In this document: positions 1 to 35,721 of the stretch, piece by piece
Layout of the letters: each line of letters opens with the position of its first letter
Numbering within the stretch: position 1 is the first letter of the stretch
Assembly (NCBI GenBank): GCA_028874995.1
Contig: JAPPGM010000003.1
Span: 1-35,721, forward strand
From: Gemmatimonadota bacterium
GTDB lineage: Bacteria > Gemmatimonadota > Gemmatimonadetes > Longimicrobiales > Gaopeijiaceae
DNA length: 35,721 nucleotides
Direction of reading: 5' to 3'
Program-made: the position numbers and the translations under genes
Notes under the pieces: generated by a model
Told to the model about the DNA's origin: nothing
Seen by the model: only the letters and a program-made list of their open reading frames with translations
Databases searched by the model: none

Positions 1-273
1 GTTGACGAAGTACTCGACCGCGTCCTGGTCGGCGAGCCAGTCGGCCCCGCTGATGGTGTCGTAGATGTGGTCTTCGAGGCTGTCGTTCGGCTTGATCTTC
101 GCCGCGGCGCCTCCTTCCGCGGTCACCGTGTGGCTGCGCATCGGATAGACCTTCGACACGCATGCCACCGAGTAGTCGGGGTTCTCCTCGGCGATCGCGA
201 TCGAGGCACGAAGCCCCGCCCCGCCGCCACCGATGATGATCACGTCGTGTTCGTGGGTCGTGCCGTGAGCCAT
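1..273 (-). CDS. sdhA: Succinate dehydrogenase / fumarate reductase flavoprotein subunit, N-terminal part (cut by window edge)
   Basis: The first 91 codons of a flavoprotein that runs off the left edge. The ATG is at 271-273 (complement). The protein starts with an acidic leader, then a beta-alpha-beta FAD-binding fold with GGGGAGLRA at about residues 15-23, followed by [13 protein letters not shown] at about 45-57. In the SdhA/FrdA family the His of the RSHT motif (here His48) carries the covalently bound FAD. The segment [20 protein letters not shown] is also typical of this family, which oxidises succinate to fumarate (or the reverse) at the membrane-bound complex II. Whether it works as Sdh or Frd cannot be told from this fragment, since the iron-sulfur and membrane subunits are outside the window. 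Confidence 0.9.
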
Positions 274-397
274 CGTAGGGGGATCGTCTCGTGGGTGGCG
301 GTTGGGGGAGATCGGGTGAGGGCGGGTGGGTGAGAAGACCCGCCCGGCCAAGAGCCGAAACAGCTTAGCGCGGGAGGGGGCGGGGATCAAGGTGATC

Positions 398-784
398 CTA
401 CCAGAGCACGTCGGTTGCGTAGGCTCTCATCCTGCGGTCGCGGCTGACGAGTGTCATCCCTTCCGTGATGGCCTGAGCGATCAGAATGCGGTCGAAGGGA
501 TCGCGATGATGCCACGGGAGGGTCGCGACTTCGTGGCAGTGTTCCGGTTCCAGCGACAGCCATTGAGCGTGAAGCCTCTTCCTGCCGCCATCGATGAGAT
601 CGCGCCAGTCGGCGCTCAGTTCGAGGCGCCCGAGACTCATCTTGATCGCGATTTCCCAGAGGCTGACGATGCTGAACGAGACCTGATTCCCGGGTTCGGC
701 CAGGGCCTTCCGCGCGCGGGTCCCCAGCCTGTCAGGCGCCCCGATCGCCCAGAGGAGTGTGTGGGTGTCGGCGAGGAGCTTCAT
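398..784 (-). CDS. vapC: Type II toxin VapC, PIN-domain ribonuclease
   Basis: A 128-residue PIN-domain protein of normal VapC length. The acidic metal-binding residues of the family can be seen: Asp6 ([10 protein letters not shown]), Glu44 (SLWEIAIK), Asp98 ([12 protein letters not shown]) and Asp116 (LVSRDRRM). PIN toxins of this group cleave structured RNA, often initiator tRNA, in a Mg-dependent way. The start codon (782-784) directly abuts the stop of the antitoxin gene (785-787), so the two are one transcription unit with the antitoxin first, the usual order. The gene looks intact. The RNA target cannot be inferred from the sequence. Confidence 0.9.
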
Positions 785-1009
785 TCACTCGTACCCCGAG
801 AAATCGGGCAGGGGATCGTCGAAATCGTCTCCCATGCGCCGAATCAGTTCGGGCGCGGTGCCCAGCTCCGGCACGTCCGAGTCCTCGGTGATCACCACCA
901 GTCGTACGAGGGGCCGCCGATGCCTGGCAATGATCACCTCCTCACCCGCCAGAGCGAGCCTGATCAGCCTGGACAGGTGGGTCTTGGCTTCGTGGATGTT
1001 GACTTGCAT
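785..1009 (-). CDS. Type II antitoxin, Phd/YefM family
   Basis: A 74-residue protein starting MQVNIHEAKTHLSRLI, the classic Phd/YefM N-terminus that forms a DNA-binding dimer, followed by IIARHRRPLVRLV. The acidic C-terminal tail (DDFDDPLPDFSGYE) is the part expected to wrap around and block the PIN toxin encoded immediately downstream. Such antitoxins repress their own operon. A pair of 9-bp direct repeats lies 22-43 bp upstream of the ATG and could be the binding site. The coding sequence is complete. Confidence 0.88.
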   Translation of the reverse strand: MQVNIHEAKTHLSRLIRLALAGEEVIIARHRRPLVRLVVITEDSDVPELGTAPELIRRMGDDFDDPLPDFSGYE

Positions 1010-1030
1010 GGGGATCTCTTGGTGAAAAGT

Positions 1031-1052
1031 TAGTCATATAATCTAGTCATAT
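1031..1052. promoter_or_regulatory. Candidate operator/promoter of the vapBC-type operon: two 9-bp direct repeats
   Basis: TAGTCATAT occurs at 1031-1039 and again at 1044-1052 (13-bp period) inside the only AT-rich stretch near the antitoxin start. On the minus strand this reads as two ATATGACTA boxes and also supplies -10-like TATATG. Autoregulation by Phd/YefM-type antitoxins is established for the family; this exact site is inferred. Confidence 0.4.
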
Positions 1053-1074
1053 TTTGTGTGAAAGGGCCAGTGGG

Positions 1075-1106
1075 GTGGGACCGCAGCGTGGTGGGACCGC
1101 AGCGTG
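1075..1106. repeat. Tandem 16-bp repeat, two copies
   Basis: GTGGGACCGCAGCGTG is present at 1075-1090 and 1091-1106 without mismatch. It lies in the intergenic stretch between the toxin-antitoxin operon and the coxD-like gene. No function can be assigned. Confidence 0.7.
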
Positions 1107-1131
1107 GCGGGGCGGACGCGCATGGCAATGG

Positions 1132-1218
1132 ACCGTGTTGTCAAACGGCGCCCCCCGGTTCGTCGACGCTGCCGTGCCGCTGGAGCTGGAACTCGAAGCC
1201 TTGGAGGCCGTGGCGTGA
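1132..1218 (+). pseudogene. C-terminal fragment of an unidentified protein, also present (inverted) at the right end of the window
   Basis: Read on the plus strand, this stretch encodes LSNGAPRFVDAAVPLELELE followed by ALEAVA and a TGA at 1216-1218. The minus strand at 35618-35708 encodes nearly the same C-terminus (LSNGAPRFVDSAVPLSLELA, then ALEAVA and a stop). Many differences between the two are at third codon positions, which suggests both descend from a coding sequence under selection. Upstream of 1132 the reading frame stays open only to a stop at 1039-1041 and runs through a 16-bp tandem repeat, so this copy is probably a stranded 3' end. The parent family is not recognised. Confidence 0.4.
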
Positions 1219-1231
1219 TCACCCGCCCGCC

Positions 1232-1340
1232 CGTTGCCGCGGCAAAACCAGGGACACGAGCATGTCAGAATGGGACAGCCCGCGCCCGCCCGTCGCCGCG
1301 GCAAAAGCCGGGACGCCGGCATGTCGGAATGGGACAGCCC
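1232..1340 (+). repeat. Repeat A, two tandem copies (59-bp period)
   Basis: Two copies, at about 1232-1281 and 1291-1340, share the pattern GCCGCGGCAAAA, then GGGAC, then GGCATGTCGGAATGGGACAG (first copy with a few changes). A third copy lies in opposite orientation at 35555-35604. They are not coding in any consistent frame. At 1232 and 35604 the repeat directly follows the same protein C-terminus, so it may be a repetitive 3' element. Confidence 0.7.
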
Positions 1341-1344
1341 TGGC

Positions 1345-1405
1345 TGCCAGCCCGGCACCCTCGCCGCTCCCGGGCACTCGCCGGGCTTTGTCCACGGACT
1401 GCTGG
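1345..1405 (+). repeat. Repeat B, left copy
   Basis: A 61-bp element starting TGCCAGCCCGGC and ending in a 22-bp block (1384-1405, beginning GGCTTTGTCCACGG) that is found exactly, on the other strand, at 34946-34967. The whole right copy spans 34946-35004. Here it sits 21 bp past the 3' end of the coxD-like gene. Confidence 0.7.
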
Positions 1406-1426
1406 TCCGTGCGCCCATCACCGACA

Positions 1427-2323
1427 CTACCGGCCATCACCTGACCCGGCCCCCGCCACCTCCACCAGCCTCCCCACCTCCCTCCCATCCAGCTGCATCA
1501 TGTCATGCCGATCCTTCACCAGGCACCCCAGGGTCTCGTTCGCCGTCTCGGCGTCCAGGCGATCCCTGTGCAGCGTGATCAGCGCGCGCGCCCAATCCAA
1601 TGTCTCGGCGACCCCGGGCGGCTTCATCAGCCGGCGCCCCCGCAACTCCTGCACAAACCGCGTGATCTCGGCGGCGAGGCGCTCCGCGATTCCCGGCACC
1701 TTCGCCCGGATGATCTCGATCTCTTTGTCGAAGGACGGATGCTCGATGTACAGGTAGAGGCACCGCCGTCTGAGCGCGTCGCCGATCTCGCGGGTACGGT
1801 TCGAGGTCAGGATGACCAGGGGCCGGTGCGCGGCCCGAATCGTCCCCAACTCCGGGATGGTGACCTGAAAGTCCGATAGCACTTCCAGCAGAAACGCCTC
1901 GAATCCCTCGTCCGCGCGATCGATCTCGTCGATGAGGAGAACCGGGGATCGGTCCGGCACGGTGATGGCGCGCAGCAGCGGGCGTTCGAGCAGGTAACGG
2001 CGGCTGAAGATGAGGTCCTCAAGGTCGTCCTGGCGCCCCTCGCCCACCGCAATCCGCAGCCTCAGCAGCTGCTTCTGGTAGTTCCACTCGTACAGGGCCG
2101 TGTTCACGTCAAGCCCCTCGTAGCACTGCAGCCGAATCAGCTCGGCCCCCATCACCCCGGCCATCACCTTCGCGATTTCGGTCTTCCCGACACCCGCATC
2201 CCCCTCGACCAGGAGCGGTTTCTCCATTGCGCGGCCCAAGTGCACGGCAATGACGATCGACGGCTCGGCCACGTAGTCGAACTCGCGCATGGCACCCTGC
2301 AGGCGGGCGATCTCGGGTCTCAC
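1427..2323 (-). CDS. coxD: MoxR-family AAA+ ATPase, CoxD-like
   Basis: A 298-residue AAA+ ATPase with Walker A GDAGVGKT (residues 41-48), Walker B LLIDEID (about 125-131) and a sensor-1 region VILTSNRTRE. The sequences around these (EKPLLVEGDAGVGKTEIAK, DALRRRCLYLYIEHPSF) are typical of the MoxR/CoxD branch. CoxD helps to assemble the CuSMoO2 centre of aerobic CO dehydrogenase, and related MoxR proteins work with VWA partners. Start is GTG at 2321-2323; an internal ATG at codon 12 is an alternative. It is the last gene of a minus-strand operon, 33 bp after the XdhC gene. The usual CoxE (VWA) partner does not follow; instead the gene ends next to repeat DNA. Confidence 0.8.
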   Translation of the reverse strand: MRPEIARLQGAMREFDYVAEPSIVIAVHLGRAMEKPLLVEGDAGVGKTEIAKVMAGVMGAELIRLQCYEGLDVNTALYEWNYQKQLLRLRIAVGEGRQDDLEDLIFSRRYLLERPLLRAITVPDRSPVLLIDEIDRADEGFEAFLLEVLSDFQVTIPELGTIRAAHRPLVILTSNRTREIGDALRRRCLYLYIEHPSFDKEIEIIRAKVPGIAERLAAEITRFVQELRGRRLMKPPGVAETLDWARALITLHRDRLDAETANETLGCLVKDRHDMMQLDGREVGRLVEVAGAGSGDGR

Positions 2324-2356
2324 GGCCGGTTCGCCTCGCGGGCCTGCCCGACCACC

Positions 2357-3343
2357 CTACACATACGCCGCCGGATCCGCCTCGAAACGCGCGCGGCACC
2401 CCGGGCAGCAGAAGTGCACCGTCTGGCCTTGGTAGGTGGATGAGGGCCGCGACCCATCGGCGGGAACGGTCATGCCGCAGACCGGGTCGGTGGCAGTCGC
2501 AGTTGCGCCTGCGGGAGTTGCCGCGTTCTCGTCGGCGGCCACCGACCCCGCCCTCGCCAGCGCCACGATCTCTGCGAGAATGCTGATCGCCACCTCCTCC
2601 GGGCGCACGGCCCCGATGTCGAGCCCCGCCGGCCCGCGCACCTTCTCGATACGGCTGCCGCAAACACCCCTGGCGACCAGGTATTCGTGCACCTGGCCCA
2701 TGCGTTTCGGCGAGACGACCACCCCCAGGTAGTCCGCGCGCGCGGCCAGAAGCCGCTCGACCGCGTCTTCGTCGCCCCGTCCCATGGTGGCCACGACGGC
2801 GTACAGCGCAGCCCCGGCCGGGCGCGAAGCGTACCCTGCGGCGAACTGCCCATCGAGGATCCCGACGCGTTCTCCGACGGGACCTTCTCCCGCCTCCGTC
2901 GCTAAGGCCACGTCCGCCCCCTCCGCAACCACGACCCGATACCCCATTGCTTCGCCCAGCCGGGCCACCGCGTCCGCGATCGGCGAGGCGCCGACCACCA
3001 CCAGACGGGGAGCGGGATACACCGGATTGATGTGCACTTCGACCTTCCCTTCGCTGCCGCAGGACATGGGGACGGAGATGACGTCGCTGCGCGGTTCCGC
3101 GGAGCCGCCGAAGGCGAGCAGACGCGGTTGCCGCTCCGCGAGCGACGCAATGGCGTGACGGGTCACCTCGGGCAGGGTGCAGCTGCCCCCGATCCATCCG
3201 TGGACGGTCCCGTCGGACGTGATGACCGCGGTGTTGCCGGACGCCGCCGAGCTGGGGCGTTCCCGCCGGACCACCGTCGCGATCGCGTAGGGTGTCTCCC
3301 GGTCCAGCAGGCGCGCCGCGAGGCGGAGCAGGTCGCTATCCAT
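2357..3343 (-). CDS. XdhC/CoxI-family molybdenum-enzyme maturation protein with C-terminal YHS domain
   Basis: A 328-residue protein from the ATG at 3341-3343. The N-terminal XdhC_CoxI domain contains ATVVRRERPSSAASGNTAVI and GWIGGSCT. A Rossmann-like half follows with LVVVGASPIADAVARL and the terminal YLGVVVSPKRMGQVHEYL. XdhC-type proteins bind molybdopterin cofactor and promote its sulfuration before insertion into xanthine or CO dehydrogenases. After an Ala/Thr-rich linker comes an extra module, DPVCGMTV...VHFCCPGCRARFEADP, a YHS-type metal-binding domain with the CxxC-like FCCPGC core. Its start overlaps the 3' end of mocA by 8 bp, indicating translational coupling. An upstream in-frame extension to 3436 lies wholly inside mocA and is less likely. 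Confidence 0.85.
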   Translation of the reverse strand: MDSDLLRLAARLLDRETPYAIATVVRRERPSSAASGNTAVITSDGTVHGWIGGSCTLPEVTRHAIASLAERQPRLLAFGGSAEPRSDVISVPMSCGSEGKVEVHINPVYPAPRLVVVGASPIADAVARLGEAMGYRVVVAEGADVALATEAGEGPVGERVGILDGQFAAGYASRPAGAALYAVVATMGRGDEDAVERLLAARADYLGVVVSPKRMGQVHEYLVARGVCGSRIEKVRGPAGLDIGAVRPEEVAISILAEIVALARAGSVAADENAATPAGATATATDPVCGMTVPADGSRPSSTYQGQTVHFCCPGCRARFEADPAAYV

Positions 3344-4043
3344 CGTTCGCGAGCGCCTGACGGATCCACTCGTAGTCGGCCGGGTGGTCCAGGTCCCGCG
3401 CGGCCTCGGCGGACCACTCGACCTCGACCGCTTCATGGCGGTGGCGCCGCACGACCTGGCGGCCGCAACGGGCGTCCATGTCCCGGAGCTCGCCGAAGAG
3501 GCGGCGGTCGTAGAGGATGGGCGGGGCGTTGACCTCGCCGCCGTAACGGGATGCCACCAGGGGAGCGTCGGACTCTTCGTAGCGCTCGACCAGCGCCCGC
3601 AGCATCGGAGCGCTGACCAGCGGCATGTCGGCCAACATCACGATGGCGGCCGCGCTGGCGGTTCGTTCCACCACCCCGATCCCCGCCGCCACCGACGTGT
3701 GCGTCCCGTTCGCGTGCTCACCATTGAAGACGCTTCGGCACCGCAAACCGTGCAATTCACCCTCCACCGCCTCACGCGCATGCCCGGTCACTACGATCAC
3801 CGGATCCAGCCCGGCTTCGATAGCCGTGCGGGCGGCACGACGCGCCACCGTCTCGCCATTCAACTCCAGCAGCAGCTTGTTGCGCCCCATGCGCGTGGAG
3901 GCACCCGCCGCCAGGACCACAGCCGCTATCTGGTGGGCTGCATTCGCGTCGTGGCGGGTGGCATTCGCAATCCGGCGCGTGGCATCCGCAGCCGGCCGGC
4001 CTGGCGTCTCGGCCACCTCCGGCTGTCCCGCACCGTTGATCAC
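3336..4043 (-). CDS. mocA: MocA-like molybdenum cofactor cytidylyltransferase (NTP_transf_3)
   Basis: The nucleotide-binding signature LAAGASTRMG is at residues 44-53, followed by NKLLLELNGE and the metal-binding VMLADMPLVS. These are hallmarks of the MobA/MocA family; linkage to XdhC and CoxD points to MocA, which joins CTP to molybdopterin to make MCD, the cofactor form used by xanthine- and CO-dehydrogenase-type enzymes. A GTG at 4041-4043 overlaps the upstream TGA as GTGA, a standard coupling signal, and is preferred over a GTG at 4098-4100. The first 38 residues are unusual: they include three degenerate heptads (ADATRRI, ANATRHD, ANAAHQI) encoded by a 21-bp tandem repeat and are not part of the catalytic fold. 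Confidence 0.82.
   Translation of the reverse strand: MINGAGQPEVAETPGRPAADATRRIANATRHDANAAHQIAAVVLAAGASTRMGRNKLLLELNGETVARRAARTAIEAGLDPVIVVTGHAREAVEGELHGLRCRSVFNGEHANGTHTSVAAGIGVVERTASAAAIVMLADMPLVSAPMLRALVERYEESDAPLVASRYGGEVNAPPILYDRRLFGELRDMDARCGRQVVRRHRHEAVEVEWSAEAARDLDHPADYEWIRQALANDG
3931..3993. repeat. 21-bp tandem repeat, three degenerate units, inside mocA
   Basis: Units at 3931-3951, 3952-3972 and 3973-3993 share the core GGGTGGCATTCGCA with substitutions. They encode heptads in the N-terminal extension of the MocA-like protein. The length is a multiple of three, so unit gain or loss keeps frame. Confidence 0.6.
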
Positions 4044-4987
4044 CCGCCTGCTCCACCCAGCCCCGGGGGCGACGCGCTCTCCAACCACGCCGACCACCAC
4101 AGCGACGCCAGCATGCGCGCCCCCGCGGCCAGGCGCTCCGCGGCAAAGGCACGGGCTGCGGGATCCGCCGGTGTCTCCGGATCGAAACCCACGTCCCGGT
4201 CCAAACGGTACAGGGTCTCCACCTCGGCGTGCGATTCGAGGATATGGCGGCGGACGGCTTCCCGGGCTCCGCCGGACACCGACGCCGGCTCTCCCGCAGG
4301 CATATGGCGCGCCAGGTCGGCGTCCGTCAGGTGCGCCTCCACGAAGTAGCGCTCGAAGCGCGCATGGAACCCGTTGTCGCGGGTGTACCCTTCGGGGTTC
4401 GGGGTGTCACGGTCCCAGCCGTTGAAGTGAATCGTGGTGTGGTGGGGCTGGGAGGCGTCGGTCACGTAGTGCCCCAGGATGCCGGCGTCGTTGACGATCC
4501 GCTCCTCGATCCACTCACGCCGCTCGGGGTCCGTCTCGGCGGACCACATCCGCCATCCGTTTACCGTGCGCTGGTACAGTTCCATGATGCGGTACGGGAG
4601 GAAGCCGGCGTCACGCTCGGGGCGCTCCAGGCCCGCCTCGTAAAGCAACCTCAAATAGGTGAACCGGTCGGGCGCGTCAAGGGCACCATCGGGCACATTC
4701 TCCAGGTCGATGTAGTGATCGTACTGGAAGGCCTGGTCCATCTCGCGGCGCGCGCGCACGCGCCAGCGGTCCGGTTCCGGGTTGAGGTAGACCAGCTGGG
4801 GACCGGCGTCGCGAAAGAAGGCGGGCATTTCGCCGGGAAGGGTGGCGGTGGCGGCCCGTGCAGCCATTTGATGGCCCACGTAGCCCCAGGGCGGCCCGGA
4901 CACGGGGTCACTGGGAGCCGACGAGCCGGTGAGCAGCAATGCCACGAAGCACGCCCCTCCCAGTGCCGTCCTTCGCATCGATTTCAT
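4040..4987 (-). CDS. Secreted S1/P1 nuclease / zinc-dependent phospholipase C-like protein
   Basis: A 315-residue protein with an N-terminal signal peptide (MRRTALGGACFVALLLTGSS). After the cleavage region it begins WGYVGHQMAARAA, and it carries DHYIDLEN, then ILGHYVTDASQPHHTT with nearby HFNGWD, and GFHARFERYF. This spread of Trp, His and Asp residues resembles the trinuclear-zinc fold shared by S1/P1 nucleases and bacterial zinc phospholipase C. The enzyme would act in the periplasm or outside the cell on nucleic acids or phospholipids; which one cannot be decided here. It overlaps the upstream SDR gene by ATGA (4984-4987) and the downstream mocA by GTGA (4040-4043), so it is embedded in the maturation operon even though its function is not obviously linked. 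Confidence 0.72.
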   Translation of the reverse strand: MKSMRRTALGGACFVALLLTGSSAPSDPVSGPPWGYVGHQMAARAATATLPGEMPAFFRDAGPQLVYLNPEPDRWRVRARREMDQAFQYDHYIDLENVPDGALDAPDRFTYLRLLYEAGLERPERDAGFLPYRIMELYQRTVNGWRMWSAETDPERREWIEERIVNDAGILGHYVTDASQPHHTTIHFNGWDRDTPNPEGYTRDNGFHARFERYFVEAHLTDADLARHMPAGEPASVSGGAREAVRRHILESHAEVETLYRLDRDVGFDPETPADPAARAFAAERLAAGARMLASLWWSAWLESASPPGLGGAGG

Positions 4988-5763
4988 CCGGCCACCTCCT
5001 CGCGCGCCATCACGAACGGCGACCTCTGGACCGTCGGCATGACCAGCATGTTCAGCACGTTCACCCGCGGTCGCGTGTTCAGCACATAGTAAACCGCGTC
5101 GGCAATGTCTTCAGGCATGAGCGAATCAACTCCTTCGTAGACGGTCCGGGCGCGCTCCTCGTCGCCCCTGAAGCGGACCAGCGAAAACTCCGTCTCGACG
5201 AGTCCGGGATCCACCGAGGACATGCGCACCCTCGTCCCCACCAGGTCCAGGTTCGCGGCATCGGTCAGGGCCCGCACGGCGTACTTCGTCGCGCAGTAGA
5301 CGTTGCCCTTCGGGTAGACCATGTGCCCGGCGATGCTCCCGATGTTCACCACATGTCCGCTGTCGCGCGCGATCATCCCGGGCAGGATCGCCCGGGTCAC
5401 GTTGATGAGCCCCTTGACGTTGGTGTCGATCATGTCGTCCCAGTCCTCGTGGCTCCCCTCCTGAAAGGTGTCGAGGCCGCGGGCGAGGCCGGCGTTGTTG
5501 AGCAGGATGTCGATTGTCACGCCCCGCCCTTCCAGCCATTCCGCGAACTTCGTCACGCCATCGCGATCCCTCACGTCAAGGGCGCGCGTGCGGACATCGA
5601 CGCCGGTCGCCGCGAGCTCCTCCGCCAGCGCTGTCAGCCGCTCGCTCCGCCGTGCCACCAGCACGAGGTGAACCCCCGCCCCGGCCAGCGTTCGGGCGCA
5701 CGCCTCGCCGATCCCGGCGGTGGCGCCGGTGACAACCGCGGTCTTCCCTCGGATTCGGTTCAT
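4984..5763 (-). CDS. Short-chain dehydrogenase/reductase, YdfG-like
   Basis: A 259-residue classical SDR. It has the cofactor motif TGATAGIG (about residues 12-19), VARRSERL for NADP preference, NNAG (about 89-92), and the catalytic Ser with YxxxK as YCATKYA (about 154-160). The closing segment VNVLNMLVMPTVQRSPF matches the YdfG/serine 3-dehydrogenase group, which oxidises 3-hydroxy acids such as L-allo-threonine or reduces malonic semialdehyde. Substrate specificity is inferred only from similarity. It is the first gene of the five-gene minus-strand operon and overlaps the next gene by 4 bp. Confidence 0.85.
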   Translation of the reverse strand: MNRIRGKTAVVTGATAGIGEACARTLAGAGVHLVLVARRSERLTALAEELAATGVDVRTRALDVRDRDGVTKFAEWLEGRGVTIDILLNNAGLARGLDTFQEGSHEDWDDMIDTNVKGLINVTRAILPGMIARDSGHVVNIGSIAGHMVYPKGNVYCATKYAVRALTDAANLDLVGTRVRMSSVDPGLVETEFSLVRFRGDEERARTVYEGVDSLMPEDIADAVYYVLNTRPRVNVLNMLVMPTVQRSPFVMAREEVAG

Positions 5764-6162
5764 GTAGTGCTTGTGGTGACCTGCCTCGGGACGCGGCGGG
5801 CGGCAGGGTTTTCGGTGCGCTCTCGGGGTGGCGAAGGGGCTTTCGCCGAAGGATCGCCGGGACGCGCCATACTAACCGGATGAAATCGGGGCCAGCAAGG
5901 TCGTCTGGCGGCCCGAGCGCGGGAATATGGCCCGGATCGGCGGAAAAAAGTAATGCATGGTTTCCATTATGGGAACTAGTGTTTACATCTTGACCATTGA
6001 CGGGCACCTGGGGGGCCGGCCTGCGACGAGGCAATCGCGGCGCCGCCAACGTACGTCATCTTCCCAAACGACCAACCCCGGTACAGAATACGACTCCCCC
6101 GGGCGGCCCATGCGCCAAACGCCACACGCCCACCTCAACGAATCAACCCAGGAGCCAATCCC
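5764..6162. other. Divergent intergenic region, no gene recognised
   Basis: This 399-bp stretch separates the minus-strand SDR operon from the plus-strand cupin gene and should hold both promoters. An AT-richer island lies at about 5945-5998 (with TTTACA and two TTGAC-like hexamers). I see no ORF with family features, no repeat shared with other parts of the window and no clear riboswitch-like structure. Confidence 0.5.
5869..5898 (-). promoter_or_regulatory. Possible sigma70-type promoter of the SDR-mocA-coxD operon
   Basis: On the minus strand TTGCTG (5893-5898) and TAGTAT (5869-5874) are separated by 18 bp, about 105 bp before the SDR start codon. Each hexamer matches the consensus at four of six positions. 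This is a weak, purely sequence-based prediction. Confidence 0.25.
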
Positions 6163-6555
6163 TTGAGCAACGCCAAGGTCACCCACTACCGCGTCGCGGA
6201 CCAGCCGACCGAAGAGCTGAACCCGCTTATCTCCCGCAGCCTCATCACCGGCGAGCGGTCCATGCTCGCGCACGTGTACCTGAAGAAGGGCGCGGTCGTG
6301 CCGATGCACTCGCACGACAATGAACAGATCACCTACGTCCTCGAGGGTGCACTCAAGTTCCGGATCGGTGACGGCGGGCCTGAGGACCTGGTCGTCCGCA
6401 CCGGCGAGGTGCTGCACCTGCCCAGCAACGTGCCCCACGAGGCCGAGGCGCTCGAGGACACCATCGACGTGGATGTCTTCACCCCGCCACGGCAGGACTG
6501 GCTGGACGGCACGGACGCATACCTGCGGGGTGGTGACGCCGGGGCGGAGGAATAG
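6163..6555 (+). CDS. Cupin-domain protein
   Basis: A 130-residue single-domain cupin. The first cupin motif is seen as VVPMHSHDNEQITYVLEG and the second as EVLHLPSNVPHEAEALED, giving the expected His, His, Glu/Gln and His metal ligands. Such proteins bind Fe, Mn, Ni or Zn and are dioxygenases, isomerases or sensors; nothing here fixes the reaction. The start is TTG at 6163-6165, supported by AGGAG at 6149-6153. The gene ends one base into the start region of the aminotransferase gene, so the two are co-transcribed. Confidence 0.82.
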   Translation: MSNAKVTHYRVADQPTEELNPLISRSLITGERSMLAHVYLKKGAVVPMHSHDNEQITYVLEGALKFRIGDGGPEDLVVRTGEVLHLPSNVPHEAEALEDTIDVDVFTPPRQDWLDGTDAYLRGGDAGAEE

Positions 6556-6560
6556 TGGGA

Positions 6561-7487
6561 ATGGCCGGCAAACTGGCGAGCAGCCCCTGGATCTGGAAGG
6601 ACGGCGACTTCATCCGCTGGGAGGACGCGAACGTCCACATCCTCAGCCTGGCTGTGCAGTTCGCGGCCTCGGTCTTCGAGGGCGTGCGCTGCTACGAGAC
6701 GCCGAGGGGACCGGCGGTCTTCAGGCTGCACGACCACCTGCGCCGCCTCATGACGTCGAGCCGCACCTACCGGATGCAGCCCGATTACACGATCGACGAG
6801 CTGGTGGACGCGACGCTGGCGACGATCCGCAGGAACGAACTGACCTCGTGCTACATCCGGCCCATGGTGCTCCGGGGCTATGGATCGTCGAGCATGCACC
6901 CCGAGCACAGTCCGATCGAAACGTACATCCCGGTGTGGCCATGGGGCGCGTACCTGGGCGAAGAGGCGCTCGAGCGGGGCGTCGACGTGTGCGTGTCGTC
7001 GTGGAACCGGCCGCGGCCGAACACGATCCCGAGCGGGGCGAAGTCGTCGGGGAACTACATGCTCTCCACGCTGATGGTCACGGAGGCGTCCAGGCACGGA
7101 TACGCGGAGGCGATCGGGCTGGGGCCCGGCGGGCTGGTCAGCGAGGGGAGCGGCCAGAACCTCTTCCTGGTGGTGGACGGCGAGGTGGTTACGCCGATCC
7201 TCGACGGGACCTCGCTGTCGGGGATCACCCGTCACACCGTGCTCAAGATCGCCGAGGAGCTGGGCTACACGGTGCGTGAACAGCTGGTGTCGCGCGAAAT
7301 GCTCTATGGCGCCGACGAGATGTTCTTCACCGGAACCGCCTCGGAGGTCACTCCGATCCGGTCGGTCGACGCGCTGAAGGTGGGGGAGGGGCGGCGGGGG
7401 CCGGTGACGGAGGCGATTCAGGGGCGGTACCTGGAGTTGGCGAAGGGGGAGGGGCCGGATCCGTGGGGGTGGGTGACGTATCTCTGA
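6561..7487 (+). CDS. ilvE: Branched-chain amino acid aminotransferase
   Basis: A fold-type IV PLP aminotransferase of about 308 residues, matching the usual length. Family landmarks are FAASVFEGVRCYET, SCYIRPMVLRGYG, PWGAYLGEEALERGVDV, SSWNRPRPNTIPSGAKSSGNY (Lys of GAKSSGNY binds PLP), GLVSEGSGQNLF and FFTGTASEVTPIRSVD. It exchanges the amino group between Leu/Ile/Val and 2-oxoglutarate in the cytoplasm. An ATG at 6561 has GGAGG 10 bp upstream (6546-6550); a GTG at 6555 overlapping the cupin stop is an alternative start. The stop codon lies only 6 bp from the stop of the convergent M20 amidase gene. Confidence 0.93.
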   Translation: MAGKLASSPWIWKDGDFIRWEDANVHILSLAVQFAASVFEGVRCYETPRGPAVFRLHDHLRRLMTSSRTYRMQPDYTIDELVDATLATIRRNELTSCYIRPMVLRGYGSSSMHPEHSPIETYIPVWPWGAYLGEEALERGVDVCVSSWNRPRPNTIPSGAKSSGNYMLSTLMVTEASRHGYAEAIGLGPGGLVSEGSGQNLFLVVDGEVVTPILDGTSLSGITRHTVLKIAEELGYTVREQLVSREMLYGADEMFFTGTASEVTPIRSVDALKVGEGRRGPVTEAIQGRYLELAKGEGPDPWGWVTYL

Positions 7488-7493
7488 GGGATC

Positions 7494-8882
7494 CTACCCG
7501 GCCCCATCCAGCGCCAGCACCACCCCGAGCAGCACATCCGCCCCGCGCGTGATGTCCTCCGGGGCCGTGTATTCCCGCGGTGAGTGGCTGATCCCATCCC
7601 GGCTCGGAACGAAGATCATCCCGACGGAACCCAGTTCCGCCATGCTCTGAGCGTCGTGCCCGGCGCCGGACGGCATGCGCAGATGGGTGTACCCGAGCGC
7701 GTCCGCCGACGCCTCGATCATGTCGCGGAAGCGCGGGTCGGTGGGCGCGGCGAGGCTCTCGTAGAAGCGGTCGAGTTCGATGGCGACTTCGTGGTCCGCC
7801 CCGACCGCGCGGGCACGTTCCTCGATCTCGGCGAAGACGCTCGCGATCTTGTCCATCTCCAGGTCGCGGATTTCGAGCGTGGCCCGCACCTCGCCCGGCA
7901 CCACGTTGGGCGCACCCGGCACGGCCTCGATCCGGCCGACGGTGGCGACCTGTCTCCCCTCCGTGTTGGTGGCGACATCGTTCACGGCGCGGATGAAGTC
8001 GGCCGCGGCGACGAGCGCGTCGCGGCGTTGGTTCATGGGGGTCGTCCCGGCGTGATTCCGGGCGCCGCGCACGGTCACGTTCCAGCGCCGGATGCCGACG
8101 ATGCCCTCGACCACGCCGATCTGGACGTTGGCCGCTTCCAGTACGGCCCCCTGCTCGATGTGCAGTTCGAGGAAACCGGCAATTGAACCGGGTTCGCGCC
8201 GCGCCTCGTCGAGCCGCGCGGGGTCGCCGCCGAGACGGGTGATGCCGTCCCGTATGGTGAAGCCCGACGCGGTCACGATATCGAGTTCGTGCGGTTCGAC
8301 GCGGCCGACCAGAGCGCGGCTTCCGGTCTTGCCGCCTTCCTCGTTCTGGAAGATCACCACCTCGAGGGGGTGGCGGAGTTCGATTCGGTGGTGGTGCAGA
8401 GTGAGGGCGATTTCGAGGGCCGCCGCCACGCCCACGTGTCCGTCGTAGCTGCCGCCGGCGGGGACGGTGTCCAAGTGGGACCCGATGATGATCGGGAGGG
8501 CAGCGGGATCGGTGCCGGGACGCCGGCCGATCAGGTTGCCGGCGAGGTCGACCGACACTTCGAGTCCGCTCTGCCCCATGGCCTGCGAGGCATAGCGGCG
8601 GCCCTCGATGTCCTCGTTGCTGTAGGCGAGGCGGGTCGTGCCGCCGTCGTCGGTGCCGCCGAACTGGCGGAAGACCCGGACGATCGCGTTGAGGCGCTCG
8701 CCGTCGACGCGGGGTGGTTGGGGGTGGAGGGGCCCGCCATCTCGGGTGGGGAGCGAGCCGCCATGGGTTGGCGATCCAGCGGCAAGCCGGGCCGGGAGTG
8801 CGGCCGCGAGGGCCGCCGCAACCTTGAGGAAGCCCCGCCGCGGGTGCGGGCGGCTGGAATCGAGTAGCGGATCGAGGGTCAT
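7494..8882 (-). CDS. Tat-exported M20-family hydantoinase/carbamoylase-type amidase
   Basis: From the ATG at 8880-8882 the product has 462 residues and opens with a twin-arginine signal, PHPRRGFLKVAAALAAALPA. The mature part is an M20/M28-type metal amidase: GSHLDTVPAGGSYDGHVGV, FQNEEGGKTGSRAL, ELHIEQGAVLE, RNHAGTTPMNQRRDAL and the C-terminal GAGHDAQSMA and ISHSPREYT. This set is typical of N-carbamoyl-L-amino acid hydrolases, allantoate amidohydrolases and beta-ureidopropionases, which bind two divalent metals. Export by Tat is uncommon among these mostly cytoplasmic enzymes. Longer in-frame starts exist (up to 8996), but the chosen ATG has AGGA upstream and places the RR motif near the N-terminus. 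Confidence 0.85.
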   Translation of the reverse strand: MTLDPLLDSSRPHPRRGFLKVAAALAAALPARLAAGSPTHGGSLPTRDGGPLHPQPPRVDGERLNAIVRVFRQFGGTDDGGTTRLAYSNEDIEGRRYASQAMGQSGLEVSVDLAGNLIGRRPGTDPAALPIIIGSHLDTVPAGGSYDGHVGVAAALEIALTLHHHRIELRHPLEVVIFQNEEGGKTGSRALVGRVEPHELDIVTASGFTIRDGITRLGGDPARLDEARREPGSIAGFLELHIEQGAVLEAANVQIGVVEGIVGIRRWNVTVRGARNHAGTTPMNQRRDALVAAADFIRAVNDVATNTEGRQVATVGRIEAVPGAPNVVPGEVRATLEIRDLEMDKIASVFAEIEERARAVGADHEVAIELDRFYESLAAPTDPRFRDMIEASADALGYTHLRMPSGAGHDAQSMAELGSVGMIFVPSRDGISHSPREYTAPEDITRGADVLLGVVLALDGAG

Positions 8883-9023
8883 TCGCCGTATCCTGGCGGT
8901 CATGAAGGCATGAGGCCGTACCCGGACCACTGGCGACCGCGCGGAGGACATGCCGCCCGCGTGATCGCAAGAGCCACGTGCCGTTTCAACTTGCACCCTT
9001 CAGAATAAGGCAAGCCCACACTG

Positions 9024-9731
9024 TTGGACGAGGACATCTTCGACTTCGACGGCAACTACGGGGAGCGATACGAGGTGCTGGCCCGCCGGGTCATCCCCGG
9101 GTACCCGACGCTGTTTCCGATGTTCACCGCGCTCATCGAGCCGGAGCTTCCGCGGCGCGGCCGGGTCCTGGTGGTGGGTGCGGGCACCGGCATCGAGATC
9201 GTCCACCTGAAGCGGGCGCGGCCCGACCTGCGCGTGTACGGGGTCGATCCGTCCGAACATATGCTCGAGCTGGCCGAACGGCGGGTCGCCGAGGCGGGCT
9301 TGAGCGAAGGCGTGACGCTTCAGCTCGGCTACGCGGGCGACGTCCCCACCACACCCCGCTTCCACGCCGCCACCCTGATCAACGTCCTCCACTTCGTCCC
9401 GGATGACGGGGGGAAGGCCGAGCTGCTGGCGGATATCGCCCGGCGGCTGAGGCCCGGCGGCGTTTTCGTCTTCTTCGACCTGCACGGCGGCGACACCCCG
9501 GAAGAGCACGATCGGTACCTTTCGGCGTGGCGGCGCTACTGGAAGATCCGTGACATGAGCCCCGCGGAGATGCGCGACTTCAACGACCGGATCCGCGAGG
9601 GGATCCACTTCACGCCGGCGGCGCGGAGCATCGAGCTGGCGCGTGCGGCGGGGTTTGTGGAGCCGGAGCGGTTCTACAGGAGTCTGTTGTATGGGGGATG
9701 GACGTTTCGGCGGAACGGAGGAGGCGAATGA
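9024..9731 (+). CDS. Class I SAM-dependent methyltransferase
   Basis: A 235-residue Rossmann-fold methyltransferase starting with TTG at 9024. Motif I is LVVGAGTGIEIVHL (about residues 49-62), the ribose-binding acid lies in VYGVDPSEHMLELAERR, and motif IV region is LINVLHFVPDDGGKAELLADIARRLRPGG. The general look is that of CmoA-like or related small-molecule methyltransferases; the substrate is unknown. The last codons overlap the start of the following propeller lipoprotein by ATGA (9728-9731). The promoter would lie in the 141-bp divergent gap shared with the M20 amidase gene. Confidence 0.8.
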   Translation: MDEDIFDFDGNYGERYEVLARRVIPGYPTLFPMFTALIEPELPRRGRVLVVGAGTGIEIVHLKRARPDLRVYGVDPSEHMLELAERRVAEAGLSEGVTLQLGYAGDVPTTPRFHAATLINVLHFVPDDGGKAELLADIARRLRPGGVFVFFDLHGGDTPEEHDRYLSAWRRYWKIRDMSPAEMRDFNDRIREGIHFTPAARSIELARAAGFVEPERFYRSLLYGGWTFRRNGGGE

Positions 9732-10966
9732 CGAGTGGGTTCGGCAAGGGTATGGGCTGCTTCGCGCTGGCCCTTGCGCTGAACGGCTGCGGCGACACTG
9801 CCGGGGGTCCCTCATCGGGTGCGGGCGGCGTTTGGGATCTCGACCCCGAGAGCAGGTGGCAGCTGACCGAGAGCTTGAGGATTGGAGACCTGCATGGTGA
9901 GGGGCCGGCTGCATTCGGAGAGGTTCGATGCCTCGCGGTCGACCCGATGGACAGGATCTGGGTCGTGGACGAACTGGCGGAGGAAATGAGGGTCTTCGGG
10001 GCTGACGGCTCCTTTGTGCGTACCGTGGGGAGGAGGGGGGAGGGGCCGGGGGAATTCAGGCGGATCGCGGACGTGTTTCCGGGACCGGAACAGGAGATCT
10101 GGGTCGAGGACCGGGTCGGCAGGCGATATGAGATCTTCGACACAGCGGGAACCAGGATCGGCGGCCATCCGACTGCGCTGGCCAACGTGGGCAACGCGCG
10201 ACGGAGCTGGACGCGGCAGGGTCTGCTGGTGGTCCGTGATCCCATAACTCGAACTGTCGGATTCTTCGAGCGCGTGGAAGGGGAACTGAGGGACACCGGG
10301 CGCGAGGCCGCACCGCCGAACACGGACAGTCTGGCGCAGCCCGTCGAACCCCCGGCGTCACTAAGATTCGAGTCCGCCGGACCCATCGCCGGATCCACCA
10401 GCGGACGGATACCGTTCACACCCCGGGTACGCGGCTTTTTCGGCTCCGACCTCGACCGCTGGGAAGCCCTCCAGATCGCCACGGATCGCTACGAGATCCG
10501 CCGGAGAAGTCTGGAAACCGGGGATATCCTCCTGGCGGTCACCCATCGGTACGAACCGGCCGCGATTCCGGATTCCATGCGGAAGGCCGCGGCGGACTCG
10601 GTGGTCGACCGCTATACGCAAGGTGGCAGCAAGCTGGTCACCGACTTCGACTGGACGATGGTCCCGCAATACTACCCCGCGTTCGAGGGCTTCCATGTGT
10701 CGGCCGGCGGCGATGTGTGGGTTCGACGCACGGTTGCCGGGGGTCTCATCGGGTTCGATGTCTTCGCGCCGGACGGCCGGTTTCTGGGCCAGCCGACGGT
10801 GTCCGTGGATCTGGGCAGGATGAGGGTACAGGTGATCACGGAGAACAGCCTTTACGCCATCGACACCGACGATCTCGGCGTGGAGTACGTGGTCCGCTTC
10901 GATATCGCGGGGGTCGGCGAAGATCGCGTAGCCGCACGATTCATGACGGGTTGCGATTCCTTCTGA
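9728..10966 (+). CDS. Six-bladed beta-propeller lipoprotein
   Basis: A 412-residue protein whose ATG at 9728 overlaps the methyltransferase stop and follows GGAGGAG. It starts with a lipoprotein signal, FALALALNGC, and Cys22 or so would be lipidated. The body holds repeated blades such as VRCLAVDPMDRIWVVDELAEEMRVFGADGSFVRTVGRRGEGPGEFRR, the pattern of NHL-like/6-bladed propellers with GRxGEGPGEF that are greatly expanded in Bacteroidota and Gemmatimonadota. The role of these surface or periplasmic proteins is unknown. It is similar in type to the gene at 23963-25195. Confidence 0.8.
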   Translation: MTSGFGKGMGCFALALALNGCGDTAGGPSSGAGGVWDLDPESRWQLTESLRIGDLHGEGPAAFGEVRCLAVDPMDRIWVVDELAEEMRVFGADGSFVRTVGRRGEGPGEFRRIADVFPGPEQEIWVEDRVGRRYEIFDTAGTRIGGHPTALANVGNARRSWTRQGLLVVRDPITRTVGFFERVEGELRDTGREAAPPNTDSLAQPVEPPASLRFESAGPIAGSTSGRIPFTPRVRGFFGSDLDRWEALQIATDRYEIRRRSLETGDILLAVTHRYEPAAIPDSMRKAAADSVVDRYTQGGSKLVTDFDWTMVPQYYPAFEGFHVSAGGDVWVRRTVAGGLIGFDVFAPDGRFLGQPTVSVDLGRMRVQVITENSLYAIDTDDLGVEYVVRFDIAGVGEDRVAARFMTGCDSF

Positions 10967-10980
10967 CCGGCTGCCCGCCG

Positions 10981-11029
10981 CCCGCCCGGGCCCCTCACTG
11001 GCACGGTTCGTCGCCGAGGCCCGGGCGGG
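10981..11029. terminator. Hairpin between convergent genes, likely bidirectional terminator
   Basis: CCCGCCCGGGCC at 10981-10992 is followed by its exact complement GGCCCGGGCGGG at 11018-11029, giving a perfect 12-bp GC stem with a 25-nt loop. It sits between the propeller gene stop (10966) and the S9 peptidase stop (11060), which face each other. There is no T-run, so intrinsic termination is not certain. Confidence 0.5.
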
Positions 11030-11059
11030 TTGGCCCACGGATTGCCCGGAGGGGGGCTT

Positions 11060-13390
11060 CTACCCCCCCGGCCCCGTAATCCTGTACTCGCTGGGCGGAT
11101 CCACCCCCAGCAGGTGCTCGACGAAGTAGTCCCACGTGCGACGCACCGCGTACGGCTCGTTCGCATATCCGTGATTGCGGTTCGGCAGCACGAACATGTC
11201 GAAGTCCTTGTTGTGCGCGATCAGCTCGTCGATGACCCGGATCGTCATGTTGGGGTGCACGTTGTCGTCGAGCGTGCCGTAGTGGAGCAGCAGCTTCCCC
11301 TTCAGGTTCGCGGCCAGGTCCTGGTTGGCCTGGTTGGCGTAGTTGTCGGTGCCGTCGGGGTTCTCGACCAGCAGACCCTGGTACTTCTCGGCCCAGGTGT
11401 AGAAGTAGCCCCGGTTGTCGTGATTGCCAGCCCCCGAGACCGCGACCTTGAAGAAGTCGGGGTAGCGGAGGATAGCGTCGGTGGAGGAGAAGCCGCCCCC
11501 CGAGTGGCCGAAGATGCCCACCCTCCCCAGGTCCATCTGGGGATGGCGTCCCGCGAGCTCCTTGAGCGCCGAGATGTGATCGGGGAGGCCGTTGTCGCCC
11601 ATGTTGCCGTAGTAGGCGTCGTGGAAGGCCTTGGAGCGGAAGGGTGTGCCGAAGGCGTCGACCTGGAAGACGATGAAGCCGAGTTCGGCGAGCGCACGGC
11701 CATTGCTCCACCCGGAGGTCGAGAAGTTGTACAGGGTGACGCCGCCGACCTGGGGGCCCGGGTAGATGTAGTCGACCACCGGATAGGTGGCATCGGGGTC
11801 GAAGTCGGTTGGGAACCAGAGGAGGCCGTAGACGTTGGTGGTGCCGTCGCGGCCCTTGGCCTCGAAGGGGACGGGGGGGACCCAGCCGGCTTCCTCGAGG
11901 CGCGAGATGTCGGCGGTCTCGACCTCCTGGACCACGCGGCCGTTCTGGTCGCGGACGACGGCCAGGGGAGCCGTGGTGGGGGTGGAATACTGGTCGACGA
12001 AGTAGCGGCCCGAGGGGGCTGGGACGATCTGGTGGACGGCGTCCTCGGGGGTGAGGAGGCGGGGTTCCGAACCGTCCAGGCTGGCGCGGTAGAGGTGGAC
12101 ATAGTAGGGGTGCCGGCCCTCTTCGCGGCCGACGCCGGTGAAGTAGACGGTGCGGTCGGCCGCGTTGACGCTCATCACGTCGAGGACCAGCCACGGGCCC
12201 GAGGTGACGCGGTTCTTCAGGTTGCCCTCCCCGTCGTAAAGGTAGAGGTGGCCGAAACCGTCCCGTTCGGACCACCACAGGAACTCGGAGCCGTCGCCGA
12301 TCACGCGCCACGCCGGCTGATAGGACATGAACTGGTTGAGCTCGAGGTAGGTGGGGCCGGTCTCTTCCAGCAACTGGGTGGCGGCCCCGGTGGCGGCGTC
12401 GACGCGGAAGAGTCCGTACGTCTTGAAGTCGCGGGCGCGGTGGGTGTAGAAGAGCTCGCTGCCGTCGGCGGTCCATTGCACGGCGGCGTAGGTCGTGTCG
12501 CCGCGGGTGAATTCGCCCGGGTTGGGATCGACGTCGGCGCGGACTCCGGAGCGGCTCTCGACATCGAAGATCCACAGTTCCGAGGTGGGGATGATCGAGT
12601 CGCCGGGAAGCGGGTAGGCCCACGAGTGCAGGATGGGGCGACCGTCGGCGGCTTCGAGGAGATGGAACCGGCCCACTTCGCGTTCGTCGTAGCGGTGCGT
12701 CGCGATGCGGCGCGAATCGGGCGACCACTGGAGCATGGGCGACCGCTTTCGCCCCTCGCGGCGCACGGTGATCTCCGTGCAGCAGCCCTCGGGGATCGCG
12801 CCGTAGCCGTAATCCTCCTCGCCGTCGTGGCTTAGCTGGACCTCCTCGCCGCTCTCGGCGTCGCGCACCCAGAGGTTCTCATCACGGGTGAAGGCGATCC
12901 AGCGGCCGTCGGGCGAGGGGCGGTTCGCATAGGTGCGGGCGGGTTCGGCGGTAGGGCCGGAGCAGGTGTAGGTCTCGATGTCGCAGCGCCACGCGACGCT
13001 GTCGGCCAGGTGGAACTGGATGAAGCGGCCGCCGTCGGCGAACTCGAAGGTGGTGAACGGGAGCTTGTTGCCCTCGTAGGCGGTGTCGGCGGCCATGGAG
13101 AGGGCGGACGCGAGGCGGGCGTGGTCGAAGGCGACGGCGCGCGAGGGGGCCGCCGGGTCGACGACGATGAACTCGTGACCGGACTCGGTGCGGCTGCGGA
13201 ACCAGAAGCGGTCGCCGTCGAAGAACTCGGGGGTGACTTCGTTGCCCGCTACCAGCTTGGCCGCGTGCCAGGGCAGGAACTGCTCGGCGCGGGCGTAGTC
13301 GCTTTCGGTGACCTGTTGGGCGGTGGCCGCGGGGGCAGGGGACAGGAAGAGGGCGACGGCGAAGAACGAAGCGATCCATCCCGGATGCAT
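11060..13390 (-). CDS. S9-family serine peptidase, dipeptidyl peptidase IV type
   Basis: From the ATG at 13388-13390 the product has 776 residues: a signal peptide (WIASFFAVALFLSPAPAATA), a DPP-IV N-terminal beta-propeller with WSPD motifs (for example LQWSPDSRRIATHRYDER), and a C-terminal alpha/beta-hydrolase. The catalytic triad can be placed at Ser630 (FGHSGGG), Asp708 (TLDDNVHP) and His740 (NRNHGYA). Family members cut dipeptides after Pro or Ala from peptide N-termini in the periplasm; the elbow here is GHSGGG rather than the common GWSYGG. Reading can be extended in frame to 13654, but only this start gives an N-terminal signal peptide. The start codon region lies inside dispersed repeat C. 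Confidence 0.9.
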   Translation of the reverse strand: MHPGWIASFFAVALFLSPAPAATAQQVTESDYARAEQFLPWHAAKLVAGNEVTPEFFDGDRFWFRSRTESGHEFIVVDPAAPSRAVAFDHARLASALSMAADTAYEGNKLPFTTFEFADGGRFIQFHLADSVAWRCDIETYTCSGPTAEPARTYANRPSPDGRWIAFTRDENLWVRDAESGEEVQLSHDGEEDYGYGAIPEGCCTEITVRREGRKRSPMLQWSPDSRRIATHRYDEREVGRFHLLEAADGRPILHSWAYPLPGDSIIPTSELWIFDVESRSGVRADVDPNPGEFTRGDTTYAAVQWTADGSELFYTHRARDFKTYGLFRVDAATGAATQLLEETGPTYLELNQFMSYQPAWRVIGDGSEFLWWSERDGFGHLYLYDGEGNLKNRVTSGPWLVLDVMSVNAADRTVYFTGVGREEGRHPYYVHLYRASLDGSEPRLLTPEDAVHQIVPAPSGRYFVDQYSTPTTAPLAVVRDQNGRVVQEVETADISRLEEAGWVPPVPFEAKGRDGTTNVYGLLWFPTDFDPDATYPVVDYIYPGPQVGGVTLYNFSTSGWSNGRALAELGFIVFQVDAFGTPFRSKAFHDAYYGNMGDNGLPDHISALKELAGRHPQMDLGRVGIFGHSGGGFSSTDAILRYPDFFKVAVSGAGNHDNRGYFYTWAEKYQGLLVENPDGTDNYANQANQDLAANLKGKLLLHYGTLDDNVHPNMTIRVIDELIAHNKDFDMFVLPNRNHGYANEPYAVRRTWDYFVEHLLGVDPPSEYRITGPGG

Positions 13391-13425
13391 CGCGGCTGCG
13401 ATGCCGGAGGGATTCCTGCCGCGGG
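13382..13425. repeat. Repeat C, copy overlapping the S9 peptidase start
   Basis: A 44-bp core (CGGATGCATCGC...ATGCCGGAGGGATTC...CCGCGGG) recurs at 35074-35117 in the same orientation with about seven mismatches. Here it contains the peptidase start codon and its upstream leader. Confidence 0.65.
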
Positions 13426-13563
13426 CCCCCGGAGCGAGTGACAGCGGAGCAGTGATCGGGAGCGGTCCGGTCAGTTTCCACTGAGGTGGGCGAAGGAAGG
13501 GCGCCATGGGGTCCTCGGGGTCGTGGGTGTCGGGCCTGTCGGGGCGGCCGGGCATCGCGGAAT

Positions 13564-13923
13564 CTACTTGATCCGAATGACGTAAATCTCCCGGTGTTGT
13601 AAGGGGCGGTCGCCGTTGGAGTCGAAAGCGATCCTGGAACCGTCCGGGGACCACGCGGGCGACCCGGCCGACCCGCGGCCGAAGTTCGTCAGGCGCTCAA
13701 CGTCGCTTCCGTCCGCGTCCATCACATAGATCGAACTATGGTAGTGGCGGTGGGACTGGAAAGCGATCCTGGTCCCGTCCGGGGACCATACGGGCTCCTC
13801 CCCCCCGAGGTTCGTCAGCTGCGCGAAAGCTGAGTCGGGCGGTTCCACCGGGCTTTCGCAGGCGGCGGCCGGCAACACTACAAGCGAGGCGAAGAGGCGT
13901 GCGGAGGAGGGAAACCGGGTCAT
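13564..13923 (-). CDS. Short PD40/TolB-like beta-propeller lipoprotein
   Basis: A 119-residue protein from the ATG at 13921-13923. It has a lipoprotein signal (ARLFASLVVLPAAAC) and two WD40-like PD40 repeats, EPVWSPDGTRIAFQSHRH and SPAWSPDGSRIAFDSNGD, each followed by IYVMDADGSD- or IYVIRI-type strands. PD40 proteins normally carry four or more such repeats, so this may be a truncated or minimal relative; the reading frame itself is intact. It lies 173 bp upstream of the S9 peptidase on the same strand and may be co-transcribed. Confidence 0.6.
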   Translation of the reverse strand: MTRFPSSARLFASLVVLPAAACESPVEPPDSAFAQLTNLGGEEPVWSPDGTRIAFQSHRHYHSSIYVMDADGSDVERLTNFGRGSAGSPAWSPDGSRIAFDSNGDRPLQHREIYVIRIK

Positions 13924-14047
13924 GGATCGGATGGGTGGGTGCAGCGCCTTTCTGAGAGACGGCCCGGATTCAGCGGGATTGCAGACCCGCCTATTGACAG
14001 CCTGACGGGAATCTTGCCGGTCCTGCCCCGGCACGCAACCAGGAGTC

Positions 14048-14227
14048 CTGGAAGCGCCATTCGCCACCGGGAGCGAGGCCGCCGAGTCGCCCGGAAGCCA
14101 GTGCCGCATTCGCGAAGGTCTCTCCGTAGCCGCGGGCGAAGTCATGACCAGGAGGTCCGTTGACAAGGTCACCACCTGGCAGGGACGTGCAGGACCGGTC
14201 CCTGGGTGAGGAAGGGGGTCGGGCGGG
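14048..14227 (-). pseudogene. Decayed fragment of a sarcosine oxidase gamma (soxG) gene
   Basis: The stretch aligns almost end to end with the 3' part of the intact soxG at about 16367-16545. Shared blocks include GAAGCGCC, CCGTAGCCGCG and the 20-bp block ACCGGTCCCTGGGTGAGGAA (14195-14214 and 16513-16532). Many small changes scatter through the middle, and homology stops near 14227, where the intact gene continues. The fragment is therefore an old second copy of soxG, not a fresh duplication. No promoter, start or neighbouring sox sequence is left. Confidence 0.65.
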
Positions 14228-14329
14228 CCGGTGTGGGGTGGAGTTCTGGCTCCGCGCGGGGGGTCTCGGCCAGACCGCGACGAGGGGGTCGGGTGGGTCC
14301 TACCGGCACCCCAACCGCCGGATTCTCCA

Positions 14330-14418
14330 CCGATTTTATTTGATCGGAAACCTGCAGAAAGCTCTCGAAATCCCGTAAATCATTGATTCACAACGATTTA
14401 TTTATTTGACGATTATTT
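14330..14418 (+). repeat. 89-bp direct repeat, left copy, flanking the AlbA_2 gene
   Basis: Starts CCGATTTTATTTGATCGGAA and is matched without gaps by 16047-16135 (13 mismatches in 89, about 85 percent identity). It is much richer in AT than its surroundings. Inside is an imperfect palindrome, AAATCATTG-ATTCA-CAACGATTT. It ends 69 bp before the start of the AlbA_2 gene and may include its promoter. Confidence 0.8.
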
Positions 14419-14487
14419 CCACATTGCGATGTTCCGGGGCGGCCGACACCCGTTCCAAGTGGCCCACCGAGCCTGTCCGTCGCTAGA

Positions 14488-16011
14488 ATGTGCCCATCCT
14501 TGACGACCAGGGATTCCCCCTTACGAACGGCCCGCCCGGTGACGCCTCCTCGCTCATCCCGCTACCTCGTCGACCTGGTCCGTCGGCTCAGCGCCCTCCC
14601 CCACGAGACGGAGTGGGTGGAGTTCAAGGTGAACTACCGGAATCCGGAGCAGGTCGGCGAGTACGTCTCGGCCCTCGCCAACTCGGCCGCCCTGCACGGC
14701 GAGTCTCGCGGCTACGTCCTGTGGGGGGTGAGGAACAGCACCCACGAACTGGTGGGGACGGACTTCGTTCCAGCTGCCGCAAAGAAGGGGAACGAGCTCA
14801 TCGAGCCCTGGCTGGCGCGGCTTATCGAGCCGCAGGTCGATTTCCAGTTTCATCAAGTCGATGTGGACGGATCGCGGGTGGTCCTGCTCGAGGTCGGACG
14901 CGCTACGCGCCAGCCGGTGGCCTTCAAGGGTGTCGAGTTCATCCGCATCGGCAGTTCGACTCGAAAGCTGCGGGGCCACCCGCCCAAGCAACAGCAGCTC
15001 TGGCGTGTCTTCCTGGCTGCACCCTTCGAAGACGGCATCGCGGCCGAGCATCTCTCCGGCCAGGACGTCCTGCAGGCATTGGACTACCCGTCATACTTCC
15101 AACTGCTCGAGGTGCCGGCGGCGGATGGACGGAGTGCCATCCTGGAGGCTTTGGCGCACGAGCAGCTCATCCTGCGGAACCAGGCCGGCGGCTACGACGT
15201 CACCAACCTGGGCGCCATTCTCTTCGCCCGTCGTCTGGCGGACTTCCCCGGCCTCAGGCGGAAGGCCGTGCGTCTGATCCGCTATCGGGGCTCCGGGCGC
15301 ATGGACGCGGAGCGCGAGCAGGAAGGCGGCAAGGGCTACGCGAGCGGCTTCCACGGCCTGGTGAGCCACGTCCGCGCCTGGACTCCGTCCAACGAGGTGC
15401 TGGGCCCCGCGTTCCGTCGCGAGATACCGATGTTCCCGCCGGCTGCGATCCGCGAACTCGTCGCCAACGCCCTGATCCACCAGGACTTCGCGACGACCGG
15501 CGCGGGGCCGATGATCGAGATATTCGACCGTCGTCTGGAAATCAGCAATCCCGGCGAGCCGCTGATCGACACCAAGCGCTTTCTCGACTCGCAGCCCCTT
15601 TCCCGGAACGACAGGCTGGCGAACCTCATGCGCCGTCTGAAGATCTGCGAAGAGCGGGGCACCGGGATCGACAAGGTGGTTGACGCGGTGGAGACCTTCG
15701 CCCTTCCGGCACCCGTGTTCGAGAGGCCTCCGGGATTCACGCGGGCCTTGCTGTTCGCCCACAAGCCCTTCCGCGAAATGGACCGAGGCGAGCGGCTCCA
15801 CGCCTGCTACATGCACGCCTGCCTGCGTCACGTGACCCAGAAACCCATGACGAACTCATCGCTGCGGACGCGCTTCGGGATCGCAGACAGGAACGCCTCG
15901 ACGGCATCGCGCGTCCTCGCCGACGCCGTGGACGAGGGGTTGATCGTGGTCGCGGATCCGGCGGCGGGCCCGCGAGCGCGGCGCTACCTGCCGTTCTGGG
16001 CCAAGGCGTGA
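14488..16011 (+). CDS. AlbA_2 (Schlafen-type) / ATP-binding protein with C-terminal winged helix
   Basis: A 507-residue protein of normal family length. The N-terminal AlbA_2 domain begins at about residue 32 with ETEWVEFKVNY and includes GYVLWGVRNSTHELVGTDF and GVEFIRIGSSTRKL. The middle has a GHKL-like ATP-binding fold: RELVANALIHQDF (about 323-335), ISNPGEPL and EERGTGIDKVV. The C-terminal part (LRTRFGIADRNASTASRVLADAVDEGLI) looks like a winged helix. Proteins of this build are called transcriptional regulators or putative DNA helicases; the function of most is unknown and some relatives occur with mobile elements and defence genes. The first ATG is used; a GTG at 14539 is an alternative. 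Two 89-bp direct repeats bracket the gene. Confidence 0.8.
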   Translation: MCPSLTTRDSPLRTARPVTPPRSSRYLVDLVRRLSALPHETEWVEFKVNYRNPEQVGEYVSALANSAALHGESRGYVLWGVRNSTHELVGTDFVPAAAKKGNELIEPWLARLIEPQVDFQFHQVDVDGSRVVLLEVGRATRQPVAFKGVEFIRIGSSTRKLRGHPPKQQQLWRVFLAAPFEDGIAAEHLSGQDVLQALDYPSYFQLLEVPAADGRSAILEALAHEQLILRNQAGGYDVTNLGAILFARRLADFPGLRRKAVRLIRYRGSGRMDAEREQEGGKGYASGFHGLVSHVRAWTPSNEVLGPAFRREIPMFPPAAIRELVANALIHQDFATTGAGPMIEIFDRRLEISNPGEPLIDTKRFLDSQPLSRNDRLANLMRRLKICEERGTGIDKVVDAVETFALPAPVFERPPGFTRALLFAHKPFREMDRGERLHACYMHACLRHVTQKPMTNSSLRTRFGIADRNASTASRVLADAVDEGLIVVADPAAGPRARRYLPFWAKA

Positions 16012-16046
16012 TCCGGGGCCCGCGCCACCCTCGTCGCCGTTCGGTG

Positions 16047-16135
16047 CCGATTTTATTTGATCGGAAACCTGAAGAAAATCCTTGAAATCTCGTAAGTCGT
16101 TGATTCACAACGATTTGTTTTCTTGACTGTTATTT
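16047..16135 (+). repeat. 89-bp direct repeat, right copy, flanking the AlbA_2 gene
   Basis: Begins CCGATTTTATTTGATCGGAA, 36 bp after the AlbA_2 stop codon, and matches 14330-14418 without gaps. It carries the same internal palindrome with a different single mismatch (AAGTCGTTG-ATTCA-CAACGATTT). Directly after it the start motif TTATTTGATCGGAA is repeated once more (about 16130-16143). Confidence 0.8.
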
Positions 16136-16218
16136 GATCGGAAGGGGATTTCGAGGGGGCGTACCGTCGGTCTGTGGGGCCCGCTGGATCCGTTGGGACG
16201 GCGAGAGACGGGAGAGCT

Positions 16219-16260
16219 ACTTGGTCACTGACCAAGTTGAAGCATGAGCAGTGACCAAGT
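16219..16260. promoter_or_regulatory. Operator-like perfect palindrome plus a third half-site
   Basis: ACTTGGTCACTGACCAAGT at 16219-16237 is a perfect inverted repeat of 9-bp arms around one base. A third half-site, TGACCAAGT, is at 16252-16260. The form is typical of binding sites for TetR-like dimeric repressors, but the protein is not known. It lies between two convergent genes, so it cannot serve either as an upstream operator. Confidence 0.55.
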
Positions 16261-16344
16261 CGGTCCGGCGACGGCCGCGCCCTCTGGGACGGGTTCGTTC
16301 CCGTCGAGCATCCTCATCCTCGGTGCCGCGCGGGCGGCGGGAGA
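16244..16344 (+). pseudogene. Possible stump of a TetR-type regulator gene
   Basis: An ATG at 16244, directly downstream of the palindrome, opens a frame whose residues SSILILGAARA resemble the ILxAAxxLF start of TetR helix 1. After about 30 codons the frame runs into the 3' end of soxG on the other strand and all resemblance stops. Read with the palindrome, this could be the beginning of a regulator gene cut off by rearrangement. The match is short and may be chance. Confidence 0.2.
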
Positions 16345-16980
16345 TCAGAGAGCGGCTATCGCCTCGACGAAGCGCCGCTCGCCCCCGGGGGTCAGGCCGA
16401 CCGGTCCGCCGGACTTCAGGGCCGCGTCGGCAAAGGTCCGCCCGTAGCCGCGAGCCAGGGTCATCACCACCAGGTGCGCCGCGAAGGTGACGATCTGACA
16501 GGGCACGCGCAGCACCGGTCCCTGGGTGAGGAAGGGGGTGGGGCGCACCGGGTCGAAGAGGTCGAGGGGGGTGAGGTGTTCCAGGACCTGCGGGACGCCG
16601 GGGCCGACGAAGGCAAGCATGCAGTGTCCGTCGGTGGTTTCGGTGAAGCCGGCGGTCGGAGGCGTCGGGGGCGACGAGCTCTCGCCCAGGTGCCAGATCG
16701 CGACCTGGGTCCGGTTCATGCGGTTGATGACGAGAGGGGCGTGGACGCCGACCTGGCCGTACTCTCCGGGCACGGGCAGGTCCATGGGCCGGCGGGCGGC
16801 CACGTCGGCGTCCTGGAAGTCCCAGCGCCGCCTGTGGCTGAGGTCGACGAGGCGCGGACCCGGGCGGTCATCCTCGTCCTCGTAGCGCAGGACCACGGTC
16901 CAGCCGTCGCGAAGTTCGGTCTCGGCCGGGGTGGCGTCGAAGGAGACGGGGGAGCGGCGGAACGGGGGTCCGATCTTCAC
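16345..16980 (-). CDS. soxG: Sarcosine oxidase, gamma subunit
   Basis: A 211-residue protein starting with GTG at 16978-16980, which overlaps the soxA stop as GTGA. It contains LVDLSHRRRWDFQDADVAA and GQVGVHAPLVINRMNRTQVAIWHLGE. A closing segment VTFAAHLVVMTLARGYGRTFADAALKSGG also fits the SoxG family. In heterotetrameric sarcosine oxidase SoxG packs against SoxA near the folate site. Position at the end of soxB-soxD-soxA-soxG is the canonical order. The C-terminus ends at TGA 16345-16347, next to a region with operator-like and repeat sequences. A damaged second copy of the 3' half lies at 14048-14227. Confidence 0.85.
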   Translation of the reverse strand: MKIGPPFRRSPVSFDATPAETELRDGWTVVLRYEDEDDRPGPRLVDLSHRRRWDFQDADVAARRPMDLPVPGEYGQVGVHAPLVINRMNRTQVAIWHLGESSSPPTPPTAGFTETTDGHCMLAFVGPGVPQVLEHLTPLDLFDPVRPTPFLTQGPVLRVPCQIVTFAAHLVVMTLARGYGRTFADAALKSGGPVGLTPGGERRFVEAIAAL

Positions 16981-19900
16981 GAGCGCGGTTTCCCGCCTTC
17001 GGGGTCGTAGAAGGGCGGTGGGACGACCGTGGCCGTGCAGATTTCCGGGCGGCCCGGACTCTCCTCCTGGCGGATGAGGAGCCTGCCCCCCAACCCCACC
17101 ACCCCCTCGCGCACCAGCGCCATCCCGTACCGCCACCCCAGCGCCTCGCTACGGCGAGTCGTGCACACGTATCCCACGATCTCGCCGCCGTCGACCACCA
17201 CCGCCCCGTCGCGGGGCGATCCCGATCCCGGCCCACCACCATCGCGCCCGTTACGACCCCGCCCACTACCGTCCACCCGGAATCCCACCAGCTTCATGCG
17301 TCCCGGCTGCTTCTCGCAGGCCCTGAGCGCCGGTGCCCCGACCTTCTGCGACGCCGTGTCCTCGCGGTCCCACAGCCACCCCATCCCGATGTCCGTCAGC
17401 GTGACCCGAGCCTCCGACTCGGCCCCGATGATGACGTGCCCCTTCTCGGCACGCAGACAGTACTGCGCCTCCAGCCCGAAGGGTCGAATCCCGAAGTCGG
17501 CGCCCGCCTCGATCAGCAAATCCCACACGTACCGGCAATAGCTGGACGGGACATGCAGCTCGAAGGACAGCTCGCCGACGAACCCCAGCCGCAGGCAGCG
17601 CGCCTCGACCCCATCCCCGATGGTGATACGCCGGCATCCCAGATAGGGGAACCCCCCGTTCGAGACGTCGGAGTCGGTCACCCGATCCAGCACCTTGCGC
17701 GCATTCGGCCCCGCGATGTTCAGCGAGCCCAGCACGTCGGTGAGGTTCACCAGGTTGTAGTCCCACCCGTCGTAGCGTGTGTGATAGCGGAACCACTCCA
17801 CCGTCGGGCCCGCGCGGCCGGAGCTGGTGGTGAGGTAGTAGTCGTTCTCACCTTCCCGGACGACCAGGCCGTCATCGACGAGTTGCCCCATGTCGTTGCA
17901 CATCGCCGAGTACTTGCAGCGCCCGCGCCTCGCCCCGCGCATGTCGGAGATGTAGACGCGCTGCAGCGCCTCGAGCGCGTCCGGACCGAAGATGCGGAAC
18001 TTCCCGAGCGGCGAGCTGTCCAGGATCCCCACGTTGCGGCGCACGTTGCGGATCTCGTCGCGGCACGCCCGATCCTCGCTGAAGTGGCGGGCGCGCTCCC
18101 ACGCTCCGGCGCGGCGGAAGATGGCGCCCAGCCCGGCCAGCTCCCCATGCAGCGGCGTGCGCTTGTGCACGTCGTGGTTCGGCCCCGCCACCGTGGCCAG
18201 GCTGGGCGGAGCCAGCGGGGGCCGCATCGTGGTCGGCGTCGCGGCCTCGACGGGATCGCCTCTCATTTCGGCCATGATCATGGCCAGGTTCTGCCCCGCG
18301 ACCCGGTACTGGCCCGGCCCGAGCCCGAATCCCCCGAAGCGCTTGGCGAGTTCCGGCACGTCGAAGCCCTGGCGGGCGGATTCCACGACGTTCTTGTAGG
18401 TGCCGTCCTCGTCGAGGTCGACGAACGCCTTGGCGCCGCGGCCGATGCCGGGGCCGTGGCGGATACCGCATCCGGCGACCGGGCCGGGGAGGGCATCCGC
18501 GTCGCGCCGAGCGGTGGCGACCGAAGCGGCACCGTGCCGATCGGTTGCCTCTGCCTCGCGCCCGCCGGTGGCTGCCGCTTTGCCGGCCCGTTCCTGCGCG
18601 CCGTCGAGGCAACAGGTGACGGCACCATGTCCCGCCAGCCTCCCCGACGCCTCGATCGATCGTGGGTCGCGCAGCCCCGTCATGCTCCCGGCCAGGAAAA
18701 CGCCTGGCGGCAGCTCGATGGGCCGGTAGCCGTGGGTGTGGGAGCAGTAGGCCAGCCGCGCCCCGACGCTTGCGAGGACCCCGATGCGAGGCTGCATGCC
18801 CGCGTTGGCGACGAGCAGGTCGCACCGGAAACGACGCGAACCGGTGCCGTTCAGCGGACGCAGCTCGCACGCTTTCACCTGCCCGCGGCCCATGGCCCGT
18901 GACGCCGCCCATCCGGACAGCACGGGGATGCCCCGCTCCTCGAGCGCCGCAACCAGCTCGGCATCCTGCCGCCCCACCTCCCGCGCATCGGCCACGGCGC
19001 GGATCTCCACGCCCAGCTCCGCCAGGTCGGCCGCGGCCTCCAATCCCAGGTCATCACCCACACTGAAGACGGCCACCCCACCCGGCCTCACCGCATACGT
19101 GCGCGCCAACCTCCACGCCGCCCCCACCTGCATCACCCCGGGACGGTCGTTCTGGTTGAATACCAGCGGCCGGTCCATGCAGCCGGCGGCAACCACGACG
19201 GTCTCCGCACGGCACTCCCAGTGGCACTCCCGAAACGGGTCGTCCCCGGTACCCACCGTAAACCCTGTCACCAGGTTCTCTCCCCACACACCGGTGACCG
19301 GAGAGCTTGTGAAAACCTTCACAATCTCCGGGGACCGCGACCGCGCCTCCAACAACCGCGCCGCCAGCGCTTCCCCCCGCCGGTGGAGCGCCACCCCGTC
19401 GAAATCCCGCGTCCTCCAGTCCAGGTGACCACCCAGCCAACCCCGCCGCTCGAACAGACAGACCCTGAGCCCGCTCTCGGCGGCCGCCAGCGCCGCGGCC
19501 ATGCCCCCCGCCCCACCACCAATCACCGCCACATCCGCATTCAGATAGCGCTCCGCTCGCACGCCGCTCTCCGCCCGCCCGCCGTCACCAAACCCCACGG
19601 GATCCAGCACCCCGGTCCCCGCCATCCGCCTCAGCCCGTTCTGGAAGATTGGCCACGCACGCCGCGGACGATGGAAAACCCGATAGTAGAACCCCGCCGG
19701 CATCATCCGATCGAACGCATCGAGGAAGCCGAACACATCGCGGCGTGGGTCGCCCCGTACATTCTGCGCTCTCACCGACATCCCCGCCCGCAGTTCGGTC
19801 GTCTCCGCGCACTCGTTCGGCACCCCGTCGATCCTCATCAGCGTGTTCGACGACTCGCCGTCCATGCTGTAGAGCCCGCGCGGACGGTGGTATTTGAGGC

Positions 19901-20105
19901 TGCGCCCGAAGATTCGCACGCCGGCGGCGTAGAGCGCAGACGCAACGGTGTCTCCCGCGAAGCCGGTCACGGGCCGCCCCAGGAAGGTGAAGTCCAGGGG
20001 CCGGGAGAAATCGACCCGGCATGTCGGTCCCCCGGGCAAGCGGCCCTCGGGCGGGCCGGCTCGGTCCGCGACAACCCCCGCACCGTCGCGATCACCCATC
20101 CCCAT
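16977..20105 (-). CDS. soxA: Sarcosine oxidase, alpha subunit
   Basis: About 1042 residues, a little longer than typical SoxA. The N-terminal Fer2_4-like domain (GRPVTGFAGDTVASALYAAGVRIFGRSLKYHRPRG) lacks the cysteine set needed for a 2Fe-2S cluster, as is usual for SoxA. The dinucleotide-binding domain has VIGGGAGGMAAALAAAESG and a second Rossmann part (GGVAVFSVGDDLGLEAA). The C-terminal half is a GcvT-like folate-binding domain (RNVGILDSSPLGKFRIFGPDAL, LNIAGPNARKVLDRV, AEKGHVIIG). The complex turns sarcosine, tetrahydrofolate and O2 into glycine, methylene-tetrahydrofolate and H2O2. GGAGG precedes the ATG at 20105; 20099 is an alternative. A Gly/Ala/Arg-rich linker near residues 520-570 replaces part of the usual sequence. 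Confidence 0.92.
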   Translation of the reverse strand: MGMGDRDGAGVVADRAGPPEGRLPGGPTCRVDFSRPLDFTFLGRPVTGFAGDTVASALYAAGVRIFGRSLKYHRPRGLYSMDGESSNTLMRIDGVPNECAETTELRAGMSVRAQNVRGDPRRDVFGFLDAFDRMMPAGFYYRVFHRPRRAWPIFQNGLRRMAGTGVLDPVGFGDGGRAESGVRAERYLNADVAVIGGGAGGMAAALAAAESGLRVCLFERRGWLGGHLDWRTRDFDGVALHRRGEALAARLLEARSRSPEIVKVFTSSPVTGVWGENLVTGFTVGTGDDPFRECHWECRAETVVVAAGCMDRPLVFNQNDRPGVMQVGAAWRLARTYAVRPGGVAVFSVGDDLGLEAAADLAELGVEIRAVADAREVGRQDAELVAALEERGIPVLSGWAASRAMGRGQVKACELRPLNGTGSRRFRCDLLVANAGMQPRIGVLASVGARLAYCSHTHGYRPIELPPGVFLAGSMTGLRDPRSIEASGRLAGHGAVTCCLDGAQERAGKAAATGGREAEATDRHGAASVATARRDADALPGPVAGCGIRHGPGIGRGAKAFVDLDEDGTYKNVVESARQGFDVPELAKRFGGFGLGPGQYRVAGQNLAMIMAEMRGDPVEAATPTTMRPPLAPPSLATVAGPNHDVHKRTPLHGELAGLGAIFRRAGAWERARHFSEDRACRDEIRNVRRNVGILDSSPLGKFRIFGPDALEALQRVYISDMRGARRGRCKYSAMCNDMGQLVDDGLVVREGENDYYLTTSSGRAGPTVEWFRYHTRYDGWDYNLVNLTDVLGSLNIAGPNARKVLDRVTDSDVSNGGFPYLGCRRITIGDGVEARCLRLGFVGELSFELHVPSSYCRYVWDLLIEAGADFGIRPFGLEAQYCLRAEKGHVIIGAESEARVTLTDIGMGWLWDREDTASQKVGAPALRACEKQPGRMKLVGFRVDGSGRGRNGRDGGGPGSGSPRDGAVVVDGGEIVGYVCTTRRSEALGWRYGMALVREGVVGLGGRLLIRQEESPGRPEICTATVVPPPFYDPEGGKPRS

Positions 20106-20352
20106 CACCCCCCTCCACCTCCCGGTTCGCCACCGGATCCCTCGTCGTCCTGAACCACACCCCGCACCCCTGCCCGTGATACCACCATTCCTCCCGCGGC
20201 TCGCCCGGAATCAGCCGGAACTGCACCCACCGAAAGTGCTCCTCCGCGCCCAACCCCTCCTGCGTCGGCCGCGGCCCGCGCTCCTGCCCTCCGAAGGTGA
20301 ACTCGTACACGTCGCGTTTGCCGCACACCGGGCATGTCAGCCGAAAGGTCAT
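20092..20352 (-). CDS. soxD: Sarcosine oxidase, delta subunit
   Basis: An 86-residue zinc protein. Cys7, Cys10, His59 and Cys63 (CPVCGKRDVYEF ... WYHGQGCGVWF) are in the positions of the zinc ligands of the characterised delta subunit. Other family residues are FTFGGQERG and the WWYH turn. It stabilises the SoxA/SoxB complex and has no catalytic centre of its own. It starts 13 bp after soxB and overlaps soxA by 14 bp, so translation is coupled. The last residues (EGGDGDG) are an extension encoded within the soxA ribosome-binding region. Confidence 0.92.
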   Translation of the reverse strand: MTFRLTCPVCGKRDVYEFTFGGQERGPRPTQEGLGAEEHFRWVQFRLIPGEPREEWWYHGQGCGVWFRTTRDPVANREVEGGDGDG

Positions 20353-20365
20353 CGTCGCCCTCCCA

Positions 20366-21586
20366 TCAGTCCCAATGCCCGTACTTCATCACCGCCGCCG
20401 TCTCCCCCGAGTAGCGATTCTCCAGAAAACGTTTCAGCTGAAACGCCTTCAGCATCTCCGGCCGCTCGCCGCTCGCCATGTACTCCGCCATGTACTTCCC
20501 CGCCACCGGCCCCGACTTGAACCCGAAATACCCCCAACCCGCATCCAGGTATAGCCCATCCCACCCCAGCTCCCCCTCCATGATCGGCGCCATGTCCGGC
20601 GTCATGTCGGCGAGCCCTGCCCAGATGCGCATGAACCGCACTCCGCGCAGCGCGGGCATCAGCTCGACGAGCGCCTCGGCCTGGTGTTTCAGGTAGTACG
20701 CGGTCGCGTCGGTCGTGTAGTTGACCTGCGGATCCATGTGCGCGCCCGTGGCGATCTCGCCCTTGAGCGTCTGGTTCGCGTATACGTGGTATCCATTCGA
20801 GCTGAAGACGTGGTGCAGGAAGGGCTTGAGGGGATGGGTGACCATCGCCTGGATCGTGAGGGGGTGAATCGGGAGCTCGATCCCCACCATGGCCGCGATC
20901 GCCGTGCTGTACCCGCCGGCCATGATCCCGAGGCGGTTGCAACCGATGTCACCCAGACTGGTTCGGACCCCCGTCACGCGCCCACCGTCCGTCTCGATCC
21001 CCCGCACCTCGCACCCCTGGTGAATGTGCGCACCCCGCGCGCTCGCCCCCTTCGCCAGCCCCCACACCACCGCGTCGTGCCGGACGATGCCCCCCGGTGG
21101 ATGGTACAGCCCCGCCTGAATCGGAAACCGCGGACGGTCGGAGATGTCGAGCCCGGGGATCACCTCCGCGCACTGTTGCGGGTCGAGAAGCTCGGACTTC
21201 ACCCCCAGGAAGTTGTGCGTGCCGGCCAACATCCTGAACGCGCCGACCGAGGCCTCGCTGTGCCCCAGGCTGAGGTTGCCGCAGTTGAAGAACATGAGGT
21301 TGAAGTCGAGCTCGTCGGTGAGGACGGCCCACAGCCTCAGCCCCTCCTCGTAGAGCCGCACGTTCTCGGCGGTGCGCTGGTTCGCGCGAACGATCGCGGT
21401 GTTGCGCCCGGAACCGCCGAAGCCGATGTACTGGGACTCGAGGATGGCCACATCGGTAATACCAAAATCACGATTTAGGTAATACGCTGTGGCCAGCCCG
21501 TGGACGCCGCCACCGATGATGACCGTGTCGTAGTGCCGCTTGAGGGGGGCGGGGCGCCAGAGCCGGCGAAGTCTCAGCCAGTTCAC
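20366..21586 (-). CDS. soxB: Sarcosine oxidase, beta subunit
   Basis: A 406-residue FAD-dependent amine oxidase of the DAO family. The ADP-binding motif is VIIGGGVHGLATAYYL (about residues 22-37), followed by the ILESQYIGFGGSGRNTAIVR block. His170 in GGIVRHDAVV corresponds to the His that binds FMN covalently in heterotetrameric sarcosine oxidases. The end has LYLDAGWGYFGFKSGPVAGKYMAEYM, the flavin-site closing motif. SoxB oxidises sarcosine and sends formaldehyde equivalents to the folate site in SoxA. It lies 57 bp after a second DAO-family gene and 13 bp before soxD. Confidence 0.93.
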   Translation of the reverse strand: MNWLRLRRLWRPAPLKRHYDTVIIGGGVHGLATAYYLNRDFGITDVAILESQYIGFGGSGRNTAIVRANQRTAENVRLYEEGLRLWAVLTDELDFNLMFFNCGNLSLGHSEASVGAFRMLAGTHNFLGVKSELLDPQQCAEVIPGLDISDRPRFPIQAGLYHPPGGIVRHDAVVWGLAKGASARGAHIHQGCEVRGIETDGGRVTGVRTSLGDIGCNRLGIMAGGYSTAIAAMVGIELPIHPLTIQAMVTHPLKPFLHHVFSSNGYHVYANQTLKGEIATGAHMDPQVNYTTDATAYYLKHQAEALVELMPALRGVRFMRIWAGLADMTPDMAPIMEGELGWDGLYLDAGWGYFGFKSGPVAGKYMAEYMASGERPEMLKAFQLKRFLENRYSGETAAVMKYGHWD

Positions 21587-21643
21587 CGGCAGCTACCGGT
21601 CACGGAGCCCGCGGCAGCGGGCCGCGTTCCGCCAGCCAATCAC

Positions 21644-22957
21644 TCACCCGATCACCGAATACGACGAATCCGGATTCAGCGACCGCCGCCGGCTGAAGAA
21701 GCCGACATCGCACGTCCTGCGCGTGTACTTCAGCGGCATCGTGACAGGATCGGCGTCGTGGTCGTGCCCGCCCTCCACTTTCTCGATCAGCTCCGCCATC
21801 AGCTTGCCCGCAACCGGCGCGTTCTTGAACTGGTTCCCCGAAGTCCCCACGGCCATGTAGAAGCCCGGCAGATCCGACTTGTCGTAGATCGGGATCCAGT
21901 CGTCGGACACGTCGTAGAGGTCGACCAGCCCGCCCGTCTGGCCGGGAATCCCCAGACCCTTCACCCGCTGCGCCTCGCGCATCACCTGGGTCTCCCACTG
22001 GTGGGTGAAGCCGTTGTTGTAGTCGTCGGGGTCGTCGACCCACTCCAGCACGTCGCAGGGCGGGTCCTCGGAGCCGATCAGGATGTGATTGCCGGTGGTG
22101 GGGCGAGAGTAGCAACCGATGTCGCCGTCCGAAATGAGCGGGGCGATCTGGTGGTAGTCCATGTCGGCGGGGGCCGGGACGTAGCAGACCTCCTGCTTGA
22201 GGGGACGGGTGGTGATGTTCATCCCGTCGAGCACGCCGGCCATGCCGTTGATGATGGCGGAGTGCGGTCCGCCCACGTTGACGACGACCGGGGCACGGAG
22301 GGTGGAACCGTCGGCCAGTCGCACCCCGGCCGCCCGTCCCCCCTCCTTCAGGATCTCCACCACCTCGGTGTTGAAGCGGAACTCGCCGCCCCGGGCCTCG
22401 CAGGCGCGCTGAACGTTGTGGCAGGCCAGCGTGGGGTCGTCGATGTAGCCGGATTCGGGGATGTAGACCGCGCCGCGGACCTGCCCACCGGTGGGCTCGC
22501 CGAAGCGGTCGTCGTTCAGGGTGACGGGGGGACCGTAGGAGCGGGTGTCGAGCCAGGGGAAGCGGGCGGCGACCTCTTTGATCGTCAGGTCCTCGTAGGC
22601 GACATGAAGCTCGTCGAGCGCGGCCATCACGTTCACCAGGTCGTGGTTGCGGTCGTTCTTGTAAACCAGGCACCCCGTGTTCACGTACTTCGCCAGCCCC
22701 ATCTCGTCGGGTACGCCCAGGTAGCGACCCCAGTCGAGCCAGTAGAAGTAGCTCTCGCGGGCCATCGCGCAGCCGTCGGGGGTGGAATAGTGCAGCCGGA
22801 TGATCGCGCAGGTGTTGCACGTCGAACCGGACCCGGCGGCGGGCTGCTTGTCGACGTTGACGGTGCGGTAGCCGCGCTTGGCGAGTTCGAAGCCGGTGCA
22901 GACGCCGATCACGCCGGCGCCGATGATGAGGGCGTCGTAGTGGTTGTTCATGTCCAT
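21644..22957 (-). CDS. FAD-dependent amine/amino-acid oxidase (DAO family), SoxB-like
   Basis: A 437-residue oxidase with ALIIGAGVIGVCTGFELAKRG at the N-terminus, VDKQPAAGSGSTCNTCAIIR as the second flavin block, and FYMAVGTSGNQFKNAPVAGKLMAELIE near the end. The fold is that of SoxB, DadA and glycine oxidases, but the sequence is clearly different from the SoxB encoded next door, with a long C-terminal tail (KYTRRTCDVGFFSRRRS). It may oxidise a related N-methyl compound such as dimethylglycine or a different secondary amine. It overlaps the upstream TonB-like gene by 10 bp and leads the sox genes, so it is co-expressed. ATG at 22957 or 22951 are both possible. Confidence 0.85.
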   Translation of the reverse strand: MDMNNHYDALIIGAGVIGVCTGFELAKRGYRTVNVDKQPAAGSGSTCNTCAIIRLHYSTPDGCAMARESYFYWLDWGRYLGVPDEMGLAKYVNTGCLVYKNDRNHDLVNVMAALDELHVAYEDLTIKEVAARFPWLDTRSYGPPVTLNDDRFGEPTGGQVRGAVYIPESGYIDDPTLACHNVQRACEARGGEFRFNTEVVEILKEGGRAAGVRLADGSTLRAPVVVNVGGPHSAIINGMAGVLDGMNITTRPLKQEVCYVPAPADMDYHQIAPLISDGDIGCYSRPTTGNHILIGSEDPPCDVLEWVDDPDDYNNGFTHQWETQVMREAQRVKGLGIPGQTGGLVDLYDVSDDWIPIYDKSDLPGFYMAVGTSGNQFKNAPVAGKLMAELIEKVEGGHDHDADPVTMPLKYTRRTCDVGFFSRRRSLNPDSSYSVIG

Positions 22958-23346
22958 CCGTCGCCGGTCCTGAATGTGACCGTGAACGCGATCTTCACAC
23001 CGACGGGCTTGCCGTCGTAGCGGGCGGGCCTGAAACGCATCTGGCGGGCGATGCGCACGGCAACGTCGTCAAGCCGCGCGTAGCCGGAGCCATCCTTTAC
23101 CGAAGCCTCCTGAACCACTCCCGCGGCATCCAGCGTCACCCAAACAACCACATCGCCTCCGATGCCCGCCTGTCGAAGCTCCGGGGGGTATTCGCGCTCC
23201 ATGAGGCGCTCGAAGAACGCCCTGTTCGCGAGCCTGGGTGGTGATTCGCGGGCGCCGGACTCCGCCGGAGACGACTCCGTGTCGCCTGTTCCCCCACTGG
23301 CGCATCCGGCCAACAGGAGGGCAACGAAGAGCACTGGCTTGGTCAT
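22948..23346 (-). CDS. TonB C-terminal-domain lipoprotein
   Basis: A 132-residue protein from the ATG at 23344-23346, preceded by GGAGG. The signal peptide ends in a lipobox, VALLLAGC. The mature part is a TonB C-terminal domain: YPPELRQAGIGGDVVVWVTLDAAGVVQEASVKDGSGYARLDDVAVRIARQMRFRPARYDGKPVGVKIAFTVTFR in order. True TonB proteins are anchored by an N-terminal membrane helix and a Pro-rich spacer; this one would be lipid-anchored and has no such spacer. Stand-alone TonB-C lipoproteins are common in this kind of genome, role unknown. It is the first gene of the sox transcription unit, overlapping the next gene. Confidence 0.78.
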   Translation of the reverse strand: MTKPVLFVALLLAGCASGGTGDTESSPAESGARESPPRLANRAFFERLMEREYPPELRQAGIGGDVVVWVTLDAAGVVQEASVKDGSGYARLDDVAVRIARQMRFRPARYDGKPVGVKIAFTVTFRTGDGWT

Positions 23347-23495
23347 CGCAGGGTTCCTCCGGTCCTTGTGGCGCCGACGCCGCATCGTGATGGGGGACGC
23401 GTTTCGGCGCCAACAATGACCCTTCAGGAGCCGGATGACAATGTCGAGGCGGCGCCTCCGCAGCCGATCCGCCGCAAGGAATCGGCCGCGTCAGG

Positions 23496-23824
23496 TCAGG
23501 GCGACTGCCCCGCTCGCCGCTCCAGCCGCAACCCCGCAACGTACTGCACACCCATCTCGTCGGTTCGGACCCCCAAACGTGGGTGGCGTTGATCGTCACC
23601 TCGAACGCCTGGCGGTCCAGGACGTAGACCCTCGATCCGTCGGCGGTCGGGACCACGCTGGAGATCCGGGCAAACAGCGCATCGCCCTCCATCTGGTCAC
23701 CGATTTCGTAGTGCGGTTGGGTGATCCACTCCTCCACGGGGGTGAGGATGACGGCGGGCTCGTCCGTGCAGGTGGCGAGTGCGCAACAGGCCAGGGGGCC
23801 GAGGAGCGCGATCTTCTGGTTCAT
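23496..23824 (-). pseudogene. Internally deleted and frameshifted six-bladed propeller lipoprotein gene
   Basis: The ATG at 23822-23824 starts a lipoprotein signal (LACCALATC) and about 60 residues close to the neighbour at 23963-25195: LTPVEEWITQPHYEIGDQ versus LTPVEEWTAQAEYEFGDQ. After YVLDRQAFEVTIN the sequence jumps directly to the far C-terminus, ATHVWG, matching DTHVWG near the end of the paralogue. One missing G in the run at about 23569-23573 then shifts the frame; with one base restored it reads VRTDEMGVQYVAGLRLER and stops at 23496. About 300 codons of propeller blades are gone. As it stands the frame reads on into unrelated sequence to 23069. Confidence 0.8.
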
Positions 23825-23962
23825 GGGCGGTCTCTTCTGCATTCGGAGCCAGACTCCACTGCGGACCCACAAGGAACGCCAGGGAAGATCAACCGATAGA
23901 GGAAGGCGAACTCGCGATTCTTCGATGGCGGGACTACGAACGGCCCATCTTCGAGTCAGGCG

Positions 23963-25195
23963 CTACTCCCGCGCCGCACGCTCCAGCCGCAACCCCGCCA
24001 CATACCCCACATCCATTTCGTCGCGCCGAACCCCCCACACGTGTGTGTCGTTGACGTCATGGGGAACGAACGACTCCGGGGCGAAAACCTTCCGGATCGC
24101 ACCGTCTTCCTCGCCCTTCCGCACCGCATACCAGATGCGCCGGTCGTCGTGTCCCGGGGGCCGAAACCAGATCTCGCCGTTCGACATCAGCCGGATCTGC
24201 CGTACCGCGGGCCAGTATTCGGGAATCATCCAACTGTCCCGGATCCTGCTCTTCAACCGTGGCGAACCCGTGCCGGTCGCGGCGGCCTGGACGACCACCG
24301 CGGCCATCTCGTCCACCTTGGCCACAATCGAGTCTTCGCTCAGCGGGATGGGCGGCAAATGGATCCTGCGGGTCCAGAGAGTGTCACCCGTGGTGGAAAC
24401 CTCGACCAGGTCCACGACACCCGGAAGCGTGGTCCTTGTGCGACTCACGACAATGCTGTTGTTGCGCGGATCCTCCTGAAAGTGGTCGGGTGCGAGCCAG
24501 GGCTGATTGACCGGAAACGGATCCCCGTCCACCGGGATCGAGGAGAAGTAGTCCTTGAAGCTCGACAGGGCGAGCGTCTCGGTTGTCCACGAGCCGCGAT
24601 CCTCTGAGACACGGAGCAGCGCGAGGTCCTCGGTCGGATCCTGGGAGCCGGGCATCTCCAGCGTGTGTGGAGACGCCAGGGCCAGGAAGCTGCGATCGGT
24701 GAACATGGCCCAGTACTGAACCCCGAGGGCCCGATAGTCCACGCCGCGGGGGAACGCGTCGGTCCCCGTCAGTTCACCGTCCCGGGTGAACCTGGTGATG
24801 CGGCGATCGTCCCGTACGTAGAAGCCGTCGTCGAAGAAGACGAGCCTGGACGGACTCGAAAACTCGCCCGGGCCCTCCCCCGCCCTCCCCACCCGTCTGA
24901 TCACCGCGCCGCCGGGGTTTCGGATCGTCACTTCGGAAGCTTCGGAGTCGAGCACGTAGACGTTGGACCCATCGGCCGGAACGCGCACGTCGAGGAAGAA
25001 GCCGAAGAGCGCGTCGCCCTCGAGCTGATCGCCGAATTCGTATTCGGCCTGGGCGGTCCACTCCTCGACCGGGGTAAGGGCGGTCGAACCGTCGCCTTCG
25101 CACCCGACGAGTGCCAAAAGAATGACGGGACAAGCCGTTCTTGCAACCAGACCCCTGAATCCACGGTGAAAAAGAACGTCGAACATCTCAGCCAT
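23963..25195 (-). CDS. Six-bladed beta-propeller lipoprotein
   Basis: A 410-residue protein from the ATG at 25193-25195 (25186 or a longer start at 25228 are possible). The signal peptide ends at VILLALVGC. The first blade has VYVLDSEASEVTIRNPGGAVIRRVGRAGEGPGEFSSPSRL in order, the GRAGEGPGEF signature of the 6-bladed family. The C-terminus reads NDTHVWGVRRDEMDVGYVAGLRLE, which is a conserved closing motif also left in the damaged copy next to it. It would be attached to a membrane facing the periplasm; no function is known. The two copies in tandem suggest local duplication. Confidence 0.8.
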   Translation of the reverse strand: MAEMFDVLFHRGFRGLVARTACPVILLALVGCEGDGSTALTPVEEWTAQAEYEFGDQLEGDALFGFFLDVRVPADGSNVYVLDSEASEVTIRNPGGAVIRRVGRAGEGPGEFSSPSRLVFFDDGFYVRDDRRITRFTRDGELTGTDAFPRGVDYRALGVQYWAMFTDRSFLALASPHTLEMPGSQDPTEDLALLRVSEDRGSWTTETLALSSFKDYFSSIPVDGDPFPVNQPWLAPDHFQEDPRNNSIVVSRTRTTLPGVVDLVEVSTTGDTLWTRRIHLPPIPLSEDSIVAKVDEMAAVVVQAAATGTGSPRLKSRIRDSWMIPEYWPAVRQIRLMSNGEIWFRPPGHDDRRIWYAVRKGEEDGAIRKVFAPESFVPHDVNDTHVWGVRRDEMDVGYVAGLRLERAARE

Positions 25196-25381
25196 CCCCC
25201 GTCGCAGCAGGTGTTTTCCCGTCGGCACCGGACCGGGCCGATGGTAACGCTTCCCTCTTTGGGCCTCAGGGCCGTACGCCCGGGCCGACCCATCGATACG
25301 GATAAACTATCGTTCTAGTACACCAGCACGGGCGATCGGTTCCACGGGGCTTCGGAATTGCAAGACAATCGGCATTGCTCC

Positions 25382-26413
25382 TCATGAAAGTCCCCGGTGG
25401 CTCCGTACGTTCCGTGCCTTCCACCGCAGGAGCGGTTGCGCCCGGATGCGATTCGCGAGGCCCGCGTCCCCGGTCAGGATCGAACCGTCGACTTCTCCGC
25501 GCTCGATCAGCAGGTCGAGAAAGGCCACCTCGCGTTCTCTCAAGGGGAGGACGGCCGACAGCAGGTTCCGGCAATCGTCGACCAGTCTCCTCCCGTACTC
25601 CGCCGCTTCCCCAATGCCCGCGGCCGGGCGGTACCGGAGCGCCGGCAGCAACCGACCGGCCAGTTCCCGCGGATCGAACCCCACGTCTTCGATCGACACC
25701 GTCCGCCAGTCCCTCCGGGCCGCCGCCCCTTGGACGACGAAGGCGATCCTCAGCAGCTCCGGGTCCAGAAGCCCGTGACAGGAATCATGACTGACGGCCT
25801 CACCCGGAGCGTCGAAACGTGCCCCCGGAATGCCCAGCGACAGCGCCAGGCGACTGTCATAGAGGTCCCTCGCCCGGTTGCGTGACAGGAGCGCGCAGAG
25901 CTTCCCCGCCACCAGTTCGTGAAAGTCGACCACCGGAATCCGGCGGACACCCCAGCTTCCCAGGCGGCAGGAGTCCATGGTCCATATGGGCCACAGCGGC
26001 ACGCGGTACATGTAGTTGACATCCACTTCGAGTGTTCCGCCACGCCCCGAAGGATCCTGGTAGCGGAGCCGCCATTTCCCTCCGGCATGCTCCTCCGGCA
26101 CCTTCCGGATCGACAGGTTCTCCCTGGCGAAAACGGCGGTCAGCGCCCGTTTCACCCGGGGACGTTCCTCAAGCATCGCGTACCGGCTCTCGGCACCCAC
26201 GTAGTTCAAGTCGATGTCCACCGACAGCCTCGGCACGTCGAAGACGAACAGGTTGAGGGCCGTCCCGCCCTTGAGGGCCAGTCTGCCGTTCAGGAAAGGA
26301 TGATCCCGCACACTCCGGAGCACAGACAGGAGGCGAACGACCTTGGCCAGTACGTCAACTCTGAAGCCGGTGGCCTCGGCCTCGGCCCGGAGCTTTTCGA
26401 TGGAGACGCTCAC
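25382..26413 (-). CDS. abiEii: Nucleotidyltransferase toxin, AbiEii/AbiGii family
   Basis: A 343-residue member of the DNA polymerase beta-like nucleotidyltransferases. The glycine-rich active-site turn is LALKGGTALNLF (residues 45-56), the catalytic pair lies in LSVDIDLNYV (Asp66, Asp68), and the downstream VDVNYMYRVPLW supplies a further acid. HELVAGKLCALLSRNRARDLYD is the conserved block of the AbiEii family. These proteins are the toxin of type IV toxin-antitoxin systems; characterised members transfer nucleotides, some to tRNA 3' ends, and can stop phage growth. The start codon overlaps the stop of the AbiEi gene by ATGA (26410-26413). Confidence 0.88.
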   Translation of the reverse strand: MSVSIEKLRAEAEATGFRVDVLAKVVRLLSVLRSVRDHPFLNGRLALKGGTALNLFVFDVPRLSVDIDLNYVGAESRYAMLEERPRVKRALTAVFARENLSIRKVPEEHAGGKWRLRYQDPSGRGGTLEVDVNYMYRVPLWPIWTMDSCRLGSWGVRRIPVVDFHELVAGKLCALLSRNRARDLYDSRLALSLGIPGARFDAPGEAVSHDSCHGLLDPELLRIAFVVQGAAARRDWRTVSIEDVGFDPRELAGRLLPALRYRPAAGIGEAAEYGRRLVDDCRNLLSAVLPLREREVAFLDLLIERGEVDGSILTGDAGLANRIRAQPLLRWKARNVRSHRGLS

Positions 26414-27216
26414 ATGCTCCCTTCCCAGGGTTCTTCGACCAGTTCTTCGGGGACCACGAGATTCCAGGCCGGTACCAGACGTCCGGTGCCGCGGATGCCG
26501 CGGTCCATGTAGTGAGGCCGGGCGGGGCGACGGTCCCGCAGCTGCTGAAGATCGCAGCCGTCGATCATCAGGGCGTCACTGTGTTGCTCGAGGAAGAATC
26601 CCACCTTTGCGCAGGTCGTGGCGTTGCCGAGCAGGAGCGTGTACTCCACCACCGTGTCGACATCGAAGAACTCAACCGATTCCAGCGATCGCCAGACTTC
26701 CTCCCAACCACCCCCCAGAAACGGGCGGTGCATAACATCGACAAGTGTGCGCTCCAGGCTCGTCACCCTCAGCGCCACACCGGTTTGCTCGGATTCAAGC
26801 ACGCCGAAGTGTTCCTGTCCGGCTCGCCGCAGCGACTCGGGGAACCTGGTTCCGCGGTAGGTCTGGGCGCGGAACTCGAGCGTCTTCAAGGGCCGGTCCG
26901 CGGAGTAGATCAGGTGTTGCCACAAGGAGTACGCTCGCCCGTGGTATTCGAGCGCCGTGTGGTGTGACAGGACCGCGTCGCTCGTCAACCTGGAAGCGAT
27001 GAGGAAGGGGTCGACCGGATACGAATCCCGGTCTGATCCCTCGGGGATGACGGCGTACAGTCCGCGGCGGACTCGCAGGACGCGACCGGTCCGGGTGTAG
27101 TAGGCCAGGAGACTCTCCTTCGTCCTCCGCCGCACCTCACCCCGGGAGGCCAGATGGGCGTTCAGCTCCGCGCCTGTGAAGACCGGGTGGCGGCGCAGGA
27201 ATGCTCGGTGTGACAC
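26410..27216 (-). CDS. abiEi: AbiEi-type antitoxin / transcriptional repressor
   Basis: A 268-residue protein with an N-terminal winged-helix part (FTGAELNAHLASRG, then LLAYYTRTGRVLRVRRGLYAVIP) and the AbiEi body (YPVDPFLIASRLTSDAVLSHHTALEYHG, RVTSLERTLVDVMHRP). AbiEi represses its own operon and counters AbiEii without binding it, which defines type IV systems. The start is GTG at 27214-27216; no strong ribosome-binding site is visible. An inverted repeat lies 22-36 bp upstream. The overlap with abiEii fixes them as one unit. Length and motifs look intact. Confidence 0.86.
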   Translation of the reverse strand: MSHRAFLRRHPVFTGAELNAHLASRGEVRRRTKESLLAYYTRTGRVLRVRRGLYAVIPEGSDRDSYPVDPFLIASRLTSDAVLSHHTALEYHGRAYSLWQHLIYSADRPLKTLEFRAQTYRGTRFPESLRRAGQEHFGVLESEQTGVALRVTSLERTLVDVMHRPFLGGGWEEVWRSLESVEFFDVDTVVEYTLLLGNATTCAKVGFFLEQHSDALMIDGCDLQQLRDRRPARPHYMDRGIRGTGRLVPAWNLVVPEELVEEPWEGSM

Positions 27217-27237
27217 GACAATTGTTACTTGAGATTA

Positions 27238-27252
27238 ATGGTCAATAACCAT
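27238..27252. promoter_or_regulatory. Inverted repeat upstream of abiEi, candidate autoregulation site
   Basis: ATGGT-CAATA-ACCAT forms a perfect 5-bp-arm inverted repeat in the AT-rich gap between abiEi (minus) and the BNR protein gene (plus). AbiEi proteins bind inverted repeats before their genes; that this is the site is inference. Confidence 0.35.
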
Positions 27253-27397
27253 CTAAATATATGGATTATGGCTGATCATATCCAGCATTTCGGTGTAACG
27301 TTGTGGTCCACGCCTTGTCCCGACCGGACTCGGCCACCATGCTGAACCTCCGCCCATCCCCCACCACCCACACTCACCGCTTAGGAGCCGCGCGACA

Positions 27398-29416
27398 ATG
27401 ACCACGCACCCACCGCCTGCGCACACCGAAGTCTCCCAGGCCAACCCCATCTCCCCGCGCACGGTTCCGCCCGTCGTCAGGCGCCCCGCCCCAATCACGG
27501 CCCTGGCGATGACCGCCACCGCAGCGCTCGCGACCCCCACCCTGCCAACCACCCCCCTCACCGCCCAGACCCCCGAAGTCATCGTCGGCCCCAACCTCCG
27601 CGTCGCCCCCGGCGGCTACAACGAGCCCTGGATCGCGGCCAGCCCCGACAACCCCAACTTCCTGATCGCGGTGACCCAGACCGGCGGATGGAGCTTCCCG
27701 AGCGCGGCCTCCGCATCCCTCGCCGCCCGCACCAACGCCGCCTTCCTGACCCGCGATGGCGGCATCTCGTGGGAACCCATCACCCTGCCCGGCACCGAGT
27801 CCGGCGCCTTCGACCCCATGGTGGTCCCGGGCCCGGACGGCAGGATGTGGATCCTGTACACCTACGTGGGCGCGAACACGCTGGGCGGCCTGACCGCGGA
27901 GGCGGCCGCGCGCATGCTCGGCACGATCAAGGTCTGGTCCACCGACGACGAGGGCGCGACCTGGGTGGGACCCGCCGAATTGCGCAGCCCCGTCCCCCCC
28001 GACCACCCCCGCATCGCCGCCGACTGGAGCGACGGTCCGCACCGGGGCCGCCTCTACGTGGTCTGGAACGACGTGCGCGACTCCTTCATCCGGGGCGATT
28101 TCCAGCTCTTTCTCCATACCCTCGATGACGGAGGCGAGACGGTGAGCGAGCCGAAGCTCCTCTCCACCATCCCGGACGGCAAGCTCGTCGCCACGGAACC
28201 GGTGGTCCTCTCCGACGGCACCCTTCTCGTCACCTTCTACCAGTACTTCTTCCCGCTGACCGACGCGCAGAACGCCGAGATGCCCTTCTTCACCATGCGG
28301 TCGGTGGATGGCGGCGAGACCTTCACCGAGCCGGAGGTCGCCTTCCGCATCGGGCATCACTCGTGGCCGTATGCGCAGGGCGAGATGTCGAGCGCGTTCA
28401 CGCTGCCGATCGTGATTTGGGACCGCAGTGGGGGGGCGCACGGCGACAACATATACGTCGTCTGGGACCAGGTCAGCGGGGGGACTTCGGACATCTGGCT
28501 GCGGCGGTCCACGGATGGGGGGCGGCGGTGGTCCGATCCGCTCAGGGTCAACGACAACGATCCGCCGACGGCCGCCGACCCGCTGGACGACCGCATGATC
28601 CCCGTGGTCGAGGTCAACCGGGACGGGGTGGTGGGCGTGGCGTGGTACGATCGCCGCCGGGACGACACGCGCCGCTGCTGGGAGCTGTTCTTTGCGTCGT
28701 CGTCCGACGGCGGGGGGACTTTCGGTGCGAATGCGCCCGTGGCGACCGCGCCGTCCTGCCCGCCGCCCACCCACGCCCCCGTGGTGCGCGTCCACAACCT
28801 CGCGACCGATCCGGACATCGAGGACGTGCCCGCCGACGAGCTCGCGAAGATGGACCTGATCCAGCGCATGACGACCCAGATGGCGCAGCAGGGACGGGAG
28901 GCCCGGGCTCGGTATTTCGGCGACCTGGACCACGCCAGCCTCGAGGTCACCTTCGACAACGCGCGGGGCAATCAGCCGGGCCACTATCTGGGACTCGCCG
29001 CGGACGCCGACGGGGTCTTTCACCCCCTCTGGATCAGCCGCCGGAACGCGGTAGACGAGCTGTTCACGACCACGGTGGAGGTGGCGGCCGGCGCGCCCCA
29101 GGCTCCGGGGGGCGAGGAGACGGACATCACCGCGCAGTTGCTGGTGGTGACGGGGCCGGTGGTCTACGACGCGGCGGGTGGCAAGGCCACGCTCGACGTG
29201 CAGCTTCGGAACGTCTCCGACGGCGTGGTGCACGGGCCGGTGCGGCTGCGGGCCGTGGGCGGCGGGGGCCGGGAATGGTCGTTCACGGGGAAGATGGGGT
29301 CGCACGACCGGTTGCCGCCGGGTGGGCTGAGCGAGCCGGTGAAGGTGGAGATCGAGACGGGGAGCGGGGTGGACGGGCGGTTGGACTTCAGGATCTTCGG
29401 GCGGTTGGCCAAATGA
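27398..29416 (+). CDS. Secreted BNR/Asp-box (sialidase-like) beta-propeller protein
   Basis: A 672-residue protein with AGGAG upstream of its ATG. It starts with an atypically long, basic leader and a hydrophobic stretch (ITALAMTATAALATPTLPTTPL) suggesting export. Five Asp boxes, the S/T-x-D-x-G-x-T/R-W/F loops of sialidase-type propellers, are seen: TRDGGISW (about 118), STDDEGATW (180), SVDGGETF (301), STDGGRRW (370) and SSDGGGTF (435). The C-terminal 110 residues form a separate beta-sandwich-like region (QLLVVTGPVVYDAAGGKATLDVQL). I do not see the arginine triad needed to call a true sialidase, so the substrate is open. It reads away from the divergent abiE operon. Confidence 0.78.
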   Translation: MTTHPPPAHTEVSQANPISPRTVPPVVRRPAPITALAMTATAALATPTLPTTPLTAQTPEVIVGPNLRVAPGGYNEPWIAASPDNPNFLIAVTQTGGWSFPSAASASLAARTNAAFLTRDGGISWEPITLPGTESGAFDPMVVPGPDGRMWILYTYVGANTLGGLTAEAAARMLGTIKVWSTDDEGATWVGPAELRSPVPPDHPRIAADWSDGPHRGRLYVVWNDVRDSFIRGDFQLFLHTLDDGGETVSEPKLLSTIPDGKLVATEPVVLSDGTLLVTFYQYFFPLTDAQNAEMPFFTMRSVDGGETFTEPEVAFRIGHHSWPYAQGEMSSAFTLPIVIWDRSGGAHGDNIYVVWDQVSGGTSDIWLRRSTDGGRRWSDPLRVNDNDPPTAADPLDDRMIPVVEVNRDGVVGVAWYDRRRDDTRRCWELFFASSSDGGGTFGANAPVATAPSCPPPTHAPVVRVHNLATDPDIEDVPADELAKMDLIQRMTTQMAQQGREARARYFGDLDHASLEVTFDNARGNQPGHYLGLAADADGVFHPLWISRRNAVDELFTTTVEVAAGAPQAPGGEETDITAQLLVVTGPVVYDAAGGKATLDVQLRNVSDGVVHGPVRLRAVGGGGREWSFTGKMGSHDRLPPGGLSEPVKVEIETGSGVDGRLDFRIFGRLAK

Positions 29417-29435
29417 GGTCGAAGAGACTTGCAGA

Positions 29436-29454
29436 TTGTCAATCGGAATGACAA
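29436..29454. other. Short inverted repeat after the BNR protein gene
   Basis: TTGTCA-atcggaa-TGACAA lies 20-38 bp after the stop codon, between convergent genes. The 6-bp stem is weak for a terminator and there is no T-run; it could be a protein-binding site. Confidence 0.2.
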
Positions 29455-29494
29455 ACGGCAAGCTTGGCAGACTGAGGGATCTGTCCGCGGGCCC

Positions 29495-29788
29495 CTATGC
29501 CACATCCCGCGGCTGGATCGCCGCCAGCGCATCCACCAACCGCCGTTTCGCCACCGCAAGTTCGTAGCGGTCCTGCAGGTTCATCCAACTCTGGGCATCG
29601 GTCCCGAAGTATCTGGCCACCCGCAGAGCCGTGTCCGCCGTAATGCCCCTCCGGCCACCCGCGATCTCGTTGATCCTCGCCGTTGTAACGCCGACCGCCC
29701 CGGCGAGCGCGGTGGACGAAAGCCCGAACGGCTCCATGAAATCGCGCTTCAGCACTTCCCCGGGATGGACGGGATCCAAGCGAGTCAT
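29495..29788 (-). CDS. higA: HigA-family antitoxin (Xre-type helix-turn-helix)
   Basis: A 97-residue protein that begins MTRLDPVHPGEVLKRDFMEP, the usual HigA start. Its helix-turn-helix covers LSSTALAGAVGVTTARINEIAGGRRGITADTALRVARYFG (residues about 24-62), followed by DAQSWMNLQDRYEL, the HigA C-terminal signature. HigA neutralises the ribosome-dependent mRNase HigB and represses the operon. GGAG lies before the ATG. HigB is normally encoded just upstream, but only a broken remainder is present at 29801-29880, so this is an orphan antitoxin unless its toxin is elsewhere. Confidence 0.9.
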   Translation of the reverse strand: MTRLDPVHPGEVLKRDFMEPFGLSSTALAGAVGVTTARINEIAGGRRGITADTALRVARYFGTDAQSWMNLQDRYELAVAKRRLVDALAAIQPRDVA

Positions 29789-29800
29789 GGTCTCTCTCCT

Positions 29801-29880
29801 TCAGCGATAGTCGACGATCTCGGCCTCGTACGCGTCTCAGAATCCCTCGCAGTGTCTCCTTTCATCGGGTATCGATATAC
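29801..29880 (-). pseudogene. Remnant of higB toxin gene
   Basis: Directly before higA (12-bp gap) the minus strand encodes DAYEAEIVDYR and a stop at 29801-29803, which matches the HigB C-terminus (consensus GDAYxVEIVDYH). Just upstream the frame is broken by a TGA (before the Asp of DAYE). Before that only weak similarity to the WRICF block remains (RRHCEGF). The rest of the roughly 90-codon toxin is gone; the upstream sequence belongs to the start of the HTTM gene. Confidence 0.55.
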
Positions 29881-29886
29881 GGCAAC

Positions 29887-31419
29887 TTGTCATCCACCAT
29901 CAACCAGGACCCCTTCCCGGGCCCGGCTGGTCGCGGAGGCCAGCTCCCTTCCCAAAGCGGCTCAATTCCCCACTTGACCCCCCTCACCACCCCCCTCCCC
30001 GCCCTCCCCCTCGACATCGCGCGCATCCTGATCGGCGGCGTCCTCTTCTTCTACTTCCTCAACGCGCTGCGCCAGGGCCGCGACTTCAGCGACCCCGACG
30101 GCCTCATCGACCACCGCCTCACCACCCGCCTCCTCCCCCCCACCCGCATCAGCCTCTTCCAGCCGGGCATGCCCGGCGTCCTCTTCCGTGCGGTCCACCT
30201 CCTTGCCTGCGCCGCCGCACTCCTCGTAGTCGTCGGCTACCACCCCCGCACCGCCGCGCTCTTCCTCTTCCTCGCCGCGGTGTCGACCTATCGCTGGAAC
30301 GTGCTCGTCGCCTACCTCGATGACGCCATGATCCACATCTTCTGCCTCTGGCTCGTCCTCCTGCCCACCGGCTCCACCCTCACCCTGCCGTCCATCCTGG
30401 CAAACGGCTGGAACGCCGCCGCCGCTGACTGGCTCACCGCCACCGTTCCCGGCACCGCCCCACGCATCTTCCTCGCCAACATGGCGCTCGTCTACCTGGT
30501 CGCCGGCGCCTACAAGTTCATGAGCCCGATGTGGAGGGACGGTTCGGCCATGCACGCGGCTCTCCGAATGCCGATCGCGCGCGCTCCGGAGTTCTGGACC
30601 CTTCGCTGGCGCACGCCCCTGCGCCTGGTCACCCGCGCCGCACTCTTCATGGAACCCCTCTTCGCGCTCATCTTCGTGTTGCCGACCGGGTCGCTCCTCA
30701 AGTGGCCGCTGCTGGCGGGGGCGCTGGTGTTCCACCTGGGCATCGCGCTGACGCTCAAGATTCCGTACTCGAACGCGGTCATGCTGGCGGCGATGGTGAT
30801 CCCCTTCGGGCCGGAGATCATGCAGGGGGCGCTCGGGGTCGCCCCGCCGGAGGGCGTCGCCGCCGCCGGGCTCGCGCCGCTGGAGTGGGCCGCGATCGTC
30901 CTGGTCGCGCTGATCGCGGTCAATCTCGTATGGGAGGCCGCCAACACGGGCCTCCGTCTTCGCGAGCGCTACTCGTCGACCGGCTGGGACAACCCCGCGC
31001 GCGCCCTCCTCTGGACGGTCGGCATCTTCCAGAGCTACCGCCTCTTCGACTGGGTCGACGAGCGCAACTATCACGTGCGCTTCGAGGTGACGGCCATCGC
31101 CGACAACGGCGACTTGAGCCCCCTCGACCCCGACGCGCTCTTCCCGCGGAGCATGCGCCACCTGCTCCTGCAGTCCTACCTGGTCGGAAACATCTGGCTG
31201 CGGATGAGTCCCGACAAACTCGCGGCCGTCCGCCGGTCGCTCCTGGAGCGGCATGCCCGCCGCTACGCCCGGCTGCACCCCGACGCGGGCACGATCGACG
31301 TGGTCGCGGTCGTCCAGCGCGTCACCAAAGTTAATCTTGAGTTAACCCAGGGCGAGCGGCGGCCGCTCATGCGCTTCACCTGCCGGGCGGGCGAAGCAAT
31401 GGTGGATTGGGAGGGATAG
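29887..31419 (+). CDS. HTTM-domain (vitamin K-dependent gamma-carboxylase-like) membrane protein
   Basis: About 510 residues if TTG at 29887 is used, or about 481 from the TTG at 29974, just before LTPLTTPLPALPLDIARILIGG; neither has a clear ribosome-binding site. It has eight or nine hydrophobic segments, for example LIGGVLFFYFLNALRQG, LLACAAALLVVVGYHPRTAALFLFLA, IFLANMALVYLVAGAYKFMSP and WPLLAGALVFHLGIAL. The order and motifs such as STYRWNVLVAYLDD and AYKFMSPMWRDG suit the HTTM fold shared with gamma-glutamyl carboxylase and related bacterial proteins of unknown activity. A soluble C-terminal region of about 130 residues follows. The stop overlaps the ribosome-binding site of the asparagine synthetase-like gene, 10 bp away, so the two are coupled. 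Confidence 0.72.
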   Translation: MSSTINQDPFPGPAGRGGQLPSQSGSIPHLTPLTTPLPALPLDIARILIGGVLFFYFLNALRQGRDFSDPDGLIDHRLTTRLLPPTRISLFQPGMPGVLFRAVHLLACAAALLVVVGYHPRTAALFLFLAAVSTYRWNVLVAYLDDAMIHIFCLWLVLLPTGSTLTLPSILANGWNAAAADWLTATVPGTAPRIFLANMALVYLVAGAYKFMSPMWRDGSAMHAALRMPIARAPEFWTLRWRTPLRLVTRAALFMEPLFALIFVLPTGSLLKWPLLAGALVFHLGIALTLKIPYSNAVMLAAMVIPFGPEIMQGALGVAPPEGVAAAGLAPLEWAAIVLVALIAVNLVWEAANTGLRLRERYSSTGWDNPARALLWTVGIFQSYRLFDWVDERNYHVRFEVTAIADNGDLSPLDPDALFPRSMRHLLLQSYLVGNIWLRMSPDKLAAVRRSLLERHARRYARLHPDAGTIDVVAVVQRVTKVNLELTQGERRPLMRFTCRAGEAMVDWEG

Positions 31420-31429
31420 GAGGGCGGCG

Positions 31430-33403
31430 ATGTGCGGAATCGCAGCGATCCTGTCCCGGAACGGACCCGTCGACCCGAGGGCCGTGCGCCGCGCCACCCG
31501 GGCCCTGCGGCATCGTGGGCCGGACGCGGAGCGCACCTGGGTTTCTCCGAGCGGGAGGGCGGGGCTGGGCCACACGCTCCTGGTGATCAACGACCCCGAG
31601 GGCCACCAGCCGATCGCCAGCGAGGATGGGCGGTTGCGGATCATCGTGAATGGACAATTCTACGATTTCAAGCGGATTCGGGCGGAGCTGGAAGCGCGGG
31701 GCCACCGCTTCCGCACCCGGTCGGACAGCGAGATCGCGCTGCATCTGTATGAGGACCTGGGCGCGGGGTGTTTGGAGCAGTTGAGGGGCCAGTTCGCGTT
31801 CGTGGTCTGGGACGAGAAGACGGGGCGGCTGTTCGCGGCGCGGGATCGGTTCGGGCTGAAGCCGCTGTTCTATGCTGAGCACAAGGGGGTGCTGTATCTC
31901 GCGTCCGAGGCGAAAGCGCTGTTTGCGGCGGGGGTGCCGCGGGGGTGGGATGAGCGGGGCGTATACCACTGGCTGGTCGCGTGTCCGGATGAGCGGCGGT
32001 CGCTGTTCCGCGGGATTCGTCAGGTGCCGCCGGGGCATGTGCTGCGGGCGGGGCGTGGATCGGTGCGCGTGGAGCGGTACTGGGACTTGCCGGTGGCCCG
32101 GCCGCCAAGCGGGCTTCGGCTTCGGCGGCAAACCGGGTCGGCGGGGGCCGGTTCCGGGCTCACGGCCAGCAGCCCGACACCCGCCGTCCCCTCCTTCGGC
32201 GACGCTGTGGAGCGTACCCGCGCACTCACCGAGGAAGCGATCCGGCTGCGCATGGTCGCCGGCGTACCCGTCGGGTGCCTGATCAGCGGCGGCTTGGATT
32301 CGTCATCGGTGCTGGGCGTGGCGGCGACATGCACGGATGCTCCCGTCGCCGCCTTCACGGTGGGCTTCGAACGGCGCGAGTTCGACGAGAGCGACGGGGC
32401 CCGCGAAGCGGCCGCGGCGGCGGGCGCCGACCACACCGTCGTCACCCTCAGCGACGCGGACCTGGCCGACCACTTCGCCGACACCGTCCGGCACGCCGAG
32501 ACGCTCCAGTACAACACCCACGGCGCGGCGCGGTATCTGCTGGCCCGCCAGGTGCGCGAAGCCGGGTACCGCTCGGTCATGGCGGGCGAGGGGGCGGACG
32601 AGGCGTTCTTCGGCTACGAGTTCCTGCGCGCGGCGGCCGGTGCGGGCGGTGGCGGGCTGGGACCACGGAAGATCCTGCGCATCCTGTCGGGACTCCTGCG
32701 CTCCCCGAGACGGCACCACCCCACCCTGGCCGCCGTCTCCCCCTGGCTGGCCCGCCTCGCGCTCCTCCTCCCGACACCGCCTTCGCTCTTCACGCGGCTC
32801 TCGGGCGGTCTCGGCCTCATCCAGTCCGTCTGCTCACGCGACTTCCTGCACGGCTTCGACGGCTACGACCCCTACCGCACCTACTACCGCCGCTGCAAGG
32901 AGGCCGCCGCCCTCTCCCGCCGCGAACCCGCCCGGCGACTCCTCTACCTCTGGCTGCACTCGATCTTCGTCAACTACCACATGGCGGCCGACCGGCTCGA
33001 CATGGCGCACGGTGTGGAGGTTCGGCTCCCGTTCCTCGATCACCACCTGTTCGAGTACCTGAACAGCCTGCCCCTCGCGCTCCTTAACGATCATCCGCGC
33101 GAGAAGCATCTGCTGCGCGAGGCGGTGCGGCCGCACATCCCGGATGCGGTGTACGATCGGGTGAAGCGGCCGTTCATGGCGCCGTCGGCGGTCGGCGTGG
33201 ACGGGCCGCTGCACGACTTTCTGCAGGATACCCTGCGGGGTGAGACGCTGAAGGCGGTGCCGTTCGTGGATGCGGGGGCGGTGGGGAGGGTGCTGGATGG
33301 GTTGGGGGAGGTGGGGGAGGGGGATCGTGGGTCGGTGGATTCGCTGTTGCTGATGCTGGCGTCGGTGGCGGTGTTGGAGGGGGGGTGGGGGGTGGGAGGA
33401 TGA
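31430..33403 (+). CDS. asnB: Asparagine synthetase-like glutamine amidotransferase
   Basis: A 657-residue AsnB-type enzyme with GGAGG before its ATG. The N-terminal Ntn-hydrolase glutaminase starts MCGIAAIL with the nucleophile Cys2, and has RHRGPDAE, VNGQFYDF and SDSEIALHLYEDLG. The synthetase half has the pyrophosphate loop SGGLDSSSV (about residues 284-292), EGADEAFFGYEF and RVKRPFMAP. The enzyme would use ATP and the amide nitrogen of Gln to amidate Asp or another carboxylate. A Ser/Gly/Pro-rich linker of about 40 residues joins the two domains. Because it is coupled to an HTTM membrane protein, a special substrate rather than free aspartate is possible; that is inference. Confidence 0.87.
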   Translation: MCGIAAILSRNGPVDPRAVRRATRALRHRGPDAERTWVSPSGRAGLGHTLLVINDPEGHQPIASEDGRLRIIVNGQFYDFKRIRAELEARGHRFRTRSDSEIALHLYEDLGAGCLEQLRGQFAFVVWDEKTGRLFAARDRFGLKPLFYAEHKGVLYLASEAKALFAAGVPRGWDERGVYHWLVACPDERRSLFRGIRQVPPGHVLRAGRGSVRVERYWDLPVARPPSGLRLRRQTGSAGAGSGLTASSPTPAVPSFGDAVERTRALTEEAIRLRMVAGVPVGCLISGGLDSSSVLGVAATCTDAPVAAFTVGFERREFDESDGAREAAAAAGADHTVVTLSDADLADHFADTVRHAETLQYNTHGAARYLLARQVREAGYRSVMAGEGADEAFFGYEFLRAAAGAGGGGLGPRKILRILSGLLRSPRRHHPTLAAVSPWLARLALLLPTPPSLFTRLSGGLGLIQSVCSRDFLHGFDGYDPYRTYYRRCKEAAALSRREPARRLLYLWLHSIFVNYHMAADRLDMAHGVEVRLPFLDHHLFEYLNSLPLALLNDHPREKHLLREAVRPHIPDAVYDRVKRPFMAPSAVGVDGPLHDFLQDTLRGETLKAVPFVDAGAVGRVLDGLGEVGEGDRGSVDSLLLMLASVAVLEGGWGVGG

Positions 33404-33417
33404 GATGTAAAGAGGAA

Positions 33418-33446
33418 TTGACAATATGTGATGTCCAGCATACACG
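33418..33446 (+). promoter_or_regulatory. Candidate promoter for the DPDNG-protein cassette
   Basis: TTGACA at 33418-33423 matches the -35 consensus exactly; 17 bp later TACACG (33441-33446) is a poor -10. The position, between the asnB stop and the next gene start, makes a new transcription unit plausible. Confidence 0.35.
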
Positions 33447-33496
33447 TCTCTCACTGGAGGCATACTCGCGCCCGGTACAAACAGGAGAGCAACCAT

Positions 33497-34201
33497 ATGC
33501 AGGATCGGTACGCGGGGGATATCGGAGACTTCGTGAAGTACGGGCTGCTGAGGGCGATTCGCGGAACCCGCCGCGTCGGCGTCGCCTGGTATCTCCATCC
33601 CGACGCCGGACCCGCCGGTGACGGGAAGCACATCGCCTACCTCCACGATCCGGACCGGTGGCGGCATCTCGACCCTGAGTTGTTCGACGCGCTGAGGGAC
33701 CTGATCCAGAACGATCAGCGTTCCGTCGCGAACATCCAGCAGTCCGGCATTCTCGGCGATGCTGTCTTTGCCGCCGATCGCCTCGGAGTGGCCGACGTGA
33801 AGGTCCACCACCGCAAGCCCTGGCGGCGCCAGTGGTTTGACCGGATCAAGCGTCAACTAGCCGATTGCGACCTCGTCTTCGCCGATCCTGACAACGGCTT
33901 CGTGCAGGACGGCCGCTTCAAACCCACGTGGCAGAGCCATGCGAAGCGGATTCCGCTCACCGAAGCGGTGGAACTGGCGGAGGGACGAACCGCCGTGGTC
34001 TACCACCACAACAGCATGTTCAAGGGCGGCCACTACAAGGAGATACAGTGGTGGAAGGACCAACTCCCCGAAGGCACAATGGCCTACTACTGGCGGCGCG
34101 TGAGCAATCGGACGTTCTTCGTGATCAATCCGGACGACCACATCCGGCAACGGTTAAGGGGATTTGCGGACCGGTGGGGCGATCGAGGAGAGTTGAATTG
34201 A
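33497..34201 (+). CDS. Uncharacterised protein with DPDNG motif, possibly methyltransferase-like
   Basis: A 234-residue protein. The ATG at 33497 follows AGGAG (33483-33487) and gives the N-terminus MQDRYAGDIGDFVKYGLLRA, which I take to be the conserved start of a family of hypothetical bacterial proteins. Other striking blocks are VAWYLHPDAGPAGDGKHIAYL, CDLVFADPDNGF (about residues 127-138) and VVYHHNSMFKGGHYKEI. The arrangement GDIGDFVKY followed by a strand ending in DPDNG recalls the motif I / motif IV (DPPY) order of RlmJ-like methyltransferases, but key residues differ, so this is a guess. An upstream ATG at 33428 is in frame but less likely. Its stop overlaps a TTG start of the next small gene. 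Confidence 0.7.
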   Translation: MQDRYAGDIGDFVKYGLLRAIRGTRRVGVAWYLHPDAGPAGDGKHIAYLHDPDRWRHLDPELFDALRDLIQNDQRSVANIQQSGILGDAVFAADRLGVADVKVHHRKPWRRQWFDRIKRQLADCDLVFADPDNGFVQDGRFKPTWQSHAKRIPLTEAVELAEGRTAVVYHHNSMFKGGHYKEIQWWKDQLPEGTMAYYWRRVSNRTFFVINPDDHIRQRLRGFADRWGDRGELN

Positions 34202-34431
34202 ACCCCGGGAAGAAGAGTCGCCGCAAGCTCGACCCCGAAACCGCTCCGGCCATGGCGAGGGTTCGTGAGGCTCGACGCGCGTATCGCAAGTTCTACGCCA
34301 TGTGCTTCTGGTCTTACCGCAAGGATCTGAGAATCGGCCACGGCGATGTGGACTGGGTGACGGAGACTCTCAAGAAGAAACGGCGACATGCGTGCCTGGA
34401 AGGCGGCGGGGCGAATCGTCGGAGCCGGTGA
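34198..34431 (+). CDS. Small basic protein, probably frameshifted at its end
   Basis: Begins with TTG at 34198 overlapping the previous stop (TTGA) and encodes 77 residues: basic start (NPGKKSRRKLDPET), then ARVREARRAYRKFYAMCFWSYRKDLRIGHGDVDWV in order. The last 25 residues (KKKRRHACLEGGGANRRSR) look out of frame: one A fewer at about 34376-34380 would give LKKNGDMRAWKAAGRIVGAG, running in frame into the following ORF. So it may be either a small gene of its own or the first part of a 275-residue protein split by an inserted base. The function is not recognised. Confidence 0.5.
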   Translation: MNPGKKSRRKLDPETAPAMARVREARRAYRKFYAMCFWSYRKDLRIGHGDVDWVTETLKKKRRHACLEGGGANRRSR

Positions 34432-35026
34432 CCAGGCAACGCACATCAACTGGAGTCGGGACTCGGCATGGCAATTCATGGCCCTTGTGTCAGACGAAGT
34501 GGGTAACCATCGGCTTCATGAAGTCGACCTGGCGGTCAACAAGGTGCTGACCCTCGCGGGTCGCGACGAGGCGCGGGATTTCGTGGACATCCTTTACGTG
34601 CACGAGCACATTCTGCCCCTGGGTGCACTGATCTGGACAGCCGTCGCAAAGGACCCCGGGTTCACGCCGGCTTCGCTTCTCGAACAGTTGAAGCGCCGAG
34701 GTCGCTATCGGCCCGAGAAAATCGACCGGATCGAGCTCGCCGCCCCCATGGATCTCGTCGAAGCGAAGGCAGCCTGGCGGGCCGCCCTTTCCGACGCGGA
34801 CAAGTTCATCCGGGAGAGGCCCCACGACGAAGTCGGCTGCCTGTACTACTCTCCGAGCCGGGACTGCTTCGTCGCCCCGTCCCCCGGCATCTCCCTGGCG
34901 GAGCAGGGTCTGGTCCCCCACTTCGGTCAATCAGGGGGTATCCTGCCAGCAGTCCGTGGACAAAGCCACCCGAGCACCGAGAGCGGTGAGGCGCCGGGCT
35001 GGCAAGGCGCGACGAGAGGGGAATAG
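34388..35026 (+). CDS. Nucleotidyltransferase-like protein, C-terminal half (likely truncated or frameshifted)
   Basis: A 212-residue frame from ATG 34388, overlapping the small gene before it in another frame. HRLHEVDLAVNKVLTLAGRDEARDFVDILYVHEHILPLGALIW resembles the part of AbiEii-like or MNT nucleotidyltransferases that follows the catalytic domain, where LAxNKxLALxxRxExRDxVD is common. The N-terminal GGxxL...DxD part that would hold the active site is missing. The tail is odd too: the last 27 or so residues are encoded by repeat B (34946-35004) and its flank. I read this as a degraded or rearranged gene; an intact protein with a C-terminal domain only is possible. Confidence 0.5.
   Translation: MRAWKAAGRIVGAGDQATHINWSRDSAWQFMALVSDEVGNHRLHEVDLAVNKVLTLAGRDEARDFVDILYVHEHILPLGALIWTAVAKDPGFTPASLLEQLKRRGRYRPEKIDRIELAAPMDLVEAKAAWRAALSDADKFIRERPHDEVGCLYYSPSRDCFVAPSPGISLAEQGLVPHFGQSGGILPAVRGQSHPSTESGEAPGWQGATRGE
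34946..35004 (-). repeat. Repeat B, right copy, inside the 3' end of the nucleotidyltransferase-like ORF
   Basis: On the minus strand this is TGCCAGCCCGGC... ending in the same 22-bp block as the left copy (1345-1405), with about 80 percent identity overall and a 2-bp length difference. Confidence 0.7.
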
Positions 35027-35073
35027 CAAGAGCTGTTCGCCCGAGGAGCAACGCAGAGCGCAACGGTCCAGCG

Positions 35074-35117
35074 CGGATGCATCGCCGCTCGAATGCCGGA
35101 GGGATTCTGTCCGCGGG
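35074..35117. repeat. Repeat C, right copy
   Basis: Matches 13382-13425 in the same orientation (CGGATGCATCGC, ATGCCGGAGGGATTC, CCGCGGG). On the minus strand it contains ATGCATCCGCGCTGG, as at the S9 peptidase start, but no signal peptide or gene follows here. The 35027-35301 stretch holds no convincing gene. Confidence 0.65.
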
Positions 35118-35301
35118 GTCGAACCGGACGTGCGGATTTCCCTTATCCGGCTCTCAGCCGGGATCATGCCTTCGCCCACGGAAGGTCTCTCGTCGCTGGC
35201 CCGAGGTGCGTCGATCGAGAAGGGGTGGTCGACGGGATACAGGAGAGCGATCAGGGTGGCGTGCGCCGCAGTGCCGGGGTGGGAGCCTGCGGGACGGGCC
35301 G

Positions 35302-35475
35302 CTACGTCCGCCGGTTGACGCCCATGTCCTTCGCCCGCCCGTACGCTTCATCCTCGGACCACTCGCGCAGGTACCGCGTGGCACCCAGGTCGAACGCCGG
35401 GGCCGGTTCGATGCCTTTCCGGTCCCCACCCCTTTTGGCAAGCCAGGCCTGGTACACCCTCCACATGAGGGCCAC
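35302..35475 (-). CDS. Small hypothetical protein
   Basis: A 57-residue frame on the minus strand with AGGAA before a GTG at 35473-35475 (ATG at 35466 is also possible) and a TAG in frame four codons upstream. The residues (LMWRVYQAWLAKRGGDRKG, then FDLGATRYLREWSEDEAYGR and AKDMGVNRR) have the composition of a real alpha-helical protein. The stop is at 35302-35304. It could be a small gene or the 3' end of a larger one whose upstream part was lost. No family is recognised. Confidence 0.4.
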   Translation of the reverse strand: MALMWRVYQAWLAKRGGDRKGIEPAPAFDLGATRYLREWSEDEAYGRAKDMGVNRRT

Positions 35476-35501
35476 TTCCTGCCGCTAGAGCGTCGACGCG
35501 C

Positions 35502-35517
35502 CGTCTCGTGCGAGACG
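35502..35517. other. Short palindrome CGTCTCG-TG-CGAGACG
   Basis: Perfect 7-bp arms around two bases, just upstream of the small minus-strand ORF. It could be a protein-binding site; no further support. Confidence 0.25.
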
Positions 35518-35554
35518 CCGTACCTGTTTGGGGGGCGGCACGAATCCCGCCGGT

Positions 35555-35604
35555 GGCCTGTCCCATTCCGACATGCTCGTGTCCCGGGTTTTGCCGCGGC
35601 GACG
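35555..35604 (-). repeat. Repeat A, right copy (inverted relative to the left copies)
   Basis: On the minus strand it reads GCCGCGGCAAAACCCGGGAC then ACGAGCATGTCGGAATGGGA, nearly the same as the tandem copies at 1232-1340. It follows the stop codon of the gene fragment at 35618-35721 just as copy one follows the fragment at 1132-1218. Confidence 0.7.
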
Positions 35605-35617
35605 AGTGGGCGCCTGA

Positions 35618-35721
35618 TTACGCCACCGCCTCCAGCGCCGCGAGTTCCAGCGAAAGCGGGACCGCGGAGTCGACGAAGCGGGGGGCGCCGTTGGACAGGC
35701 GGTCGGGGGGTGGGGGCGGGG
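35618..35721 (-). CDS. C-terminal end of an unidentified protein (cut by window edge)
   Basis: The minus-strand frame ending at TAA 35618-35620 encodes PPPPDRLSNGAPRFVDSAVP then LSLELAALEAVA. It is the homologue of the fragment at 1132-1218. With only 34 codons in the window, it cannot be named. Synonymous differences between the two copies suggest that at least one is, or was until recently, part of a functional gene family. Confidence 0.4.
   Translation of the reverse strand, partial: PPPPPDRLSNGAPRFVDSAVPLSLELAALEAVA

What the first reader, a model, noticed from the sequence alone, without database searches (positions are those of the whole stretch)
14330..16135. AlbA_2/ATP-binding gene bracketed by 89-bp direct repeats with a conserved palindrome
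Seen: 14330-14418 and 16047-16135 align without gaps at about 85 percent and are AT-rich in GC-rich surroundings. Each holds AAxTCxTTG-ATTCA-CAACGATTT, where a different arm position is mismatched in each copy. Between them is a single gene of 1.5 kb with no partner. Inference: the unit (repeat-gene-repeat) may be a mobile or exchangeable cassette, or the gene product binds the repeat at both ends. AlbA_2 proteins have been found near defence and mobile genes, yet none with such terminal repeats is known to me.
Basis: partly seen in the sequence, partly recalled or inferred. Interest (0 to 1): 0.62.

Follow-up and report, generated by a model that had tools for sequence, protein, structure and literature searches.

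The report
Mobile Schlafen gene with iteron sites
A single bacterial gene of the Schlafen family, probably an anti-virus nuclease, carries its own DNA-binding site behind it and spreads between very different bacteria by slipping into the ends of other genes while supplying a spare gene end, a mode of insertion I found described before only in fungal mitochondria.

Summary
The two 89-bp direct repeats are real (85% identity, E 5e-23). They are two copies of one site, R: iterons at 0, +66 and +77 bp, phased on 11 bp. R is not a pair of transposon ends. It is the gene's own downstream site: 51 homologous loci in bacteria and archaea have 11-bp iterons just after the stop codon, and iteron sequence covaries with one recognition-helix residue of the protein's winged helix. 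An upstream copy, as in the window, is the exception. The gene is a Schlafen (AlbA_2)-HATPase-wHTH protein, a domain architecture recently proposed as a backup anti-phage effector.

The insertion is larger than the repeats. The 3' end of the neighbouring soxG has been replaced by a foreign end; the native end lies displaced on the other side (14051-14231). The same gene-end replacement recurs at unrelated genes in other phyla (16/74 loci with flanking duplications, against 0/103 control genes), with one clear empty-site pair (asparaginase, Dehalococcoidia). Solo R sites, relics and an exchanged R-M cargo occur in the genus.

So a mobile cassette: yes; the repeat as its terminus: no. Which enzyme drives insertion is open: host recombination or the Schlafen/R complex itself.

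The parts
14051..14231 (-). displaced native 3' end of soxG (codons about 196-258), frameshifted, no longer attached to soxG
   Evidence: 78% direct repeat of 16369-16551; with its non-coding flank it matches the soxG 3' end and flank of G003 at about 91%
14232..14329 (.). left end of the inserted segment, from the junction with the displaced soxG end to the first repeat
   Evidence: no match to the soxG side; the junction is where the homology of the two soxG copies stops
14330..14420 (+). R1, upstream copy of the iteron site: iterons at 14336, 14402, 14413 (0, +66, +77), palindrome 14377-14399
14488..16011 (+). 507-aa Schlafen (AlbA_2)-HATPase_c_4-wHTH protein; E40, E45 and K47 conserved, N83 where most relatives have D
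   Evidence: Pfam; alignment; AlphaFold2 model pLDDT 88; Foldseek best 3lmm, also SLFN11/13/14
16047..16143 (+). R2, the gene's own downstream iteron site: iterons at 16053, 16119, 16130 (0, +66, +77), palindrome 16094-16116
   Evidence: iterons after the stop codon in 51 homologous loci
16144..16344 (.). spacer between R2 and soxG, not the native soxG downstream flank
   Evidence: native flank lies at the displaced copy instead
16345..16551 (-). foreign 3' end now fused to soxG (codons about 199-263)
   Evidence: 97% identical to G018 but only 76-80% to the displaced/native ends; identity with G018 falls from 98% to 80-89% at 16510-16600
16345..17136 (-). soxG, sarcosine oxidase gamma subunit: intact chimeric target gene
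   Evidence: orthologues in 18 of 23 genus genomes; upstream neighbour has sarcosine oxidase alpha domains; no Pfam hit of its own, so the name rests on position

Best explanation
The window holds a small mobile cassette: a Schlafen-HATPase-winged-helix gene (probably an anti-phage RNase effector) together with its own DNA site R. SHOWN: R is a helically phased iteron array that belongs to the 3' side of this gene clade in many phyla; iteron sequence covaries with the protein's winged helix. SHOWN by comparison: the cassette entered soxG, a neighbouring metabolic gene, and brought a foreign copy of the soxG 3' end, so soxG stays intact as a hybrid while the native end lies stranded on the far side. 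The same happened independently at other genes. INFERRED: the protein binds R; binding keeps the Schlafen nuclease in check or places it for sensing infection; cassettes travel as short, perhaps circular, DNA pieces that include one flanking gene end and enter by recombination at that gene; recombination between two R copies removes the gene and leaves a solo R. The upstream R1 probably arose when a gene-R piece recombined with an R already present.
For: Iterons: 50 of 78 homologous loci have an 11-bp-spaced repeat after the stop codon, against 2-17 for other spacings; 48 have two clusters, in 38 the gap is a multiple of 11 bp within 1. Residue 470 K/R goes with TAATTGA (8/8), Y with ATGTGA/ATGTAA (11/11); Mantel r 0.52 for the wHTH, partial 0.34 given the N-domain. 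Gene-end replacement: flanking duplications in 16/74 loci against 0/103 control ORFs, p 3e-7, and 0/20 AlbA_2 paralogues; 147 of 257 differences between fused and displaced ends lie at third codon positions, p 4e-15, so the copies diverged as working genes. Empty site: in G091 the asparaginase end and 1.5 kb of flank are collinear with the displaced end in G080. Plasmid helicase: displaced N-terminus still coupled to the preceding gene, four empty operons. soxG: displaced end matches G003. Solo R with a 72-bp gene duplication; R-flanked D12 methyltransferase and HNH gene beside a 40-codon gene remnant. Transfer between phyla: window, L014 and gammaproteobacterial L015 cluster 100/100. Effector role: PMC12839542.
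Against: Ordinary recombination should produce the same scars around other accessory genes, and the controls show none, which favours an active role of the gene. Only about a fifth of loci still show the scar. No circular form was seen. G003 is split by a contig break exactly at the junction, so it is not a certain empty site for soxG. Some phylum assignments rest on metagenome bins. The window protein has N83 at the third putative catalytic acid. No defence gene was found beside it among the neighbours scanned.
Confidence: 0.5

Rival explanations
1. The Schlafen protein and R are themselves the mobility machinery: the protein assembles on R, its nuclease domain cuts DNA, and a one-sided fragment that includes flanking host DNA is moved into the homologous gene, as homing endonuclease ORFs do in fungal mitochondria.
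For: Scars are specific to this clade (0/103 ORFs, 0/20 paralogues); hybrid genes have the same architecture as the endonuclease mORFs of Glomus mitochondria (PMC3630166); R always travels with the gene; relics and solo R outnumber intact copies in the genus.
Against: The Schlafen fold is known as an RNase; no defined element end next to the junctions; target genes are unrelated to each other, which a sequence-specific nuclease would not explain; the nearest described relatives are placed in defence loci.
Confidence: 0.22
2. A static gene: the AT-rich repeats are operators or terminators bound by the protein for autoregulation, and the second copy is a local duplication.
For: The protein very probably binds the site; stem-loop followed by T-rich sequence; in several genomes R stands directly before the next gene.
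Against: R is on the 3' side and usually absent from the promoter side; solo R, cargo exchange and gene-end replacement need movement.
Confidence: 0.13
3. A cassette moved by a site-specific recombinase supplied in trans and acting at R, like integron or Xer-type modules.
For: Direct R copies with a core palindrome and flanking arm-like iterons; solo R and R-flanked R-M cargo; unrelated short AlbA_2 genes end at R in two plasmids.
Against: The palindrome is not conserved in the family (stem 4.5 against 4.15 in shuffles); junctions with host DNA lie outside R; most copies have a single R.
Confidence: 0.1
4. A transposon that makes target duplications of 60-250 bp on insertion, which then decay.
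For: Direct duplications of that length flank many copies.
Against: Differences between copies are concentrated at third codon positions; in asparaginase the two ends belong to two different lineages of the genus; fused and displaced soxG ends are as far apart as different species.
Confidence: 0.04

Closest known systems
[quoted passage not shown]
   Same: Same domain order: Schlafen AlbA_2, HATPase/minimal kinase, wHTH; position inside type I R-M or similar operons in several relatives (L045, L183, L186).
   Different: Stands alone beside sarcosine oxidase and peptidase genes here. The passages found there mention no downstream phased iteron site and no gene-end replacement; the rest of that paper was not read.
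Mobile ORFs (LAGLIDADG/GIY-YIG) that create gene hybrids in Glomus and Allomyces mitochondria (PMC3630166)
   Same: Inserted foreign gene end, mobile ORF, displaced native gene end; the displaced end matches relatives, the fused end does not.
   Different: Bacterial and archaeal; ORF is Schlafen-fold, not a known homing endonuclease; own iteron site; acts at 5' as well as 3' gene ends; unrelated target genes.
Schlafen 13 N-domain tRNase (PMC5862951)
   Same: E40, E45 and position 83 have the spacing of E205, E210, D248; Foldseek match.
   Different: Window protein has N83; adds ATPase and wHTH domains; tRNase activity not tested.
DIP2311 of Corynebacterium diphtheriae (PDB 3lmm)
   Same: Best fold match over most of the chain, E 3.5e-21.
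   Different: Uncharacterised; 16-18% identity; belongs to the wider AlbA_2-HATPase group.
Integron gene cassettes
   Same: Gene followed by a site; site copies left behind; cargo exchange.
   Different: Site is an 11-bp iteron array probably bound by the gene's own product; insertion into gene ends with replacement; no integrase between the repeats.

Membership tests
Schlafen-HK-wHTH effector proteins | N-terminal Schlafen AlbA_2 domain | tested here: met
   PF04326 E 1.3e-19, residues 40-161
Schlafen-HK-wHTH effector proteins | ATPase / minimal histidine kinase domain | tested here: met
   PF13749 E 1.1e-19; invariant R322 E323 N327 G391 G393
Schlafen-HK-wHTH effector proteins | C-terminal wHTH | tested here: met
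   PF25213 E 1.9e-4, below its cut-off; helices 433-482 in the model; covariation with iterons
Schlafen-HK-wHTH effector proteins | three-carboxylate Schlafen active site | tested here: inconclusive
   E40 55/55, E45 53/55, position 83 D 41/55 but N in the window
Schlafen-HK-wHTH effector proteins | anti-phage activity | not testable with these tools
   literature association only
Insertion sequence / DDE transposon | transposase gene between the ends | tested here: not met
   only the Schlafen gene lies between
Insertion sequence / DDE transposon | terminal inverted repeats | tested here: not met
   the repeats are direct; only chance-level inverted pairs found
Insertion sequence / DDE transposon | short target-site duplication | tested here: not met
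   long gene-end copies from different alleles instead
Gene-hybrid mobile ORF (fungal mitochondrial type) | hybrid gene with inserted end and displaced native end | tested here: met
Gene-hybrid mobile ORF (fungal mitochondrial type) | ORF is a LAGLIDADG or GIY-YIG homing endonuclease | tested here: not met
   Pfam
Gene-hybrid mobile ORF (fungal mitochondrial type) | endonuclease-driven transfer shown | not testable with these tools
   bench experiment needed
Integron cassette | attC site and integrase | not tested
   no genome-wide integrase or attC search; orientation of GTTG...CAAC is opposite to attC (recalled, not tested)

The most novel reading that the evidence does not exclude
A new class of single-gene mobile element in bacteria and archaea whose Schlafen-fold nuclease, assembled on its own phased iteron site, drives its insertion into gene ends and repairs the target by supplying a captured gene end.
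Probability: 0.22. Interest if true: 0.92.

Novelty: new variant of a known kind. Interest (0 to 1): 0.7.

Why it matters
If right, a widespread class of presumed anti-phage Schlafen genes has an unrecognised second half, a dedicated DNA site, and any test of these genes cloned without it may miss how they are controlled. It also extends to bacteria and archaea a mode of insertion, replacing one end of the target gene and stranding the native end, that I found described before only in fungal mitochondria, and it explains stray gene ends in genomes. The residue-470/iteron code makes the binding claim testable at once.

Tried and rejected
Rfam: no RNA family in the window. Viral contig with the 17-mer (L093): AT-rich chance match, no repeat or related gene. 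Palindrome as the family-wide core of R: not supported. Long target-site duplication: rejected on codon positions and allele origin. Crossover at codon 24 of enterobacterial hsdR: withdrawn, because R-free E. coli alleles match the same hsdR start at 94.6-96.4%. AAA_15 proteins as a control for duplications: only three loci, not used. PADLOC and NCBIfam: no informative match. MloB literature: nothing relevant. FMN-reductase-like gene of L088: no congeneric genome held, native/foreign untested. G083 asparaginase: gene-R lies on the 5' side, no clear displaced fragment.

Full report
OBSERVATION. The repeats, their identity, their AT-richness and the palindromes are as described; the second copy is found in the own genome at E 4.9e-23. 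Both copies hold iterons of the type TTATTTGAYNG at 0, +66 and +77 bp, that is on one face of the helix. A larger pair of direct repeats surrounds the unit: 14051-14231 and 16369-16551. The window is a 35.7-kb contig of a 4.5-Mb draft genome; its closest relatives by the gene are Gemmatimonadota, and the near-identical locus G018:C40 has the length of contig JAPPNO010000015.1, MAG RHO3_bin_73.

THE PROTEIN. 507 residues with SLFN_AlbA_2, HATPase_c_4 and a weak wHTH match. In 55 homologues E40 and K47 are invariant and E45 nearly so; position 83 is D in 41, N in 13 including the window. The spacing E40-E45-83 equals that of the Schlafen 13 catalytic residues E205-E210-D248 (PMC5862951). The AlphaFold2 model (pLDDT 88) matches PDB 3lmm and, over the first domain, SLFN11, 13 and 14. 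Proteins with the same architecture are described as widely linked with BREX systems and proposed as backup effectors (PMC12839542). The protein family itself is therefore not new.

THE SITE R. I scanned 79 homologous loci. A profile of R finds matching sites right behind the gene in several phyla and an upstream copy in only a few. Independent of the profile, 50 of 78 loci have an 11-bp-spaced near-perfect 9-mer repeat within 260 bp of the stop codon, against 2 to 17 for spacings of 9-10 and 12-19 bp; 51 in a wider set, 48 with two clusters, and the gap between clusters is a multiple of 11 within one base in 38 of 48. Twenty AlbA_2 paralogues of the same genus show neither feature. Iteron sequence differs between lineages and follows the recognition helix: K or R at position 470 with TAATTGA (8 of 8), Y with ATGTGA or ATGTAA (11 of 11), other residues with TTTGA or CTTGA; the partial Mantel correlation with the wHTH given the N-domain is 0.34, the reverse 0.18. 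Shared ancestry contributes, since the classes partly follow the tree, but the simplest reading is that each protein binds its own R. A long perfect stem between the clusters is not conserved.

THE INSERTION. Comparing 400 bp upstream with 800 bp downstream, 16 of 74 loci hold a direct translated duplication, 11 of them not due to R itself; 0 of 103 other ORFs of similar length in the same loci do. The duplicated pieces are ends of the neighbouring gene: soxG, asparaginase, an FMN-reductase-like gene, hsdR and others (gene names from my reading of the translations). One copy is fused to an intact gene, the other stands alone across the cassette. Pooled over ten loci (some related to each other), 147 of 257 differences fall on third codon positions, so the two ends diverged while both were working genes. 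The best-resolved case is asparaginase in a Dehalococcoidia genus: genome G091 has no cassette, and its gene end plus 1.5 kb of flank is collinear with the displaced end in G080, while the fused end is of the type found in most other members. In Pseudosulfitobacter plasmids the displaced end is the N-terminus of a helicase, still overlapping the preceding gene, with the same junction at codon 38 in four plasmids; related operons lack the cassette altogether.

THE WINDOW. In soxG the displaced end and its non-coding flank match G003 at about 91-93%, the fused end only about 77-78%. G003, G004 and G005 assemblies break at exactly this place, a G-rich stretch, so G003 cannot be proved empty. Between G000 and G018 identity is 97-99% through most of the cassette and falls to 80-89% at 16510-16600, the crossover point. 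In G002 and G013 a decayed copy lies between a peptidase gene and an undisrupted soxG.

TRAFFIC AT R. Solo R copies without the gene occur in G005, G010, G020, G022 and once more in the own genome. In G010 the solo R is flanked by a 72-bp duplication of the host gene. In G015, at the same gene, two R copies enclose a D12 adenine methyltransferase, an HNH protein and the last 40 codons of the Schlafen gene. In Citrobacter and Vibrio plasmids, R stands before hsdR behind two different short AlbA_2 genes that end at R. These fit recombination at R but do not show who performs it. The tree places the window with a Gemmatimonadota and a gammaproteobacterial bin at 100/100 and mixes phyla elsewhere; binning errors are possible.

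MECHANISM. Shown: R belongs to the gene; the gene-end replacement; solo and exchanged units. Strongly inferred: the protein binds R. Inferred: mobile intermediates carry one flanking gene end, perhaps as circles; R-by-R recombination removes the gene; R controls a defence nuclease. Whether host recombination suffices or the Schlafen/R complex takes part is open. The clade-specific scars lean towards participation; the lack of defined ends and the known RNase nature of the fold lean against.

VERDICT. A real and interesting unit: a known protein architecture with an apparently undescribed cognate DNA site and an unusual insertion mode whose only precedent I found is in fungal mitochondria (PMC3630166). 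The held library lacks bioRxiv and most subscription journals, so novelty is provisional.

Noticed in passing
L094:1-2253 (G015:C276): Two R copies enclose a D12 adenine methyltransferase, an HNH protein and a 40-codon remnant of the Schlafen gene: cargo exchange between R sites.
   Followed up: partly
window 16510-16551 (soxG codon about 199); ends of G003:C20, G003:C255, G004:C192, G005:C81: Three related draft genomes break at the same G-rich spot, two with homopolymer artefacts at the ends, exactly at the insertion point; possibly a quadruplex-prone sequence.
   Followed up: no
window 16214-16265: Inverted repeat ACTTGGTCACTG...CAGTGACCAAGT (17-nt arms, 18-nt loop) between R2 and soxG; a possible operator or terminator, role unknown.
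   Followed up: no
window 16551-20100: soxG 5' part and soxA are only about 80-85% identical between G000 and G018 while most of the surroundings are 90-95%: a second recombination tract.
   Followed up: no
window 14488-16011, residue 83 of the protein: Third putative Schlafen catalytic acid is N instead of D, as in 13 of 55 homologues.
   Followed up: partly
L187:3764-5139 and L189 about 2900-4140: R precedes hsdR behind two different shorter AlbA_2 genes that end at R, in Citrobacter and Vibrio plasmids.
   Followed up: partly
L035/L209 and L092: In one Dehalococcoidia genus the cassette sits on the 5' side of asparaginase in one genome and the 3' side in another.
   Followed up: partly
L191:3344-5000 (E. 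coli YZ22PE67 chromosome): Schlafen gene with typical R (TTGCTTGATGG iterons) beside a retron St85 and an integrase-domain gene; one of four E. coli genomes with this clade.
   Followed up: no
window 13609-13795: Short direct repeats with about 135-bp spacing in a PD40 beta-propeller ORF next to the displaced soxG end.
   Followed up: no
L182:3004-5755 (Streptococcus satellite phage Javan328): A 35% relative lies directly before the integrase of streptococcal satellite phages, without 11-bp iterons.
   Followed up: no
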